Assembly (NCBI RefSeq): GCF_000429945.1
Contig: NZ_AUCV01000001.1
Span: forward strand, 62,001 to 126,000
Direction: 5' to 3'
Origin: Desulfogranum japonicum DSM 18378
GTDB lineage: Bacteria > Desulfobacterota > Desulfobulbia > Desulfobulbales > Desulfobulbaceae
DNA: 64,000 bases
Made by a program: the position numbers and the translations under genes. How positions within the stretch are numbered: position 1 is the first letter of the stretch; each line of letters starts with the position of its first letter. Below, in pieces: positions 1 to 64,000 of the stretch. The notes under the pieces were generated by a model. The model saw nothing but the letters and a program-made list of their open reading frames with translations. It was not told where the DNA came from and searched no databases.

Positions 1-342
1 CTCTCCAAGCAGCTCTCAATTTTTGTAGGCCTGATTATCACCAACTGCATTGTTATGGGACGTGCAGAAGGCTTTGCCATGTCCAATCCTCCAATGAGCA
101 GTTTCCTGGACGGCATAGGTAATGGATTGGGGTACAGCTTTGTACTGATGAGCGTTGCCTTTGTACGAGAACTGTTTGGGTCCGGTACGCTGTTCGGCTA
201 TGAGGTGTTGCCGTTGGTTTCAAACGGGGGCTGGTACATTCGTAATGGACTGTTTATTTTACCTGTAAGCGCGTTTTTTCTGATCGCAATACTTATCTGG
301 ATACTACGGACAATAGATCCCGTTCAGGTGGAGAAAGACTGA
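1..342 (+). CDS. nqrD: Na+-translocating NADH:quinone reductase subunit D (C-terminal part; 5' end outside window)
   Basis: The frame is open from base 1, so the gene begins before the window and only about the last 113 of roughly 210 residues are present. The opening residues ([18 protein letters not shown], cytoplasm-facing loop plus helix) are the highly conserved NqrD/RnfD-type core signature, followed by two more membrane segments. NqrD is an integral inner-membrane subunit of the Na+-pumping Nqr complex and, with NqrE, forms the paired inverted-topology core that carries a Fe centre and the Na+ path (family knowledge). The stop codon overlaps the nqrE start by one base (TGATG), so the two are probably translationally coupled. 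Neighbours nqrE and nqrF confirm Nqr rather than Rnf. Confidence 0.93.
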
Positions 343-944
343 TGGCGCACTACTTTGAGATAATTATCCGTTCTTTGTTTATTGAAAATCTGCCTCTGAG
401 CTTTTTTCTGGGAATGTGCACCTTTCTGGCCATTTCTAAAAAGGTGAAATCAGCTGTGGGACTTGGCAGTGCAGTAATGTTTCTCATGGTCATTACTGTT
501 CCGGTAAATAACCTGCTGCTCAATACAGTGCTTAAACAGGGTGCTCTGGCGTGGGCTGGGCAACCGGATCTTGATTTGGCTTTCCTCGGGTTATTGACAT
601 ATATCGGTATAATAGCAGCTATCGTACAGATTTTGGAAATGGTCCTGGACAGATTTATTCCCGCCTTGCACGCAACATTGGGAATTTTTTTGCCATTGCT
701 GACAGTGAACTGTGCAATCCTTGGCGGAACCTTATTTATGGTGGAACGTGATTATACGTTTGCTGAAAGTGTAGCCTATGGCTTTGGAGCCGGAGGAGGC
801 TTTTTTCTGGCGGTTGTATTATTGGCAGGGGTGCGGGAAAAGCTGGAGTATGCTGATCCGCCTGCAGCGTTGAGAGGCCTTGGCACAACCTTTATCTGTG
901 CAGGGCTTATTGCATTGGCATTTATGGGGTTGGCGGGCTTTTAA
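342..944 (+). CDS. nqrE: Na+-translocating NADH:quinone reductase subunit E
   Basis: This 200-residue protein has six predicted membrane helices and matches the normal NqrE length. The start [19 protein letters not shown] and the conserved [15 protein letters not shown] segment are typical of the family, as is the mirrored cysteine-containing segment TVNCAILGG. NqrE and NqrD each supply a membrane cysteine pair that ligates the intramembrane iron of the Na+ pump (family knowledge). The ATG overlaps the nqrD stop. An 82-base gap separates it from nqrF and holds no obvious terminator, so it is probably read as one transcript with nqrF. Confidence 0.95.
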
Positions 945-1026
945 TCCGGGCTAATAGACTGTATGCAAGCATACGGATACAGAACAGCTCTGTTGCTCTT
1001 TCCTGATTGGACCGGGAGAATGTGTT

Positions 1027-2250
1027 ATGGTTGAAATCATTTTTGCTGTGCTCTGTTTTCTGAGCATTCAACTTGTTTTGGTAACTTTGATTGTTACGGC
1101 TAAGAAGGTTCTTTTACCCAGTGGTCAGATTACCATAACAGTGAATGGAGAAAAGGAACTGGAAGTGCAACCCGGGGGTAAACTGCTTTCCACTCTTGCC
1201 GAGCAGGGAATTTTTCTTTCCTCTGCATGCGGTGGTGGCGGCAGTTGCGGGCAGTGTCGCTGCATGGTCGAGGATGGAGGCGGTCAGATTCTGCCAACTG
1301 AACTGAATGCCATCAGCAGGGCTGAGGCAAAAAAAGGTATGCGTTTGTCCTGCCAGGTACCGGTAAAAAGAGATTTAACAATCAAGGTACCCACCGAAAT
1401 GTTGGAGACCAGAAAATGGGAGTGCGTGGTGGCCTCCAACCGCAATGTGGCAACATTTATCAAAGAGCTGGTGTTGCAACTGCCGGAGGGGGAGAAGGTA
1501 GATTTTAAGCCCGGCGGATACATTCAGATTGAGGTCCCTCCTTATGAATTGTCGTACAAGACTTTTGACATAGATGAAAAATTCCTGGGAGACTGGACTA
1601 AATTCAAAATGTTTCAATACAAGTCCAATGTCAGTGTTCCTGTGACACGCGCCTACTCCATGGCAAACTATCCGGGGGAAGAAGGGATCATAAAACTCAA
1701 TGTCCGTATTGCCAGTCCTCCACCCCGTGGACCTCTTGGGATTCCTCCCGGGCAGGCTTCTTCCTATATCTTTAATTTAAAAGAAGGTGATGCGGTAACC
1801 ATATCAGGACCATATGGTGATTTTTTCATTGAAGAGAGTGATTCGGAGATGATTTATATCGGTGGCGGCGCCGGAATGGCACCACTGCGGTCGCATATTT
1901 TTGAGCTTTTTAAAGCCCGCAACACCAAACGGAAGGTCTCTTTTTGGTACGGCGGTCGCAGTATGCAGGAAGTTTTTTATGCAGAAGAATTCGAAGAAAT
2001 CGCCAGGGAGCACGATAATTTTGAATTTCACGTTGCCTTGTCTGACCCACTTCCCGAGGATAACTGGGATGGCAAGGTAGGTTTTATCCACCAGGTTCTG
2101 TTTGATTCGTATCTGAAAGATCATCCAGCACCGGAAGATATCAACTATTACATGTGCGGCCCTCCAATGATGGTTTCAGCTGTGCTGGACATGCTGGATA
2201 ATCTAGGCGTGGAAAAAGAAAATATTCATTTTGATGATTTTGGAGGCTAG
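1027..2250 (+). CDS. nqrF: Na+-translocating NADH:quinone reductase subunit F (NADH-oxidising flavoprotein)
   Basis: This 407-residue subunit has the usual NqrF length and domain order. One N-terminal membrane helix (residues 3-24) is followed by a [2Fe-2S] ferredoxin domain with Cys68, Cys74, Cys77 and Cys109 ([14 protein letters not shown], then LSC). Next comes a ferredoxin-reductase-type FAD domain with RAYSMAN, and a NADH-binding domain with [11 protein letters not shown] and YMCGPPMM near the end. It takes a hydride from NADH on the cytoplasmic side and passes electrons through FAD and the FeS cluster into the Nqr complex. The ATG is preceded by GGGAGA at suitable spacing. An nqrM-like gene starts 4 bases after the stop. 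Confidence 0.96.
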
Positions 2251-2254
2251 GACT

Positions 2255-2455
2255 ATGGTAGCCTTTACCCTTCTTTTTGTTGTCACCTTTGTCGCGATCT
2301 CTCTTTTTTCCTGGCTGATGATCTATAGCCGGGGGAAGAAGAGCATGCATGGCGAGCAACACGCTGGTTGTTCAACCGGGCAGGGATGCTGCTGCGGAGC
2401 ACAGTTACAGACTCAACACCATATTCCAGTACAGCAGGAGATTCGTCATGAGTAG
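2255..2455 (+). CDS. nqrM: NqrM-like Nqr maturation protein (small membrane protein with C-terminal cysteine cluster)
   Basis: This 66-residue protein has one N-terminal membrane helix (FTLLFVVTFVAISLFSWLM) and then a soluble tail carrying CSTGQGCCCG, four cysteines in ten residues. Position directly after nqrF, size, topology and cysteine cluster fit NqrM (DUF539), which inserts the iron between NqrD and NqrE (family knowledge). I chose ATG 2255 because GGAGG at 2242-2246 is 8 bases upstream. In-frame TTG and ATG codons at 2231 and 2234 would overlap nqrF without a ribosome site. The cysteine spacing is more compressed than in the gammaproteobacterial NqrM I recall, so the assignment rests partly on context. 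Confidence 0.68.
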   Translation: MVAFTLLFVVTFVAISLFSWLMIYSRGKKSMHGEQHAGCSTGQGCCCGAQLQTQHHIPVQQEIRHE

Positions 2456-2593
2456 ACTGGTAACCGACAGGACACCCACAATCTCTCTACGACGTATACT
2501 TGCTGCGGTAGGGTAGGGGGAGAGGAAGAATTAGATCGCGGTTTAGCCTTTCCCCACATTCTCATGGCAGAAGGAAAAAAGAATAAAAACAAT

Positions 2594-4684
2594 TCAAGCT
2601 TTACGTTTGTTTAAAATCTCTTGGACAGTGTGTGTTAATACCTTCGCACGTATGGGTTTCATCAGAAAATCGGTGATTCCGATTTCTGTAGCAGTGTCTT
2701 TTGAAACCATGTTACTGTATCCGGTGCAAAGAATGATCGGTATTTCAGGTCGTAATTCCAGTATCTTTTTGGAAAAATCAACGCCTGAAAGGTGAGGCAT
2801 TGTCTGGTCGGTGATGACAAGAGCAAAACGGTCAGGGGACCTTCGTATTTCGTCCAATGCTTTTTCACTGTTGCAGTGGCCGATAACCGTATATCCCTGA
2901 GTCTCCAGTACCATCTTGTACAGATCAACAATGATTTTTTCGTCATCAACAACCAGAATGCACTCACTGCTTCCTGCAACCTGTTCTTCTTTGTCTATTT
3001 GCTCTGCAATTGGTTTTGTTTGCATTTGAATGACAGGAAAAAAAATTTCAAATGTAGTCCCACTGCCAAGCTCACTTTTCACCTTGATAAATCCCCCACT
3101 ACTCAGCACAACTCCATGGACAAGGGAGAGTCCTAATCCACTTCCCTGTCCAAATTTCTTGGTGGTGAAATAAGGGTCAAATATCTTTTCAATGATCTTA
3201 GGATCAATCCCCTGCCCCGTATCGCTCACCGAAAGCTCAATAAACGGCCCGGGAAAGAAATTTTCCTGGTCAGGCAACTCTTTTTTAGTCAGCATCACCT
3301 GCTTAAGTTTGATGGTAAGGGTACCTTTTTCATCAGCCATAGCCTGGACAGCGTTTATGCAAAGATTTATCAGGACCTGTTGAATCTTGGTCTCATCGCC
3401 CATTATATAGCCAGCGTCGACATCTATCTCTTCACATAATACTACCGTTGACGGCACGGAGGCGTGTAAAAGATTCAGCCCCTCTATTATGACTTCAGAA
3501 AGGTTAAAGGGGGCCTTTTTTTCATTCCCTGTGCGGCTGAAGGTGAGAATTTGCTGTATTAATTCTTTCGCTCTTGTTGAGGCAGATATTACATAATCAA
3601 TATATCCATTAGTTCTCTTCTGATCTGGAGGAATGGCATATTTAATCAACTCAGAATAGCCCATAATGACTGTAAGGATATTATTAAAATCATGGGCTAC
3701 GCCTCCAGCAAGAGTTCCGATTGCTTCCATCTTGCTTGTTTGGAAGAGTTTTTTTTCCACTTTTTTCTGGCTGGTTATATCTTTGGCAATATGGACAATG
3801 CGTTTGATATGACCATTTGAATCGAGAACAGGAGCGCTGCTGACATGAAAAGTTTTGTCGAGATTTTTATATAAGATATTCGCATTGTGACTTTTTGCAT
3901 CGCCAATGGTCTTAACAACAGGACAGTCAGGGCATGGAGTGTCCCTTTCTCGGAAGATCTCGTAGCAGAATCTTCCACCTAACGCTTCTGGATCAATTTG
4001 AAAAGTTTCATACGCAGCCTTGTTGGCACGTACAATTCGCATCTCTGTGTCTTGGATAGTGATAACATCGTTGATAGCATCAAAAGTCTTCTCCCACTCT
4101 TGTTTTGCCTGGAGGTGTTTTTTTGCTGCCTGCTTCTGGGGGGTGATGTCCACGAGTGTAATCCGTAACCCCGTAGGAGTCTCAACGTCGGCAGTCTTTG
4201 CTTCAATATCAAGCCTTACCCAGCGAGGCGCATCAGGTTTGTGCTTGAGTCTCACTTCAACGCTCTGTTTTTCACCTGTTTCAACTGCCCTGAGCCTTGC
4301 GCGAGTGAAGGCCAGAACATTGTGGTCATCGTCAATGTAATTGGTGAATCCAGATCTCTGAATCTGGTTTCTTGATCCCCCTAATAACTGAACAGCAGCA
4401 AGATTTGCACGACTTATGATCTGCTTGGCATTGACAGTAACATAGCCGAAAGGAGCAAATTCGTAGAGTGCTGAGAATTCCTTATGCAGTTGTGCGTACT
4501 CATATTGAGATCGTTGCAGTTCCCTGTTCTGGATCTCCAGTTCTACCTGATGGACGTTGAGTTCATGAATAATCTCTGACAGATCTGTTGGTGTCGTAGA
4601 ATTCGCAGGAAGGTGGAGGCGCAGGAGATTTTCCGCCTGTTCGCGAAGCTTTTCAAACTTCTCTGGATAGCCTGATTGTCTCAT
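2594..4684 (-). CDS. PAS-type hybrid sensor histidine kinase with C-terminal receiver domain
   Basis: This 696-residue soluble kinase has no membrane segment. An N-terminal helical region (1-70) precedes two PAS domains (about 70-190 and 195-310). The second carries the FCYEIFRERDTPCPDCPV cysteine motif seen in many deltaproteobacterial PAS sensors. HisKA follows with the phospho-acceptor His331 in GGVAHDFNNIL, then an HATPase_c domain with an N box and the G-rich GQGSGLGLSLV. A receiver domain occupies about 575-696 with VDDE, phospho-acceptor Asp in LVITDQTMP and KP near the end. It would autophosphorylate and pass phosphate to its own receiver. It lies 59 bases downstream of the CheB-CheR-PAS gene on the same strand, so the pair is probably one operon. 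Confidence 0.9.
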   Translation of the reverse strand: MRQSGYPEKFEKLREQAENLLRLHLPANSTTPTDLSEIIHELNVHQVELEIQNRELQRSQYEYAQLHKEFSALYEFAPFGYVTVNAKQIISRANLAAVQLLGGSRNQIQRSGFTNYIDDDHNVLAFTRARLRAVETGEKQSVEVRLKHKPDAPRWVRLDIEAKTADVETPTGLRITLVDITPQKQAAKKHLQAKQEWEKTFDAINDVITIQDTEMRIVRANKAAYETFQIDPEALGGRFCYEIFRERDTPCPDCPVVKTIGDAKSHNANILYKNLDKTFHVSSAPVLDSNGHIKRIVHIAKDITSQKKVEKKLFQTSKMEAIGTLAGGVAHDFNNILTVIMGYSELIKYAIPPDQKRTNGYIDYVISASTRAKELIQQILTFSRTGNEKKAPFNLSEVIIEGLNLLHASVPSTVVLCEEIDVDAGYIMGDETKIQQVLINLCINAVQAMADEKGTLTIKLKQVMLTKKELPDQENFFPGPFIELSVSDTGQGIDPKIIEKIFDPYFTTKKFGQGSGLGLSLVHGVVLSSGGFIKVKSELGSGTTFEIFFPVIQMQTKPIAEQIDKEEQVAGSSECILVVDDEKIIVDLYKMVLETQGYTVIGHCNSEKALDEIRRSPDRFALVITDQTMPHLSGVDFSKKILELRPEIPIILCTGYSNMVSKDTATEIGITDFLMKPIRAKVLTHTVQEILNKRKA

Positions 4685-4743
4685 GGCCTTGCCCCTTTGG
4701 CTTGTGCCGTAGAGTGAGAGGAAAACTCACTTATAAGATAATT

Positions 4744-7700
4744 TTACTCTCCTGAGCTTTTTTTTACAACTTTTCCTTTGGTGAAACTCAGAAGGGTCCA
4801 GTTGGGCTTCTTCTCAATATTGTGGATAATTCGACCTGTAATGGTGGTTTGCATCTGCCCTTTCGGCGTGTAAAGACGTACATTTTTTAAAACAAAATCC
4901 TGCCGCTTTGCGCATGCTTCTGTCAGGTGAGCTAATAGGTCTGCATGTTTAAAAATATTACCCTTCAGCGAGAAAAGTGACTTGCTTTCGAGATCTTCTT
5001 GAGCAACCCCGAAGATATTGGAGAATACCGTATTAGCTATGATGATTTTACCCGTATCATCGACCACTGCCAGGGAAGCTGTATTCATGTCAAAGACCTT
5101 TCGTACAATTTCTTGGGAGTTTGCCTCCTTACGGGCAAGGAGAGTGAGCTGTTCCTGGTTTTTTTTCTGGTCATCAATACAGACAAAGGTGAGAACAGCA
5201 CCAATAATACGGTTGTCGGTAGTTCGATAGGGTATAATGCGCATGTTGTACCAAGTACCGTTCATGGTCTGCACTTCACGCTCTTTTGTGGTTAAATTTT
5301 CGAGAACCTCTTCAATGTCAGTAATCATCCCGTCATAAGAAATATTTGTAGCGACGTGTTCTAAAGGGCGACCAATATCTGTCTCAATGAGATTGACTAT
5401 GGTAGTGGCTTCTGGAGTGAAGCGTCGTACTCGCATGTCAATGTCCACAAAGATGGTGGCAACTTCGATACTGTTCAACAGATTGCGCATATCATCATAG
5501 ATCAAGGAAAGTTCCTCGAGCTTGCTCTGCAGCTCGGCGTTAACAGTCTGGACCTCCTCGTTCAACGATTGGAGCTCTTCTCTGGATGATTCTAGCTCTT
5601 CATTTGATGACTGGAGTTCTTCATTTGATGACTGGAGCTCCTCGTTAGTTGATTTAAGTTCCTCGTTTGATGATTCAAGTTCTTCTACCGTAGTCTGATG
5701 GTTTTCTCTGGTGAACTGGAGCTCCTTTTCCAACTCTGCGATCCTTGCGACTCCAGCCATGCTTTCTTTCTGGTCGGTATTTGCATTTGCAGGGGGGGAG
5801 GGGATGTCCTCAAAGACAACGAGAAATCGGCCAGTAAGTTCTTTCGGGGCTTTTTGTGGACAGACATGAAGGTTGATCATTTTGACATCATCATTAGTTT
5901 GAACTGCAACATTTTTCCTGAGTATACATTTTCCCGAAACATTGGCAGCACGTAGCGCGGACGAGAGCTCTATCCCCAACCCTTTCCGTGCTTGATTCAA
6001 GATGTTCAAGGTAGGGGGGCCACTGGGGGGCTCCAGGTACATACCGACACGACCGTGATTATAGAGAATGGTACCGTCCCTCTCTATAAGGACTGCAGTT
6101 GGGGCAAACTGATCGAGAATAGCCTTTTGAGTTACCTGGATCATGTTGTTGGTTGAAGGTGTGGGAACAGATGCTCTTGTTCTTGGTTGTTCACGGGTTT
6201 GGGATCCTGCTGGAAAATCAATTTGCTGTCGTAACGGTTCCGGAACTTCCTTACGCCGAAAGATTTTCCACTTGTGATCCAATGTCTCAAAAAGATTAGT
6301 ATAGCCGCCAATGGATTCCGATGATCCGAGCATCAATATACCATTGGGAAGCAAGGTGTAATGGAAGAGGGGTAATAGTCTTTTTTGGGCTTCTGTGTTG
6401 AAGTAAATTAATACGTTACGACAACAAACCAGATTCAACTTTGAAAAAGGGGGGTCTTTGAGAACATTTTGTACGGAAAAAATAATAGACTCTCTGATTT
6501 CCTTACGGATACGATAGCCTTGTGCCTCTTTGATAAAAAAACGTTTTAGACGTTCCGGGCTCACATCTAAACTGATGCTTTCAGGAAAATAACCTTCTCG
6601 AGCTTTATCTATTGAGAACCCGGCCAGGTCTGTTCCGAAAATTTGCAGGCTAATCCGTTTGGGATGAGAATTCAGAAATTCATGAAGAAGAATAGCCAGT
6701 GAATATGCTTCCTCGCCAGTGGAGCATCCTGGGACCCAGGCACGAAAAATTGTGTTTTCCTCCATCTCTGCAAAAAGAGCATGCAATACTTTTTCTCTGA
6801 GCATATCGAACGAGCCTGGATCTCGAAAGAAAGAGGTCACTCCTATTAATAATTCTCTAAAAAGGGCATCAACTTCACTGCTGTTTTCCTGAAGGTGGCG
6901 GGTGTAATCTTTTATACAAGCTATCTGGTTTAGGCCCATGCGTCGACTGATACGCCGACTGATGGTGTTGGTCTTGTACATCGAAAAGTCATAACCAATC
7001 TGATTGCGTAGAATAGCATATATTTTATTCAGCCAGTCACTTGGTATATATTCAGAGTCAAAATCGGCCTGCTGTTGGTTTGTTCTTGACGTGAGAGTAA
7101 AGTATTGGCGCAAGCGAAGATACATATTTTGAGGAGCCAATATCATGTCTACGAGGCCGGTGCTGACAGCGCTTCGAGGCATACCGTCATAGCCTGCCGA
7201 TTGTATATCCTGTGCCAGCGTTAAACCGTTTGCAGCTTTGATTTCACGTAGCCCCCTGGTACCATCGGTGCCCGTGCCGGAAAGGATGATAGCTGCTGCC
7301 ATATTGCCCTGATCCTGAGCCAGTGATTTTAAAAAGAAATCTACTGGAAGGTGGGGAATATGGTGTGATGACTCCAAAAGTTGAATCTTTCCAGAAAAAA
7401 GAGCGAGGTCCTTACCTGGTGGAATAACGTAGGCATGGTTCACTTCAACAGGTGCATTGTCTTTGGCAATTTCCACAGGCAAGGGTGTCGAGTGCTCCAG
7501 GAGCTCGGGTAACATCGTTGGCTGGTCGGGTGTCAAGTGAACCACGATGATAAAAGCCATACCACAGTCTGCAGGAACCTCACTGAAGAATGCTTTCAAA
7601 GCATCTAGGCCGCCAGCGGAGGCACCGAGTCCGATAATGGGAATTTTTTTTGTTTCAAGGATATTGGCCATCATCGTTGTTTTATCGGCCACAGGTGAAT

Positions 7701-7773
7701 CTAGTCGTGGGCTGTTTGTATCGTTCACTTTAAGACTATTGTTTTTTTGTGGTGTCGGTTTTTTGGGAGGCAT
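4744..7773 (-). CDS. CheB-CheR fusion: chemoreceptor methylesterase/methyltransferase with coiled coil and PAS domains
   Basis: This 1009-residue cytoplasmic fusion begins with a CheB-type methylesterase domain (about 44-230) with GLGASAGG, Ser52, His79 and Asp170 in the places expected for its catalytic triad. There is no N-terminal receiver domain. A CheR methyltransferase domain follows (about 245-510), with TSFFRDP and the SAM-binding VPGCSTGEEAYSLA. A long heptad coiled coil made of repeated NEEL/SSNEEL units lies near 690-770. Two PAS domains end the protein, one near 780-890 and one near 905-1000. No histidine kinase core is present, so any kinase partner must be separate; the hybrid kinase encoded just downstream is the obvious candidate. 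Proteins of this layout are annotated CheBR/PAS. Substrates are unknown and no chemoreceptor gene is nearby. Confidence 0.9.
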   Translation of the reverse strand: MPPKKPTPQKNNSLKVNDTNSPRLDSPVADKTTMMANILETKKIPIIGLGASAGGLDALKAFFSEVPADCGMAFIIVVHLTPDQPTMLPELLEHSTPLPVEIAKDNAPVEVNHAYVIPPGKDLALFSGKIQLLESSHHIPHLPVDFFLKSLAQDQGNMAAAIILSGTGTDGTRGLREIKAANGLTLAQDIQSAGYDGMPRSAVSTGLVDMILAPQNMYLRLRQYFTLTSRTNQQQADFDSEYIPSDWLNKIYAILRNQIGYDFSMYKTNTISRRISRRMGLNQIACIKDYTRHLQENSSEVDALFRELLIGVTSFFRDPGSFDMLREKVLHALFAEMEENTIFRAWVPGCSTGEEAYSLAILLHEFLNSHPKRISLQIFGTDLAGFSIDKAREGYFPESISLDVSPERLKRFFIKEAQGYRIRKEIRESIIFSVQNVLKDPPFSKLNLVCCRNVLIYFNTEAQKRLLPLFHYTLLPNGILMLGSSESIGGYTNLFETLDHKWKIFRRKEVPEPLRQQIDFPAGSQTREQPRTRASVPTPSTNNMIQVTQKAILDQFAPTAVLIERDGTILYNHGRVGMYLEPPSGPPTLNILNQARKGLGIELSSALRAANVSGKCILRKNVAVQTNDDVKMINLHVCPQKAPKELTGRFLVVFEDIPSPPANANTDQKESMAGVARIAELEKELQFTRENHQTTVEELESSNEELKSTNEELQSSNEELQSSNEELESSREELQSLNEEVQTVNAELQSKLEELSLIYDDMRNLLNSIEVATIFVDIDMRVRRFTPEATTIVNLIETDIGRPLEHVATNISYDGMITDIEEVLENLTTKEREVQTMNGTWYNMRIIPYRTTDNRIIGAVLTFVCIDDQKKNQEQLTLLARKEANSQEIVRKVFDMNTASLAVVDDTGKIIIANTVFSNIFGVAQEDLESKSLFSLKGNIFKHADLLAHLTEACAKRQDFVLKNVRLYTPKGQMQTTITGRIIHNIEKKPNWTLLSFTKGKVVKKSSGE

Positions 7774-8390
7774 ATAAAACAGTAATAGAAGAGTGTTGAC
7801 TACAGTTGAAGCTACCTGCTATTTTTCAGTGCTTGAATCAGGTAAGTAGGACATTGTTATCCTGATGAAGCGTAACTATAATCATGTCTATGAGGTTAAA
7901 ACAAAAATAGAATCTATATTATTTTATGTATGAAGCAGCTCACTTTATGCTTTGTTATAATGTGTTAAAGCATTACATTCATCATATTTTTTCAGAAAGA
8001 TTTTGTATACCTATTGGGAGCTTTTGTTCTATTTTTACTTGTATTTATGTGGTGTTATGCTGTATTGCCTTGTTATTTTGAATAAAATTAGAGTGGCAGA
8101 AGCGTGGTAACAGAAGAGTCGTTCGAAAATATTGAGAATGATATCGTGCTGAAATTCAGAAAAAGATATGAATCTTACCGAAGTCACAGAAAATGTGAAC
8201 AAGTTTTTTAACATTTTAGGATTTGACTCTTATTTGAAGAAAGTCAAGTGAGAGCTGTCATCACAATTATTTTTTCTCATTTTTATTTCAGAATAAAAAA
8301 ACGATTATCCAAGGTTCCTTATACCCATTTGTTTGTTTTTTCCTTATTGATTCGACAGGTAGGTAAGAACAGCTTCAACGCTAATCAGAA

Positions 8391-8600
8391 TTGACCCGGG
8401 TTTGCTAAGATAAACTGACCCACCCTCCTTAACACCTAATAAGGAATGAATAGCATGAAGATATTTTCCCCTTTCAATCATTCCCTTGATTTGTTAGTAT
8501 GGACTAATTGAAAGGAAAAAATATCTTTTTTTCCATCGAATAACCATCGTTGGCGCGCGCCAACCGGGCGGGTCAGTTTATCTTAGCACAAGTGGGGCAA
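8391..8600. mobile_element. MITE-like element: 31-bp terminal inverted repeats around an internal hairpin
   Basis: The sequence TGCTAAGATAAACTGACCC at 8403-8421 is repeated exactly as its reverse complement at 8570-8588. The match extends imperfectly to about 31 bp (8391-8421 against 8570-8600). Inside lies a second inverted repeat, 8458-8478 against 8507-8527 (19 of 21 bases pair, 28-base loop), and a perfect 16-bp palindrome at 8549-8564 (GTTGGCGCGCGCCAAC). No transposase ORF is inside, so this looks like a non-autonomous element or the fused ends of a deleted insertion sequence. I see no convincing target-site duplication. Confidence 0.6.
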
Positions 8601-8638
8601 AAAATCTTAGCGTTCACGAGAACAGGGATGAATTGCAT

Positions 8639-8671
8639 AAAAAAAGGCAATCCTGCTTTCAGGATTGCCTT
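8639..8671 (-). terminator. Rho-independent terminator of rubrerythrin
   Basis: On the minus strand AAGGCAATCCTG, a 4-base loop and CAGGATTGCCTT form a perfect 12-bp stem followed by a run of T. It lies 37 bases after the rubrerythrin stop. Confidence 0.9.
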
Positions 8672-8707
8672 CTGCTTGATATGGCTATACTACTCTATTG
8701 AGCGGGA

Positions 8708-9208
8708 TTACGCCACCTGGGTAAATACCTGCTGCTTTGCTCCACAGACAGGACATTTTTCCGGAGCAGCACCAAGTTCGATGTAGCCACAAATCGGACA
8801 GAGATAGAAATCACTCACATCCATGTCTTGGCCACTTTTGACAGCTTCAAGAGCCTTGTTGTAGATCTGTGCATGCACCTCTTCTGCGTCCACAGCAAAT
8901 TTGAACATGGTTTTAGCTTTATGGCTGTCGGCAACTGCCTGGTCAACCATGGGAGGATACATCTCTGTGAATTCATATGTTTCTCCGTCGATGGCTGCCT
9001 GTAGATTTTCAGCGGTGGAAGCGATCATGTCTAATGCGCGGAGATGCCCTTCCGCATGGATACGTTCCGCTTCTGCAGTGGTACGGAATAACTTGGCAAT
9101 GTTGCTGAACCCTTCTGCTTCTGCTTTTTTTGCAAATGCACGGTATTTCTGATTTGCTTGACTCTCCCCGGAAAACGCTTCTTTCAGATTTTCATTTGTT
9201 GTAGCCAT
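8708..9208 (-). CDS. rbr: Rubrerythrin
   Basis: This 166-residue protein has the classic order of a ferritin-like four-helix di-iron domain (about 1-135) and a C-terminal rubredoxin-like domain (CPICGY, 12 residues, then CPVCGA). The di-iron ligands appear as ExxY/ExxH-type glutamates: ESQANQKY near the start, AEAERIHAE, and DAEEVHAQIY in the last helix. In anaerobes rubrerythrin reduces hydrogen peroxide to water with electrons from reduced rubredoxin or NAD(P)H oxidoreductases. A GGAGATACC ribosome site precedes the ATG. It is the last gene before a strong terminator and is probably monocistronic. A membrane rubredoxin fusion is encoded about 370 bases upstream on the same strand. Confidence 0.96.
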   Translation of the reverse strand: MATTNENLKEAFSGESQANQKYRAFAKKAEAEGFSNIAKLFRTTAEAERIHAEGHLRALDMIASTAENLQAAIDGETYEFTEMYPPMVDQAVADSHKAKTMFKFAVDAEEVHAQIYNKALEAVKSGQDMDVSDFYLCPICGYIELGAAPEKCPVCGAKQQVFTQVA

Positions 9209-9574
9209 TGGTATCTCCTCAATTGGTTACGATACTGCTATTTGTTAACTTCGTTGTAGCCATGTGATACGTGTCGCCCATGTTTGGGATATGACATGAA
9301 CGACGTAAACTCTATCGTATGCAAGAGCATCCTGAACTGACCATTGCAGACATTATCAGTAGCGTGTGGAATGGACAGGAATGCTCAAGGGTGCGGGAAA
9401 ATATTCAATTCTGCTTGTCTTTCGGTTCAGCTATGGCTGAGCCGATCCTCTGCTCAATTTTTTGATATATATTGTTTTCCGCAATCCCAAGTCGTCGGAA
9501 CAATACTGCAGAAAAATACCTATTGCAAGAGTAAATAGGAATAAAACTTGTTTGGTACTGATTATCAGTTCTGC
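9209..9574. other. Intergenic region upstream of rubrerythrin
   Basis: These 366 bases contain no credible gene. The sequence must hold the rubrerythrin promoter near 9209-9300. At 9544-9597 an imperfect AT-rich inverted repeat (AAAACTTGTTTGG with its partner in the last codons of the next gene) could terminate the rubredoxin-DUF2231 gene on the minus strand. No Fur or PerR box is clear enough to claim. Confidence 0.4.
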
Positions 9575-10195
9575 CTAATCTTTACCAAAAACAAGTTTTC
9601 CCCCTAGATGGCCTGCAATACCGACCGTACCAAGAAGAACAAGCCCAAGCAAAGTAAAGAGTATTGCAGAGAGGCCTCCTGTTTCCAGGATTTCAGGTTG
9701 GGAATAACGCCAGATAATCAGTATACATAACAGCCCTGTACTGACCAGTGAGGCTCCTATTTTAATTTTAAATACCGATGTCATGGCACCTTTATATTTG
9801 TTCTGCCAGGTAATATAGCCGGTGTAAAGAACGAAAGGCATGTTGAGGAGAACAAAAATCAGGCTGTAAAAAGCTGCATGTCCAAAGGAAGGTGCCCCGA
9901 GAAGTCCGGCAATGAGAAGGAAAATAAAAATCATGGGAATAACCCCATTGGGTGTGTGAACACTGATTGGGTGGAGGTGAAATTTGAGAATGAGATCGGT
10001 TGCTCTTGCTATCAAGGTGGTTTTCGGAGGATCTGGCGCAGATTCCGGTACTATTTCTGCGGATGCAGTTTTTTCTGGCGCTTCTTCCACAACTTCAACA
10101 AAAGCACTGCTATCAGCTCCGCAAACCGGACATTCATCAGGCGGGGTATCTCCTTCATGGATATATCCACAGATTGTACACTCCCACTTTTTCAT
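9575..10195 (-). CDS. Membrane-anchored rubredoxin-like protein (rubredoxin domain plus DUF2231-type membrane domain)
   Basis: The start is ATG 10195, with AAGGAGAT correctly spaced upstream; the longer open frame to 10429 has no ribosome site. The 206-residue product begins with a rubredoxin-like fold (MKKWECTICGY, then CPVCGA at about residues 6-29). An acidic/proline-rich linker follows (30-62), then four membrane helices beginning with HLHPISVHTPNGVIP, which resembles the HPxxVHFP motif of DUF2231. The rubredoxin domain should carry one mononuclear Fe(Cys)4 and face the cytoplasm. A role passing electrons between the membrane and rubrerythrin is inferred from the neighbouring rbr gene and is not shown. 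Confidence 0.78.
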   Translation of the reverse strand: MKKWECTICGYIHEGDTPPDECPVCGADSSAFVEVVEEAPEKTASAEIVPESAPDPPKTTLIARATDLILKFHLHPISVHTPNGVIPMIFIFLLIAGLLGAPSFGHAAFYSLIFVLLNMPFVLYTGYITWQNKYKGAMTSVFKIKIGASLVSTGLLCILIIWRYSQPEILETGGLSAILFTLLGLVLLGTVGIAGHLGGKLVFGKD

Positions 10196-10550
10196 AATGA
10201 TCTCCTTAAATATAAAAGTTTGCACTGAAAGATATATGCCTGTGACAGGCAGAGATCTTGCACTATCGATTCCTGGAAAGCTGCTTTGTTTTTTGCCAAA
10301 TGATATACTTGGCCTTGTTGTATAAGCGATCAGAAAGTGTGGAGCATGCTGCTGAGAGTAATACAGGGGCCACCGTCTATGGAGAAGGAAGGTAATTTCC
10401 ATGGTGACGTCTGTTTCTGGCTTGCGCAAGCCTGCAGTATGAATATGGTAGACATTGTTTGCAGTATCTCAGCTCATGCTACAACTGCCAAATCTATCAT
10501 AAATAATTTGAGAATAAAAGAATTATTCTCATTAAGGAATAATTAAGAAA
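10196..10550. other. Divergent promoter region between the rubredoxin fusion and srkA
   Basis: These 355 bases separate two divergently transcribed genes and hold both promoters. The only structured element I see is a 23-base inverted repeat at 10509-10531, listed separately. Confidence 0.4.
10509..10531. promoter_or_regulatory. Inverted repeat upstream of srkA (possible operator)
   Basis: TGAGAATAA, five bases, TTATTCTCA form a perfect 9-5-9 inverted repeat ending 19 bases before the srkA start. Position and symmetry suggest a repressor site. The half-site loosely resembles Fur-type GATAAT, but the 5-base spacing is not the usual Fur architecture. Confidence 0.4.
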
Positions 10551-11597
10551 ATGAATGGTAACACTTCTTCCATGTATACGTATGATATCACGCCAGATGG
10601 AAAAGAAAAGGAAATATCTTCATTGTTTCAAACTCTTACACCGGATTCCATTCTGGAGCATGCAGAAGGTTTCCTTGGACGCTACTTATCCAATTTCTGC
10701 CGTCCACTGAACAGTTATATCAACAGGGTATATGAGTTGGAAGATGAAGATGGAGAAAGAATCATAATAAAATTTTACAGGCCTGGCAGGTGGAGGTGTG
10801 AGGCAATAAGAGAGGAGCATGAGTTTCTGCAGGAACTTGCCGAGGGAGAGGTTCCGGTTATTTCACCCCTGGAAGGGCAGAATGCAGACACCATGGGAAA
10901 TTTTGGAGACATTCATTTTGCCATGTTTCCCAAAAAAGGCGGCCGCTATGTGGATGAACTGAATCAGGAGCAATGGCAGGCTTTGGGCAGGCTTCTGGGG
11001 CGCGCACACATGATAGGTGCCGGAGCCACCTGTGCATATCGTCCTGTTCTCCATCCTGAACAATCGGTCCAAAGTCATTTAAAGTATATACTGGAGAGCC
11101 AATTGCTCCCCCGTGATCTGGAGACAGAGTATCACCGCGTGGTGAAGGAATTTATTACATTGGCCACTCCTTTGTTTCAAAACAGTGAACAGATTCGTAT
11201 CCATGCTGATTGTCATTCGGGCAATCTGATTTTTCGTCCGGACGAAGGGTATTACCTGATAGATCTGGATGATATGGCAGTCGGACCGCCTGTACAGGAT
11301 TTCTGGATGCTTCTGCCCGGAGATCGCTACCAGGCACAGACTGAACTCAACTGGCTTTTGGATGGTTATGAAACCTTTCGGGAGTTTGACTATGGGAGTC
11401 TACGTCTCATTGAACCATTGAGAGCTATGCGCTTTATTCATTACACGGCATGGTGTGCATACCAGGTAAATGCCGATGGCCAGGCTACAGTGGTTCCTGA
11501 TTTTGGCACACGAAGCTATTGGCAGAAAGAGATACAAGATCTGATTGATCAGATAAAAGTGATTGAAAAGGCTCAACAGGAGGGACATGCCTTCTGA
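10551..11597 (+). CDS. srkA: Stress-response serine/threonine protein kinase SrkA (YihE/RdoA family)
   Basis: This 348-residue protein is close to the E. coli length of 328. The kinase-like fold is clear: IIIKFYRPGRW with the ATP-binding lysine, the catalytic loop RIHADCHSGNL, and the metal-binding YLIDLDDMAVGP. The family-typical QDFWMLLPGD and IEPLRAMRFIHYTAW motifs follow. In E. coli SrkA counters stress-induced programmed cell death and is linked to the Cpx response (family knowledge). It acts in the cytoplasm; the substrate here is unknown. It is preceded by a possible operator and followed by a long inverted repeat (11638-11720). Confidence 0.9.
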   Translation: MNGNTSSMYTYDITPDGKEKEISSLFQTLTPDSILEHAEGFLGRYLSNFCRPLNSYINRVYELEDEDGERIIIKFYRPGRWRCEAIREEHEFLQELAEGEVPVISPLEGQNADTMGNFGDIHFAMFPKKGGRYVDELNQEQWQALGRLLGRAHMIGAGATCAYRPVLHPEQSVQSHLKYILESQLLPRDLETEYHRVVKEFITLATPLFQNSEQIRIHADCHSGNLIFRPDEGYYLIDLDDMAVGPPVQDFWMLLPGDRYQAQTELNWLLDGYETFREFDYGSLRLIEPLRAMRFIHYTAWCAYQVNADGQATVVPDFGTRSYWQKEIQDLIDQIKVIEKAQQEGHAF

Positions 11598-11637
11598 AGG
11601 CCAACTTGTGTAAGGGAGTCATTTCATATCCTTGGAG

Positions 11638-11720
11638 CCCCTGCAAAAGAAGGATGTTTGTGGTGGATGTAACGGGTTGTTCGTGTTGTATCATTCTGAT
11701 TTTATAGCTTTTTGCAGGGG
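11638..11720. repeat. Long inverted repeat downstream of srkA
   Basis: CCCCTGCAAAA at 11638-11648 pairs perfectly with TTTTGCAGGGG at 11710-11720 across a 61-base interval. It lies in the 377-base gap between srkA and the pseudopilin gene, which otherwise shows nothing I can support. It could act as an extended terminator or be a remnant of a small inverted-repeat element. Confidence 0.4.
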
Positions 11721-11974
11721 TGTCTGCCGGGGCTGTCTCCAGAGGGAAGCCAATGATGAAGTAAGCAATATGGCTACATTTAAATTTTGACAAGAAGGAG
11801 AAAGAATATATATCATCAAAAGAGAGTCTTTTATCATGGCGGTTTTTTTCCAATACTCCATAGTGCAAATTCTTGCATTTTCTCTGGTGTTATTTATGTG
11901 TTTTATATGGAGTAACTATAAGTTTTACCAGAAGAAGTTGCTGTTGTTTGTTGTTGGAGGTTTATTCAGTCTTT

Positions 11975-12484
11975 GTGGTTCGAGTCATTTATACTGTGAA
12001 ATTGCGTAGTCATACTTGGTCAAATTTTTCTTTGCAACAGGTCGGTTTTACCCTCCTTGAGCTTATGGTAGTAATTGCCCTGATCGCCACCCTTGCTGCC
12101 ATAGCCTATCCCAGGTATGCAAGTTATCTCCAGTCCAAGGATAAAGACGCTGCCATCAGGCAGATGCGCGAAATCGAAGTTAAGGTTACCGCCTACTATG
12201 CTCTTTACGGAATATACCCTGCCACACTGCAGCAGGCAGGATATGATGTCGGCCAACCCATAGATCCATGGGGCAATCAGTACGTGTATTATCCCATGGA
12301 TAATGTTCCGGCTGGCGTTAATATCCGCAAGGATAAATCTTTGCACCCGGTGAATACGGATTTTGATCTCTATTCCATGGGCGTGGATGGACAAAGTAAG
12401 GCTCCGTTTACCGCTGCAGCCAGCCGTGATGATATAGTTCGCTGTAATAACGGAGGATATTACGGGTATGCTGAGGACTATTAA
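11975..12484 (+). CDS. Type II secretion/type IV pilin-like pseudopilin (GspG-like)
   Basis: The protein has a class III prepilin signal: a basic leader, then the peptidase site VG^FTLLELMVVIALIATLAA, with Glu at +5 and a hydrophobic helix. The globular part (DPWGNQYVYYP, then DFDLYSMGVDGQ) is the GspG-type calcium-loop region. Prepilin peptidase would cleave after Gly and the mature subunit would sit in the inner membrane or a pseudopilus. The start is uncertain: GTG 11975 is 14 bases after GGAGG (11956-11960), and GTG 11996 would give a shorter leader. No other secretion genes are near. The stop overlaps the HD-GYP gene by 17 bases. Confidence 0.8.
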   Translation: MVRVIYTVKLRSHTWSNFSLQQVGFTLLELMVVIALIATLAAIAYPRYASYLQSKDKDAAIRQMREIEVKVTAYYALYGIYPATLQQAGYDVGQPIDPWGNQYVYYPMDNVPAGVNIRKDKSLHPVNTDFDLYSMGVDGQSKAPFTAAASRDDIVRCNNGGYYGYAEDY

Positions 12485-14597
12485 CAGCAGACTCAATTTT
12501 GACTGGACCTTTTCTTTTTTGCGCTCCCGTATAGCCAGGCGTTTTCTCTTTTTATTTCTGACATGTGCTTTTGTCCCTACTGTTTTCCTTTTTGTTTATT
12601 CCCTTCATGCAGTGGAAAAAGAGATAGAAGAGCAGCGCTACATCCAACTTGAGCGGGACAGCAAAGCCTATGGGATGGCATTGCTGGATCGTCTTAAGCA
12701 CATCTGTGACCTCCTGTTGCTCACTTCTGACACCATATTTGACCATGGACAGCTACGGGATCAGAAAAGCAAAGCCTTTTACACCCAGCTTGAAGATACT
12801 TTTGTCGGCATTTCGATGGTAAGCCTTTCAGGTACAGGTACCTTGCTGATGGGAGAGTTGAATCTTGCCCCGATTCGTAGCGAGGTGCAGCATTATTTAT
12901 CCGGGGAGTTCCTGAAACCCATGCTGTATGCCTTTTCCCATGGAGACGAAGGCTTTTCTGTGTATGTCTTGTATCCCGGTACCATGCAAAATGGAGTAAA
13001 GATGGTACTGATTGCCCAGGCCAGGCATGATGTCTTATGGGGAACCGGTAATTTTTCTGTCCTCCCGGCCCAGACCGAGTTGGCCGTTTATGAGGGGAAA
13101 AGACAAATAGTTGCAACCCCGGAATTGGCCGGGCAAGAGGATGTTCGCGCATCCTTTGGGGAACTCGCTTCCCTGGAGAGGCGATTACTGTTTACATTAC
13201 AGGAAGAAGAATATGTCGCTGCCTGTTGGCCGTTGTTCCTGACTTCACATTTCGAGGCGTCAACCTGGACAATTCTTCTTGCCCAGAAACGGGACTATGC
13301 CCTTAAAACCATAATTGAATTCAAGCGGGTTTTTCCCCTGATTATCCTTTGTATGGTGTGGGTTGTTCTGTTTTTTTCACTTAATTCCATTCGACGAACG
13401 TTGGAACCTCTGGCAGAGCTTCGGGCCGGAACCCTGCGGATCATGTCGGGAAACCTTGCATCTCCGGTCCGTATCAGCAGCAACGATGAATTCGGGGAAC
13501 TTGGCAGGTCGTTTAATAAAATGAGTAAACAGCTCCATCGTCAGATGAATACACTGACGGTGATTGACCGCATTGACAGAGCCATCCTCAGTTCCTTGGA
13601 TGTTCATGAAATTATTACAAGGGCCCTGATTATGATGCGGAAACATTTCGGCTGTACGCGTTCGTATTTCAGCCGCCTGGCCGATACCAATCAGGTGCAG
13701 GTTTTTGCCCTGGAGCATCTGGACCAAAAGTATCCCAAGGTATTCAACTGGCCGATGCGCAATCCTGCGTTTCGAACCTTGATGGAGAAAGGGAGCGGAA
13801 AAGATAAGCTGAGTCCGGGGTGTTGTCCTTCCTTTCTTCTAGATAGAGGTGTGGAAGTAAACGACAGACTTTATAGTTTTCCAATACGGAATCAAGGCCA
13901 GATTGTCGGAGTTATTATTTTAGAAATACCTTTTGAACAGCAGGATGAGGTTGACGATGTGTTGTCTCAGATTCGACAGGTTGCAGATCAGCTGGGCATA
14001 GCCCTTGGCAATGCTCGGTTGGTTCACAACCTGGAACGTCTGAGTATCGGAACGGTAGAGGCACTGGCCAGGACTGTTGATGCAAAGTCCGAGTGGACAG
14101 CAGGGCATTCTGAGCGCGTGGCAAAGCTTGCTGTGCAACTGGCAGCAATCATGGGATGTACCCCGTCGGAACAGGAGCTTCTTTATCGTGGAGGCTTACT
14201 GCACGATATCGGAAAAATCGGCATTCCTCTGTTGATCTTGGATAAGCCGGGGAAATTAGATAAAGACGAATATGAGACTATTAAAAAACATCCTGTTATG
14301 GGAGGGAAAATTCTGGAACCCATTGATGCCTATCAGGATATTCTAAAAATAGTTGTTCAGCATCATGAGCGTTATGATGGCAAGGGATACCCTTTTGGCT
14401 TGAAGGGTGACGCCATTGATCCTTTGGCGCGAATCTTATCTGTGGCTGATGTTTATGATGCACTTATAACCAGCCGGCCGTATCGCGATGGCTGGCCTGA
14501 GGAAGAGGTTACGGCTTTCATGCAAGCGAATTCTGGTGTTATGTTTCAGCCGGACGTGGTTGATGCCCTGATGGTAGCTGTAACTCATGAATCATAG
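12468..14597 (+). CDS. Membrane HD-GYP domain protein with HAMP and GAF-like region (predicted c-di-GMP phosphodiesterase)
   Basis: This 709-residue protein has a membrane helix at about 25-47 and an extracytoplasmic sensor region to about 280. A second helix lies at about 285-305, followed by a HAMP region (LEPLAELRAGTLRIMSGN), a GAF-like region (about 365-520) and a C-terminal HD-GYP domain. The metal-binding HD pair is His579-Asp580 in LLHDIGKIG, and the signature HHERYDGKGYP lies at about 632-642, so the c-di-GMP hydrolase site looks intact. GGAGG at 12452-12456 precedes the ATG. It overlaps the pseudopilin gene by 17 bases, suggesting coupled expression and a link between the signal and surface structures. 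The 3' end overlaps the convergent exonuclease gene by 13 bases. Confidence 0.9.
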   Translation: MLRTINSRLNFDWTFSFLRSRIARRFLFLFLTCAFVPTVFLFVYSLHAVEKEIEEQRYIQLERDSKAYGMALLDRLKHICDLLLLTSDTIFDHGQLRDQKSKAFYTQLEDTFVGISMVSLSGTGTLLMGELNLAPIRSEVQHYLSGEFLKPMLYAFSHGDEGFSVYVLYPGTMQNGVKMVLIAQARHDVLWGTGNFSVLPAQTELAVYEGKRQIVATPELAGQEDVRASFGELASLERRLLFTLQEEEYVAACWPLFLTSHFEASTWTILLAQKRDYALKTIIEFKRVFPLIILCMVWVVLFFSLNSIRRTLEPLAELRAGTLRIMSGNLASPVRISSNDEFGELGRSFNKMSKQLHRQMNTLTVIDRIDRAILSSLDVHEIITRALIMMRKHFGCTRSYFSRLADTNQVQVFALEHLDQKYPKVFNWPMRNPAFRTLMEKGSGKDKLSPGCCPSFLLDRGVEVNDRLYSFPIRNQGQIVGVIILEIPFEQQDEVDDVLSQIRQVADQLGIALGNARLVHNLERLSIGTVEALARTVDAKSEWTAGHSERVAKLAVQLAAIMGCTPSEQELLYRGGLLHDIGKIGIPLLILDKPGKLDKDEYETIKKHPVMGGKILEPIDAYQDILKIVVQHHERYDGKGYPFGLKGDAIDPLARILSVADVYDALITSRPYRDGWPEEEVTAFMQANSGVMFQPDVVDALMVAVTHES

Positions 14598-15238
14598 TGG
14601 GCGGTTGATTGCTGCTTTTTACGTATATCTGTGAGCTTCATATAGAGAAGTCTGCTGATCCAGGCATCTGTTGCTGCATAGCGGATCTGTTTTTCAGTCA
14701 GGTGAGGGTCAGACCAGTTCGTGGTGCGCACTGTTTTAGAGATACGCACTCCCAGAAGAACAGCTGCCAGGCCGCGCAGACCATGGTGGCGCATGCTCAG
14801 TTTTTTGCTGATATCGGCAAGATCAATGAACCCCTGAGGTCGAAAGTTGGCAACCTGCTGCAATTGTTCAGCGTCAAATTTTACGGCTACGCCTACTTTT
14901 TTCATCTGGCGGTCGCTTAGCAGTGCTGCCAGAGATCCTGGAATTCCAAGTTGCTGCAATTTAAACAGAAAAACTTCGTGTTCCGTTGCAAGCTGCATGA
15001 GCGAAGGTGGATAAGATTGTCCTTTGCGAAAGGCCGGTCTGGTTTCAGTATCAAAGCCAAGAACATCTGTTGTGCGCAGTGATTCCAGTGCCTGGCACAG
15101 TTCCGATTCTGTGCTGATAACATGCACAGGTCCTTCCCATCTGGTCAGAGGAAGGTCGTTTATCTCGTCTTTCAGAAGTCTTACTCCTAACTGCCCTTTG
15201 GGGGTCCTGCGTATCTGGTGAATCTGAAGATCCTGCAT
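14585..15238 (-). CDS. 3'-5' exonuclease domain protein (RNase D-like, DEDDy)
   Basis: This 217-residue protein consists of essentially one DEDD exonuclease domain. Exo I is LGFDTETRPAF (Asp/Glu at about 60-62), Exo II lies in GVAVKFDAEQL, and Exo III is RYAATDAWISRLLY with the Tyr-x3-Asp arrangement of the DEDDy group. It lacks the HRDC domains of RNase D, so it is a stand-alone nuclease of the kind involved in RNA or DNA end trimming. No Shine-Dalgarno is evident at the ATG. It lies 14 bases downstream of the MFS gene on the same strand and converges with the HD-GYP gene, overlapping it by 13 bases. Confidence 0.85.
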   Translation of the reverse strand: MQDLQIHQIRRTPKGQLGVRLLKDEINDLPLTRWEGPVHVISTESELCQALESLRTTDVLGFDTETRPAFRKGQSYPPSLMQLATEHEVFLFKLQQLGIPGSLAALLSDRQMKKVGVAVKFDAEQLQQVANFRPQGFIDLADISKKLSMRHHGLRGLAAVLLGVRISKTVRTTNWSDPHLTEKQIRYAATDAWISRLLYMKLTDIRKKQQSTAHYDS

Positions 15239-15252
15239 AACTACTTTTTTTT

Positions 15253-16404
15253 CTACTCATGAGGCTGTCGGATAGTGAAATCCGGTATTTTTTGTACAGC
15301 CACGAGTGAAAACATACTCATGACCGCTCCTGCCAGGAATGGTATACGATAATCAATCATCCAGATTATTCCACCCAAAGCAGGGATAACAACTGCTGCA
15401 ATATGGTTAATGGTGAATCCCACAGCCATTGATGGGGCGATATCTCTGGGATCACCTATTTTTTGGAAGTAGGTCCGGATGGCCATGGAAAAATTGAACA
15501 GGATGTGATCAATGATATACATACAGGTGACAAACAGCTTCGAGTCGCTATAGCCGTAGGCACAAAAAACAATAATCAATCCGGCATATTCCAGGGACAG
15601 CACTTTTCTTTCCCCATACTTCAGAATAGTACGTCCGATTAAGGGATTAAGAAAATAATTGACCACATTGTTGAACATGAACAATATGGTGACTTCCTGT
15701 ACCGTAAAAGAGAATTTCTTTACCAATAAAAAGATAGAAAAGGCAACAAAGATTTGTCGGCGTGCACCTGCCATAAAGGTCAAAAAGTAGTACAGAGAGT
15801 ACTTTCGGCGCAGAACCATTCTTTTTCTCTGTGGAGGCAGTCTTTTGTCGGTAGGATCCCGAAAAAGTGCCCAGAAGCCTGCCAAGGCAACGCAACCACC
15901 CAGGAAGAGATAGACTGTTTTGTATTCTGTGAACTGATCCAGACACAAAACCAGACCACTGGTGATAATCGCTGCAGCAGCAGCCAGGCTGCGCAGGCGC
16001 CCGAAAACCACGGGTGATACGTGCCGGTCAAAATACTGTAAGATAAGAGATTGATTCATGGTTTCGTAATAATGGAAACCAAAGCTCATCAACAAGGTGG
16101 TGCAGATAAGACCAGTGTAACTTGGGAGCAGGCCGGTCGCAGCAGTACCGCAACCCAATGCTATGATAGAGATTGCTGCGATCTTATGTTCCTTGAAAAG
16201 CAGCATGATATAAATGGCCAGCAAAGCGAGAAAACCAGGGATTTCACGAATAGACTGGATAATGCCAACCTGTTGACCGTTAAGTCCGGCAATTTCAACG
16301 GCAAAATTGTTAAAAAGAATCATCCATGTCTGCAGGCCTACTACCGAAGCGATTGTCAGAACGGTAAGAAAGCGCATCATGGCGCGTTGTTCGGGGGTAT
16401 TCAT
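15253..16404 (-). CDS. MFS transporter
   Basis: This 383-residue polytopic protein has about 10-12 membrane helices and a central basic cytoplasmic loop (DPTDKRLPPQRKRMVLRRK) dividing it into two halves, as in the major facilitator superfamily. The substrate cannot be read from the sequence. The first half has the feature FGFHYYETMNQSLILQYF in a helix, with histidine and tyrosines inside the membrane. It is followed on the same strand by the exonuclease gene after 14 bases. It is slightly shorter than typical 12-helix MFS members (400-450). Confidence 0.8.
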   Translation of the reverse strand: MNTPEQRAMMRFLTVLTIASVVGLQTWMILFNNFAVEIAGLNGQQVGIIQSIREIPGFLALLAIYIMLLFKEHKIAAISIIALGCGTAATGLLPSYTGLICTTLLMSFGFHYYETMNQSLILQYFDRHVSPVVFGRLRSLAAAAAIITSGLVLCLDQFTEYKTVYLFLGGCVALAGFWALFRDPTDKRLPPQRKRMVLRRKYSLYYFLTFMAGARRQIFVAFSIFLLVKKFSFTVQEVTILFMFNNVVNYFLNPLIGRTILKYGERKVLSLEYAGLIIVFCAYGYSDSKLFVTCMYIIDHILFNFSMAIRTYFQKIGDPRDIAPSMAVGFTINHIAAVVIPALGGIIWMIDYRIPFLAGAVMSMFSLVAVQKIPDFTIRQPHE

Positions 16405-16558
16405 GGGTATACATCACAGAAGAGGAAAATCAGAAGAACTATACTCGTTGCATACTACTCAATTTGTACAAGAATGGCGAGGGAAGGGTGAGGTATCCTT
16501 GGTGGCTGTATATGTCCTGGGATGAATTGATTACGTAATATCAGCGTTGGCAGAGTAC

Positions 16559-18271
16559 TCATCTGGAACAAACTACGTTTCTCCCTGCTTTTTTTGCATC
16601 ATATAGGGCCTGATCACAACGGTTGATAAAGTCTCCTGACTGATCAGTTAGTTGGTATTGGGTGACACCGAAGCTGCAGGTGATTTGTTTTTGAATTGAG
16701 AAGGTGTAATCACTGATTTTCCTGCGCAGTTTTTCTGCTATTTGTCTGGCCTGGTCCTGGTCGGTTTCAGAAAGAAGCAGAGCAAATTTTACTCTCCCCC
16801 AACGAACCACCAGGTCAGACTTCCTGGTATTACAGGCAACGAGCCGAGCCAACGGCCTGAGTACTTGATCTCCTTTAAGGGGGGCCAGGATGTCGTCTCC
16901 CTGTTTAACATTGTCTATATCAAAGAGAATTAAAGAAAGATTCGATCCATATCTCTTTGTCCTGTAAAATTCTTTAGTTAACTGCTGATTAAAATGCCGC
17001 CGGTTGGCAATTCCGGTGAGGCGGTCTGTGGTTGCCTGTTTCTGCAGATTTTTGTTAACCTGTCTTAATTTATCGTTTTGCCTGGCTTGAATTTCCTTGT
17101 AGCCTTCAATCAATCCGCTGATTGTCTTGGTCAACATGAAGGCAACGCCTGTCACGAGTAAAAAAAACACGCAGAACAGGAATGAAAAGAGCAATGTTTT
17201 TTTCTTTATTTCTTGAATGAATAGTTCTTTTTTTGCTGTGAGCAGTTCCTCCATGTCATCCAGGTATACCCCTCTGGCCACTATCCAGTTCCATTTGGGG
17301 TACAGCTTGAAGTAACTGAGTTTTTTCTGGGGGGTGGTTTGCCCTTTTTGAGGATACCAGTAGGATATCAGGGCATCGCCCTGTTTACGGATATCTTGGA
17401 GAAACGCCTTGCGAAACGGTCTGCCGTGGATGTCTGTGTATTCATCCAAAAGGTGTTGGTTTTCCGACTCAGGACGGGCTGGATGAACCAGTATCTTTGC
17501 AAATGTATCGCCACCATGAATATCATTTACCTGATATACAAAGAAATAATCTGTGGACTCTTTGTGTGCTCCCTGTTTGAGATCGCCTATGACTTGGTGT
17601 TGTGCCTGATCAACAAGTTCGTCCAGATAGATACCCGAGCCTATGACCCAGTTCAGTTTTGGAAGTTTGGTGAGATAGGAGATTTTAGGGCCCACTTTCC
17701 GGGTTGCAGGATCCAGCCAGTCATAGCGGACAAATCTACTATCCTTTTTTTCAGCAAATTGTAGAATCGGATGCGGTGCGCTTTGTACTTCAGGGAAGGC
17801 CTGGGAAATGTACAGTCCTTCTTTCTCTGGAGCAGGAGGATAAAGGACGAGTCGTTCATCTGCGTCGTAAATAAAGTAATATCCACGTCCGTTGTTGAAT
17901 CTGATGGGGCGCAAGGTATCCAGAATAATCTTTTTGATTCTTTGTTTATTATATCTGACTGCATTTGCCCTGAGCAGGTTGTTGGCAATAGCTTTTGCTT
18001 CCAATATCCTGGTTTGTAAAACATGGCGCTGGTTTTGTTCTATCTGCTGTCGGTGTGTGTCTATATATTGGACCTGAAGATCTACAAGGCTGCGTAAGAG
18101 CAGTGTCTGCTGGCTGATATATTGAGCCTGAAAACTGTCCAGTTCTTCCTGTATGTCTCCATATTTATCAAAACTGTACAGAGCCAGGAATGATAAGCTC
18201 AATAACCCTACTATTGCTATAAGACAGATAAATACCGCTATTTTCAGATTGCTCTCGTTGAAGAGTTGCAT
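16559..18271 (-). CDS. Double-Cache membrane protein with degenerate GGDEF domain
   Basis: This 570-residue protein has a membrane helix at about 10-32, then a periplasmic region with two Cache-type modules (GRGYYFIYDADERLVLYP with LNWVIGSGIYLDEL, then a second ending WNWIVARGVYLDDM). A second helix and a GGDEF-family domain (about 410-570) follow. The active-site motif reads GRVKF at about 492-496 instead of GGDEF, so diguanylate cyclase activity is unlikely. The inhibitory-site motif RKSD five residues upstream is intact, so it may bind c-di-GMP as a receptor (inference). I chose ATG 18271; an upstream GTG at 18343 lies inside a mobile repeat. AAGGGAG is 12 bases upstream of this ATG. Confidence 0.85.
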   Translation of the reverse strand: MQLFNESNLKIAVFICLIAIVGLLSLSFLALYSFDKYGDIQEELDSFQAQYISQQTLLLRSLVDLQVQYIDTHRQQIEQNQRHVLQTRILEAKAIANNLLRANAVRYNKQRIKKIILDTLRPIRFNNGRGYYFIYDADERLVLYPPAPEKEGLYISQAFPEVQSAPHPILQFAEKKDSRFVRYDWLDPATRKVGPKISYLTKLPKLNWVIGSGIYLDELVDQAQHQVIGDLKQGAHKESTDYFFVYQVNDIHGGDTFAKILVHPARPESENQHLLDEYTDIHGRPFRKAFLQDIRKQGDALISYWYPQKGQTTPQKKLSYFKLYPKWNWIVARGVYLDDMEELLTAKKELFIQEIKKKTLLFSFLFCVFFLLVTGVAFMLTKTISGLIEGYKEIQARQNDKLRQVNKNLQKQATTDRLTGIANRRHFNQQLTKEFYRTKRYGSNLSLILFDIDNVKQGDDILAPLKGDQVLRPLARLVACNTRKSDLVVRWGRVKFALLLSETDQDQARQIAEKLRRKISDYTFSIQKQITCSFGVTQYQLTDQSGDFINRCDQALYDAKKAGRNVVCSR

Positions 18272-18312
18272 GAAGGCGATACGCTCCCTTATAAAATGTA
18301 TAAATCCCTGGG

Positions 18313-18620
18313 GTAACTGCTTACAGACTTCTGAGCTTTCCACTATCAGCCTGGCTTACGTATGACCTGGGAGTCTGCCGGAGAAAGCTCTTTTTCCCCT
18401 CTTTGTGTTATTTTTAGAAAATTAATACTCGCAATATCAACTATATGGCTGTGCTTGATTTCTAAAAAATGCCTTACTCTGAGAAAAAATAGCACTTCTC
18501 CGACAGACTCCTGGTCCTAATACGCTGCGCCAGCCTGCGAGCTCAAAACTAGGCATCCTGTAACCAGATACGAATACGGGAAAGATGGCAGGCCTGGTTC
18601 CTTTTCCTATGAGTATTTAT
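18313..18620. mobile_element. IS66-type MITE copy 1 (interrupted by another element)
   Basis: The left end GTAACTGCTTACAG at 18313 and the stretch CAGCCTGGCTTACGTATGA match copies at 51098 and 60354. The right half resumes after an insertion with AATACGCTGCGCCAGCCTG and GGCATCCTGTAACCAG, ending in a degenerate terminus near 18620. Without the insertion the copy is about 165 bp. It is the most diverged of the four full copies. It occupies most of the 413-base gap between the GGDEF-like gene and the hybrid kinase. Confidence 0.75.
18371..18510. mobile_element. Second small inverted-repeat element inserted into MITE copy 1
   Basis: GAGTCTGCCGGAGAA at the left and its inverse at the right (reading GAGTCTGTCGGAGAA on the other strand) form 15-bp terminal inverted repeats with one mismatch. 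CTGG occurs directly on both sides (18367-18370 and 18511-18514), consistent with a 4-bp target duplication. The 140-bp interior has no ORF. Removing it restores continuity of the surrounding repeat with the uninterrupted copies elsewhere. Confidence 0.75.
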
Positions 18621-18684
18621 TCTCCAAGTACTGTTTTTAGTAGTTGGCTTGAACACCTTTTCGCCGGGTTCTCCATGTATGATA

Positions 18685-21096
18685 CTATGATGCCGGTCTT
18701 TCTAATTCCTGCCGAATGGCATACCCGAGTTCCTGGATAATATACGGCTTTTTTATATAGCCGCCGGCACCGAGCCGTAATACTTCCTTTATGCGGCTGA
18801 TTTCTGAGTAACCGCTTGTAATTAATGCTTTTTGTTTTGGTTTGTAAGTACGGACTTCTTTGAATGTATCCAGGCCATCCATACCAGAACCCAGAATCAT
18901 GTCCAGAAGCAACAGATCGAAATTACCTTGTTGAATCAGTTCGATGCCTTCCTCTCCACTGGCTGCGGCAGTAACCTGGTATCCTAATTTTTCAAGTATG
19001 GCTGTTGTCAGTTTCCTCTGTTCAGCTATATCATCAATAACCAGTATTTTTTCGTTTTTTCCCTGTATGGATTCAGGTGGTTTGGTACACATTTCGGTCT
19101 TGAGCACGACGTTCGAGAGAGCTGGAAAAAAGATTGTGAATTCTGTCCCCTGATTAACGGTACTCTCGCAGGATATGTGCCCATTATGATCTTTGACAGC
19201 CTCCTGGACAATGACCATTCCAAGGCCTGTGCCACTCTTACCCATTTGTTTGCTGGTAAAAAAAGGCTGAAATATCTTGGCCAGATCCTTTTGAGGAATC
19301 CCCTCTCCCTGGTCACTGATCTGCAAGATGACATAATTCCCTTCTCCAACTGTTTCATACAGGGTGGTTATGCTTGTATCAATGTAGCAGTTATCGGTGC
19401 TGATTTTCACTCTGCCGCCATGGGGCATTGCTTCAACAGCATTGGAAACCAGGTTCATAATTGCCTTGTTTAAATACAAAGCGGAGCCTAGCATAGGGTA
19501 CAGATCATCGGCCAGTTCCGTTACCACCACGGTTTGCTTGTGATTTCCCATGAGGGCAAGGAATTCAGGACTTTCCAGGTATTGTTCGATCACGGCGTTG
19601 AGATGAAGCTCGTTTTTTTCCATTGCCACCTTGCGGGTCAGGATTAATAAATCCTGTACTATTGCAGAGGCTTTGCGGCCTGATTCCTGTATGATTTTGA
19701 GAGGCTTGTGTAAAGGACTGTCCTTTTCTGTCTTCATCAGAAGAAGGTCAGGATAACTCACTACGCCTGATAAAATATTGTTCAAATCATGGGCAACTCC
19801 TCCGGCCACGGTTCCGATCATTTTCAGGCGTTTAGCTTTATCCAGATCGCGTTGTAACTGCTGGTGATGTCTGAGTTCACGTTCCATGGCCAGATTGCAT
19901 TGATCGAAGGCTGTTTTATTCTTTCTGCTTTCTTTCACTTCCTTTTTTAAAAGTGCCAGAGTGTCATGTGTTGTACGGTGCATGGCATTCACTTCCTGAT
20001 ACAACTGTGAAATTTCATCTCCGTGATCAGGTTGGGCGAGAGCAGATGTCAAGGGCTCGCATTGCATTTGGCTGGATATGGTCGATGCAAGTTGTTGCAG
20101 GCGGGATGTAATGCGGGAATGGACAAGCAGGGTGGTGAGAATTCCGCAACCTGTAAGAAAGAGCAGGCCCACAAGAACGGTACGTAACCAGGTGCCATGA
20201 AGGATCATGGGTATCTCTTCCCAAGACTGTACTATGCAGAAGTATGCGTTATGTCCTAATTTACGGTAATTGATAAGAGCGGTTGATTGCTCCACTCTAT
20301 GGATGAAGGAACCATGGCTGGTGCCGGAGAGATTTTTTTGCAAGGCTTGTCTGAATGCAGCCTGGGTGTGTTTTGGTTCATATGCAGAAGGAACAGGTAT
20401 CTCACCATGATCCTTGCACAATATCAAAGAAAAACTCCCCAGAGGGGAAAGAGTTTCTGCAAGCATTGTTCTCATATGTCCCAGAGGGATAATGGCGGAA
20501 ATTGCTCCTATAATCTGATGTTTTTCGAATATGGGGGTTGCCAGGGCAACAGCGGGTTCACCAAGAACAAGGTCTGTGATAAGATGAAAGGTATGAGCTT
20601 GCCGCTGGATGGTCTGGTTTAAAAACTGTCGTTCTTCTGGCTGGATATGGCGAAGAGGATTCTGTTCTGAGGCAGATCGGATTTTTCCTTCAACATCCGT
20701 AATAAACAGTACTTCTGTCCAGGGCGCTTCCTGTAGTAGAGCAAAAAGTTTATCTCCTGCCTGCTGCCTGACAGCGCTGTTGTTTTGCCAGGGAAAAATG
20801 AGTGCGTCGAGGAATACCTGCTGGCCACCCCAGGAAGCGATATCTGCGTGCCTGGCCATGAACCAGGTTTCAAGCAAGTTTACGCTAAAGCTTCCCTCAC
20901 GATTTGCGGTTTGAAGGAACTCTTGGCGAATGATTTTTCCGGTACTGATTTGCGACGTCAGGAAAATGGCACCCATACTTGAGAGGAGAAGAAGAAGTAC
21001 TGGTATGAGAATCGCTTTCTTGAGGCCGGAAATCATCATGGTTGTGTGTAGTGTTGTACGTTTTGGCAGGATGGGCAACCAAGGGAAAGACTGCAT
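18685..21096 (-). CDS. Membrane hybrid sensor histidine kinase with receiver domain
   Basis: This 803-residue protein has two membrane helices (about 27-48 and 303-325) flanking a roughly 250-residue extracytoplasmic Cache-like sensor. A HAMP-like linker and coiled coil (340-430) follow. HisKA contains His436 in AGGVAHDLNNILSG, then HATPase_c with MVSNAVEAM and GKSGTGLGM. The C-terminal receiver (about 680-803) has VIDD, the phospho-acceptor in DLLLLDMILG and KKPY. The HDLNN form of the H box places it in the same kinase class as the other two hybrid kinases in the window. No Shine-Dalgarno is visible at ATG 21096, and two in-frame ATGs (21039, 21036) are alternatives. It is divergent from the 2-oxoacid oxidoreductase operon. 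Confidence 0.88.
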   Translation of the reverse strand: MQSFPWLPILPKRTTLHTTMMISGLKKAILIPVLLLLLSSMGAIFLTSQISTGKIIRQEFLQTANREGSFSVNLLETWFMARHADIASWGGQQVFLDALIFPWQNNSAVRQQAGDKLFALLQEAPWTEVLFITDVEGKIRSASEQNPLRHIQPEERQFLNQTIQRQAHTFHLITDLVLGEPAVALATPIFEKHQIIGAISAIIPLGHMRTMLAETLSPLGSFSLILCKDHGEIPVPSAYEPKHTQAAFRQALQKNLSGTSHGSFIHRVEQSTALINYRKLGHNAYFCIVQSWEEIPMILHGTWLRTVLVGLLFLTGCGILTTLLVHSRITSRLQQLASTISSQMQCEPLTSALAQPDHGDEISQLYQEVNAMHRTTHDTLALLKKEVKESRKNKTAFDQCNLAMERELRHHQQLQRDLDKAKRLKMIGTVAGGVAHDLNNILSGVVSYPDLLLMKTEKDSPLHKPLKIIQESGRKASAIVQDLLILTRKVAMEKNELHLNAVIEQYLESPEFLALMGNHKQTVVVTELADDLYPMLGSALYLNKAIMNLVSNAVEAMPHGGRVKISTDNCYIDTSITTLYETVGEGNYVILQISDQGEGIPQKDLAKIFQPFFTSKQMGKSGTGLGMVIVQEAVKDHNGHISCESTVNQGTEFTIFFPALSNVVLKTEMCTKPPESIQGKNEKILVIDDIAEQRKLTTAILEKLGYQVTAAASGEEGIELIQQGNFDLLLLDMILGSGMDGLDTFKEVRTYKPKQKALITSGYSEISRIKEVLRLGAGGYIKKPYIIQELGYAIRQELERPAS

Positions 21097-21397
21097 CGCG
21101 GGCAGTTTTTCATTTTGGTGCGGCGTATTGTAAGCCTGTACAGGATTTCCATTGTAGTATCAACGTCTTCATGGCACAAGGTAGTCGTTGAATTGTCTCA
21201 TAAATGGAGCAACAATGCAAACACCAAAAAAACAGGAGTGGCTTATTAATCAACGCCTTGCTCCTGTTTTTATGCCATGGTACTCTGAAAAAGGATAAAC
21301 CGATCAGGTTTTTCTTATTGAAAAATGGCTGATTAAGATTAATGGTAAAGGTTCTCAGACTTTTTTCTCAACTGAAAATTTTGCAGGAGTGTCCTTT
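21097..21397. other. Divergent intergenic region with a strong bidirectional hairpin
   Basis: This 301-base gap between the kinase and the oxidoreductase operon contains no gene. Its notable element is the terminator-like hairpin at 21226-21271, listed separately. Confidence 0.4.
21226..21271. terminator. Bidirectional terminator-like hairpin in the oxidoreductase leader
   Basis: AAAAACAGGAG at 21228-21238 pairs with CTCCTGTTTTT at 21261-21271, with an extra inner GGC/GCC pairing. Both strands end in a T-rich tract, so it could stop transcription in either direction. It lies 126 bases upstream of the oxidoreductase operon start and between divergent genes, where no upstream gene needs a terminator. 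Confidence 0.6.
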
Positions 21398-23179
21398 TTG
21401 AAGCCTACAGATATTAGTAATCCTGAGTATTTTCATAAGGTTATTGATTGTCAGTTTGCCTGTCCCGCTCATACCCCCGTTCCTGAGTATATTCGTCTTA
21501 TCAGTGAAAAACGGTATGACGAAGCATATATGATTAATTGGGTATCCAATGTGTTCCCAGGAATTTTAGGAAGGGTATGTGATCGTCCCTGTGAACCGGC
21601 CTGCAGGAGGGGGCGTGTAGAAAAAGACCCTGTGGCAATCTGTCGATTGAAACGTGTGGCTGCAGATAATTGTTCCCCTGATTTTACCATACCAGCCGCT
21701 TATGTTCCCAATACGAAAAATGGTAAAAAAATAGCTTTGATAGGTGGAGGTCCTGCCTCACTTACGGTTGCCAGAGATCTCATCCCACTGGGGTATGAAG
21801 TGGACCTGTACGATGATCAGGCAAAGGGGGGAGGGTTTATGCGGAGCCAGGTGCCGTCCTTTCGATTGCCTGAAAAAGTACTTGATAAGGAAGTCGAGCT
21901 GATCTTGAACATGGGGGTGAACACTGTATTTAATACCTATGTTTCTTCCATGAAAACGATTCTGGAAAAGAAATACGACGCTGTATTTGTAGGGACAGGA
22001 GCGCCGAGGGGGAGAGATCTTCCAGATCTTCCGGGAAGGAAAGAAGGGGATGCCGGAGTACACCTGGGGATTGATTGGCTGGCTTCCGTGGTTTTCGGGC
22101 ATGTGAAATCCGTTGGAAAAAGAATACTCGTCATAGGCGGAGGCAACACGGCAATGGATTGCTGCCGGACCGCCAGGCGTTTGGGAGGGGAGGATGTTCG
22201 CATCCTTGTCCGCAGCCCCAGGGAGGAAATGAAGGCGTCACCTTGGGAAATTGAAGATGCCCTGCATGAGGACATCCCGCTCTATGATAATCATGTGCCC
22301 AAGGAATTTGTGGTTGAGCAGGGTAAGCTGGTGGGCATGCGTTTTGAGAAGGTTACCGCAGAGTATGACGACCAGGGCAAACGAAAACTGGTTTCCACCG
22401 GAGAACCCCTGGTATTTATGGCGTGCGATGAGGTGCTGCTGGCTGTGGGGCAATTGAATGCCTTCCCCTGGATAGAAAAAGACCTTGGGATTGAGTTTGA
22501 TAGCTGGGGGCTGCCAATTCTTGGTAAAGGGACGTTTCAGTCAACCCTGGAACATGTCTTTTTTGGCGGAGATGCGGCATTTGGACCGAAGAATATTATT
22601 ACCGCCGTTGCCCATGGGCACGAGGCAGCCATTTCCATAGATCTTTTTTTGCGTGGGTTGCCTCTGAATCAAAGGCCTACACCCAGTGTGACCATGGCCG
22701 GGCAGAAAATGGGGATTCATGATTGGCTTTATGATAATCAGATCAGTGAAGAGCAACGTCAGGTGGTGCCCACTGTTGAAAAGGTTAAAAGCCTGAAAGA
22801 TAGACTCATAGAAGTGGAGTTGGGATATGATCAAGAGCATGGCCATACAGAAGCCATGCGCTGCCTGAACTGCGATGTGCAGACGGTGTTTCATGTCGCC
22901 GAGTGTATTGAATGTGATGCCTGCGTAGACGCCTGTCCTGAACGGTGCATCAACTTTATTGAAAACGGTAGTGAGGAAGAGATTCGTACCCGGCTGCTGG
23001 CCCCAGCTCCTGAGCTTAACCAGGGGCTGTATGTTTCGGATGTTCTTCCCACCGGTAAGGTCATGGTCAAGGATGAAAATGTTTGCCTGCACTGCGGTAT
23101 CTGTGCAGAACGATGCCCCACTTCAGCTTGGGAGATGCAGAAATTTTTCTATAGATCACCACAGGCAGGCCAGAAATGA
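21398..23179 (+). CDS. FAD/NAD(P)-binding iron-sulfur oxidoreductase, GltD-like, partner of 2-oxoacid oxidoreductase
   Basis: The start is TTG 21398 because AGGAG (21385-21389) is 8 bases upstream and overlaps the alternative GTG at 21389. The roughly 593-residue product begins with the cysteine-rich FeS domain of glutamate synthase small subunit (CQFACPAHTPVPEY, then CDRPCEPACRRG). An FAD Rossmann motif (ALIGGGPASLTVA) and an NAD(P)H motif (VIGGGNTAMDCCR) follow. The C-terminus is a 2x[4Fe-4S] ferredoxin domain (CIECDACVDACPERC and CLHCGICAERCPTSAW). It should shuttle electrons between NAD(P)H and the ferredoxin-type enzyme encoded by the next two genes, whose reading frames overlap by 4 bases (ATGA). 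Confidence 0.88.
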   Translation: MKPTDISNPEYFHKVIDCQFACPAHTPVPEYIRLISEKRYDEAYMINWVSNVFPGILGRVCDRPCEPACRRGRVEKDPVAICRLKRVAADNCSPDFTIPAAYVPNTKNGKKIALIGGGPASLTVARDLIPLGYEVDLYDDQAKGGGFMRSQVPSFRLPEKVLDKEVELILNMGVNTVFNTYVSSMKTILEKKYDAVFVGTGAPRGRDLPDLPGRKEGDAGVHLGIDWLASVVFGHVKSVGKRILVIGGGNTAMDCCRTARRLGGEDVRILVRSPREEMKASPWEIEDALHEDIPLYDNHVPKEFVVEQGKLVGMRFEKVTAEYDDQGKRKLVSTGEPLVFMACDEVLLAVGQLNAFPWIEKDLGIEFDSWGLPILGKGTFQSTLEHVFFGGDAAFGPKNIITAVAHGHEAAISIDLFLRGLPLNQRPTPSVTMAGQKMGIHDWLYDNQISEEQRQVVPTVEKVKSLKDRLIEVELGYDQEHGHTEAMRCLNCDVQTVFHVAECIECDACVDACPERCINFIENGSEEEIRTRLLAPAPELNQGLYVSDVLPTGKVMVKDENVCLHCGICAERCPTSAWEMQKFFYRSPQAGQK

Positions 23180-25032
23180 AACGAATATCCAGTGTGAACG
23201 ATTGTGTTATCCGCTTTGCCAATGTCAATGGCTCAGGCTCTGCCAGTGCCAATAACCTGTTTGCCAAGGCGGTTTTCAGAATGGGTGTACCCGTAAGCCC
23301 TAAAAATATTTTCCCCTCCAATATCCAGGGATTGCCCACATGGTACGAGGTCCGCGTTAATGATCAGGGCTATATCGGACGAAGAGGTGATGTGGACATG
23401 GTTGTGGCTATGAACGGCCAGACCATGCTCCGGGATTATATGGACCTGCTCTCCGGAGGATATTTTATCTATGATTCATCCCGACAGCTTGCCGATGATT
23501 TCAACAGGGAAGATGTAATTGAGATCGGTCTACCTTTAACCAGCATGTGCAATGGGGCATTTGAAAATCCCCGTATGCGCTCGCTGTTGAAAAATATTAT
23601 TTATGTCGGGGCATTGGCTTTTCTGTTGGATATGGAGTTCTCTGTATTGACCGAATCGGTCGAGAAACAGTTTCGCAAAAAGACCAAGCTGATGGAGCCC
23701 AACCTGAAAGCCCTCCACATGGGATATGAATATGCCCGGGAACAGTACCCTGACGTGTGTCAGCTGAAGATTGAACGCCGGGATAAAGTGGGAGATGCCA
23801 TTATGATGGATGGCAATACCGCTACGGGTCTTGGGGCGATTTATGGCGGGGCAACGGTGGTTGGCTGGTATCCGATTACACCCTCGACCTCTGTGATTGA
23901 GGCTTTTGGCAAATATGCAGATCAGTTACGGGTGGAAAAGGAGACTGGCAGGATTAAAGCTGCGATTGTCCAGGCTGAAGACGAGCTCGCTGCCCTTGGC
24001 ATCGTCATCGGTGCCACCTGGAATGGTGCCAGAGCCTTTACGGCAACCAGTGGGCCGGGAGTTTCCCTGATGAATGAATTTCTTGGCCTTGCGTATTATG
24101 CAGAAATTCCTGTGGTACTTGTGGACGTCCAACGGGCAGGTCCGTCTACTGGATTACCCACCAGGACGCAGCAATCTGACGTACTGAGCTGTGCCTATGC
24201 CTCCCATGGCGACACGCAGCACGTTCTCCTGTTTCCGGCGAGTCCCTATGAATGTTTTGAGATGACAGCAGATGCTTTTGACCTGGCAGACCGGTTGCAA
24301 ACACCGGTAATCGTGCTCAGTGACCTGGACCTGGGCATGAACGATCATCTGAGCCCGCCTCTTGTCTGGGATGATAGCCGAACCTATGATCGGGGGAAGG
24401 TGTTAAATGAAGAACAGTTGCTTGGTCTGCAGGAGCGCTGGGGAAGGTATCTGGATGTGGATGGCGACGGAATCTGTTATCGGACCTATCCGGGGACCAG
24501 TGATAAGGCCGGGGCGTATTTTACCCGCGGTTCAGCCCATGACGAATATTCCGTTTACAGTGAAGACGCCCAGACCTATGAAAAAAATATGCAGCGTCTG
24601 CAACGTAAGATGGAAACCGCAGTGTCCATGCTGCCTGCCCCGGAGATTTTCTGCGAAAACGAGGGAGGGCGAATCGGGGTGATCTATTTCGGAACCAGCA
24701 GCCACGCTGCGGAAGAATGTCTGGACAGGTTAAACAGGGAGGGCATTCCTGTAAACGGTCTGCGTGTGCGTGCTTTTCCTTTTCATCAACAGGTCAGCGA
24801 CTTCATTGACAGGCATGATAAGGTTCTTGTTCTTGAACAGAACAGGGACGGTCAGTTACGCACACTGTTGATCAATGAGTGCGAAGTGGTCCCTCAGAAG
24901 TTGATTTCCGTAGTGCATTACGACGGATTGCCCCTGGCATCGAGAACCGTATACAGTATGCTTGCAGACGCTCTGCAGAAAGCAGGGCAACACGTTTCAG
25001 GTGATGACCGAAATCAAGGAGGTGCGGCATGA
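23176..25032 (+). CDS. korA: 2-oxoacid:acceptor oxidoreductase, fused gamma-alpha subunit
   Basis: This 618-residue protein carries an N-terminal gamma (POR/KOR gamma) domain (about 1-190, starting VIRFANVNGSGSASANNLF). It is followed by the alpha pyrimidine-binding domain with the hallmark GWYPITPSTSVIEAF (about 225-245), then GPGVSLMNEF and GPSTGLPTRTQQSD. A C-terminal transketolase-like region ends the protein. The fused gamma-alpha layout with a separate beta subunit is that of 2-oxoglutarate or branched-chain 2-oxoacid:ferredoxin oxidoreductases (KorA/VorB type). It oxidatively decarboxylates a 2-oxoacid to acyl-CoA. Substrate identity is not fixed by sequence. It is coupled by ATGA overlaps to both neighbours. 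Confidence 0.88.
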   Translation: MKRISSVNDCVIRFANVNGSGSASANNLFAKAVFRMGVPVSPKNIFPSNIQGLPTWYEVRVNDQGYIGRRGDVDMVVAMNGQTMLRDYMDLLSGGYFIYDSSRQLADDFNREDVIEIGLPLTSMCNGAFENPRMRSLLKNIIYVGALAFLLDMEFSVLTESVEKQFRKKTKLMEPNLKALHMGYEYAREQYPDVCQLKIERRDKVGDAIMMDGNTATGLGAIYGGATVVGWYPITPSTSVIEAFGKYADQLRVEKETGRIKAAIVQAEDELAALGIVIGATWNGARAFTATSGPGVSLMNEFLGLAYYAEIPVVLVDVQRAGPSTGLPTRTQQSDVLSCAYASHGDTQHVLLFPASPYECFEMTADAFDLADRLQTPVIVLSDLDLGMNDHLSPPLVWDDSRTYDRGKVLNEEQLLGLQERWGRYLDVDGDGICYRTYPGTSDKAGAYFTRGSAHDEYSVYSEDAQTYEKNMQRLQRKMETAVSMLPAPEIFCENEGGRIGVIYFGTSSHAAEECLDRLNREGIPVNGLRVRAFPFHQQVSDFIDRHDKVLVLEQNRDGQLRTLLINECEVVPQKLISVVHYDGLPLASRTVYSMLADALQKAGQHVSGDDRNQGGAA

Positions 25033-26081
25033 CATTTTTTCGACCAGGTTTCAGGCATCCGGATCTTCCTCCTAATGAGGCTGGCTATGAGCTGCGCGAC
25101 TATGAGGGCGGTATCTCAACATTATGTGCGGGGTGTGGGCATGATTCAGTGAATGCCGCAATTATCCGAGCCTGTTTTGAACTTGCCATTGAACCCCACA
25201 AGGTAGTGAAACTTTCAGGTATCGGGTGTTCCTCCAAAAGTCCTGCCTATTTTCTGGGGAAATCCCATGGGTTCAACTCTGTTCATGGCCGGATGCCTTC
25301 CATTGCCACTGGCGCTAATATGGCTAACAGGGATTTGATTTATCTTGGAGTCTCCGGAGATGGTGACACGGCTTCCATTGGCATGGGCCAGTTTGCCCAT
25401 GCTGTCCGCCGGAACCTTAATATGGTTTATATTGTTATGAATAATGGCTGCTATGGGCTGACAAAAGGACAATATAGTGCCACCGCTGACAAAGGTTCCA
25501 TTGGCAAAAAAGGTGAACCGAACCAGCTGGAGTCCATTGATTTGTGTGAAATAGCCATTCAACTGGGAGCCGGTTTTGTCGGTCGCAGTTTTTCCGGTGA
25601 TAAACAACAGCTGGTGCCCATGCTTAAAGCGGCTCTGTCCTATGAAGGGATGTCGTTTGTGGATGTGATTTCGCCTTGCGTCACGTTTAACAACACTCCA
25701 GGGTCAACGAAAAGCTATCATTGGGTCCGCGAACACCGCGAGGCCACCAACACCTTTGATTTTGTTCCTTTCAGGCAGGAAATCACCACTGAATATGCGG
25801 AAGGTAAGACAGAGGCGGTTACCCTGCACGATGAATCTGTTATTTATCTCCACAAGGGTGATGGAAACCTGCAGATAACAGACAGGCGTCAGGCTATGGA
25901 CGCCTTGGAGGAGCATAAAAGAAAAGGGCTCATCCTTACTGGAATTTTATACGTGGATCCCGAAGGTGAGGATACCCATGTTATCCTCCATACCACCAAA
26001 AGAGCTTTGAACGCTCTTGGTGAGAAAGATCTCTGTCCTGGCAATGATGCACTTGCTGATATTAATGATAGATTTCGCTGA
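25029..26081 (+). CDS. korB: 2-oxoacid:acceptor oxidoreductase beta subunit (TPP-binding)
   Basis: This 350-residue subunit starts with the FeS/TPP module LCAGCGHDSVN, followed by KLSGIGCSSKSPAYF and HGRMPSIATGANMANRDL. The TPP pyrophosphate-binding motif GDGDTASIGMGQFAHA and NNGCYGLTKGQYSAT follow, all diagnostic of the KorB/PorB beta family. It pairs with the fused gamma-alpha subunit to make acyl-CoA and reduced ferredoxin from a 2-oxoacid. Its start overlaps the alpha stop by 4 bases. A strong hairpin (26130-26162) follows between this gene and the convergent sensor gene. Confidence 0.9.
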   Translation: MTFFRPGFRHPDLPPNEAGYELRDYEGGISTLCAGCGHDSVNAAIIRACFELAIEPHKVVKLSGIGCSSKSPAYFLGKSHGFNSVHGRMPSIATGANMANRDLIYLGVSGDGDTASIGMGQFAHAVRRNLNMVYIVMNNGCYGLTKGQYSATADKGSIGKKGEPNQLESIDLCEIAIQLGAGFVGRSFSGDKQQLVPMLKAALSYEGMSFVDVISPCVTFNNTPGSTKSYHWVREHREATNTFDFVPFRQEITTEYAEGKTEAVTLHDESVIYLHKGDGNLQITDRRQAMDALEEHKRKGLILTGILYVDPEGEDTHVILHTTKRALNALGEKDLCPGNDALADINDRFR

Positions 26082-26129
26082 AGTATTGAATTGTTGAGTG
26101 CTTTTAGGCGTGAGCTGTCAGCAGAGTTG

Positions 26130-26162
26130 ACATGCCTGTGATAACTTTTATCCCAGGCATGT
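26130..26162. terminator. Hairpin between convergent genes (probable bidirectional terminator)
   Basis: ACATGCCTGTGATAA and TTATCCCAGGCATGT pair over 15 positions with one mismatch and a 3-base loop. It lies between the convergent korB and NMT1-sensor genes. No long T tract follows, so termination efficiency is uncertain. Confidence 0.55.
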
Positions 26163-26246
26163 GGCAGCTATCGGATCGCTAAGTCACTACGGGAGCACGT
26201 CCGGTGCCTCGCACATACAGCAAAATATACTCTAAAAAAATTCGGG

Positions 26247-27944
26247 CTAACTCTCTGCCATCTGCCTGTCGGGCTGTTCCATATGCCGTCCCAATAAATG
26301 GGCATAGGCTTCCATGGTGGTTATATCTTCCTTGGAGGGAGAAGGCATATTATCAGTACCTGTAAGAATGGCCATGCCCAAAAGGCTGTTATTTTTGCCA
26401 GGAATAAAAATAAGCAGTGAATCAGAGATGTTCACCTGTGCTTGTTGTGTTTCTGTTTTTTCCTGTTTTTCAGTGAATCCGCTGGAAGAGTTGAGGATAC
26501 GGGTCAGAGTCTGCGGAATCATGAAGATGTGCCTGCTCACCTGAAAGGACGCAAGGCCTATCAGATGTGCCTGTTCCTCCCCTATGCTGTTATATGCAAT
26601 GTATTGCAGTAATTTTTCAGGAGTAGTACCACTTACCTCCACAATATGCATGCCTTGTCCCTCCGCATCAAACTGAAGGAATGCAATGATACTGTACCCT
26701 GTCATCTCTGTGAGGGCTGTGCTCAGCTTGCAAGTAATTGTAGAGAGATCGGCATCGCTATATGAAACGGCAAACAGGTCGGCAAGATTGTTCAGGCTAT
26801 GGCGCAGCTTCTGTATACTTCCTTCGCTGTCTGTTAAGGCTGTTTCCAGTATCGAACGTTTCTTTCTCTCCCTGGTAATAATTTTGAACGAGTATAGGGT
26901 GAAGATCAGAGATCCTGTGATGCAAATGATAACTCCGGCAATTGTTGGAATTCCAGGAAGTTGGTCTTTTTTCCGAAGGTGATCGGTGTAGAAAAAACCA
27001 TCAAGTGAGAAATGGCTCTGTATCATACCATAATGGGAAAATATTTCTGCAATGTGTTGCCAGCGGCCGGGATTTATGTGTCCGATTTCAATAATGTCGG
27101 ACTGGATGAGCTGTTTCATCCTTTCTGCTTCGTACTGGAGGTGCAGGGTTGTCTTCTGTGTGTCGTAACTTTTTTTGATCAGGTTTATAATTTCTTCTGG
27201 ATGAGCCATGGCATAGGTCCATCCTTTGAGACTGGCCCTTCGAAAGGATTCAACCCTTTCCTGATGTTTGCGCACCTCTTCTTCTGTGGTGAACAGGCAG
27301 TCTCCATAAAAATCCACACCATACGAAGAGGGACGGATAATGGAGTGCGGCGTTTTATTCAAGGCATAATAAAAAGGCTGGTTGGTTATATAGGCGCTGA
27401 TCGCGTCAATGGAGGGATCAAAGTAATCCTCTCTGGTGGCAAGACGATCCTGGATTTTCAGATTTTCCAAGTTGACCCCTTCAATCTGCAGGGTCGCGAG
27501 GAGTTCCAGATCTCTGCTTGACTGACTGAGTACCACGGTTTTGCCTAGAAGGTCCTGTGGTGTGAAAATGCCGGCATCCTGTCTGGCAACCAGAACCAAA
27601 GGAGAGTGCTGAAAAATGGCTGCGATAATGGTCAAGGGGGCACCCTGCAGTCTCCGAAGAAGTACTTCACTGTTGGTAACCCCGTATTGGGCGTTACCTG
27701 CCAGCACCTGGTCGATGGTATCTATTCCTTCACCGCCCTCAATGAGCTGCACGGCTAGTCCTTCTTCTTCATAATAGCCTTTAGCTATGGCAGCATAATA
27801 GCCTGCAAACTGGAATTGGTGATGCCAGCGTAACTGGAGGCGTATGGTATTATGTTCCTGTGCAGCCTGGCCAGGAGGTAAAGAGCCGAAAAAGAAGCAG
27901 GGGAAAAGCAGAATAATAATGGCAAGGCGGTAAGGTATCAACAT
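26247..27944 (-). CDS. NMT1/THI5-type periplasmic-binding sensor protein with single membrane helix and C-terminal GAF-like region
   Basis: This 565-residue protein has a signal-type N-terminus (to about residue 28, ending PPGQAAQ). A substrate-binding domain of the NMT1/THI5 family follows (about 33-310), with LRWHHQFQFAGYYAAIAKGYY and the VTNSEVLL loop. A membrane helix lies at about 333-353, then a short coiled coil and a roughly 190-residue cytoplasmic region that looks GAF-like. Many such proteins end in a histidine kinase or GGDEF domain. Here none is present, so any signalling partner must be encoded elsewhere. It converges with korB and is transcribed away from its neighbour nhaB. Confidence 0.75.
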   Translation of the reverse strand: MLIPYRLAIIILLFPCFFFGSLPPGQAAQEHNTIRLQLRWHHQFQFAGYYAAIAKGYYEEEGLAVQLIEGGEGIDTIDQVLAGNAQYGVTNSEVLLRRLQGAPLTIIAAIFQHSPLVLVARQDAGIFTPQDLLGKTVVLSQSSRDLELLATLQIEGVNLENLKIQDRLATREDYFDPSIDAISAYITNQPFYYALNKTPHSIIRPSSYGVDFYGDCLFTTEEEVRKHQERVESFRRASLKGWTYAMAHPEEIINLIKKSYDTQKTTLHLQYEAERMKQLIQSDIIEIGHINPGRWQHIAEIFSHYGMIQSHFSLDGFFYTDHLRKKDQLPGIPTIAGVIICITGSLIFTLYSFKIITRERKKRSILETALTDSEGSIQKLRHSLNNLADLFAVSYSDADLSTITCKLSTALTEMTGYSIIAFLQFDAEGQGMHIVEVSGTTPEKLLQYIAYNSIGEEQAHLIGLASFQVSRHIFMIPQTLTRILNSSSGFTEKQEKTETQQAQVNISDSLLIFIPGKNNSLLGMAILTGTDNMPSPSKEDITTMEAYAHLLGRHMEQPDRQMAES

Positions 27945-28060
27945 GGAGAGAAAGAGTGCGCCAGGGAAGAAGCTGGAAATATCTGCATGCTGTTATCCTA
28001 GTGGGAGAAATATGGAATATCGGATTCCGTTCGTATTGTTACTGCTTCAGACAACCAAAA

Positions 28061-28095
28061 GCGCAGAACCATCGTGTCATGCTGATGGTTCTGCG
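28061..28095 (-). terminator. Probable terminator downstream of nhaB
   Basis: CGCAGAACCATC (28062-28073) and GATGGTTCTGCG (28083-28094) form a perfect 12-bp stem with a 9-base loop. On the minus strand a short CTTTT follows. It lies 46 bases after the nhaB stop. Confidence 0.65.
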
Positions 28096-28140
28096 TGTAC
28101 TTGCTTCTTGTGTCCTGTTTGCGGTTGGTTGCGTTAGACG

Positions 28141-29769
28141 TCAGGGGGCGAGGAACAGATAAACTGATGCCAGGCCAACGATAGACATTACAATGGTGTA
28201 TGGCAGGGCCAGGTAGACCATGCGGCCGTAAGACAGCTTGATGACCGGTGCCAGAGCAGAGGTCAGCAGAAAGAGAAAGGCTGCCTGTCCGTTGGGTGTT
28301 GCCACACTGGGGATGTTGGTACCTGTATTGATGGCAACGGCGAGCTTGTCCAGATGGTGGATGAGGTGATTGGCCTGGGCAGCAGCCTCTTGCGGCAGGG
28401 CGGCAAGAACTTCACTGCGTACAAGATCCGGATTGGTGAGTTTCTCCAACAATTCTGCGCCGGTCATACCAATATTAGGGATAGCTGCGAATTGCTCAAC
28501 AAAATGCATTTTGGTTTCTGAAATATACACAGTGGCCACAAAAACATTGTCTGAGATCATGGATAACACGCCATTGGCAATGTAGTAGGCTGCGAGCTGT
28601 GAGTGTCCTTCCAGGCTGAGCACGTAGTTGATTATTGGAGCAAAAAGGTGCTGGTCATGGATAACTGCAACAACGGCAAAAAATACAACCAGCAGTGCGG
28701 TGAAAGGCAGGGCTTCTTCAAAGGCTTTACCGGTTTGGTGCTCCTCAACAATACCGGTGAGTGAGGTCAACAGTACAATAACAGAAAGACCTATGAGACC
28801 GACTTCAGCCAGGTGAAAAGCCAGTGCGACAATCAACCAGATACCTGCCATTGCCTGCACCACCAATTTTGCCCGGCCAGCATGACCGCGTTTTGCTTCC
28901 ATCGCTATCTCTGTTTCCAGCAGGTGGGAGCGAATATTACCAGGCATCTCGACACCGTAGCTGAACCATTTTTTCTTTTCCAGAAAATAGCAGGTGAGCA
29001 GGCCACAGGCGAGTACGGGCAGGGAAACTGGAGCAACCTCTATAAAAAATTGAGGGAAATGCCAGCCCATTACTTCACCGATAAGCAGGTTCTGAGGCTC
29101 ACCCACCAGGGTACAGACACCACCCAGGGCTGTTCCCACAGCTCCATGCATCATCAGATTGCGCAGAAAACCACGAAATTTGGCCAGTTCTTCACGCTCG
29201 GTTTCCTTGAGCGCCAAGTCGCTGGTCAGGTCATGACTGGTGTGGGGATCTTTGCCGGAAACATAGCGGTGGTAAACATTGTAGAACCCATAGGCAACAG
29301 CGATGATAACTGCGGTAACCGTCAGGGCGTCAAGAAAGGCAGAGAGAAAGGCTCCCGCAAAACAGAAGAGCAGGGAAATGGTGGTCTTAGATTGTACCCG
29401 GACCAGAAGGCGGGTAAAGGTGAACTGGAGAAAATCCTTCATGAAGAAAATGCCAGCCACCATAAAAATAAGCAGAAGGATAACCGCAAAGTTTGCCTCA
29501 GCCTCATGGTAGACTGTTTTGGGATGAGTCAGGCCAATGAAAACAGCCTCAAGGGCCAGAAGACCTCCTGAAGGAAGCGGATAACACTTGAGGGCCATGG
29601 CCAGGGTAAAGATAAACTCTCCGATCAAGACCCAGCCTGTGATAAAGGGGCCGACCGTATAGAGCAGTATGGGGTTGGCAATAAGAAATGCCAAAATGGT
29701 TAGCTTGTACCAGATGGGGGCGTTTCCCAGAAAGTTCCGGATAAACGCCTGGGGTAATGATTTGGGCAT
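28141..29769 (-). CDS. nhaB: Na+/H+ antiporter NhaB
   Basis: This 542-residue polytopic protein matches E. coli NhaB over its full length ([40 protein letters not shown]). The [30 protein letters not shown] and [19 protein letters not shown] motifs are also present. It exports Na+ in exchange for protons, supporting pH and Na+ homeostasis and consistent with the nqr genes in this window. I chose ATG 29769 because AGGAGA precedes it; the open frame to 29853 lacks a ribosome site. A roughly 50-residue insert rich in charged and alanine residues precedes the NTGTN motif and is longer than in E. coli. It ends 46 bases before a hairpin terminator. Confidence 0.96.
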
Positions 29770-30170
29770 GTGTACTCTCCTGGATAGAAAAGGAAAAAGT
29801 GTTCTGTAACAGGTTGTTTCCTGATGTTTCAGTATATCGCAATAGACCGTCAACGAACGGTGTCGGCCATTTCCCCTGATTTCATGCTCTGGTTACCTGG
29901 GCAGGTATTCAATTCTGGCAGAAGGAAGGGGATATCTTCCGGAGGTGAAACACGCTGTCAGGAGATGGGCATGTAAAGAATCTTCCTGAAGCCTGATCGG
30001 ACATTAACTAACACTTCTCTTAACAGGGTGTCAAGAAAGACTGGTATTTCCCTGTAATATGCCTGGTATTCCATGAAAAATTGGCCTGAATAGTATACCC
30101 TGTTCGTTATGCAGATGCAATCTATGGAAACAATTGCAAAACGAGGTCACTTTTTTGTAACGGAGGGGAT
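29770..30170. other. Divergent intergenic region, nothing specific recognised
   Basis: These 401 bases separate nhaB and the DUF423 gene, which point away from each other, so both promoters must lie here. No repeat, RNA gene or clear operator was seen. Confidence 0.4.
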
Positions 30171-30542
30171 ATGTCAAAGTTGTTTTTCAGCCTGGGCGCA
30201 ATATTAGGGGGATGCGCTGTAATACTTGGGGCCTGGGCAAGTCACAGAGGGATAGACCTGCTTTCATCAGAACAGGTGCACCTGATTCAGAAAGGTTTAC
30301 GTTATCAAATGTACCATGGTCTGGCTTTGTTGGCTGTAGCCTGGGCTGTTGAGCAATGGCCTGCTGCCGCGATGTTTACGGGAACTGGCGGGGGGGGTAT
30401 AGCCGCAGGAGTGGTGCTGTTTTCCGGCAGCCTGTATCTGAAAGCCTTTACCGTGGTTGAGCCAGGCTATATAACCCCACTCGGGGGAATGCTGCTGATT
30501 ATTGGCTGGTTTTTTCTTGCACTCGGTGTCTGGCGCGGATGA
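30171..30542 (+). CDS. DUF423 family small membrane protein (YgdD-like)
   Basis: This 123-residue protein has four predicted helices: SLGAILGGCAVILGAWASH, a middle pair, and a final LGGMLLIIGWFFLALGV. LRYQMYHGLALLAVAW and GSLYLKAFT are the family signatures of DUF423, the small integral membrane proteins of unknown function related to E. coli YgdD. GGAGGGGAT precedes the ATG. It converges with pyrC, and the short AT-rich hairpin at 30542-30559 spans both ends. Confidence 0.88.
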   Translation: MSKLFFSLGAILGGCAVILGAWASHRGIDLLSSEQVHLIQKGLRYQMYHGLALLAVAWAVEQWPAAAMFTGTGGGGIAAGVVLFSGSLYLKAFTVVEPGYITPLGGMLLIIGWFFLALGVWRG

Positions 30543-30559
30543 CCATTTTTTTAAATGGT
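30542..30559. terminator. Short convergent hairpin at the DUF423/pyrC junction
   Basis: ACCATTT, a TTTT loop, and AAATGGT overlap both stop codons. It is only 7 bp and AT-rich, so termination strength is doubtful. Confidence 0.4.
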
Positions 30560-31552
30560 TGAAAAAATAGACCAGGAAAGGGTTTCTTCGGCAAGGAAAG
30601 GTACCACATCGCCAAAACGGGATGGAACCTTCCACTGTTTCTTCCGCAAATGTATATTTTTTTGCACAGGGGTGATTCTATAGAATGCCCTGGCATTATT
30701 GCTGACAAAATCCTGGAGGAGGGTAACGTTGCTGTGCTCCATAAAAAGTTCCGTCAGCTTGGGCAGGGATACTGGCGCTGAAAAAATACCCGCAGCACAA
30801 CCACAACATTCTTTGGTATGGCGGGGGTGCGGGGCAGAGTCTGAACCGAAAAACAGTCTGGGATGGCCACAAAATACCGCATCGCAGAGCGCCTGTCTGT
30901 CTTCCGGACGTTTGGCAATGGGTTTGCAGAAAAGATGGGGTTTCATCAGCCCTCCAACCACATCATCGAGGGTGAGGAGCAGATGATGCAGGGTGACCGT
31001 GGCACCTATATTCGGGTAGGCATCCATAAGCTGTAGAGCTGCAGCCGTGGTAATATGCTCCATTACCACGCGCAGGTTTGGAAATCGACTGGCAATTTTT
31101 TCATAAACAGCGAGAAATTCAGTTTCTCGATCCATGACAAAGCCATTGCTTTCTCCGTGAACCAGGAGAGGGATGTCCAATGCTTCCATTTCAGCAAGCG
31201 TGTCAAGGCAGGCGTCAAGGTCGGACACCCCTGATTCACTCTGCGTGGTTATGCCGGCCGGGTAAAGTTTTATACCTACAATATAAGGTTTTACAGCTTC
31301 CAGTTCTTCCCTGCTGTATTGCCTGAAAAAAAGAGTCATGTACGGGGTGAACGTATAGCCTTGGCATGCGGTTTCCACGGCCTGACGATAGTTTTGCAAC
31401 CTATGTAAAGTGTTTACCGGTTCAATCAGGTTCGGCATAATAACTGCCCCGCTGAAAATGGCTGCTGTGAGTGGAGCGACATTGTTAAGCATTTCTCCTT
31501 CTCGCAGATGCAGGTGCATATCCAGGGGGGTGTGGAGTGTGATATGTTCCAT
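30551..31552 (-). CDS. pyrC: Dihydroorotase (PyrC, type II)
   Basis: This 333-residue enzyme starts at ATG 31552; the open frame further up overlaps lpd and is not used. It shows the metal-binding HTPLDMHLHLREG, the probable carbamylated lysine in GIKLYPAG, HGES, VMEHITT and GSDSAPHPRHTKE, all standard for the short bacterial PyrC. It interconverts carbamoyl aspartate and dihydroorotate in pyrimidine synthesis. It follows lpd by 13 bases on the same strand, so it appears to be read from the pyruvate dehydrogenase operon, an unusual partner. The ribosome site is weak, which may mean coupling to lpd translation. Confidence 0.93.
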   Translation of the reverse strand: MEHITLHTPLDMHLHLREGEMLNNVAPLTAAIFSGAVIMPNLIEPVNTLHRLQNYRQAVETACQGYTFTPYMTLFFRQYSREELEAVKPYIVGIKLYPAGITTQSESGVSDLDACLDTLAEMEALDIPLLVHGESNGFVMDRETEFLAVYEKIASRFPNLRVVMEHITTAAALQLMDAYPNIGATVTLHHLLLTLDDVVGGLMKPHLFCKPIAKRPEDRQALCDAVFCGHPRLFFGSDSAPHPRHTKECCGCAAGIFSAPVSLPKLTELFMEHSNVTLLQDFVSNNARAFYRITPVQKNIHLRKKQWKVPSRFGDVVPFLAEETLSWSIFSTI

Positions 31553-31565
31553 GGCGAAAATGTAG

Positions 31566-32978
31566 CTATTTTTTCTTTGGAGGCAGCATATCTGTGATGG
31601 AACCATCCACCAGTTCCGCTGCAAAGGCAAAAGTCTCGGCAAGTGTCGGGTGGGCATGAATCGTTTTGGAGATATCTTCAGCGTCAGCACCCATTTCAAG
31701 AGCCAGAACAGCCTCGTGTATCAGTTCACCAGCATTGAGTCCACAAATTCCTGCTCCTATAATCCGGCCACTGTCTCTGGCAAAAAGAACCTTGCTGACC
31801 CCACTTGCAGCACCTGCACTGAGGGCTCGGCCACTGGCTCCCCAGGGGAATTTGCCTTTGTCATATTCGATTCCCTGTTCTTTGGCCTCTTTTTCCGTCA
31901 GCCCCATCCAGGCAATCTCGGGGGAGGTATATGCAACGGAGGGAATGGTCATGGGTGTAAACGCTGATTTATGTCCTGCAATCACTTCAGCTGCCACCTT
32001 GCCCTGATGTGTTGCCTTATGGGCAAGCATAGGATCTCCTGCCACGTCTCCAATGGCAAAAATATTTTTGGTTGCAGTTTCCTGGCGCTCGTTTACAGGT
32101 ATAAAGCCTTTATCGTCCAATGCTATATCCAGTTTTTCCAAGCCAAGTCCTTCTGTATTGGGCCGCCTGCCAACGGCAACGAGCACCGCATCAAAGGCTG
32201 CTTCCTGTGAGCCTTTTGCTCCTGTGAGAGTTACTGAAATGGCCTGTTCCGTTGCCGTGATGGATTCAACGCGTGTTTGAGTATGTATACTATATTTCTT
32301 TTTCAGCTTTAAAAACAGAGGCTGTACCAGATCTTTATCTGCGGGCGGAATGAGATGATCCAACATCTCGACAATGGTAATTTCTGAGCCAAGGGCATGG
32401 TAGACCTGCGCCATTTCCAGGCCGATAATGCCACCACCTATGATAAGGAGCCGTTGGGGAACCGTCCGCAATGCCAGAGCATCGCTGGAATCCCAGATCC
32501 TGGGGTCGTGTGGGGCGTCAGGAAGTACAAAAGGATGGGAGCCAGTGGCAATGATGGCATGGCGAAACTGTACCTGTGTTTTTGCCCCTTCCTGTATCAC
32601 TTCCAGATTCTGGCTGTCACTGAACGTCCCTCTTCCCCTGAGAAGTTGGATTTTACGAGCTTTGCACAATCCTTCCAGTCCAGTGGTCAGTTGTTTGATA
32701 ATGTTGTTTTTTTGTTCCCTGAGTGCATCCATGTCTATTTCCGGAGCACTGAATTTTACACCAAAAGATTGTACTTCCTGGGCTTCTTCAATAACAGCTG
32801 CTGCATGTAAAAGGGTTTTGGACGGAATGCAGCCGACATTCAGGCATACCCCCCCGAGTCTCGTTTCCTGTTCAACAAGGCAGACCTCCAACCCCAGGTC
32901 TGCCGCTCTGAAGGCAGCAGTATAGCCACCCGGGCCACCGCCCAGAACAACCACGTCAACAGTAATGGTGTTTTCCAT
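31566..32978 (-). CDS. lpd: Dihydrolipoyl dehydrogenase (E3)
   Basis: This 470-residue flavoprotein has the FAD motif VVLGGGPGGYTAAFRAA, the redox-active disulfide GGVCLNVGCIPSK and the NAD motif IIGGGIIGLEMA. The C-terminal HAHPTLAET supplies the catalytic His-Glu pair. It reoxidises the dihydrolipoyl groups of E2 and makes NADH. GGAGAAAAGC precedes the ATG. It is the third gene after aceE and aceF; a 78-base gap to aceF contains no terminator that I can see. Confidence 0.95.
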   Translation of the reverse strand: MENTITVDVVVLGGGPGGYTAAFRAADLGLEVCLVEQETRLGGVCLNVGCIPSKTLLHAAAVIEEAQEVQSFGVKFSAPEIDMDALREQKNNIIKQLTTGLEGLCKARKIQLLRGRGTFSDSQNLEVIQEGAKTQVQFRHAIIATGSHPFVLPDAPHDPRIWDSSDALALRTVPQRLLIIGGGIIGLEMAQVYHALGSEITIVEMLDHLIPPADKDLVQPLFLKLKKKYSIHTQTRVESITATEQAISVTLTGAKGSQEAAFDAVLVAVGRRPNTEGLGLEKLDIALDDKGFIPVNERQETATKNIFAIGDVAGDPMLAHKATHQGKVAAEVIAGHKSAFTPMTIPSVAYTSPEIAWMGLTEKEAKEQGIEYDKGKFPWGASGRALSAGAASGVSKVLFARDSGRIIGAGICGLNAGELIHEAVLALEMGADAEDISKTIHAHPTLAETFAFAAELVDGSITDMLPPKKK

Positions 32979-33056
32979 GCTTTTCTCCTTGTAGGGGGAA
33001 GGTTTCGTTTTCTGGCAATACAGCCTTTGTCCCAGGATATGCTGTTAAAATACAGA

Positions 33057-34340
33057 CTATATCAGTGTTTTTCGTAAATCAGAAATACAATCAGCAAGGG
33101 CAACACAGAACCTGGCTGCCTCAGCACCGTCAATGATTCGATGATCATAGGATACGCTGAACGGCAGTATTCGTCTGGGAATGAAGGCTTCGCCATCCCA
33201 CACCGGACGTATTGCACTTTTTGATACTCCCAGAATAGCTGCCTGCGGAGCGGTAACAATGGGGGTAAAGGCTGTACCTCCTATGCCTCCGAGGCTGGAG
33301 ATTGTAAACGATGCTCCCTGAAGATCCTGTATGGTCAGTTTGCCCTCCCGTGCATTTGTACTCAGCTCACCCAGTTCCATTGCCAATGCTTTCAGACCTT
33401 TTTGATCGGCATTTTTGATCACAGGTACCACCAAGCCGTTAGGTGTGTCCACTGCTATACCGATATTGTAATATTTTTTTAGAATAATTTTTTCGCCAGG
33501 TACCAGTGAGCTGTTGAACAGAGGAAATTGCTGCAGCGCTGCAACCACGGCTTTGATGATCATAACCAGAGGACTGTAACGAGTACCTGTCTGCTTGGCC
33601 TGTGTGTTGAGAGATTGACGAAATTCTTCAAGCTCCGTGATATCACTCTCTTCAAAATGGGTAACATGGGGAATATTCAGCCAGCTCTTATGCAGGTGGG
33701 GGCCGGATATTTTTTGGATTCGTCCCAGGCTTAGATCTTCCGTTGGACCATAAACTGAAAAATCTTCTAGAGTTACAGGGGGAATGCCCGCTGTTGCACC
33801 ACTCTTGTGTGCTGCCAGGGTATTTTTCACCAGGAGTTGTACGTCTTCTTTGCGAATACGTCCTTTTGGGCCTGTTCCCTGTACCTGTCCAAGTTCAATG
33901 CCCAGTTCGCGGGCATAGGCACGAACAGAGGGCGTGGCATGATAGGTGCCATCTAATTCCTGAGGCCTATCTGGAGAAGAGAGCGGTTTTTCTTCAGGGG
34001 AAGGGGGGGCTGTTGTCTGCTGATCTGGTTCCTCGGGCTTACTCAGCTGTTCCTGTTCCTTTTGGGGTGCGGTCTCTGATGTTTCCTCCTGAGATGTATC
34101 TTGTGTAGATTGAATGTCAGCGATCAGGTCGCCACTTTTAACCACATCTCCTTCGTGCAGATATATTTGTTTAACCGTTCCGCTCACAGGGGAAGGGATA
34201 TCCATGACAGCTTTTTCGCTTTCTAGGGAAATCAGGGAGGCTTCCTGCTCAATGTTTTGCCCGGGTTTGACCAAAATCTCAATAACTGCGATTTCCTGCA
34301 CGTCCCCGAAATCGGGGACTTTAACCTGTTCGAGAGCCAT
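33057..34340 (-). CDS. aceF: Dihydrolipoamide acetyltransferase (E2 of pyruvate dehydrogenase)
   Basis: This 427-residue subunit has a single N-terminal lipoyl domain (1-76) with the lipoylated lysine in [18 protein letters not shown] flexible Gln/Glu/Pro-rich linker (85-130) and a peripheral-subunit-binding domain ([23 protein letters not shown]) follow. The catalytic core ends with [15 protein letters not shown], where the histidine and aspartate are catalytic. E. coli AceF has three lipoyl domains, so this is a one-lipoyl version. It lies 12 bases downstream of aceE and would form the core of the complex with AceE and Lpd. Confidence 0.94.
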
Positions 34341-34352
34341 CGTTTACTCCTT

Positions 34353-37010
34353 TCAACGGTTAAGGGGATGCATTGAATTTGTATCCATGCCATATGTATG
34401 TAATGCTTCACTGACCTTCTTGGGGGATATAGTCTTTTGGTCGGCAAGTGCTTTCAAGGCTGCAACCGTGATATGGTAGCGGTCAATACCGAAAAAGTCA
34501 CGCAGGGTTTTGCGGCTATCACTGCGACCGAATCCATCGGCACCCAGTATTGTCAAGGGGTTGGGAATCAGGCGGCGTATCTGTTCCGGATACGCCTGCA
34601 GATAATCTGTGCTTATAATTGCAGGGCCTGCAAAATCCTGCAACTTACGGGTCATGAAAGGAACACGGGATGCTTCTTCCGGATGCAGCCTGTTCCAGCG
34701 CTCTGTCTCCATTGCATCACGATGGAGTTGATTAACCCCGAGAATGGACCAGATATCTGCCTGTACCCCAAAATCACTGGCCAGGAGATCAGCCGCAGCA
34801 ATCACCTCGCGAAAAATAGCTCCACTTCCCATGAGCTGTACCCGTAGTTCTCCAGGTTCCCCCTGGCGATACAGATACATACCTCGGTGTATGTTTTCCT
34901 CAATTCCTTCTGGCATATCAGGATGGGTATAATTTTCATTCAACAGGGTGATATAGTAGTATACATCTTCACCCTCTTTGAACATGCGATCCATCCCTTT
35001 TTGGATAAGTACCGCAACTTCAAAGGCAAAGGTGGGATCATAGGCAAGGCACGTGGGGATGGTGGAGGCGAGCAGCAGGCCATGTCCATCCTGATGCTGC
35101 AGCCCTTCTCCGTTCAATGTGGTTCGTCCGGATGTGGCTCCAAGGAGAAAGCCCTTTGCCCTGCTGTCGCCGGCAGCCCATAATTGATCTCCAATTCTCT
35201 GGAAACCGAACATGGAATAAAATGTATAAAAGGGGATCATCGGAACCCCGTAATTTGCATGGGCTGTTGCAGCGGCAAGCCATGATGAGATGGACCCGGC
35301 CTCGGTAATGCCCTCTTCAAGGATCTGGCCTTGAGGGTCTTCGCGATACCATGCTACGGTTTCTGAATCCTGGGGTTCATACAGTTGCCCGGTTGGCGCA
35401 TAGATGCCAAGCTGCCTGAATAACCCTTCCATACCAAAGGTTCGAGCCTCATCTGGAATAATGGGTACAACATGTTTGCCAATGCTTTTATCTCTTACCA
35501 GGGTGCCAAGGAGACGGACAAAAGCCATGGTGGTGCTGAATTGCCGTTCTCCGGAAGACTCCAGGAGTGCTTTGAAGGCAGTAAGGTCAGGCGTGTCCAG
35601 GGGGATATGGGTTGTGCTCCGGAAAGGCACCGGTCCACCAAGAGCTTTGCGTTGCCTGGTTAAAAATTGTTCTTCGTGGCTGCCCTTTTCTGGCTTGATA
35701 AAGGGGAGGCTGGCAAGTTGCTCGTCTTTCAGAGGCACATGGAATCGATCACGGAAAATTTTCAGTGATTCGGTATCCATTTTTTTCACATTATGGGCCA
35801 CCATGACCGATTCACCAGCCTGGCCCATACCAAATCCCTTTATGGTTTTTACCAGTATAACCACTGGTTTTCCGCGGTGCTTCGTAGCTGCTGCAAAGGC
35901 AGCATATACTTTGCGGGGATCATGCCCACCTCGGGTCATCTGCCAAAGCTCACTGTCATCCATACCTTCAATGAGCTGTAACAGTTTCGGGTCGTCACCA
36001 AAAACTTTTTCACGCAGATAGGCGGGGCCACGGGCTCGGATAGTCTGAAAATCGCCATCTACCATGGATTCAAATTTTTTCAGCAGCAAACCCTCTTTGT
36101 CGCGTTGGAGAATGGGGTCCCATTCACTTCCCCACAATACCTTGATCACATGCCAGCCTGCACCCCTGAACTTGCCTTCCAGTTCTTGAACGATCTTGCC
36201 ATTTCCGCGAACCGGGCCATCAAGCCGTTGCAGGTTGCAGTTGACAACAAAGATGAGGTTGTCCAGTTGTTCACGGGCCGCCAGGGAGAGTGCTCCCAGG
36301 GATTCGGGCTCGTCTGATTCACCGTCTCCCATGAAAACCCAGACCTTGCGATTTCCAGCTTTTTTCATGTCCCGGCTGTCCATGTATTTCATGAATCTTG
36401 CCTGATAGATGGCAGCCATTGGGCCAAGACCCATTGAGACCGTTGGGAATTGCCAGAACGTAGGCATCAGCCAGGGGTGTGGATATGAAGACAGACCATT
36501 GCCGCCAACTTCCTGGCGGAAATTGTCCAGCTGCTCCTCTGTCAGTCTGCCTTCTACAAACGCCCTGGCATAAACTCCAGGGGAGCTGTGTCCCTGAAAG
36601 TAGATCATATCTGGTCCGTCTGGCGCTTCAGGGCCGCGGAAAAACCAGTTGAACCCCACTTCGTAGATGGCAGAGACAGAGGTGTAGGTGGCAATATGTC
36701 CACCCAGTCCTTTGCCGTCCTTATTGGCTCTGGCTACCATGGCCATGGCATTCCAGCGCACATACGCAGCCACGTTACGGGCAATAAAGGAATCTTCAGG
36801 TATTTTTTCCTCTTTTTCAGGGGGAATGGTGTTACAGTATGGGGTAAGAATGCCTGGTGAAGTTGAAATGCCTTTTTCTCTGGCTTTTTCCGTAAGGACA
36901 CGAAGCAGGTAATCAGTTTTTTCCTCTCCTTCGTGGCGGATAACACCTTCTAGTGACTCTATCCAATCCCTTGTTTCAGCAGGATCAGGATCAGTGTAAT
37001 ATGAACTCAT
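34353..37010 (-). CDS. aceE: Pyruvate dehydrogenase E1 component, homodimeric type
   Basis: This 885-residue protein is nearly the length of E. coli AceE (887). It has the expected N-terminal DPAETRDWIESL, the region HIATYTSVSAIYEVGFNWF, the TPP motif VFMGDGESDEPESLGAL (ending in the NCNLQRLDGPVRGNGKI loop), and TSGRTTLNGEGLQHQDGHG in the C-terminal half. It decarboxylates pyruvate and acetylates the E2 lipoyl group. It is the first gene of aceE-aceF-lpd-pyrC. Presence of this NAD-linked complex beside a ferredoxin-linked 2-oxoacid enzyme means pyruvate carbon can be routed to NADH. Confidence 0.96.
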   Translation of the reverse strand: MSSYYTDPDPAETRDWIESLEGVIRHEGEEKTDYLLRVLTEKAREKGISTSPGILTPYCNTIPPEKEEKIPEDSFIARNVAAYVRWNAMAMVARANKDGKGLGGHIATYTSVSAIYEVGFNWFFRGPEAPDGPDMIYFQGHSSPGVYARAFVEGRLTEEQLDNFRQEVGGNGLSSYPHPWLMPTFWQFPTVSMGLGPMAAIYQARFMKYMDSRDMKKAGNRKVWVFMGDGESDEPESLGALSLAAREQLDNLIFVVNCNLQRLDGPVRGNGKIVQELEGKFRGAGWHVIKVLWGSEWDPILQRDKEGLLLKKFESMVDGDFQTIRARGPAYLREKVFGDDPKLLQLIEGMDDSELWQMTRGGHDPRKVYAAFAAATKHRGKPVVILVKTIKGFGMGQAGESVMVAHNVKKMDTESLKIFRDRFHVPLKDEQLASLPFIKPEKGSHEEQFLTRQRKALGGPVPFRSTTHIPLDTPDLTAFKALLESSGERQFSTTMAFVRLLGTLVRDKSIGKHVVPIIPDEARTFGMEGLFRQLGIYAPTGQLYEPQDSETVAWYREDPQGQILEEGITEAGSISSWLAAATAHANYGVPMIPFYTFYSMFGFQRIGDQLWAAGDSRAKGFLLGATSGRTTLNGEGLQHQDGHGLLLASTIPTCLAYDPTFAFEVAVLIQKGMDRMFKEGEDVYYYITLLNENYTHPDMPEGIEENIHRGMYLYRQGEPGELRVQLMGSGAIFREVIAAADLLASDFGVQADIWSILGVNQLHRDAMETERWNRLHPEEASRVPFMTRKLQDFAGPAIISTDYLQAYPEQIRRLIPNPLTILGADGFGRSDSRKTLRDFFGIDRYHITVAALKALADQKTISPKKVSEALHTYGMDTNSMHPLNR

Positions 37011-37432
37011 GTACGCCTCCTCACCAGTATCGTTGTTGATAGTTCATGCCAGCGTACTGTTTTTCAGCTGTTTTATGTAGCTGAACAGAACAGGCATATA
37101 CGGTGCGTCAGGATAAGGGCAGAGTTTGGTTCGCCCCCCAGATATGATAAACTAAAACCATTATAAACGGTTGTCAGCAGAGATCTAAAAATTAATTCAC
37201 ATATAACCTGTTATTGATTATCACTACACGCTTTTATTCGGTCCCGACATCATGGCTGTGCCCAGCGCATGCTGTAAAAAAAGTTGCATGGCCGGTTGAT
37301 AGTTCTTATAGGTCAGGAAGCGTTGCCTGGTGGCAGTGCAGAAAAACAAGGTGGAATCTGTAACTGGTCTGTCCTACTTTTGGCACATGTTCAGGTACCC
37401 ATTTTTTAATCGCTGAAAGAGGAGAACAGACT
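37011..37432. other. Divergent intergenic region between aceE and the hydrogenase protease gene
   Basis: These 422 bases must contain the aceE promoter on the minus strand and the promoter of the protease gene. I searched for a sigma-54 site on the aceE side and did not find one. The stretch AACCATTATAAACGGTT near 37156 is a loose palindrome, too weak to call an operator. Confidence 0.35.
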
Positions 37433-37918
37433 GTGGCAGCAATAGTCTTAGGAATTGGTAACCTGCTCTTGGGTGACGAGGGCGTTGGTTGCAAGGCAGT
37501 GGAAGAATTATTGAAGCGGTATGATTTCCCAGAGGACGTGGAATGTGTCGATGGTGGAACAGCGGGTTTTGAACTGCTCTCTTTGATTGAAAATCGTAAT
37601 CAGGTTATCCTCATAGATGCCATGCAGAGCGAGATGAAACCAGGCACGGTTGTCCGTATCGAGGGAGAAGACGTCCCCAAGGCTTTTTTATCCTCCCTGA
37701 CTCCACATCAGTTGGGAATTTCCGATGTACTTGCCGCGGCCCAATTGACAGATGATTTTCCTGAAACTCTGGTGTTGTTTGGTGTTGTTCCCAAACAATT
37801 GGAGGTTGAAATCGGGTTGACTGAAGAAATCACTGCTGCCATGGAAAAAGTGCTTCCAGCGGTGGTTGAAGAGTTGGTGCAGTTTGGTTACGCCGTAACT
37901 GCGAAGAAAGAGGGCTAA
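37433..37918 (+). CDS. NiFe-hydrogenase maturation protease (HyaD/HybD family)
   Basis: This 161-residue endopeptidase shows the family start VLGIGNLLLGDEGVG with the metal-sensing Glu16. ILIDAMQ with the second acidic ligand near residue 62 and LTPHQLG with the histidine ligand near 93 are also in place. It clips the C-terminal extension of a NiFe-hydrogenase large subunit after nickel insertion. GTG is the start, with GAGGAGA about 8 bases upstream. No hydrogenase structural gene is in the window, but a small exported c-type cytochrome follows after 41 bases, a common companion of periplasmic uptake hydrogenases. Confidence 0.92.
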   Translation: MAAIVLGIGNLLLGDEGVGCKAVEELLKRYDFPEDVECVDGGTAGFELLSLIENRNQVILIDAMQSEMKPGTVVRIEGEDVPKAFLSSLTPHQLGISDVLAAAQLTDDFPETLVLFGVVPKQLEVEIGLTEEITAAMEKVLPAVVEELVQFGYAVTAKKEG

Positions 37919-37959
37919 GGGGCACGGAAATAATAGATTATGTAATCGGAGGAGAATGC

Positions 37960-38262
37960 ATGAGCTCGTATCTGCGGATCTTTTTGGGCGTAGTTTTTCT
38001 GTTTTCTTGGTCCCTTGATTCATTGGCCTCGGAATGTAGTTCTCTGGTCGCAAATAAATGCAGTGGGTGTCATTTTACCCAAAAATTATGTCCCATGCTG
38101 GAAAAAGGCAAAGGCTCATGGGCCTGGAAAAGGAGTGTACGATCCATGAAAGAGTTTGGTGCTGCCTACACCAAGCAGGAAGAAAAACAGCTTGTCAAAT
38201 GTCTGAGTAATCCTGACGAGCATGTGCGTGCTATATGTTCCGGCTCAAGTGCCAAACCCTGA
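37960..38262 (+). CDS. Small exported monoheme c-type cytochrome
   Basis: This 100-residue protein has a signal peptide (MSSYLRIFLGVVFLFSWSLDSLA) followed by one heme-binding site, CSGCH, at about residues 34-38. It has three further cysteines (near 26, 44 and 80) and a short mature domain of about 75 residues. No second CxxCH is present. A GGAGGAGA ribosome site precedes the ATG. It follows the hydrogenase maturation protease closely, so a role as periplasmic electron carrier for a hydrogenase is inferred. I do not recognise a named family. Confidence 0.75.
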   Translation: MSSYLRIFLGVVFLFSWSLDSLASECSSLVANKCSGCHFTQKLCPMLEKGKGSWAWKRSVRSMKEFGAAYTKQEEKQLVKCLSNPDEHVRAICSGSSAKP

Positions 38263-38296
38263 GTGTTTGCCCCTGCTTTTCAATTGTTGCGTTGCA

Positions 38297-40909
38297 TCAA
38301 TGTGCCAGCACTTCCCGAATCACCTTTGCCAGCTGCTTGCCTACAAATGGTTTAACGACATACGCCTGAATTCCGATGCTTTTTGCAGTCTGTTCATCTA
38401 TAACTTCACTATATCCTGTACAGAGTATGATCGGTAGGTCAGCTTTTAGCTGCAGCATCTCTTTGGCTATATCAACTCCTGTGAGTTCAGGCATTGTCAT
38501 GTCTGTGACGACCACATCAATTTCATCGGCATGGGATTTGAAATATTCCAGGCTTTCCCGGCTGGAAGAAAAGGCCGTGACATTGTAGCCAAATGTGGAG
38601 AGGCTTCGTTTAATGATGCTTGCCAGTGCCTGTTCATCGTCAACCAGCAGGATGTGTTCGTTTCCCTCAATATCATTTTCCGGACCACCGCTTGGTTGTT
38701 GTTTGGCTTGCATTATCGGAAAATAGAGTCGAAAGATACTCCCCGTACCCGGATGACTCTGTACTGTTATTGCCCCGCCGAGTTTGTTTACAATACCAAG
38801 CGTGACGGCGAGTCCCAGGCCTGTTCCCTGCATAGAGGCTTTGGTGGTGAAAAACGGATCAAAGACTTGTCGCTGTATTTCCTGGGCCATGCCGATGCCT
38901 GTGTCACTGACCGTCAACATCACATAGGTACCTGGCTTCAGAACCTTGCCGTCAACTGAATGCAAAGGTTCTGAAATCAGGGTGTCTTCAACTGAAATTG
39001 AAATGGCTCCCTGGCCGTTGCTACATGCCTGGCGTGCATTTGTGCAAAGGCTCATGATGGCCTGGTGGATTTTTGTCGGGTCTGCAATAATCAGTGAACA
39101 GGTTTTTGCAATATATACCGACAGATCAATCGTGGTCGGAAGGGTCGACTTAAGCAATTTACCAACTTCCTTGACCAGGGGCTTGATGTCCATTGGATGC
39201 TGAGCTTCTTCGTCCTGTCTACTGAAGGCAAGTATCTGTTGAACCAGGTCAACGGCCCGGTTTCCCGCCTTTATCACCTGGTCAATATCCTTTTGAATAT
39301 GCTCGTCCTGGGAGGCCTGTTCTCGTATGATTTCGCTGAATCCCAGAATGGCAGCCAGAATATTATTAAAATCATGTGCTATTCCTCCTGCCAGAGTGCC
39401 GATGGCTTCCATTTTCATGGCCTGGTGTAGCTGTTTTTCAAGCAGAACCTGTTCATGGAGCATTCGTTCCTGTTGGGAGATGTCCTGTATGAAGGAAAAG
39501 AGTTTTTCGCTGCCGCCCAGCTCAATTACCTGGCCGTAATATACACAGGGCACTTCTCCTCCGTCTGCCCTGGTAAGCCTAAGTTCAAGATGTTCTATCG
39601 TGTCGTTATTTCTGAGTTTTGTGTTGAGCGAGGCGATGGTTGCCGTCGGCAGGATGCCAAGGTCTACGGGGGATTTCCCTATGGCTTGCTCTCTACTGAA
39701 TCCAATGGAAGTAATGAATGCCTGGTTGACATCCACATAGTGGCCGTTGTCCAATTCACTTATGGTTATGAGCATGGGGATGTGGTCGAAAACCATCCGC
39801 AGAAGAGATTCCTGTCTGGAACGTTCTGTTGTATCTCTGGATATTGCAATAACACTTTGCACGCTGTTGTCAGGGCCGCGTTCAGGTGTGAAGAATATTT
39901 CATAGGAGCGCATTCCTTTACCCTGAAGATCAAGCTCAATGCTGAGTTGTTTCGGCTCGTTAGAAGTCAGCACCTTTTTTATGGTCAGATCCAGTTTTTC
40001 TGCTACCGCCGGTGGAAAACCTAGTTCCAGATAGGTTTTTCCGAGGATTTGATCACGGGCTTTGCCCAATCTACGGCAGGCTGCATCGTTGGAGTAAATA
40101 CGGCGTCCATTTCTATCAAAGCGGATAATAGAATCTGTGCTGGTGCTGACAATGGTCTCCAGCTCGTTGTTTTTGGCTTCAATGTGACTGAGATATTCTG
40201 ATAGGGAACGGCGCAGCTTGTTCAGTGCATTGACGATTTGGTCAAATTCATCGTTACCTGTAGTCTTGCGGAATCTGCTCAGCTGTATGGGGTGATGGAG
40301 TGTCTCCCGGTCAAGATTATTGGAAATAGCAGCGATGGCCTGGAGGTGCCGACCTATCATGAGGTAAAAAAGGAAGTAGCAGAAGCCGCCACCTGTAATG
40401 GCCAGCACGATGATAGCGGCACCTATCTGCATACCTGTTATTTTGAGATCCTCGATGGTGGAGTCAAGTCCTGCGGTAATACGAATAGTACCCGAATCGT
40501 TGCTCTCTTGATCACGGGGCAGAGCAAGTTGCGTAGTATGCTGTAAAAGTTGCTTGGAAACGATAGCTCCGTGGGAGATGGTATGTCCATCTTTAAGGGT
40601 TATGTTGATGGCTTCAATTGCCGGGACGGTAAGCATGCCTCTGGCTATTGTAGAAACGGCTTCTTCATCATGTTCATGGAGGGCTGTGAGCAGAGAGGGT
40701 TCAACGCTAAGAAGAATTTTTTCCATGGTTGCCTGAACATTCTTTTGGGTACAGGTCAACCTGTATGTGATAAAAAGGCTTGAGATGAGCAGGCCGGCAA
40801 GCAGGCTGAAAAAAAAGACGGCCAAGGCAAATCTATGGCCAATGGAAAGGGGCATAATATGTGATATGGGAAAGCGTTGTCGCATGGCCGGTCCTGGGAG
40901 GCTATCCAT
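38297..40909 (-). CDS. Membrane PAS-type hybrid sensor histidine kinase with receiver domain
   Basis: This 870-residue kinase has two membrane helices (about 28-50 and 160-184) around a roughly 110-residue sensor and a HAMP-like region (186-240). Two PAS domains follow (about 245-365 and 370-480), then HisKA with His512 in AGGIAHDFNNILAA, and HATPase_c with GMGTGLGLAV-like glycine boxes. The receiver domain (about 750-870) carries VDDE, the phospho-acceptor Asp in VVVTDMTMP and KPF. It shares the HDFNN class and receiver architecture with the kinase at 2594-4684. It ends 34 bases from the convergent cytochrome gene. No dedicated response regulator is nearby. Confidence 0.9.
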   Translation of the reverse strand: MDSLPGPAMRQRFPISHIMPLSIGHRFALAVFFFSLLAGLLISSLFITYRLTCTQKNVQATMEKILLSVEPSLLTALHEHDEEAVSTIARGMLTVPAIEAINITLKDGHTISHGAIVSKQLLQHTTQLALPRDQESNDSGTIRITAGLDSTIEDLKITGMQIGAAIIVLAITGGGFCYFLFYLMIGRHLQAIAAISNNLDRETLHHPIQLSRFRKTTGNDEFDQIVNALNKLRRSLSEYLSHIEAKNNELETIVSTSTDSIIRFDRNGRRIYSNDAACRRLGKARDQILGKTYLELGFPPAVAEKLDLTIKKVLTSNEPKQLSIELDLQGKGMRSYEIFFTPERGPDNSVQSVIAISRDTTERSRQESLLRMVFDHIPMLITISELDNGHYVDVNQAFITSIGFSREQAIGKSPVDLGILPTATIASLNTKLRNNDTIEHLELRLTRADGGEVPCVYYGQVIELGGSEKLFSFIQDISQQERMLHEQVLLEKQLHQAMKMEAIGTLAGGIAHDFNNILAAILGFSEIIREQASQDEHIQKDIDQVIKAGNRAVDLVQQILAFSRQDEEAQHPMDIKPLVKEVGKLLKSTLPTTIDLSVYIAKTCSLIIADPTKIHQAIMSLCTNARQACSNGQGAISISVEDTLISEPLHSVDGKVLKPGTYVMLTVSDTGIGMAQEIQRQVFDPFFTTKASMQGTGLGLAVTLGIVNKLGGAITVQSHPGTGSIFRLYFPIMQAKQQPSGGPENDIEGNEHILLVDDEQALASIIKRSLSTFGYNVTAFSSSRESLEYFKSHADEIDVVVTDMTMPELTGVDIAKEMLQLKADLPIILCTGYSEVIDEQTAKSIGIQAYVVKPFVGKQLAKVIREVLAH

Positions 40910-41043
40910 GAAGAAAAGATGACCATTGATATATTATGTTGTATCTTTTTGATCTTGTTAATGCAAGTGTAGCCCAACTTTCCTGTAAATACAAAAGATC
41001 CAATGTGAAAACAGCGTGTTGATAACCTTAGCAAGTTTTTCGG

Positions 41044-41199
41044 GTAACTGCTCACAAGGGAGACGGGTAAACTTGAAAGTCTTCCGTATGTGTAACTGAT
41101 TACAGGGTGTCTGAGATTTTCGTCAGCAGGCTGGTGTCGCGTATTTGGTCACAAAGCCAGACTGATCGCGGAAAGATCAGATGGACTGTGAGCCGTTAC
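41044..41199. mobile_element. IS66-type MITE copy 2
   Basis: This 156-bp copy lies in inverted orientation relative to copies 3 and 4. Ends: GTAACTGCTCACA at 41044 and, read from the right, GTAACGGCTCACA. The reverse complement reads through CTGATCTTTCCGCGATCAG and GTAATCAGTTACACATACGG, matching copy 4 along its length. Flanks GTTTTTCG (41035-41042) and GTTTTTTG (41200-41207) resemble a diverged 8-bp duplication, counting one extra G as element. The right end is 34 bases from the start of a small gene. Confidence 0.85.
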
Positions 41200-41233
41200 G
41201 TTTTTTGTTCGCTTTATCAAAAAGGGGATAACA

Positions 41234-41419
41234 GTGTCCATACGTTTAATTGCTGTTGAATTGTACAAAGCACAGAAAGAAGTGCATCGATTACGTGATC
41301 TTCTAGAGAAGACCACAGGCCTTGAGGCAGAGCGACTGCGCCGGGAGCTGCAGATTGCTGAGGTAAACTGTAACCAGCTTCGCAGGCGGGTGGAAGCCCG
41401 AAAGGAATTGGGGAAATAA
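41234..41419 (+). CDS. Small coiled-coil protein of unknown function
   Basis: This 61-residue protein is almost entirely helical with heptad spacing: LYKAQKEVHRLRDLLEK and AERLRRELQIAEVNCNQL. It has no signal or membrane segment and is rich in Arg, Glu and Leu. GTG start with AGGGGA upstream. It ends one base before a strong bidirectional terminator that it shares with glnK. Codon use and the ribosome site support a real gene; I do not recognise a family. Its promoter may lie within or next to the adjacent MITE copy. Confidence 0.6.
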   Translation: MSIRLIAVELYKAQKEVHRLRDLLEKTTGLEAERLRRELQIAEVNCNQLRRRVEARKELGK

Positions 41420-41420
41420 A

Positions 41421-41449
41421 AAAGGGGGCTGGAAGTTCCAGCCCCCTTT
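41421..41449. terminator. Bidirectional rho-independent terminator (small coiled-coil gene / glnK)
   Basis: AAAGGGGGCTGG, loop AAGTT, CCAGCCCCCTTT form a perfect 12-bp GC-rich stem. The minus strand continues into a run of T, serving glnK, and the plus strand stem ends in TTT. Confidence 0.9.
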
Positions 41450-41476
41450 GGGTGTTTGCGGGATGTCACTTGCGTG

Positions 41477-41833
<357 letters not shown>

Positions 41834-41836
41834 TTA

Positions 41837-43198
41837 TTATTTCTGGGTGAATTCAGGATATGCTTCAAGGCCGCATTCGGAAATGTCCACACCTTCAAGC
41901 TCTTCCTCTTCGCTGACTCTGATGCCCATGGTAACCTTTATAACCAGCCAGACAACAAAGGAGGTGGCAAAAACCCAGGCAAAGATACAGGCTGCGCCGG
42001 TCAGCTGATGGAGAAGAGATATTTTTTCTCCGTCGTTGCTGATAACAACGGCAATCAAACCCCAGAAGCCACATACCCCATGTACAGAGGTGGCACCAAC
42101 CGGATCGTCGATTTTCAGTTTGTCAATAAAGACAATGGATGGAACTACAAGCAGGCCGCCGACAACACCTATCAAGGTAGCAATGCCAGGTGTTGGTGAT
42201 AACGGGTCAGCTGTAATTGCCACCAGGCCGGCTAGGGCACCGTTAAGAGCCATGGTGAGGTCAGCTTTACCGAACCAGAAACGGGACAGCAGCATTGCTG
42301 CAACTAGGCCGCCGGCTGCAGCGGTGTTGGTGTTGACAAATACCATGGCAACTGCGTTTGCTTCTTCAATGTTGGAGACTTTCAATTCTGATCCGCCGTT
42401 AAAACCGAACCAGCCAAGCCAGAGGATAAAGGTACCAAGAGTTGCCAGCGGCAGGTTACAACCGGGGATAGCGTTTACACGACCATCTGTATATTTACCT
42501 TTTCTCGCACCAAGAAGTAAAACACCGGCAAGGGCTGCAGCAGCACCGGTAAGATGCACGACACCTGAACCAGCAAAATCGTAGAATCCGAGCTGATCAA
42601 GGAAACCGCCGCCCCATTTCCAGTATCCTTCCACTGGATAAATGAACCCGGTCATAACAACTGCAAACAGCAGGAATGCCCAAAGTTTCATACGTTCAGC
42701 AACAGCCCCTGATACAACACTCATGGCTGTGGCAACAAAAACAACCTGAAAGAAAAAGTCACTGAGGTTGGAATAATAGATTTCACCGCCGGATTTCAGC
42801 ACTTCATCTACCCCGTTATCCGGTCCCAGGAAAAAGCTGATCCCTGGAATAATACTGCTGATAGCGTCACCATACATGATATTGTATCCGCAGATGAGGT
42901 ACATGATACAGGCAACTGCATAGAGGGCGATATTTTTTGTGAGAATCTCAACCGTATTTTTACCACGTACAAGTCCTGCTTCCAGCATGGCGAACCCTGC
43001 CGCCATCCACATGACAAGGGCTCCGGACATAAGAAAATAAAAGGTATCGACAGAGTAGGCCAACTGGACCAGGTTACCGGCAACGCCTTCTACAGTGGCT
43101 GCTTCTTCGGCAAAAGCAGGCAACGCCAGGGTGAGTACTGCCAGTACCGCAGCGCCACCCATGACTTTTTTTCGGTGAGATGTGTTGTAAGATTCCAC
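41837..43198 (-). CDS. amt: Ammonium transporter
   Basis: This 453-residue protein has an N-terminal signal sequence (cut near ALPAFAEEA) and eleven membrane helices typical of Amt/AmtB. The substrate gate and pore features are visible: DTFYFLMSGALVMWMAAGFAM, GSGVVHLTGAAAAL with the first pore histidine, and SVHGVCGFWGLIAV with the second. It conducts ammonium into the cell under nitrogen limitation and is blocked by GlnK, encoded next. AGGAGGAACG precedes the ATG. The upstream -24/-12 promoter (43283-43297) fits NtrC-type control. Confidence 0.95.
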   Translation of the reverse strand: MESYNTSHRKKVMGGAAVLAVLTLALPAFAEEAATVEGVAGNLVQLAYSVDTFYFLMSGALVMWMAAGFAMLEAGLVRGKNTVEILTKNIALYAVACIMYLICGYNIMYGDAISSIIPGISFFLGPDNGVDEVLKSGGEIYYSNLSDFFFQVVFVATAMSVVSGAVAERMKLWAFLLFAVVMTGFIYPVEGYWKWGGGFLDQLGFYDFAGSGVVHLTGAAAALAGVLLLGARKGKYTDGRVNAIPGCNLPLATLGTFILWLGWFGFNGGSELKVSNIEEANAVAMVFVNTNTAAAGGLVAAMLLSRFWFGKADLTMALNGALAGLVAITADPLSPTPGIATLIGVVGGLLVVPSIVFIDKLKIDDPVGATSVHGVCGFWGLIAVVISNDGEKISLLHQLTGAACIFAWVFATSFVVWLVIKVTMGIRVSEEEELEGVDISECGLEAYPEFTQK

Positions 43199-43282
43199 GC
43201 TTCGTTCCTCCTGATGAGTGATGCCAGCACATGTGTGCTGAGTTGTAAAAAGTAAAAAATGTCAAATAATGTAGTGTAAAAA

Positions 43283-43297
43283 GCAAAACAGATGCCA
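43283..43297 (-). promoter_or_regulatory. Sigma-54 (RpoN) -24/-12 promoter of amt-glnK
   Basis: Read on the minus strand the sequence is TGGCAT, five bases, TTGC, which matches the RpoN consensus TGGCAC-N5-TTGC at nine of ten positions with the invariant GG and GC 10 bases apart. It ends 84 bases upstream of the amt start codon. Confidence 0.8.
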
Positions 43298-43595
43298 AAA
43301 TTGTTTCATTGTTACAAATCGCGTGATCTCAATAAGATGAAAACGTTTGGCAGGAGAATTGGTTTGAAGAGATGAAGAAAAATGTTCAAAAATGTAGTGA
43401 AGAAACCTTGTATATAACAATTTTGTGATAAAAATACGATTGCCAGGGGGTGTTTGTATTAACAGAGCTACAGAAGCATGGGTGAGTTTCAGGGGTTACG
43501 TCCGTAAATGCGGAGAGTTCCGGCGGTGTGAGTGGTTTGCTGAAGCTGCTAAAATGTATAATTTTCTACAAAATTGTAAATAAGCAGGAGTGGGG

Positions 43596-43625
43596 GTGAC
43601 CAGCTCAGCGGGCGCTGGCTGGTCA
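43596..43625. terminator. Hairpin near the 3' end of the 43670-44980 gene
   Basis: GTGACCAGC at the left pairs with GCTGGTCAC at the right around an inner AGC/GCT pairing. It lies about 45 bases beyond the stop of the RelA-like minus-strand gene. Only the plus strand has a nearby TTTTT, so its role as terminator for the minus-strand gene is uncertain. Confidence 0.4.
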
Positions 43626-43669
43626 CGTAGCGGCGTCTTTTTATCTTATCTCTCTGATTTTATTGTATT

Positions 43670-44980
43670 TCAGTTTTCCTCAATGCGTGCTCTGAAGCGT
43701 TGGAGCTGTTTTTCTCGTATATGGTCAAGGTTGAGATGGTAAATATCTGCAGGAAAAAGAAAGGCGGCGACCCCTGTATCAAAGATGCGCTTCACTTCGT
43801 ATTCGTCGTGTGCTACATCGCGTTGGTACATGTAATTGAGATAGGATCTGTTTGTGTGTATGATGAACTCGACCCGCATGCCTCCAAGTCTTGCGAAAAA
43901 TTTGAGCATGGGGGTGTTTGCTGAGCTCCCTGTTGCTGTGCTGGTGTATGCTCCTCCGGTCAGGGTGTCGGAAATGTCTTCAAGTGTCATGAATGAGTCG
44001 GCTTTGGCCGCGCACCTGGTGAGGTGTCTGAGAAATCTTTTTACATCCGTGACGGAGTTGAGTACGGCCATGAGGCCCAGTTCGTCGTCTACGGCTGCTG
44101 CAGGGTTCTTTTCATTTTTTCTTAAAAGTTTGATGACTTTCGCCTCAGGAGGTTTTTTGCGTATAGTGACGTAGATAGGGATTTCTTTGCCTCTATCCTG
44201 GAAAAGCCTGCGTTTTATAAGCGTAAGTTTTTCGCCGCTTCTGAGAGTGGTTTGCTCGGCCTGTCCAGGGGTGATGATTGATACGCTTGTGCAGCTGAAA
44301 TCTTCGGTGGCGTGCCTGGAGTGAAGATACGCTATGTCCATATCTCCGATTTTCAAAGTTGGGCTCCATACATACATGTTGAGGAAATCGATGAAGTCGG
44401 AAAATTTCTCTGTGATCTTTGTTTCTCGTTCCCGCTGGTCTATTGAGCCGGCAAGACCCATGAGGGCTAATTTACGCTTAGCTTCAAATCTTGCCTTCTT
44501 GTGAAAGCGATCGTCGAATAAGTAGAGAAGCAGGGTGACCGGTTCGGTTGCCGATTCAATCTCGTTGGTTGTTTCCAGGTGAGCGCTGTATGGTGATAAC
44601 ACTTTTGAGCGAAGGGACTGGATGACATCATCAGCTGTTCTTGCGTAGTCTTTTAGGCGGCGAGATATTTCTGAATCGTGACCAGCTATGCCGAACATGT
44701 TGCTCAGTAGAATGTGTGAGCGGACAATGGCTTGTTTTTTGAGTCCCTGGTCTTGGAGAAGAGCTGACGTTTCGCTGAAACTGTTTATGTCCAGGAGGTC
44801 GAAAATCTGATGTCGGACTGCTCGATATTTGGTTTTGAGCAGTTGGTCGTTTTGGAAAGCACGGAGCCATGATTTAGCCTCTTTGGAAAAAGGGCCAACC
44901 GGTGGGGTGTTTTCAATGGTGGCAAACGGACCGTTTTGCAGCATAGCCGAAAAGACAGATTTTTGATCTAGTATTCCCAT
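43670..44980 (-). CDS. Uncharacterised protein with possible divergent RelA/SpoT-like nucleotidyltransferase domain
   Basis: This 436-residue soluble protein has no signal or membrane segment and I do not recognise it as a named family. The C-terminal third resembles the (p)ppGpp synthetase fold by eye. TIRKKPPEAKVIKLL (273-286) parallels the basic ATP-binding stretch, DDELGLMAV (298-306) the catalytic DLxGIR segment with the Asp kept but Arg replaced by Met. MRVEFIIHTNRSYLNYM (368-384) parallels the VExQIRT motif with its Glu, and DVAHDEYE (388-395) the following AHxxYK. The N-terminal 260 residues show no domain I can name and lack an HD hydrolase motif. It stands alone between amt and a membrane protein gene. 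Function is unknown. Confidence 0.65.
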   Translation of the reverse strand: MGILDQKSVFSAMLQNGPFATIENTPPVGPFSKEAKSWLRAFQNDQLLKTKYRAVRHQIFDLLDINSFSETSALLQDQGLKKQAIVRSHILLSNMFGIAGHDSEISRRLKDYARTADDVIQSLRSKVLSPYSAHLETTNEIESATEPVTLLLYLFDDRFHKKARFEAKRKLALMGLAGSIDQRERETKITEKFSDFIDFLNMYVWSPTLKIGDMDIAYLHSRHATEDFSCTSVSIITPGQAEQTTLRSGEKLTLIKRRLFQDRGKEIPIYVTIRKKPPEAKVIKLLRKNEKNPAAAVDDELGLMAVLNSVTDVKRFLRHLTRCAAKADSFMTLEDISDTLTGGAYTSTATGSSANTPMLKFFARLGGMRVEFIIHTNRSYLNYMYQRDVAHDEYEVKRIFDTGVAAFLFPADIYHLNLDHIREKQLQRFRARIEEN

Positions 44981-45700
44981 ATGTACAGGTAAAAGGGGGT
45001 ATTTGTTGATTGGTGTTCGTCCGGAAGTGGTCTGGCCGGAGTGTTATTGCTTGTGTGGTTTCGTGTATTTTACGTTAGGTTATGAAAAGTAGCATTGTTT
45101 AGGCGGGTGTCCTTTCTGGTCAGTTTTGTGTTTGTGGTATGGCGCATCGGGCCTGAGGCGGTTGCGATGTTTTCTTTTTTTACCCGGAAACCAAACTCTG
45201 CGCAAGGGGTGAGGGGGGAGCTACCCTGCAGAGAGGAGGAGGGCAGGGTAGCTGTTGGAGGAGGCTTGTTTGGCAGTTCGTGGAGGAGGGAGACTCGCGC
45301 TGCCGGTAAGAATTGTACTGCTATGGAGTTTACTCTTTTTGGTTCGTGTTAGCCCGGTACCTGGTGTTGTACCGTTTGTTTTAATCTTAGCATGTCTTGT
45401 GCCAGAATGTTTTTTTCTTGAGCTATTTTTCTTAAGGTTCTGAAATTTAAGGGTATAATTACAGAGAAAGCTTTGGTGTGGTTTGAAAAGCGGCCGATTT
45501 CGTGCTTACATAATTGTTTGTTGTGCGAAAAGTGTAATACAGAAATGTATACATATTGCCTTGGGGCAGCTCTACGCATTTTGTATATGAAGAGTGAGCC
45601 TGGGGGAGAAAGAGTTTTTCACAAGAAGTTTTTTGCTTACCGTCGGTTGTGGAGTTATAATGGCACAAGAAAATCTTTTATTAATAGGTAGGTATAACAT
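44981..45700. other. Long intergenic region with one strong hairpin
   Basis: This 720-base stretch has only short frames without ribosome sites. Bases 45180-45340 are purine-rich on the plus strand and contain AGCTACCCTGC (45219-45229) with its perfect inverse at 45243-45253. No tRNA, known riboswitch consensus or MITE end was found. The last 40 bases hold the ribosome site of the next gene. Confidence 0.4.
45219..45253. repeat. 11-bp perfect inverted repeat in intergenic region
   Basis: AGCTACCCTGC and GCAGGGTAGCT flank 13 bases. It is stable enough to fold as RNA, but there is no T tract, and no adjacent gene end for it to terminate. It may be part of an unannotated small RNA. Confidence 0.4.
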
Positions 45701-46069
45701 ATGTTTGCAGACATTCTTGATTTTGTAAAAGGAATCTTCGCACCCATCGGAGAGGCGGTTGGTCCTTTTTTGGAGAAAATTCAGGTTGTTGAACAGATTA
45801 AAGAGGTAGATGCGGCAGGTCTGTTTACAAATCCCTGGTTTCTTGTACCATTTGTGGCTCTTGTGGGGTACATGCTATATAAGCTTGCCTGGAGAGATCT
45901 CATCATCCTCTCTCTGCTCATGGGGGTATGGTATTTCACTGGCACTGAATATATGCAGACCCTGGTCGTAGGAGATCAGCTAAACATACAAAGAATATTA
46001 CCGGTGTTGTTTGGTGGGGCCGGAGTATTAGGGTTTATCATTTACCTTCTTTTTGTCCGCAGTGACTGA
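45701..46069 (+). CDS. Small membrane protein of unknown function
   Basis: This 122-residue protein has an amphipathic N-terminus (1-45) and three membrane helices: WFLVPFVALVGYMLYKLAW, LIILSLLMGVWYFTG and ILPVLFGGAGVLGFIIYLLF. No catalytic motif is visible. AGGTAGGT lies 10 bases upstream of the ATG. It is 111 bases ahead of the cNMP/DUF4388 regulator on the same strand and could be co-transcribed. I do not recognise a named family. Confidence 0.65.
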   Translation: MFADILDFVKGIFAPIGEAVGPFLEKIQVVEQIKEVDAAGLFTNPWFLVPFVALVGYMLYKLAWRDLIILSLLMGVWYFTGTEYMQTLVVGDQLNIQRILPVLFGGAGVLGFIIYLLFVRSD

Positions 46070-46180
46070 TGAACATTTTTGTAAGACGTTTGCCGCTAGA
46101 ATTTTTAACTTTTGGCAACTTCGGCTGGCTGCACCATTCGGGGCTGCCAGCATCAGATGGAATATCGGAGTAGATCCTTT

Positions 46181-47278
46181 ATGATAGGCAGTGGAACTGG
46201 CACTAAAGAATTTCGTGATGCTATTTTTATAATTACAGAAGAGCGCTCATGTCCGATTTATAATGTTGGTGAAGAGTTTAAGGTTGAGGGCATGGGGGTG
46301 ACAGTTCCTGAAGCCAAGCCAACCTGCTTGAAGCTGGCTGGCGAGCTCATAAAAATTGTTTCAACGCGCCAGACCTATGAACGTTTTTCGCCACAGGGGG
46401 TACAGCGGACAAAGTTTGACTGCGGCGGGTGTTCCGGGCTTATTCGTTTTGAGTTTAAAAAGGAGCGTGAGTTTTCAACTGTTCAGATGAAGCTGCTGGC
46501 AGCAGCTGAATTACGGGAACGCATGCGGCATGTTGATCAGTTTTTTAATATCCTCAGAGGGCTTGAGATATTTGAGCCACTGGATGAAGACAGCTTGCGG
46601 GATCTCTCTGCTTTGCTAAAACTGCAGTCCTATAAGGGCAACAAGGTTATTCTTAAAAAGGGTGACCCCGGAACAAGCCTTTATATTATCGTTGAGGGGA
46701 AAGTCGCCATAATTGGCGAGGATAATGTGGTTCTTTCGGAAATAGGTGTGGGCGGTATCTTTGGCGAAATGAGCCTGCTTTCAGGGGAGCCTGTTACCAC
46801 GAGTGTGTATTCAAAAGAAAAGACAAAGCTTGCCAGCCTGTCCAGTAAGGATTTCAAACATATTCTCAACAAGTTTCCTGTTCTTCAGGTCTTTTTCTAC
46901 AGGCTGCTCGTCGAACGTGCCCAGGCAAATACTATGAAAGCAGGCAACATCAGTTCCGGAATGACAGGCAGGCTGTCTGATATTCATACTGTTGAGCTGT
47001 TTCAGTTGATTAATTCCAGTGCAAAGACAGGGCGGGTCGATCTGATTCTTGAAGGTGGAAAAGCAGAAGTTGTCTTTTATGAAGGTGAACTCCTGAAAGT
47101 TACCTATGGCATTAAGCAAGGTAAGGAAGCATTTTTTGACATTCTCAGCAAAACAGATGGAACTTTCACCTTTACCTCCGGTATATCGGAGCAGGAAAAG
47201 GAACTCCCGGTCATACGCGGATTTATGGGGTTGATCATGGAAGGCATGCGGCGTATTGATGAAAATGCAGCCTCTTGA
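46181..47278 (+). CDS. Cyclic-nucleotide-binding regulator with TIGR04076-like N-terminus and DUF4388 C-terminus
   Basis: The start is ATG 46181, with GGAG at 46167-46170; the open frame from 46112 has no ribosome site. The 365-residue product has three parts. Residues 15-95 resemble the TIGR04076 cysteine-containing family (CPIYNVGEEFKVEG, CGGCSGLIRFEF). Residues 120-245 form a cNMP-binding beta-barrel with ILKKGDPGTSLYIIVEGKVAI and IFGEMSLLSGEPVTTSVYS. Residues 265-355 form a DUF4388 domain (LSDIHTVELFQLINSSAKTGRVDL). There is no DNA-binding helix-turn-helix, so it is probably a signalling adaptor rather than a CRP-type transcription factor. Confidence 0.8.
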   Translation: MIGSGTGTKEFRDAIFIITEERSCPIYNVGEEFKVEGMGVTVPEAKPTCLKLAGELIKIVSTRQTYERFSPQGVQRTKFDCGGCSGLIRFEFKKEREFSTVQMKLLAAAELRERMRHVDQFFNILRGLEIFEPLDEDSLRDLSALLKLQSYKGNKVILKKGDPGTSLYIIVEGKVAIIGEDNVVLSEIGVGGIFGEMSLLSGEPVTTSVYSKEKTKLASLSSKDFKHILNKFPVLQVFFYRLLVERAQANTMKAGNISSGMTGRLSDIHTVELFQLINSSAKTGRVDLILEGGKAEVVFYEGELLKVTYGIKQGKEAFFDILSKTDGTFTFTSGISEQEKELPVIRGFMGLIMEGMRRIDENAAS

Positions 47279-47494
47279 GTATCTGGTTTATAGTTGAAAT
47301 GTGAATGGTTGTACTGGTTGGTGGCGGTTCATGAATTTATGCTCGACGGTAAGCACAGACTCCGATATCAATTCTATGCCTGCGCTTACCCGAACTTGAC
47401 TGACATCCTTACTTTTGGTGACAAGAACCGTTACCAATACAGGGAGATTGTCAATCCAAACCATGTCCCCTGCAAGTGGTTACGAGATTTTTTC

Positions 47495-48706
47495 TCATGC
47501 CATTTTGGAAAAAATCAGACATGCGTTGGTGCCCCCGAAACCATAGCTGTTACTCATGACAGTGTTCAGTTGCATGTCTTGATTTTCGAGCAGAATATTA
47601 GCGTTGCCTGCCTCTGGATCAAGCTCTTCGATGTTAGCAGAGCCACAGGCGAAACCATTCTGGAGCATAATCAGACTGTATATCGCCTCATGAACACCGG
47701 CAGCCCCTAGGCTGTGTCCGGACAGCGCTTTGGTTGAGCTTATAGGCGGAGTGTTTTTTCCAAACACTTCACTGATTGCCTGTAGTTCAACCATATCTCC
47801 AATGGGAGTGGATGTGCCGTGAGCATTGATATAGTCAACGCTTTTGTCCGTCATGGCTAAAGCCATGCGAATGCAGCGTACAGCTCCTTCTCCAGAAGGG
47901 GTAACCATTTCATAGCCATCGGCAGTGGCACCATAGCCTATAATTTCCCCTAAAATGTTTGCTCCCCGTTTTCTGGCCCTTTCCAGTTCTTCGACCACTA
48001 CGATGCCGGCGCCATTGGCAACAACAAAACCATCCCTGTTGAGATCATAAGGGCGGGAAGCCGTTTGTGGGGAATGGTTAAATTTTGTGGAAAGAGCGCC
48101 CATGGAATCAAACATTGCGGTCTGTGTCCAATGTTCCTCGTCCGAACCTCCGGCAAAAATTATATCCTGTTTGCCGAGTTGGATCTGTTCCAATGCCGCT
48201 CCTATACAATGTGCACCTGTAGCACATGCAGACGAAATGGAATAGCATAACCCCTTAATATGGAAGGCATTGGTCAAGCAGGCGGAAACCGTGGAACTCA
48301 TAGTTCTTGGAACCATGAAGGGGCTGAGTCGTTTCAGACCTTTTTTTCGCATAATGTCAGCCGTAGCAACGACATTTTCGGCTGAAGTTCCTCCTGAGCC
48401 GATTATCAGGCCGGTTCGAGGATCGCTCACCTCTTCAGTGCTCAATCCTGCATGGTCGATGGCCTGTTTCATGGCAATGGCTGCATAGGCGGCAGCGTTG
48501 CCCATGAATCGGAGCTGCTTTTTATCGATCAGTTTTTTTACATCTATGGTGGTAAATGCACCTACCTGGGATCGCAGCCCGATCTCCTGGTACTGCGGGT
48601 GATAAGCAATACCGCTTTTGGAGGTTTCGAGGGAGGTTTGCACTTCCCGTACAGTATTTCCGAGGGATGATACAATGCCCATCCCGGTTATAACAGCGCG
48701 TTTCAT
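47495..48706 (-). CDS. fabB: Beta-ketoacyl-ACP synthase I
   Basis: This 403-residue condensing enzyme aligns with FabB over its length: [17 protein letters not shown], active-site Cys161 in [26 protein letters not shown], the histidine pair in [11 protein letters not shown] and [16 protein letters not shown], and the C-terminal [12 protein letters not shown]. FabB elongates acyl chains in fatty acid synthesis and is needed for unsaturated fatty acids together with FabA (family knowledge); no fabA is in the window. It lies 12 bases downstream of the SDR gene on the same strand. No clear Shine-Dalgarno precedes the ATG, suggesting coupling to the upstream gene. Confidence 0.93.
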
Positions 48707-48718
48707 GGGAATTTGATA

Positions 48719-49471
48719 TTATGTTCTGTGAATGGCTAATGGGCCACAGCTTTGACAGGTGGGCATCAGCTCAATGGTATTAATGTTGATGTGTGAAGGC
48801 ATTGATGCTGCCCAAAAAACGCATTCGGCAATATCTGCAGGCGTGATGGGCTTTGTTCCTTTGTATACATCATCGGCCTGTTCCACGTTGCCATGGAAAC
48901 GGACAATGGAGAATTCGCTTTCAGCCAGTCCGGGTTCGATATTGGTTACACGTACTTGTGTGTGCACAAGATCTGTCAGCAGGTTGCGGGAAAATTGTTT
49001 GACAAAGGCTTTGGTTGCACCGTAGGTGTTGCCTCCAGGGTATGGATAATTTCCGGCAATGGATCCCATATTGATAATGTGTCCGCTATTTCGTTCAACC
49101 ATGTGGGGAAGAACGCACCGTGTCAGATAGAGTAGTCCCTTAATATTGGTATCTACCATGGTTTCCCAGTCTTCTATGTTGCATTCGTGGGCTTTTTCAA
49201 GGCCTAGAGCCAGACCGGCATTATTGAAGAGTACATCAATGTTACGGAACTCATCGGGCAGATTCTTGACAAACTCTTCCACCTGATGTTGATCGCGTAC
49301 ATCGAGTTGGGCCTCATATATTGGTACTTCAGGATGTTGCTGACTGAAATTCTGCAGACGTTCACATCTGCGACCAGTGATAATCAGTTTCCAACCCTCT
49401 CGGGCAAAGCGTTCAGCGCACGCTTGGCCAAATCCGGAGGTCGCGCCGGTAATGAGTATGTTTTTTTTCAT
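48719..49471 (-). CDS. Short-chain dehydrogenase/reductase (YdfG-like)
   Basis: This 250-residue NADP-type SDR has TGATSGFGQACAERF for cofactor binding, RR at the end of the second strand (GRRCERL), NNAGLALGLEKAH, and catalytic Ser with YGATKAFV (Tyr-x3-Lys). Closest in pattern to E. coli YdfG, which oxidises L-allo-threonine, serine and related 3-hydroxy acids and reduces malonic semialdehyde. EDWETMVDTNIKGLLYLTR, NIEPGLAESEFS and HININTIELMP are shared with that subfamily. GGGAG lies about 12 bases before the ATG. It precedes fabB in what looks like a two-gene operon. Confidence 0.88.
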   Translation of the reverse strand: MKKNILITGATSGFGQACAERFAREGWKLIITGRRCERLQNFSQQHPEVPIYEAQLDVRDQHQVEEFVKNLPDEFRNIDVLFNNAGLALGLEKAHECNIEDWETMVDTNIKGLLYLTRCVLPHMVERNSGHIINMGSIAGNYPYPGGNTYGATKAFVKQFSRNLLTDLVHTQVRVTNIEPGLAESEFSIVRFHGNVEQADDVYKGTKPITPADIAECVFWAASMPSHININTIELMPTCQSCGPLAIHRT

Positions 49472-49873
49472 TGTATATCGATGCTCCCTGGAGATCGTTA
49501 TGTTGTAACAAGGAGTTAAGCATTGTTGTATCTCAAGTGGTCTTTGCCTGCAACTGTGTTTTACAGGCGGTGTATTTTAACAGATAACTGATTTTGCTGC
49601 CACTGTCCCATTGGTTTAATAACTGATATGAGTGAATGTGTATAATTTAGGCTTGAGTTTCTTGGCTTACTGGTATTTATTTAAAGTATAAATTTTTGAA
49701 TTACACAGAGTTGTCTTAGAGGCAACCTTTGGGGCTGTTTTGACAGGAATAATTCATAGGACTTCGTGTGCGTACTATTTTTGTCTAATCTCCCCAGACA
49801 CTGCCTGTATGGTGTTATGAAGAAGTGTTGCATACGAGAGATTTGTTGGTTGATAAAATAAAAAGGAGGGAAT
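49472..49873. other. Intergenic region upstream of the first omptin gene
   Basis: This 402-base region holds the divergent promoters of the SDR gene and omptin 1. Bases 49645-49690 (around TTCTTGGCTTACTGGTATTT) are similar to 51055-51092 upstream of omptin 2, so the omptin duplication included upstream DNA. Otherwise nothing was recognised. Confidence 0.5.
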
Positions 49874-50869
49874 ATGAGAAAAAACATGCAGCGGTCTTTG
49901 ATTGTTTCAGGATGCGCTTTGCTCGGAATGCTCATCACACAGCCTGTGATGGCTTCTGGAACGATGAATTCCGAGCAGCAGACCAAAGGTAATACCACTG
50001 TCAAGGTGAATGACCTGAAGATTGAAGTCGAAGGTCGAATTGGGTTGGGATACCTGAACGGTGAATCCAATGAGTTGGTGTACAACGATGATGGTTCCAA
50101 GCTTAGCCAGCTCATCTGGAAAATAGACAATGTATTCATGCTGAACCTCGGCGGTTCCATCAAGCCTGCATCTTGGATCAAGTTCAATGCTGATGTCTGG
50201 GTGGCCTTGAATGATGGTGACAATACCATGGATGACTATGACTGGTTTGTCACTGGCTGGGATTGGACCCATTGGTCCCACCATGAAGAGGTAAGCCTGG
50301 AAACCGGTCTGATGTTCGATATCAATGCGGAAGTACCATTCTACTCACATCAGAACACTACGTTTTCTGCCCTTGTGGGTGTAAAACGAGATAACTGGGA
50401 ATGGGAGGCACGTGGAGGAAGATACGTATATTCGAGCTATTATCTGTATGATACTGTAGGAGAATTTCCTGCAGGTGAACTTGGTATCACCTATGAGCAA
50501 ACATGGACTGCACCGTATATCGGAGTTGCTTTTTATTCCATGCTTACAAACTGGGATATTTCTGGCCGTGTAATATTCTCACCATTGGTGGATGCAGAAT
50601 CTGAAGATACCCACCATATGAGGGATCTCTTTATTGAAGATGACTTCGATACCAGCTGGATGTGGGCGGCTGATCTTGCTATCACCTACAAATTTCAACC
50701 GAATTGGGGGATTACCGGCTTGCTGAGCTATCAGTACTACGACGAAGCCAGTGGTTCATCAACCTACACAGATTTGACAACCGGTCAGGCGTATCATTAT
50801 TCGTATGACATTGCAGGTGCAGACCATACTGCCACCATGTTGTCTGTCCGTATGGATTATACTTTCTGA
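49874..50869 (+). CDS. Omptin-family outer-membrane protease (copy 1)
   Basis: This 331-residue protein has a signal peptide (to about MAS, residue 28) and a 10-strand beta-barrel pattern ending in an aromatic (DYTF). It matches the omptin layout: NELVYNDDGSKLSQLIWK, the acidic active-site pair Asp121 and Asp123 in MDDYDW, and the Asp245-Thr-His247 that corresponds to Asp-x-His of OmpT. ARGGRYVYSS is also family-typical. The catalytic residues are retained, so activity is likely. Omptins cut proteins and peptides at the cell surface, usually next to basic residues, and bind LPS (family knowledge). AGGAGGG precedes the ATG. A second copy of the same length follows after 485 bases. Confidence 0.9.
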   Translation: MRKNMQRSLIVSGCALLGMLITQPVMASGTMNSEQQTKGNTTVKVNDLKIEVEGRIGLGYLNGESNELVYNDDGSKLSQLIWKIDNVFMLNLGGSIKPASWIKFNADVWVALNDGDNTMDDYDWFVTGWDWTHWSHHEEVSLETGLMFDINAEVPFYSHQNTTFSALVGVKRDNWEWEARGGRYVYSSYYLYDTVGEFPAGELGITYEQTWTAPYIGVAFYSMLTNWDISGRVIFSPLVDAESEDTHHMRDLFIEDDFDTSWMWAADLAITYKFQPNWGITGLLSYQYYDEASGSSTYTDLTTGQAYHYSYDIAGADHTATMLSVRMDYTF

Positions 50870-50899
50870 TTCAGGGGAATCTATCCCTGTCTGTAGTCT

Positions 50900-50946
50900 A
50901 TAAGGCGGAGTCTCCTTTGGTTTTGGGAGCTCCGCTTATTTCTTTT
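50900..50946 (+). terminator. Rho-independent terminator of omptin 1
   Basis: ATAAGGCGGAGTCTCC and GGGAGCTCCGCTTAT form an imperfect 14-bp stem followed by TTTCTTTT, 31 bases after the stop codon. Confidence 0.85.
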
Positions 50947-51097
50947 GTACGCAGCCCTTATTTGTCCCTTTGGAACAGACCGGCCGGAAGGCTGCTATGG
51001 TTCGATTTTGTGTTGTATCCGGTATATGGCTCCGAATATAGGGATTTTTTCTTTGAATTTCTTGATCTGCTGGTATTTACTGAAAAGTAGAGTGAAG

Positions 51098-51259
51098 GTA
51101 ACTGCTCACAGTGCACCTGATCTATCCTCGATCAGCCAGCCTGGCTTACCTCTGATCCAATACGCTGTGCCAGCCTGCTTGTGAAAATCTCAGGCATCCT
51201 GTCACCCTTTACACATACAGGGAGTTTCAAATTTATCCATTTCCCTTATGGGTAGTCAC
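51098..51259. mobile_element. IS66-type MITE copy 3, with 8-bp target-site duplication
   Basis: This 162-bp element starts GTAACTGCTCACAG and ends, on the other strand, GTGACTACCCATAAG. It is flanked by GAGTGAAG at 51090-51097 and again at 51260-51267, a perfect 8-bp direct repeat. IS66-family elements have ends beginning GTAA and make 8-bp duplications, so this is best read as an IS66-type MITE. There is no ORF inside. It lies 95 bases upstream of the omptin 2 start. Confidence 0.92.
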
Positions 51260-51354
51260 GAGTGAAGAATTGTGTTTGGTCCGTGCATACCCAATGGGAA
51301 AAGCGTTGTCGAGAATGATGTATCTGTTTCAAGGAATATCTCTTAGGAGGGAAG

Positions 51355-52350
51355 ATGAAGAAAAAGATGCAGAAGTCATTGGCCGTTTTCGGGAGCATGC
51401 TGCTCGGTGCAGTTGTTGCTCAGCCTGTTTTGGCAGCAGGAACCGTGTCCCCGACTCAACAGGTGCAGGGAAATACGGTTGTTGATGTTAACTCAAATGT
51501 GATGGAAATAGAGGGCCGGTTGGGGCTTGGTTATCTCAACGGGGAATCCAACGAGCTGGTCTATAACGATGATGGGTCAAAATTGAGTCAACTTGTCTGG
51601 AAACTGGATAATATTTTCATGCTCAATGCCGGTGTTTCATTCAAACCGACTACCTGGATCAAATTCAACGCCGATATCTGGGTTGCCCTGAATGATGGTG
51701 ATAATACCATGGATGATTATGACTGGCTTGTCACGGGTTGGGATTATACCAATTGGTCTCACCATGAAGATGTTCCCCTGGAAAAAGGATTGATGTTTGA
51801 TATCAATGCTGAAGTACCATTTTATACATACCAGAATACGAGTTTTTCAGCCTTGATTGGTGTGAAGCACGATACCTGGGAATGGGAATCCTACGGTGGC
51901 CATTATGTGTACTCCACCTACTCTTTCCGTGATTCCTCACTGGATTTTGATCCAAATGATAAGATCATCACCTATGAACAGATGTGGACTGTCCCCTATA
52001 TAGGTCTTGCTTTTTATTCTGTGCTGACCAATTGGGATATTTCCGGGCGGGTAATTTTCTCACCGTTGGTTCAGGGAGAAGATGAGGATACACATCATTT
52101 GCGAGATCTGCTTTTTGAGGAGGATTTTGACAGCAGCTGGATGTGGGCAGCCGACCTGGCCATTACGTATAAATTCAGCCCAAACTGGGGGCTCACTGGT
52201 TTACTGAGCTATCAGTACTACGATGAAGCCAAAGGATCCACAACCATTACAGATCTGACCACAGGCCAAAAATATTATTATCCCGGAGATGCTGCCGGAG
52301 CAGATAATACAGCTACCATGCTTTCCCTTCGTTTGGATTACACTTTTTAG
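51355..52350 (+). CDS. Omptin-family outer-membrane protease (copy 2)
   Basis: This 331-residue paralogue of the preceding omptin has the same length and can be aligned without major gaps. It has a signal peptide cut near VLAAG, the acidic pair in MDDYDW and the Asp-Thr-His in DEDTHHLRD, so the active site is also complete. Differences cluster in the extracellular-loop regions, for example YSFRDSSLDFDPNDKI versus the matching loop in copy 1, and in the N-terminal 40 residues. This suggests different substrate preference. AGGAGGGAAG precedes the ATG. Its upstream region is interrupted by a MITE, so expression may differ from copy 1. A strong terminator follows. Confidence 0.9.
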   Translation: MKKKMQKSLAVFGSMLLGAVVAQPVLAAGTVSPTQQVQGNTVVDVNSNVMEIEGRLGLGYLNGESNELVYNDDGSKLSQLVWKLDNIFMLNAGVSFKPTTWIKFNADIWVALNDGDNTMDDYDWLVTGWDYTNWSHHEDVPLEKGLMFDINAEVPFYTYQNTSFSALIGVKHDTWEWESYGGHYVYSTYSFRDSSLDFDPNDKIITYEQMWTVPYIGLAFYSVLTNWDISGRVIFSPLVQGEDEDTHHLRDLLFEEDFDSSWMWAADLAITYKFSPNWGLTGLLSYQYYDEAKGSTTITDLTTGQKYYYPGDAAGADNTATMLSLRLDYTF

Positions 52351-52747
52351 ACAGTATATTTTCTCTGTTTGTTCTGTTGAGATCAGTATGAGAGGCGGAA
52401 ATCTTCTCCCGAAGGTTCCGCCTCTTTTTTTGTGTGAACGTTTTTCTTTTTGTCCTGTCGTTTCTCCATTTGACAGAATGAGTGAAGCTGGTCAATGTAG
52501 TTTAATTTCTTGGGAATAAAGCGGTTGCAAAAGCATGCTCGAGCATTATTGTCTTTTGATGATTTTCGTAATGATCTGCTACCGTGTTGAGAATCTTGCG
52601 AAAAAATATAATGTAAAATTTGACTGCGGCTGGATGCTCGGTACTTTGCGCTTCCTGCGAAATTACCAGTAAGCAACGAGTTGAAGTATAAGCTGGGGAT
52701 GGGAATTCCTCTGTTTCAGGATAGAAAACTGTAAAGGAGAAAGCAAC
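52351..52747. other. Intergenic region between omptin 2 and ferritin
   Basis: This 397-base region holds the omptin 2 terminator at 52392-52431. The rest should contain the ferritin promoter near 52650-52730, with a GGAG ribosome site just before the start. No other structure was recognised. Confidence 0.4.
52392..52431 (+). terminator. Rho-independent terminator of omptin 2
   Basis: GAGGCGGAA and TTCCGCCTC form a 9-bp stem followed by seven T, 41 bases after the stop codon. Confidence 0.9.
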
Positions 52748-53257
52748 ATGAAGGAAACAATGGCGGAGGCGTTTAATCGTCAGATTAATGCAGAAATGTA
52801 TTCTTCGTATCTCTACTTGTCCATGGAGGCATATTTTCAGTCCATTGGTCTGAATGGTTTTGCTGTTTGGATGCGTGCTCAGGTTCAGGAAGAGCTCATG
52901 CATGCCATGAAGTTCTATGACTTTGTTTTTGAGCGTAATGGCAAAGTTAAACTCGAGGCCATCGAAAAACCCGAATCCCACTGGGGATCCCCCCTTGATG
53001 CATTTGAAGCGATACTGAAACATGAGCAGCATGTCAGCTCCTTGATTGATGACCTTGTCAACCTTGCCATCGAGGAGAAGGATCACGCTTCAAATATCTT
53101 TTTGCAATGGTTTGTTACCGAACAGGTAGAGGAAGAATCTACAGTTGGGGCCATTGTTGATCGCCTGCGTTTGATTGAGCGAGATAATGCAGGATTATTT
53201 ATGATGGATGCTGAGCTTGGCAAACGCGTTTTTACGCCACCGGCTCCAAGCGAGTAA
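52748..53257 (+). CDS. ftnA: Ferritin (non-heme)
   Basis: This 169-residue protein is a bacterial FtnA-type ferritin. The four-helix bundle begins FNRQINAEMYSSYLYLSM (ferroxidase Glu and Tyr). QEELMHAMKFYDFVFERNG contributes Glu and His ligands, then WFVTEQVEEESTV in helix D. It oxidises Fe(II) and stores iron inside a 24-subunit shell in the cytoplasm. AAGGAGA precedes the ATG. It stands first in a run of plus-strand genes; a short MITE-like derivative lies 13 bases after its stop. Any Fur control cannot be read from the upstream sequence. Confidence 0.95.
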   Translation: MKETMAEAFNRQINAEMYSSYLYLSMEAYFQSIGLNGFAVWMRAQVQEELMHAMKFYDFVFERNGKVKLEAIEKPESHWGSPLDAFEAILKHEQHVSSLIDDLVNLAIEEKDHASNIFLQWFVTEQVEEESTVGAIVDRLRLIERDNAGLFMMDAELGKRVFTPPAPSE

Positions 53258-53270
53258 ACACTCGCATTAA

Positions 53271-53317
53271 GTAACCCCTTAGGGAAAGTGACCAGGTTTG
53301 ATCACTTTCCTGTACAG
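53271..53317. repeat. Short derivative of the IS66-type MITE family (copy 5)
   Basis: GTAACCCCTTAGGGAAAGTG and CTTTCCTGTACAG match the end region of copies 2-4. The middle folds as GGAAAGTGA/TCACTTTCC, a 9-bp stem. Only about 47 bp are preserved, and the opposite end of the element is missing. It sits between ferritin and the DVU0298-family gene. Confidence 0.65.
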
Positions 53318-53350
53318 ATTGATTGAATTTTCAGGTCAAGGGAAGAACCG

Positions 53351-54055
53351 TTGAGTAGCAGAGCACTGAAAAAACGCATAGAACAATTGCTGCAGGAAAG
53401 AAATTTGGGTCAGGTTATCAGCCAACTGAATTCCTTTCCTGCAAAAGATCTGGTACATGCTCTTTTTACCGGCATCTGCAGGGAAGATTCCCATGTGCGA
53501 TGGTTTGCCATCAGTAGCATGGGAATCACCGTTGACCGACTGGCGGCCCAGGATTTCGAAGAGGCCAGAATTGTCATGCGCAGGCTGTTGTGGAGCCTGA
53601 ATGATGAATCGGGTGGTATTGGCTGGGGGGCGCCTGAAACAATGGCTGAAATCATGTATTGCAACAGGCAGCTTGCTGAAGAGTACAGCCATATGCTGGT
53701 CTCGTATTCCCAGGAAGATGGAGAAGAAGCGTTTCAGGACGGTAACTTTCTGGAGCACCCTCTATTACAACGGGGATTGATGTGGGGAATCGGTCGACTT
53801 GCCGGGAGGCATGCCGACCTGCTGCTTGCCAGACTTCACCAGGAAGATATGCGTTATTATCTTACACGTGAACAAGACCCTGAATTGCAGGGACTTGCGG
53901 CCTGGGCTTCTGGAAATCTTCTGATGTCAGCCCTGAAACCGGAACTTTCAAACCTGGTTTCGGGAAGTTATCCCATATCAGTATACCTTGATGGCTACTG
54001 GAGAGAGATGACCGTCGGGCAACTTGCCACTGAAGCGTTAGAAAAAATAGGGTAA
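53351..54055 (+). CDS. DVU0298-family protein (HEAT-like helical protein)
   Basis: This 234-residue, mostly helical soluble protein resembles the DVU0298 family of Desulfovibrio-type bacteria. It has HEAT-like repeats (FTGICREDSHVRWFAISSMG) and the conserved SGGIGWGAPETMAEIM segment, then HPLLQRGLMWGIGRLA. No enzymatic motif is visible; such repeats usually mediate protein contacts. TTG start, with AAGGGA about 7 bases upstream. It is separated by only 6 bases from the nitrilase-RfaE2 fusion and probably is translated with it. Confidence 0.75.
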   Translation: MSSRALKKRIEQLLQERNLGQVISQLNSFPAKDLVHALFTGICREDSHVRWFAISSMGITVDRLAAQDFEEARIVMRRLLWSLNDESGGIGWGAPETMAEIMYCNRQLAEEYSHMLVSYSQEDGEEAFQDGNFLEHPLLQRGLMWGIGRLAGRHADLLLARLHQEDMRYYLTREQDPELQGLAAWASGNLLMSALKPELSNLVSGSYPISVYLDGYWREMTVGQLATEALEKIG

Positions 54056-54061
54056 ACATAT

Positions 54062-55348
54062 ATGACCCACACTGTATTTCCGGCAATCGGTTTTATTCAG
54101 ATACATGTCGTTCCCGGAGAGCCGGAACATAATCTTCGTCAGGTGGTGCAGTACCTTGAAGAGGCTTCTCCTCCTCCTGGTACGTTGTTAATCCTGCCCG
54201 AGTTGTGGGCAACAGGGTTTGATTATTCGCGTACCAGAGAACTTGCGGAACATACGCCTGACCTTTTGGAGAAAATGAAGGAGCTTGCCAGCAGATATAA
54301 TGTCTTGCTGGCAGGATCTTTCGCCTTACTTGACGAAGCAGATTGTGCTCCCTTCAACACACTGTTATGTGTAACCTCTGAGGGAGTTGCCGGGCAATGG
54401 CCGAAACAGCATTTGTTTCGTCACTGGCAGGAAGATGCCTATTATCAACCTGGTCAGGCCGCACCTCCTTTGGCGTTGAAACAGGGAACCATCGGTGGTT
54501 TTGTCTGCTATGATCTTCGTTTTCCAGAAATAGCCAGAAATCTGGCTTATCAGGGAGCTCAGATAGTAATGGTTTCTGCCCAATGGCCAAAGATCCGCCT
54601 GGACCACTGGCAAACGCTCCTGCGGGCGCGGGCAATCGAAAATCAGGTTTTTCTGATGGCTGCCAATGGTTGTGGAACAAGTGGCCCTTTGGAACTGGCA
54701 GGCCATTCAATGCTTATTTCTCCTTCCGGTGAAATACTTGCAGAAGCTGATGATGCGCCTGGGTGCCGCTGGTGTGCCATTGATGGCGCTATTCTCGAGG
54801 AGGAACGGCGGTGGTTCAGTCCTCCCGGTGAAAGAATGTGGGGGCGTGATGACCAGGACAAGATACTCGTTCTCCACGATGTGACAGCAAAGTTAACGGC
54901 AATCAGGCGTCAAGGTGCCAAAGTTGCCTTTACGAATGGTTGTTTTGACTTGTTGCATGCCGGACATGTCAGCTATCTTGAAAGAGCCAGACAATGCGCT
55001 GATTGTCTCGTTGTTGGGCTGAATAGTGATGATTCGATTCGTCGCCTTAAAGGCGAGACCCGTCCGGTGAACACTGAATTGGAAAGAGCTCGGGTTCTTG
55101 CGGCCTTGGGTTGTGTTGATTTTATAGTTATTTTTACAGAAGATACGCCTTATAATCTTATTCAGGCCGTGATGCCAGAAGTGCTTGTCAAGGGAGCAGA
55201 CTGGCCGGAAGATCTTATAGTTGGTGCAAAAGAAGTGAAACAGGCTGGTGGAAGGGTGGAGCGCATTGCCTTTACCTATAACCAGTCGACTTCTCATATT
55301 ATTCAAAAAATATCAGGGCATTGTGATGTAGATCAGGGAGGTCAATGA
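54062..55348 (+). CDS. Fusion of nitrilase-family carbon-nitrogen hydrolase and RfaE2/HldE-C-type nucleotidyltransferase
   Basis: This 428-residue protein joins two complete enzymes. Residues 1-265 are a nitrilase-superfamily amidohydrolase with the Glu47-Lys115-Cys149 triad (LPELWATG, GQWPKQHLFR, GGFVCYDLRFP), closest in pattern to omega-amidase-type members. Residues 268-420 are an RfaE2-type adenylyltransferase (TNGCFDLLHAGH at 291-302, GLNSDDSIRRLKG, VLVKGADWPEDLIVGA), the domain that makes ADP-heptose from heptose-1-phosphate for LPS. The frame is open across the junction with no stop. The kinase half of HldE is not in the window. It overlaps the next gene at the ATGATG/TGA junction. Confidence 0.88.
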   Translation: MTHTVFPAIGFIQIHVVPGEPEHNLRQVVQYLEEASPPPGTLLILPELWATGFDYSRTRELAEHTPDLLEKMKELASRYNVLLAGSFALLDEADCAPFNTLLCVTSEGVAGQWPKQHLFRHWQEDAYYQPGQAAPPLALKQGTIGGFVCYDLRFPEIARNLAYQGAQIVMVSAQWPKIRLDHWQTLLRARAIENQVFLMAANGCGTSGPLELAGHSMLISPSGEILAEADDAPGCRWCAIDGAILEEERRWFSPPGERMWGRDDQDKILVLHDVTAKLTAIRRQGAKVAFTNGCFDLLHAGHVSYLERARQCADCLVVGLNSDDSIRRLKGETRPVNTELERARVLAALGCVDFIVIFTEDTPYNLIQAVMPEVLVKGADWPEDLIVGAKEVKQAGGRVERIAFTYNQSTSHIIQKISGHCDVDQGGQ

Positions 55349-55545
55349 TGAAATGTATACAGGTCGAAGGAATGAAATGTCAGCACTGTGCAGGAAGTGT
55401 CACCAAGGCTCTTGAAGAGCTTGAAGGAATTTCCCATGTGCAGGTAGATCTGGAAAAAAAGCAAGTTTCTTTTGAAGGTGAAGCTGACCACGAATCTGTT
55501 AAAAAAGCCATTGAAAGAAAAGGGTTTCAAGTGGTTGAAGGATAA
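55348..55545 (+). CDS. Heavy-metal-associated (HMA/CopZ-like) domain protein
   Basis: This protein of about 65 residues is a single HMA domain. The metal-binding motif is GMKCQHCAGSV (Cys-x2-Cys), followed by VQVDLEKKQVSFEG and a second helix ending GFQVVEG, the standard beta-alpha-beta-beta-alpha-beta pattern. It would bind Cu(I) or a similar ion and pass it to an ATPase or repressor; neither is nearby. I place the start at ATG 55348, 6 bases after AGGT, with 55345 as an alternative. It is coupled to the upstream fusion gene, whose stop lies in the overlap. Confidence 0.88.
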   Translation: MKCIQVEGMKCQHCAGSVTKALEELEGISHVQVDLEKKQVSFEGEADHESVKKAIERKGFQVVEG

Positions 55546-55658
55546 TGGTCCGGTAAGAAGGATAACGCAAATCTGTTGTATGTTTGCCCTTTTCTAATCG
55601 TTCATCAGTACTCCACGGTAGTTTTCCTGTCATTCCTTCCCTCTGCGCAGATTTATCC

Positions 55659-55712
55659 GACGTGCTTGGATTGACTATAGCTCGCCAGCCAAATTGTGTG
55701 TATATGATGCAC
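55659..55712. repeat. Intergenic repeat, copy A (pairs with 60260-60313)
   Basis: The core CTATAGCTCGCCAGC and the later ATATGATGCAC match the other copy without gaps at about 38 of 54 positions. No terminal inverted repeats are visible, so it may be a shared regulatory leader or a decayed element. Confidence 0.45.
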
Positions 55713-55900
55713 TGATACATTGGTAATCATGGGGGCATGCCAACATTTTCACTCCTTGGTGAGCGGATACGTTTCTTTTGTGCCTGGTCACAGGCATACA
55801 TCGGGTCTTTGGTTGATCCCGCAAATTCCCAAGCTGTGAAAAGCGTAGGTTTAGGGTCACGGAAAAAATAAATTATCTAATCTTGCTTGTCTCTCAACTC

Positions 55901-55965
55901 GGTAACGTCGTCGCGTCGATGGCTCAATACGGCCAGTATGGAACCATTGACGCGACGATGTTACC
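55901..55965. repeat. Near-palindrome upstream of cobU
   Basis: GGTAACGTCGTCGCGTCGAT is the start of the left 22-bp arm (55901-55922); its inverse (55944-55965) matches at 20 of 22 positions across a 21-base loop. It lies about 140 bases before the cobU start. It could fold as a long RNA hairpin in the leader or be an inverted-repeat element. There is no T tract after it. Confidence 0.7.
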
Positions 55966-56107
55966 AAGCCGATATCCTACGCAATTTTTGGATATTTATT
56001 ATTTTCCGCGACCCTTATTGTCAGTGATCATGTAGGTGCTGCTGGCCTGTACCTGTTTACGTGCCTGTGGAAAACTATTCAGCTATTTATGGAGAGATCA
56101 GCGAACC

Positions 56108-56677
56108 ATGGGAGTTCTCACTTTGATAACAGGTGGCGCACGCAGTGGTAAAAGTAGTTTTGCGGAAGAATTGATCCGCTCTGCGTATACTCAGGTCGCC
56201 TACATTGCCACTGCCCAGATATTTGACCAGGAAATGGAGGAAAGGGTGCGGCGTCATAGACAACAACGACCTGACCACTGGACGACATATGAGGAGTCCT
56301 GCGCACCTTCTTCTGTTTTTCCACTGTTTGATAATACCGTTGATGCAGTATTGCTGGATTGTCTCACTGTGTTGACCACAAATCTTATCTTGCAGGAACA
56401 GGGCATGGATTGGGAAGCACCTGATCAGGTAAAACTTAATGCCATAGAAGACAGGGTTATGCTGGAAATTGAGAATTTGCTGGCAGCTTGCAGTAGGTTT
56501 TCAGGTAAGGTTTTTTTGGTTACCAATGAGGTCGGCCTGGGGATTGTGCCTGCGTCACCTTTGAGTCGTTTTTTTCGTGACTGCAGCGGGCGTGTCAATC
56601 AGTGCGTGGCTGCCAGGGCAGATATGGTCTATATGGTGATTTCCGGAATCCCTGTAAAGATAAAGGGAGAAGAATAG
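56108..56677 (+). CDS. cobU: Adenosylcobinamide kinase/adenosylcobinamide-phosphate guanylyltransferase
   Basis: This 190-residue enzyme begins at ATG 56108 with the P-loop TLITGGARSGKSSFAEE, then YIATAQIFDQEMEERVRRH and RPDHWTTYEE, the GTP and substrate signatures of CobU/CobP. LLDCLTVLTTNLIL and TNEVGLGIVP follow. It phosphorylates adenosylcobinamide and transfers GMP to give AdoCbi-GDP, the first step of nucleotide-loop assembly. GGAGA is about 12 bases upstream. The open frame from 56036 has an unlikely N-terminus and is not used. It is first of the five-gene cobU-S-C-T-cbiR cluster; cobS starts immediately after its stop. Confidence 0.95.
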   Translation: MGVLTLITGGARSGKSSFAEELIRSAYTQVAYIATAQIFDQEMEERVRRHRQQRPDHWTTYEESCAPSSVFPLFDNTVDAVLLDCLTVLTTNLILQEQGMDWEAPDQVKLNAIEDRVMLEIENLLAACSRFSGKVFLVTNEVGLGIVPASPLSRFFRDCSGRVNQCVAARADMVYMVISGIPVKIKGEE

Positions 56678-57454
56678 GTGCGAAATCTGTTGCTCATGGT
56701 ACAGTTTATGACTCGTTACCCCATACCACTCCATATAGATTTCACTGTAGAGAGATTTGTTCACGGAATGAAATGGATGCCAGTGGTTGGCTTACTGATA
56801 GGAGTCCCTTCTGCCTTGCTGGCCATGGGACTGTACTCCCTGGTAGGGTACGAGGCAGCAGTACTGGCTGGCCTGATCTATCAGATATGTATTACTGGCG
56901 GACTGCATCTGGATGGACTTGCCGACAGCGCCGATGGGTTATTCAGTTATCGGCCCAGGGAACGGGTGCTGGAAATTATGCGGGATTCGACCCTGGGAAC
57001 CAACGGGGTCATTGCCTTGTGTCTAGCTGTATTGAGTAAATATGTTTTATTGCAAAGTCTTTCACCGCATGGCGGCTTTCTTGCCCTGGCATCCATGCCG
57101 ATTTTGGGAAGAATGGCTTCAACCTGGCATGCTGCCTGTGCAGAATACGCCAGGAAAAGCGATGGTATGGGGCTTTTTGTGAACAAAACACGGCCCCGTC
57201 AGGCAATGGCAGCATTCTTGAGTTCCTTTTTCATACTCTGCGTAGTGTTTTTCGTATCCGGAATATCTCTGCAGATGGCCCTGCTTCTGCTCTTTGGTCT
57301 CAACGCTTTGTGCATTAGTGGTGGTTTTTTTCTGGCGCGATATGTTACTGGGCGGATCGGTGGTATAACTGGGGATACCATCGGTGCTACCATTGAACTG
57401 ACAGAAATAGCGTCTCTCTTTCTTTACTTATTTATCTGGAATATCTACCTATGA
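56678..57454 (+). CDS. cobS: Adenosylcobinamide-GDP ribazoletransferase (cobalamin synthase)
   Basis: This 258-residue integral membrane protein shows the CobS signatures: FMTRYPIP near the start, GGLHLDGLADSADGLF (acidic metal-binding segment) and MRDSTLGTNGVIAL. Six or so helices and a late GRIGGITGDTIGAT complete the family pattern. It joins AdoCbi-GDP and alpha-ribazole (phosphate) to make cobalamin (phosphate) in the inner membrane. GTG start directly abuts the cobU stop. It overlaps cobC by 4 bases (ATGA), so the three genes are likely translationally linked. Confidence 0.95.
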   Translation: MRNLLLMVQFMTRYPIPLHIDFTVERFVHGMKWMPVVGLLIGVPSALLAMGLYSLVGYEAAVLAGLIYQICITGGLHLDGLADSADGLFSYRPRERVLEIMRDSTLGTNGVIALCLAVLSKYVLLQSLSPHGGFLALASMPILGRMASTWHAACAEYARKSDGMGLFVNKTRPRQAMAAFLSSFFILCVVFFVSGISLQMALLLLFGLNALCISGGFFLARYVTGRIGGITGDTIGATIELTEIASLFLYLFIWNIYL

Positions 57455-58050
57455 CCGCAACACGACTGTACCTTATTCGCCATGGGGAAACCGAATCCAA
57501 TAGAACGGGTGTTCTTATGGGCAGTACTGACATTCCGTTGAACGAGAACGGTCGACAACAGGCTGCCAACCTGCGTGACAGGATTAATGCCTTGGAAGTT
57601 GATACCATTTTTTGTAGCCCTTTGCAGAGAGCCGTGGAAACTGCCACCATTGTTTTTGGTAACGAACAATCCATTATTACCGATTCAAGCATTCAGGAGT
57701 TTCATTTTGGTGAATGGGAAGGATTGCATTATAAGCAGATTGAAGAGCAGTATCCTGAACATTGGCAGAGTTGGTTGACCAACTGGGAGGAAACAGCTAT
57801 TCCGGGTGGTGAAGCCTTTGCCGCATTCAAACACCGGGTCATCAGTTTTGTTATGGAACTCGTTGCAGCCAATGCCGGTAATAATCTGGCAATTGTATCC
57901 CATGGCGGTTGTATCCGGTCATTACTGGCCCATTTATTCTGCCAGGATGTAGGTACAGGTTACTGGAAATTCAAAGTAGATAACGCTACCCTGACTGAAA
58001 TTGAATTTTTGGGCAGTTTGCCTATTCTTACCAGATTCAATTACCGTTAA
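57451..58050 (+). CDS. cobC: Alpha-ribazole phosphatase (histidine phosphatase family)
   Basis: This 199-residue protein of the phosphoglycerate-mutase-like branch has LYLIRHGETESNRTGVLMG with the phospho-accepting His. The second arginine is in CSPLQRAVETA, EFHFGEWEGL is in the middle and the late catalytic His is in AIVSHGGCIRSLL. It removes the 5'-phosphate from alpha-ribazole phosphate or cobalamin phosphate. Context between cobS and cobT supports CobC over a generic phosphatase. The start overlaps cobS by 4 bases. A 90-base gap before cobT holds a short MITE derivative. Confidence 0.88.
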   Translation: MTATRLYLIRHGETESNRTGVLMGSTDIPLNENGRQQAANLRDRINALEVDTIFCSPLQRAVETATIVFGNEQSIITDSSIQEFHFGEWEGLHYKQIEEQYPEHWQSWLTNWEETAIPGGEAFAAFKHRVISFVMELVAANAGNNLAIVSHGGCIRSLLAHLFCQDVGTGYWKFKVDNATLTEIEFLGSLPILTRFNYR

Positions 58051-58056
58051 CTGGAA

Positions 58057-58118
58057 GTAACCCCTCATAGGGGAAGTGATTAAGTTTGACAACTTTCCTG
58101 TATCTGTAACCAGTTAAA
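58057..58118. repeat. Short derivative of the IS66-type MITE family (copy 6)
   Basis: GTAACCCCTCATAGGGGAAG and TTTCCTGTATCTGTAAC match the end region of copies 2-4 and copy 5. TTAACTGG (58047-58054) and CCAGTTAA (58110-58117) form an 8-bp inverted pair around it. It lies between cobC and cobT, inside an operon, and lacks the other half of the element. Confidence 0.65.
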
Positions 58119-58140
58119 ACTGGAAGAAGGAGATCAAGTC

Positions 58141-59253
58141 ATGCAACTGCTGCAAACCACCCTGGAAAGCATCAAGCCCGCTGATCATGAGGTTATGGCC
58201 CGCACCCAAAGGGAGATTGATTATTGCCTGAAACCTCCTGGAAGTTTAGGGCGGTTGGAAGATATAGCCAGACGAATTGCAGGCATGACAGGTAAGGTCC
58301 ACAACAGCATTCATAAGAAAGCCATCATTGTGATGATGGCTGATAACGGGGTATATGGAGAGGGTGTGGCCATGTATCCACAGGATGTAACCAGGATAGG
58401 AGCTGATTTTGTAACTTCCGGTCGTATGGGAGTCAACTTTTTAGCCAAGCACGTGGGTGCTGATATTATTGCCGTGGATATAGGTATCCAGGTTGATGTT
58501 GACCTGCCCCGGGTAATCAATCGAAAAGTGCGCTATGGCACGGCAAATTTTTGTCGTGAACCAGCCATGACCCGCGATGAGGCGGTCCTGGCCCTGGAAC
58601 ATGGCATCGAGGTGACCTTGGAAGCCATTGATCAGGGGTATGATCTCATCGGGACCGGAGAAATCGGCATAGGCAACACCACTGCCGCAAGCACCGTTCT
58701 CTATGGGTTTACCGACGGGAACATTGATCGTATTGTGGGGCGTGGTGCCGGGCTTACCGATGACGCTTTTGCCCAGAAGAAAAAGGTGGTTCAGGACGCT
58801 GTGCGTCTCCACCGACCTGACAGGGATGATCCCATAGATGTTCTTTCCAAAGTTGGGAGCCTGGACATAGCGGGTATGGCCGGAATATATCTTGCCTGTG
58901 CTTCACGGCGTATTCCTGTGGTCACCGATGGCCTGATATCAAATGTTGCGGCACTTACAGCAATGCGTTTAAAGCCTGAATGCGTAGACTATATGATCCC
59001 TTCTCACATTTCTTACGAGCCAGGCGCTCTTCTACTCAAAGAAATTACAGGGCTTGACCCCATGCTGGATATGAATATGCGCCTTGGTGAAGGAACAGGC
59101 TGTGCCCTGGCCTTTAACATCATTGAGGCGGCCTTGAAAATGATTGAGGAAATGGGTACCTTTGAAGTTCTTGGCAAAACCAGGGAACAGATAAGTGGGC
59201 CAGAGCTGGCATATAAGGGCGAATTTGCTGATCAGGACGGCACAAACCGATGA
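58141..59253 (+). CDS. cobT: Nicotinate-nucleotide:dimethylbenzimidazole phosphoribosyltransferase
   Basis: This 370-residue enzyme has the standard CobT motifs: RTQREIDYCLKPPGSLGRLE near the N-terminus, VMMADNGVYGEGVAMYPQDV, GEIGIGNTTAAST in the nicotinate/DMB pocket and VGRGAGLTDDAF. The C-terminal region includes SHISYEPGA and LRLGEGTG-like LGEGTGCALAF. It activates a lower-ligand base as alpha-ribazole phosphate. GAAGGAGAT precedes the ATG. Base specificity (DMB versus purine or phenolic) cannot be read from sequence. It overlaps the cbiR gene by 4 bases. Confidence 0.95.
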   Translation: MQLLQTTLESIKPADHEVMARTQREIDYCLKPPGSLGRLEDIARRIAGMTGKVHNSIHKKAIIVMMADNGVYGEGVAMYPQDVTRIGADFVTSGRMGVNFLAKHVGADIIAVDIGIQVDVDLPRVINRKVRYGTANFCREPAMTRDEAVLALEHGIEVTLEAIDQGYDLIGTGEIGIGNTTAASTVLYGFTDGNIDRIVGRGAGLTDDAFAQKKKVVQDAVRLHRPDRDDPIDVLSKVGSLDIAGMAGIYLACASRRIPVVTDGLISNVAALTAMRLKPECVDYMIPSHISYEPGALLLKEITGLDPMLDMNMRLGEGTGCALAFNIIEAALKMIEEMGTFEVLGKTREQISGPELAYKGEFADQDGTNR

Positions 59254-59852
59254 AAATCGGTACAACCTCCTGGCTGCTGGGAAGCGATTATCTGGCCAAT
59301 GCGCAGCTTGTTGCCGGAAAGTTTGATTTCATGGAGTTACTGGTCTATTCCTGGAATGAAGAGATACGTGGCCAATTTGAAGACATCATTATTGATTTAT
59401 GGGCTTTGGATCTCGAATACACCGTGCATCTGCCCATGGATACGGTGGATAATGCTTTGGAGGCGGCTCGTTTTTTCAACCGGAGTGGGTTTCCCTTACT
59501 GAACATGGTTCTTCATCCTTTGCCGGGATGGCAAAGGCATGCCTGGCCTGCGCTGACTTCTGTTGAGAATTTGGTAGAAACCGTTGATATACACGAACGT
59601 ATGACTCTGGATGTAAGTCACGCTTTTTTAGGCAAGCCTTTTCCCGATACCCATCTGCCCAAGGTCGTAGAACTGCATCTCTGTGGAGTGGATGAAGGGG
59701 TAGACCACTTGCCGCTAAACCAGCGTGCAGTTGAGTTGGCTTCTCCGCATTTTCACAGAGACCAGCTGGTATGCCTGGAGATTTTTTCACCCCAGGATGC
59801 CTTCACAGCTCTGGAAATTTTGAAGAACTGCACTGAAAGAACCCTGGGATAA
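59250..59852 (+). CDS. cbiR: Probable cobamide-remodelling phosphodiesterase CbiR (AP-endonuclease-2-like TIM barrel)
   Basis: This 200-residue protein begins MKIGTTSWLLGSDYLANAQ and continues FDFMELLVYSW. This matches my memory of CbiR proteins (AP endonuclease 2/xylose isomerase-like TIM barrel). Candidate metal ligands are His in TVHLPMD, His in LHPLPG, Asp in TLDVSHAF, His in ELHLCGVDE and Glu in VCLEIFSP. CbiR hydrolyses the nucleotide loop of cobamides so that salvaged ones can be remodelled (family knowledge). The 4-base overlap with cobT and the cobU/S/C context strongly support a role in cobamide remodelling. The overall length is short for a TIM barrel, so the family call should be verified. 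Confidence 0.72.
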   Translation: MKIGTTSWLLGSDYLANAQLVAGKFDFMELLVYSWNEEIRGQFEDIIIDLWALDLEYTVHLPMDTVDNALEAARFFNRSGFPLLNMVLHPLPGWQRHAWPALTSVENLVETVDIHERMTLDVSHAFLGKPFPDTHLPKVVELHLCGVDEGVDHLPLNQRAVELASPHFHRDQLVCLEIFSPQDAFTALEILKNCTERTLG

Positions 59853-59882
59853 AAAGCATTATTACACGGTTAGCTGCCTGTC

Positions 59883-60065
59883 TTAGCTTTCTTGTTCCTG
59901 GTCGAGCGGTTTGGCTTCATCAATGAGCATGATGGGAATATCATCCTTGATAGCATAAAAGAGATTGCAGGTTCGGCAGATAAGGCCGGATTTTTGTTGG
60001 TCCAGCTCCACTGGTCCTTTGCATTTTGGACAGGCAAGTATATCGAGAAGTTCCTGTTTAATCAT
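59883..60065 (-). CDS. Trm112-like zinc-binding small protein
   Basis: ATG 60065 starts a 60-residue protein with ELLDILACPKCKGPVELDQ, a later CRTCNLFYAIKDDIPIML and an acidic tail. Two CxxC pairs make one zinc site. This is the Trm112/UPF0434 (YcaR) pattern; relatives act as small methyltransferase partners or have unknown roles. The longer frame to 60104 lacks a ribosome site. It converges with the cbiR gene and stands alone. Confidence 0.88.
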   Translation of the reverse strand: MIKQELLDILACPKCKGPVELDQQKSGLICRTCNLFYAIKDDIPIMLIDEAKPLDQEQES

Positions 60066-60259
60066 AGTAATATATCCTGTATTTCTGAGTAAAGATTGGT
60101 GCAAATATACACCAAGATATCATTGTGAGGCAAGGGTTTGTATTTTTTCTTCTTTGACAGGCAGCGCGTATGTTGAGCCTATATTTTGCCTGATCACTCC
60201 CTCCCTCCCATCCCAAGGAAGGCTCTTCGCTGGAGTTTTTTTATAAACGATTTGAATGC

Positions 60260-60313
60260 GTCGTGCATAGGGAGGCTATAACTCACCAGCAAACTTGTAC
60301 AAATATGAAGCAC
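60260..60313. repeat. Intergenic repeat, copy B (pairs with 55659-55712)
   Basis: CTATAACTCACCAGC and AAATATGAAGCAC match copy A without gaps at about 38 of 54 positions. It lies 40 bases before MITE copy 4 but copy A is not next to a MITE, so it is separate from that family. Confidence 0.45.
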
Positions 60314-60353
60314 ATGAGTGGGACCTGTTGCAGTTCGAAAGTGAAAGTGCAGG

Positions 60354-60511
60354 GTAACTGCTCACAGCGCACTTGATCTTTCCGCGACCAGCCTGGCTTA
60401 CGCATGACCCAATACGCTGCACCAGCTTGATTGCGAAAACTTCAGGCACCCTGTAATCAGTTCAAATGCGGGAGATTTTCAAGCTTATTCGTCTCCCCTG
60501 AGAGTAGTTAC
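60354..60511. mobile_element. IS66-type MITE copy 4
   Basis: This 158-bp copy starts GTAACTGCTCACAG and, on the other strand, ends GTAACTACTCTCAG, a 12-of-14 terminal inverted repeat. Flanks AGTGCAGG (60346-60353) and AGAGCGGG (60512-60519) agree at 6 of 8 positions, as expected for an old 8-bp duplication. It aligns to copy 2 (reversed) almost throughout. No ORF is inside. Confidence 0.9.
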
Positions 60512-60540
60512 AGAGCGGGCAGATAGTATCCGTGGTCTTA

Positions 60541-60571
60541 TTCTACCGCCACCACAAAGGAGGCGGTAGAA
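60541..60571. terminator. Hairpin downstream of the large exported-protein gene
   Basis: TTCTACCGCC pairs perfectly with GGCGGTAGAA across 11 bases, 15 bases beyond the stop of the minus-strand gene. No T tract follows on the minus strand, so termination is likely but not certain. Confidence 0.5.
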
Positions 60572-60585
60572 CAAGGGAAAATGGC

Positions 60586-62865
60586 TTATTGGGCCTGCCC
60601 CTCTGATGGTGGGAAAAACATTGAGGTTACATCCTTGGCATTTACAAATATTTTTCCTGCAGGATCCACTTGTGCATTAATGGTATCGACAATCTTACCG
60701 TCTGTTTCTGTCCTGTTCGCAAGAGCGGTGAAGGTGGCCATTACCTGAGCCACATCGCCGTTATTACCGAGAGCCTGGAGAATTTTGGTGAACTCTTCAG
60801 GGTTTTCTACCGACATATTCAAATTTCCGGTAGAGAAGAACTTAGCAGCAGAATCCAGATTTGCAGATAATCCTAAGCTGAGTTTGGCTGTGGGAAAAGT
60901 GAGGTAGGTATCTGTAATAGACAGGACCAGCGGCGTGTTCATTAAGAGACTCTGCCCTTTGAGCATGAACTCAGATTCAATCATGCTTTTATCTCCTTCA
61001 GCCAGAGTTTTCGGCTCTGGAAAAAGTTGCAGCAGGTTTGGGATATTAGAGAGTTGAAGATTCAGGTTGGCGTCCTGGGGCAGGGATGACGTGCCGATAT
61101 TCGGTCCCTGAAATTCGGAAAGATTAAATGTGCTGGTTACAGCTCCCCCTTTCCCAGAGCCAACTTCAAAACCACTGCTTAATGAGATTTTACCACAGGT
61201 GATCGGAGTTGGAGTGGCATTCTCCAGAGTAAAACCTGCCAGACTGATTTCTGTACTGTATCCCTTGAATAGTTTGAGGGCTTCTTTTAAAAAGTCCATG
61301 ACTACGGGGATCATTGCCTTGTCTCTCTCTTCAATTGGTGTTGCTTCCAGTTTTTTGGTTTCAAGGAGCAAGTTGCCGAAAAGGTTCGGTGGAGGTGTTT
61401 CCATGACGCCTCCTGTGACCAGTTGTATATTTTTCAGCGAACCGGATATGGGGTGCTGTTGTTCTTCGGTGATCGGTTGGCTGAAACTGATATCTTCTAA
61501 TCCACCAAGTCCCTGATAGTTAAAGATTGTCGAACCTTGTTGTTTTGAGAGATCTGATTTGCCATATAGTGCACCTATTCCCACTTGAAATTCATCTCCG
61601 TGGGCTTCAATCCCTTCGACACGAACATTGGTGTTGTATGCGTCCAGGTTCTGGAATATGACATCCAGGTTGGCAAAATATGCTTGCAGGTCTTCAAGGG
61701 ATGCTTGGTCCCCACGTTGGATGATTTGCATTAAATTGTTTTGAATTTCCGTTATCTTGTCAGCATCAGAGCCTGCCTGACTATGGTCAAGGTGTATGCG
61801 TTGAATAGACATGCCTCCATCATCAGCAACCAGAGCCAGCGTATTGAGCTCACCGGAATAATTGAGCTTCCAGTGGTTCTCTGCATCGGTTGAAAAGAAT
61901 GCGTCCAGTCCTGCCTGCTGGATCGTAATTTTGATCTTTTCTTCAAGGTCTGTTAAAGAAATTTGCCCCAAAGAAACGTCAGATTGGGTGAAATTTTTCT
62001 TGGCTTTGTCCCAAACAGCATGGATGTTTTGCTCGCCAATGCTCATCGAGCCAACCTGGGTGCCTGCTTCCAGAAACGGGATTTGATCCGGGAGTGACAT
62101 GGTGAGATCAAGCCGCCCGTTTTCATGGGGAACGAACTGGAAATCAAGCGAACTGACTGTTACTTCAAAACCTTCCGGGCCAGCTATTTTCACTGGTGAA
62201 AAGGATACCTGGTAGTATTCCTGCTTTTGTTGGATGGTGTATTCTTTATTTAGGATAATACCCATGCCGTCTGCTGTAGGGGCGGGTATGAAAGCTAATA
62301 TCCATTGCAGAAAATCATCAATGAGCTGCTCCTGGGGAGAGTCGAGAAGTTGCTTTGTTGGAACAGAATCAATGGTCGCTTCTGCAGCCTGACCAATCAA
62401 TTCTTTCTCCGCAGGCTGCGGCATGGCTTCACTCATCTGCTGTTTTTGAATATCTTCAATTGCACCAGGTTCAATCGCCTTTTGTTGCTGCTCCAACTGT
62501 GAAGCAGCTGCAGGAAGAGCTGTTTCCTGTTCGGTTGTTGAATTTTGCGGTGCAGGAGCTGGGGGCTCTATTCGAGCTTCCAGTTTTTGCACTAATTTTT
62601 CCAACCGTTCATTTGGACTATACGATAAGCTTTCTTTGTATTTTTCCACGGCTCCCTGAATATCACCTTTTAATTGCAGCTGGGTGCCTTCCAGTTGAGC
62701 CTTTCTTGCTGCCATCGTATCCGTTTCTGCGGCAGTGGCGATCCCTGTATCCGGTAAGAACGGGTTACAAGGTGCATAACTGATTGTACCGAGTATCACT
62801 GCTGTGCTGAGTAATAACCATTTGGACATAGTACGATTTTTACTGAATGGACGGGTGATATTCAC
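60586..62865 (-). CDS. Large exported protein of unknown function
   Basis: This 759-residue protein starts at GTG with GGAGG 7 bases upstream. The N-terminus has a basic stretch and a hydrophobic signal (WLLLSTAVILGTISYA), so it should enter the periplasm. A short TPR-like helical unit (LQLKGDIQGAVEKYKESLSYSPN) and a Gln/Pro/Ala-rich linker (95-160) follow. A roughly 570-residue domain rich in alternating hydrophobic strands makes up the rest. This pattern recalls DUF945/AsmA-like envelope proteins, but I see no diagnostic motif and do not assign a family. A truncated FtsX-type permease gene lies upstream on the same strand after a 256-base gap. Confidence 0.72.
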   Translation of the reverse strand: MNITRPFSKNRTMSKWLLLSTAVILGTISYAPCNPFLPDTGIATAAETDTMAARKAQLEGTQLQLKGDIQGAVEKYKESLSYSPNERLEKLVQKLEARIEPPAPAPQNSTTEQETALPAAASQLEQQQKAIEPGAIEDIQKQQMSEAMPQPAEKELIGQAAEATIDSVPTKQLLDSPQEQLIDDFLQWILAFIPAPTADGMGIILNKEYTIQQKQEYYQVSFSPVKIAGPEGFEVTVSSLDFQFVPHENGRLDLTMSLPDQIPFLEAGTQVGSMSIGEQNIHAVWDKAKKNFTQSDVSLGQISLTDLEEKIKITIQQAGLDAFFSTDAENHWKLNYSGELNTLALVADDGGMSIQRIHLDHSQAGSDADKITEIQNNLMQIIQRGDQASLEDLQAYFANLDVIFQNLDAYNTNVRVEGIEAHGDEFQVGIGALYGKSDLSKQQGSTIFNYQGLGGLEDISFSQPITEEQQHPISGSLKNIQLVTGGVMETPPPNLFGNLLLETKKLEATPIEERDKAMIPVVMDFLKEALKLFKGYSTEISLAGFTLENATPTPITCGKISLSSGFEVGSGKGGAVTSTFNLSEFQGPNIGTSSLPQDANLNLQLSNIPNLLQLFPEPKTLAEGDKSMIESEFMLKGQSLLMNTPLVLSITDTYLTFPTAKLSLGLSANLDSAAKFFSTGNLNMSVENPEEFTKILQALGNNGDVAQVMATFTALANRTETDGKIVDTINAQVDPAGKIFVNAKDVTSMFFPPSEGQAQ

Positions 62866-63121
62866 GTGTTCGCCTCCTCGTTATAATTGTTGCCTACACA
62901 TTGTTTACAGGGAAAATAACAGATACAGTGTATTTTTTTGGATGAGGCCTGTTCAAGGACTCTTCCGTTTATTCCAGAACATTTCAACTTGTAAAGATTA
63001 TGGTATATTGTTTCCACGGATAAAAACAGGTAATTTTTTACATGTAAAACTAGCCCTGCTGAGTAATTGATTACGCGTCAACATGACGAAGATGCAGCAA
63101 AAAACTCGATGTCTTGATCAA

Positions 63122-64000
63122 TTATTCGTCTCGCAATGCCTCAGCAGGATCAAGTCGGGTAGCCTGGAGAGCTGCCAGGCCGGCTGAAAGTATGGTGAGG
63201 CTTGCAACCGACAGAAAGAGCAACAGAATATGTTGGGGGGCAAGCGTGCACAACGATTCAGATAACTGTAAATGTGCCCCCAGCAGGCGGTTGATAAGCA
63301 GCGAAACCATAGAGAAAATTATAAGAGATGTTGAAAAAGAAAGCATTGCCAGAAACAGTCCCTGGTATATAGGAAATCGAACGAGGGATCCTGTTGTAAC
63401 ACCTAGTAACCGCAGCACATTGAGTTCTCTTTTTTTCCTTTGTACTGAAGCAAACAGGCTTGCTCCCAGCGCAGCCATGGCGCCAAGCACACCAACCAAA
63501 GCAATCAACCAGAAGATCAGGGTCATATACTGATTTAATTGGCGGACTTCTTCTATACGTTTACGCTCTGTATGAACAGCAATGCCTTGATTTTCCAATT
63601 TTTGCTGTACTCCGGCAACATCATCAATGCTTTTGGTGTAGAGGCGAAAACCAGCATAACCATTCCGGGTGACGAGTAAGTTCTGTGATTGAACATCATA
63701 TTTCAGAAAACGTTGGTGGAGGAGATTGAGTTTTCCTGAAAAATTTGCTGCTGCGTAAGCGATAGTACTCTTGTTTCTTTTTCTGATGTTGACAGGCATG
63801 GTAAGAGTTCTTCCCCCCACCGTTATGGTCAGATCTGCAAGACCTTCGTGTAAAGGAGAGGATATGGGCAGAAAAACGGTGTGCTCCATGGGGATATTTT
63901 TGTTGAGTGATTCCTGCCACTGTGTTGCCAGTGCGGCATTTTCTCCGGGGAATGAATAGAGACTCAGGGACGTTTCCATCGCTGACTTATCTGGATCTGA
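63122..64000 (-). CDS. ABC transporter permease, FtsX/MacB/LolC type (5' end outside window)
   Basis: The minus-strand frame is open to the window edge, so the N-terminal part is missing; 293 residues are present. It contains a periplasmic region (to about residue 165) and then three membrane helices of the FtsX domain: FWLIALVGVLGAMAALGASLF, GLFLAMLSFSTSLIIFSMVSL and LLLFLSVASLTILSAGLAA. The C-terminus is the usual ATRLDPAEALRDE. Such permeases pair with an ABC ATPase to move lipoproteins or other envelope substrates or to drive mechanotransmission. An ATP-binding partner would be expected outside the window. Confidence 0.85.
   Translation of the reverse strand, partial: SDPDKSAMETSLSLYSFPGENAALATQWQESLNKNIPMEHTVFLPISSPLHEGLADLTITVGGRTLTMPVNIRKRNKSTIAYAAANFSGKLNLLHQRFLKYDVQSQNLLVTRNGYAGFRLYTKSIDDVAGVQQKLENQGIAVHTERKRIEEVRQLNQYMTLIFWLIALVGVLGAMAALGASLFASVQRKKRELNVLRLLGVTTGSLVRFPIYQGLFLAMLSFSTSLIIFSMVSLLINRLLGAHLQLSESLCTLAPQHILLLFLSVASLTILSAGLAALQATRLDPAEALRDE

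Follow-up and report, generated by a model that had tools for sequence, protein, structure and literature searches.

Background

Insertion sequences of family IS66 are marked by GTAA...TTAC ends and by an 8-bp duplication of the target, whereas Correia elements, from Neisseria, are accompanied by a TA duplication. Among shorter repeats, the CGTC-tagged REPs are palindromes 20-40 bp long, one end of which bears an unpaired CGTC tag; they occur in several phyla, mostly in Alphaproteobacteria, and no dedicated transposase is known for them according to the part of the source consulted (PMC3733652). Recognition of REPs is covered in PMC8266576 and the effects of MITEs on genes are reviewed in PMC10969869, both consulted in part. 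MITEs of other or unknown families have been described (PMC4853749, PMC9769881, PMC3189936, likewise in part), and no IS66-derived MITE was found in the literature searched, which was covered mostly at title level.

The present analysis concerns a window of 64,000 nucleotides from Desulfogranum japonicum DSM 18378 (the whole stretch of DNA analysed; contig NZ_AUCV01000001.1, positions 62,001 to 126,000), in which a MITE lies upstream of the second of two omptin genes. With single-ORF (ISBst12-like) IS66 elements and with IS-derived MITEs it shares the GTAA...TTAC ends, the 8-bp duplication and a similarity of ends to IS66 elements of its own genome and family. Unlike IS66 elements, it is devoid of coding capacity, and its interior holds an order-conserved hairpin instead of a recognisable IS66 remnant. 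Correia elements are comparable in being short, numerous, hairpin-forming and located near genes, but they have other ends, and a consensus scan found no plus-strand promoter in the D. japonicum element. The CGTC REPs, which are palindromic, spread over several phyla and devoid of a known dedicated transposase as presented in the consulted part of PMC3733652, are likewise comparable; the MITE differs from these in its length of 111-162 bp, its terminal repeats and its 8-bp duplications, the core being 111 bp long with GTAACTG/CAGTTAC ends. GTAG REPs and TnpA-REP (PMC8266576, same restriction) offer another parallel, an imperfect palindrome of which a single strand is the substrate, but the duplications of the MITE are of the DDE type.

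Insertion upstream of the second omptin gene

Coordinates of the features are listed in Table 1. Omptin 2 matched OmpT with an E-value of 5.7e-20, and its DDYDW and D-x-H stretches were kept in an alignment to a solved omptin. Downstream of omptin 1, the terminator-like hairpin was not flagged by a consensus scan with a loop limit of 8. The element in front of omptin 2 begins with GTAACTGCTCACAG and ends with GGGTAGTCAC, and GAGTGAAG directly abuts it on both sides. The perfect 8-bp target site duplication reported in the earlier note was thus borne out by the letters themselves, as well as by a family-wide peak at length 8 (see below), and the element is a non-autonomous MITE insertion with a target site duplication. 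Taken singly, this insertion is an ordinary event.

Table 1. Features of the omptin locus and MITE copies in the window
Feature	Positions	Strand	Remarks
Block upstream of omptin 1	49596-49688	+	alignment with 50991-51089
Omptin 1 (PF01278)	49874-50869	+	189.4 bits, cut-off 22.6
Terminator-like hairpin and T-rich tail 3' of omptin 1	50903-50946	+	fold -21.7 kcal/mol
Upstream block left of the element	50991-51089	+	homologous to 49596-49688, score 44
Left octamer of the duplication, GAGTGAAG	51090-51097	n/a	sequence and family-wide 8-bp duplications
MITE copy, 162 bp	51098-51259	+	89.2% identity to the 159-bp family consensus
Hairpin core of this copy (consensus positions 1-111)	51098-51212	+	end set by eye on alignment
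Tail including outer right end	51213-51259	+	
Right octamer of the duplication, GAGTGAAG	51260-51267	n/a	sequence
Omptin 2 (PF01278), intact 331-aa frame	51355-52350	+	200.9 bits, cut-off 22.6
Further MITE copy (L041)	41044-41199	-	flanking octamers 5/8
Further MITE copy (L271)	60354-60511	+	flanking octamers 6/8

It had also been noted that the DNA left of the element resembles the sequence upstream of omptin 1. This resemblance proved to be wider than first described, and the score of the two blocks was reached by none of 300 dinucleotide shuffles. The homology of the blocks supports the further suggestion that the element landed in a region duplicated together with the gene, and just one of these blocks is accompanied by the MITE. 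To the right of the element, resemblance to the DNA upstream of omptin 1 lacked significance, 23 and 30 of 300 shuffles scoring equally high, and in an empty-site test on the paralogue, joining the flanks without the element and one duplication left the score unchanged (44 both ways).

Three genomes of the same genus, G004, G005 and G006 (68, 90 and 100% complete, respectively), gave one omptin match each. The omptin gene of G006 lies between beta-ketoacyl synthase and ferritin genes, as in D. japonicum, and these shared neighbours imply either a tandem duplication in D. japonicum or a loss in G006. No MITE match was found in the three genomes; in G004, 14 of 43 candidates were scored. The upstream DNA of these orthologues was barely or not alignable (the best case, G006 against the left block, was equalled by 6 of 300 shuffles), and the more distant G016 reached a score of 36 with the left block, a value attained by 1 of 300 shuffles. 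Synonymous sites were saturated in a dN/dS comparison of omptin 1 with omptin 2.

Two other repeats occur in the window. A 49-nt inverted repeat (8377-8425 / 8566-8614; 76% complementary, arms 140 nt apart, GGGTCA-like ends) is possibly another short mobile element, and a 98-nt direct repeat (3660-3757 / 39342-39439; 76% identity) perhaps corresponds to two paralogous genes.

Element family and hairpin core

At least 40 MITE matches were found in the D. japonicum genome (5.8 Mb in 124 contigs; 40 of 176 candidates scored), and the left-end pattern with at most 3 mismatches occurred at 237 places, versus 2 for the reversed pattern. The elements are short, non-coding and repeated, with inverted terminal repeats (GTAACTGCTCAC at the left, the outer right end beginning with GTAACTACTCA when read inward) and a constant duplication length of 8 bp, at least 7/8 positions agreeing in 23 of 40 copies. 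Identity between copies averages 82.5%, which is roughly burst-like; the omptin 2 copy ranks 25th of 40 in its comparison with the consensus, from which it is separated by 17 substitutions and by indels at 5 positions. Shortened versions of 83, 88 and 136 bp (L259, L267 and L263) with perfect 8-bp duplications are also present in this genome, and their shortening may have taken place before or after insertion. Plasmid and phage collections searched with a near-consensus copy gave no match, and no Rfam family reached its gathering score in three sources with elements of the MITE family.

Bases 1-111 of the consensus fold as one long imperfect hairpin. The consensus was matched in 15 of 57 genomes (D. 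japonicum included), in several of them over positions 1-111 to 1-113 only. By eye, a longer form with an 8-bp duplication was recognised at L062, L064, L066, L067, L069 and L072, and at L063 a bare 111-bp core flanked by the duplication ACAAGGAG; since duplications accompany both forms, either right end seems usable. One core from each of 12 genomes was aligned (that of L003 plus 11 taken from L062-L074), L067, L068 and L075 being omitted because of inserts or truncation. Two-sided changes affected 22 of 44 core pairs (shuffled mean 11.1; none of 500 as high), and covariation amounted to 0.257, compared with 0.108 after shuffling and 0.035-0.088 for slid versions. The structure was that of the consensus fold, a choice that gives it an advantage over the slid versions, and related sequences may exceed shuffles. 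Judging from these alignments, the core appears to be conserved order-wide with compensatory changes. An extra stem (GGAGTCT...CGCTTACCTCC-like) was observed within one hairpin arm at L067, L068, L103, L129, L156 and L165, the L068 element (same-family genome G046) being identical by eye to that of L156.

Such conservation could mean that the repeat is chiefly a structured element used by the host, a REP- or terminator-like RNA whose mobility is incidental, and 29 of 30 copies were indeed intergenic according to crude ORF calls (the 30th overlaps a 125-aa ORF). The same crude calls, however, revealed no clear preference in gene orientation around the 29 copies (+/- 9, -/- 9, -/+ 8, +/+ 3), and the many duplications indicate transposition as a unit. 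We therefore regard host use as an unlikely primary role.

Strand bias of the core

When folded freely, the minus strand was the more stable one in all 40 own copies and all 12 order-level cores. The core of the omptin 2 copy has decayed, its minus strand folding at -38.6 kcal/mol where the 40 copies average -50.2. In free folds, the 12 cores contained 79 minus-strand and 20 plus-strand G-U pairs, with a minus excess in every core; in the 40 own copies the counts were 192 and 118, with a minus excess in 26 and ties in 6. Taking the minus-strand structure as a frame, which is biased towards minus-strand G-U, gave 79 versus 7 cells (16 columns minus-only, 2 plus-only and 5 both; p 0.0013, sign test). 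In this frame, columns 10-102 and 18-94 were C-A or A-C, the equivalent of minus-strand wobble pairs, in all 12 rows and in 11 of them, respectively. When the plus-strand fold served as the frame, the order-level excess was weak (33 minus versus 21 plus cells; 12 versus 4 columns; sign test, p 0.077), and the statistics of all these strand tests ignore the relatedness of the sequences.

Together, these data suggest selection on the minus strand, which may act on it as RNA or as single-stranded DNA. Because copies are found in all gene orientations, the minus strand of the core would be kept for the element's own spread more than for the control of host genes.

Possible consequences for omptin 2

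A consensus promoter scan of 49450-51400 yielded no promoter-like site on the plus strand and a single site overall, on the minus strand, where shuffles gave 4.1. The term 'omptin 2 promoter region', used previously for the insertion site, is justified by its position upstream of the gene and not by any plus-strand promoter-like site in the scanned interval. Since a terminator-like hairpin follows omptin 1, omptin 2 probably needs a start of its own between 50946 and 51354. This hairpin and the homology of the left block to the DNA upstream of omptin 1 place the element, by position, within the stretch likeliest to hold the omptin 2 promoter. According to coordinates, the conserved upstream block, formerly some 95 bp from the start codon, is now separated from it by some 265 bp; the insertion would thus have put it 170 bp farther from omptin 2 and left the gene undestroyed. 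We consider a resulting change of expression possible rather than probable.

The proposal that the element separates omptin 2 from its promoter or replaces the latter found no support in the scan or in the upstream DNA of the orthologues, which could barely be aligned, if at all. Replacement would imply transcription of omptin 2 from a promoter within the MITE or at its right edge. The element does lie 95 bp ahead of the start codon and within the sole stretch between the terminator-like hairpin and omptin 2, and other MITEs, Correia elements for example, have been described with promoters (PMC10969869, in the part consulted), but the only site of the scan is on the wrong strand for this and we judge replacement unlikely. 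Severance from the promoter, followed by silencing, appears more improbable still. It would agree with the present distance of the upstream block, but it conflicts with the intact frame of omptin 2. If the 10.8% divergence of the element from the family consensus is used as a proxy for the age of the insertion, about 4 stop codons would be expected in a gene silenced at that time, and omptin 2 has none; the simulated probability of finding no stop was 0.01 at 10.8% divergence, 0.11-0.12 at 5% and 0.24-0.30 at 3%. The dN/dS of 0.057 obtained against G005 mostly reflects older divergence. In view of the stop-free frame, the insertion does not seem to have killed omptin 2, which, we think, survived it as a gene.

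Candidate transposase and target site duplications

The GTAA ends and the 8-bp duplication of the MITE are those of IS66 elements. In the D. japonicum genome, IS66 transposase fragments terminating with GTAACTGATCACAGGG were present at two contig ends, and several order-level relatives of the MITE begin with GTAACTGCTCACAGGG. A complete IS66 element was identified in a same-family genome (L242, 915-2522); it is 1,608 bp long, with a single 502-aa frame (PF03050, zf-IS66), ends reading GTAACTACTCAG and an 8/8 duplication, TAATACAG. The outer right end of the MITE, read inward, begins with GTAACTACTCA. Four more IS66 elements retained by the same filter (L232, L233, L235 and L258) displayed GTAAGCG-type ends and 8/8 duplications, one end of L258 reading GTAACCG.

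A search of the D. japonicum genome for PF05717 (TnpB_IS66) gave no match, which fits the single-ORF type of IS66. As for an autonomous partner with the same ends, this genome contains IS66 end fragments and no complete assembled transposon, and we therefore infer the mobilising enzyme from the similarity of ends. A single-ORF IS66-type transposase, which we take to be of the kind labelled ISBst12-like, probably moves the MITE. It would act in trans on GTAACTRCTCA ends, and insertion upstream of omptin 2 would have proceeded through an 8-bp staggered cleavage of the target, later than the omptin duplication. We regard the elements as a new IS66-type MITE family, and the joint reading of MITE, 8-bp duplication and IS66-type mobilisation appears very likely to be correct.

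An imperfect palindrome with a strand preference is what could also be expected if an HUH (Y1) transposase moved the element, as is thought for REPs, but the MITE has terminal inverted repeats and 8-bp target site duplications, which Y1 enzymes are not known to produce, and this possibility is very remote.

For the analysis of duplications, both ends were placed on 47 matches, of which 40 were kept and 7 with an unrecognised end dropped (L025, one of the latter, nonetheless has an 8/8 duplication). Flanking octamers of the 40 copies agreed at 8/8 positions in 12, 7/8 in 11, 6/8 in 6 and fewer in 11, with a mean of 6.1. In a control pairing left octamers with the right octamers of other copies (1,560 pairs), the mean was 2.5 and 8/8 was reached once. 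Mean flank identity was 0.76 at length 8 and ranged over 0.26-0.35 for lengths of 4-7 and 9-12. Another 40 copies, drawn from the 237 left-end places and including two also known as secondary matches, showed a right end plus octamers agreeing at 6/8 or more in 20 cases, versus 187 of 1,560 pairs in the control; a matched right end was lacking in 20 of the 40, and 10 of the 20 with a right end were 158-161 bp long. A lone octamer pair such as that of omptin 2 might be due to luck, but the contrast between 12 of 40 copies and 1 of 1,560 control pairs, with a peak at length 8 only, makes a chance match negligible.

Hairpin tip in distant bacteria

An apex pattern derived from own-order elements, GCTTACGTA-(4-9)-TACGCTGCGC, occurred in at least 114 stretches of a genome-contig collection, over the whole of which about 11 chance matches were expected by an arithmetic estimate. 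Among the matches listed, 80 apex loci comprised 38 of Desulfobulbales type (by sequence), 14 from one Rickettsiaceae bin and 28 others which, according to record titles, include Alpha- and Gammaproteobacteria, Elusimicrobia, Clostridia, Peregrinibacteria and one Pacearchaeon. At 17 of these 28 loci, the flanks without the motif formed a stem at z of 4 or more relative to 60 single-base shuffles (two at 4.0), and at the 11 others no stem was detected at z 4. Among 385 genomes belonging to a single class, 3 contained the exact apex, as did 3 of 395 from the phylum of D. japonicum, and the reversed control occurred in none of either; in 21 genomes chosen for the apex, the true pattern was present in 21, by selection, and the reversed one in none. 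Viral contigs contained neither the pattern nor the control.

Apex motifs numbered 14 in the D. japonicum genome. Exact motifs reached 75 in the complete 3.1-Mb genome G027 of the same order (e.g. L302) and 74 in the Rickettsiaceae bin G058 (e.g. L102), where the elements end with TATAGT...ACTATA. Ends of the TA type were seen in several apex elements, such as TATAGT...ACTATA at L102 and TAGAGC...GCTCTA at L107. At L094 and L122, the apex-bearing hairpin is directly beside tRNA genes, its outer arms lying partly in or at them. Ten sources sharing the apex were compared with Rfam, and only tRNAs were retrieved at threshold. Some apex-sharing elements may resemble CGTC REPs, and the interior of Correia elements may resemble the apex.

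The minus strand folded better at 24 of the 28 other loci, with a mean margin of 5.7 kcal/mol, and among 15 Rickettsiaceae matches it did so in 12. For synthetic hairpins carrying the tip alone, the strand difference was 1.7 kcal/mol. On the basis of these searches, the exact tip appears to be rare yet above chance, in repeats with differing ends, and both common descent and convergence are possible. We tentatively propose a strand-specific module, a hairpin with the asymmetric tip GCTTACGTA-loop-TACGCTGCGC, that would travel on mobile repeats served by different transposases. It would be a shared passenger, either an RNA or a single strand bound by protein, and selection would mostly favour the same strand. 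Its carriers might then be the elements with IS66-type ends and 8-bp duplications in Desulfobulbales and, with similar reservation, those with TA-type ends in the Rickettsiaceae bin and other Alphaproteobacteria. This proposal is graded lower because of the weakness of the G-U excess in the plus-strand frame.

Conclusion

The MITE family is outside any Rfam family at threshold, and the literature searched, mostly through titles, was without an IS66-derived MITE. Its noteworthy part is the strand-biased hairpin together with the shared tip. If true, order-wide conservation of one strand in a transposon without genes would imply that this strand is being read. A shared passenger, if real, would explain the spread across phyla of palindromic repeats that lack their own transposase. 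Should the shared tip hold, it would make testable how transposase-less repeats are mobilised, a question raised for CGTC REPs in the consulted part of PMC3733652.
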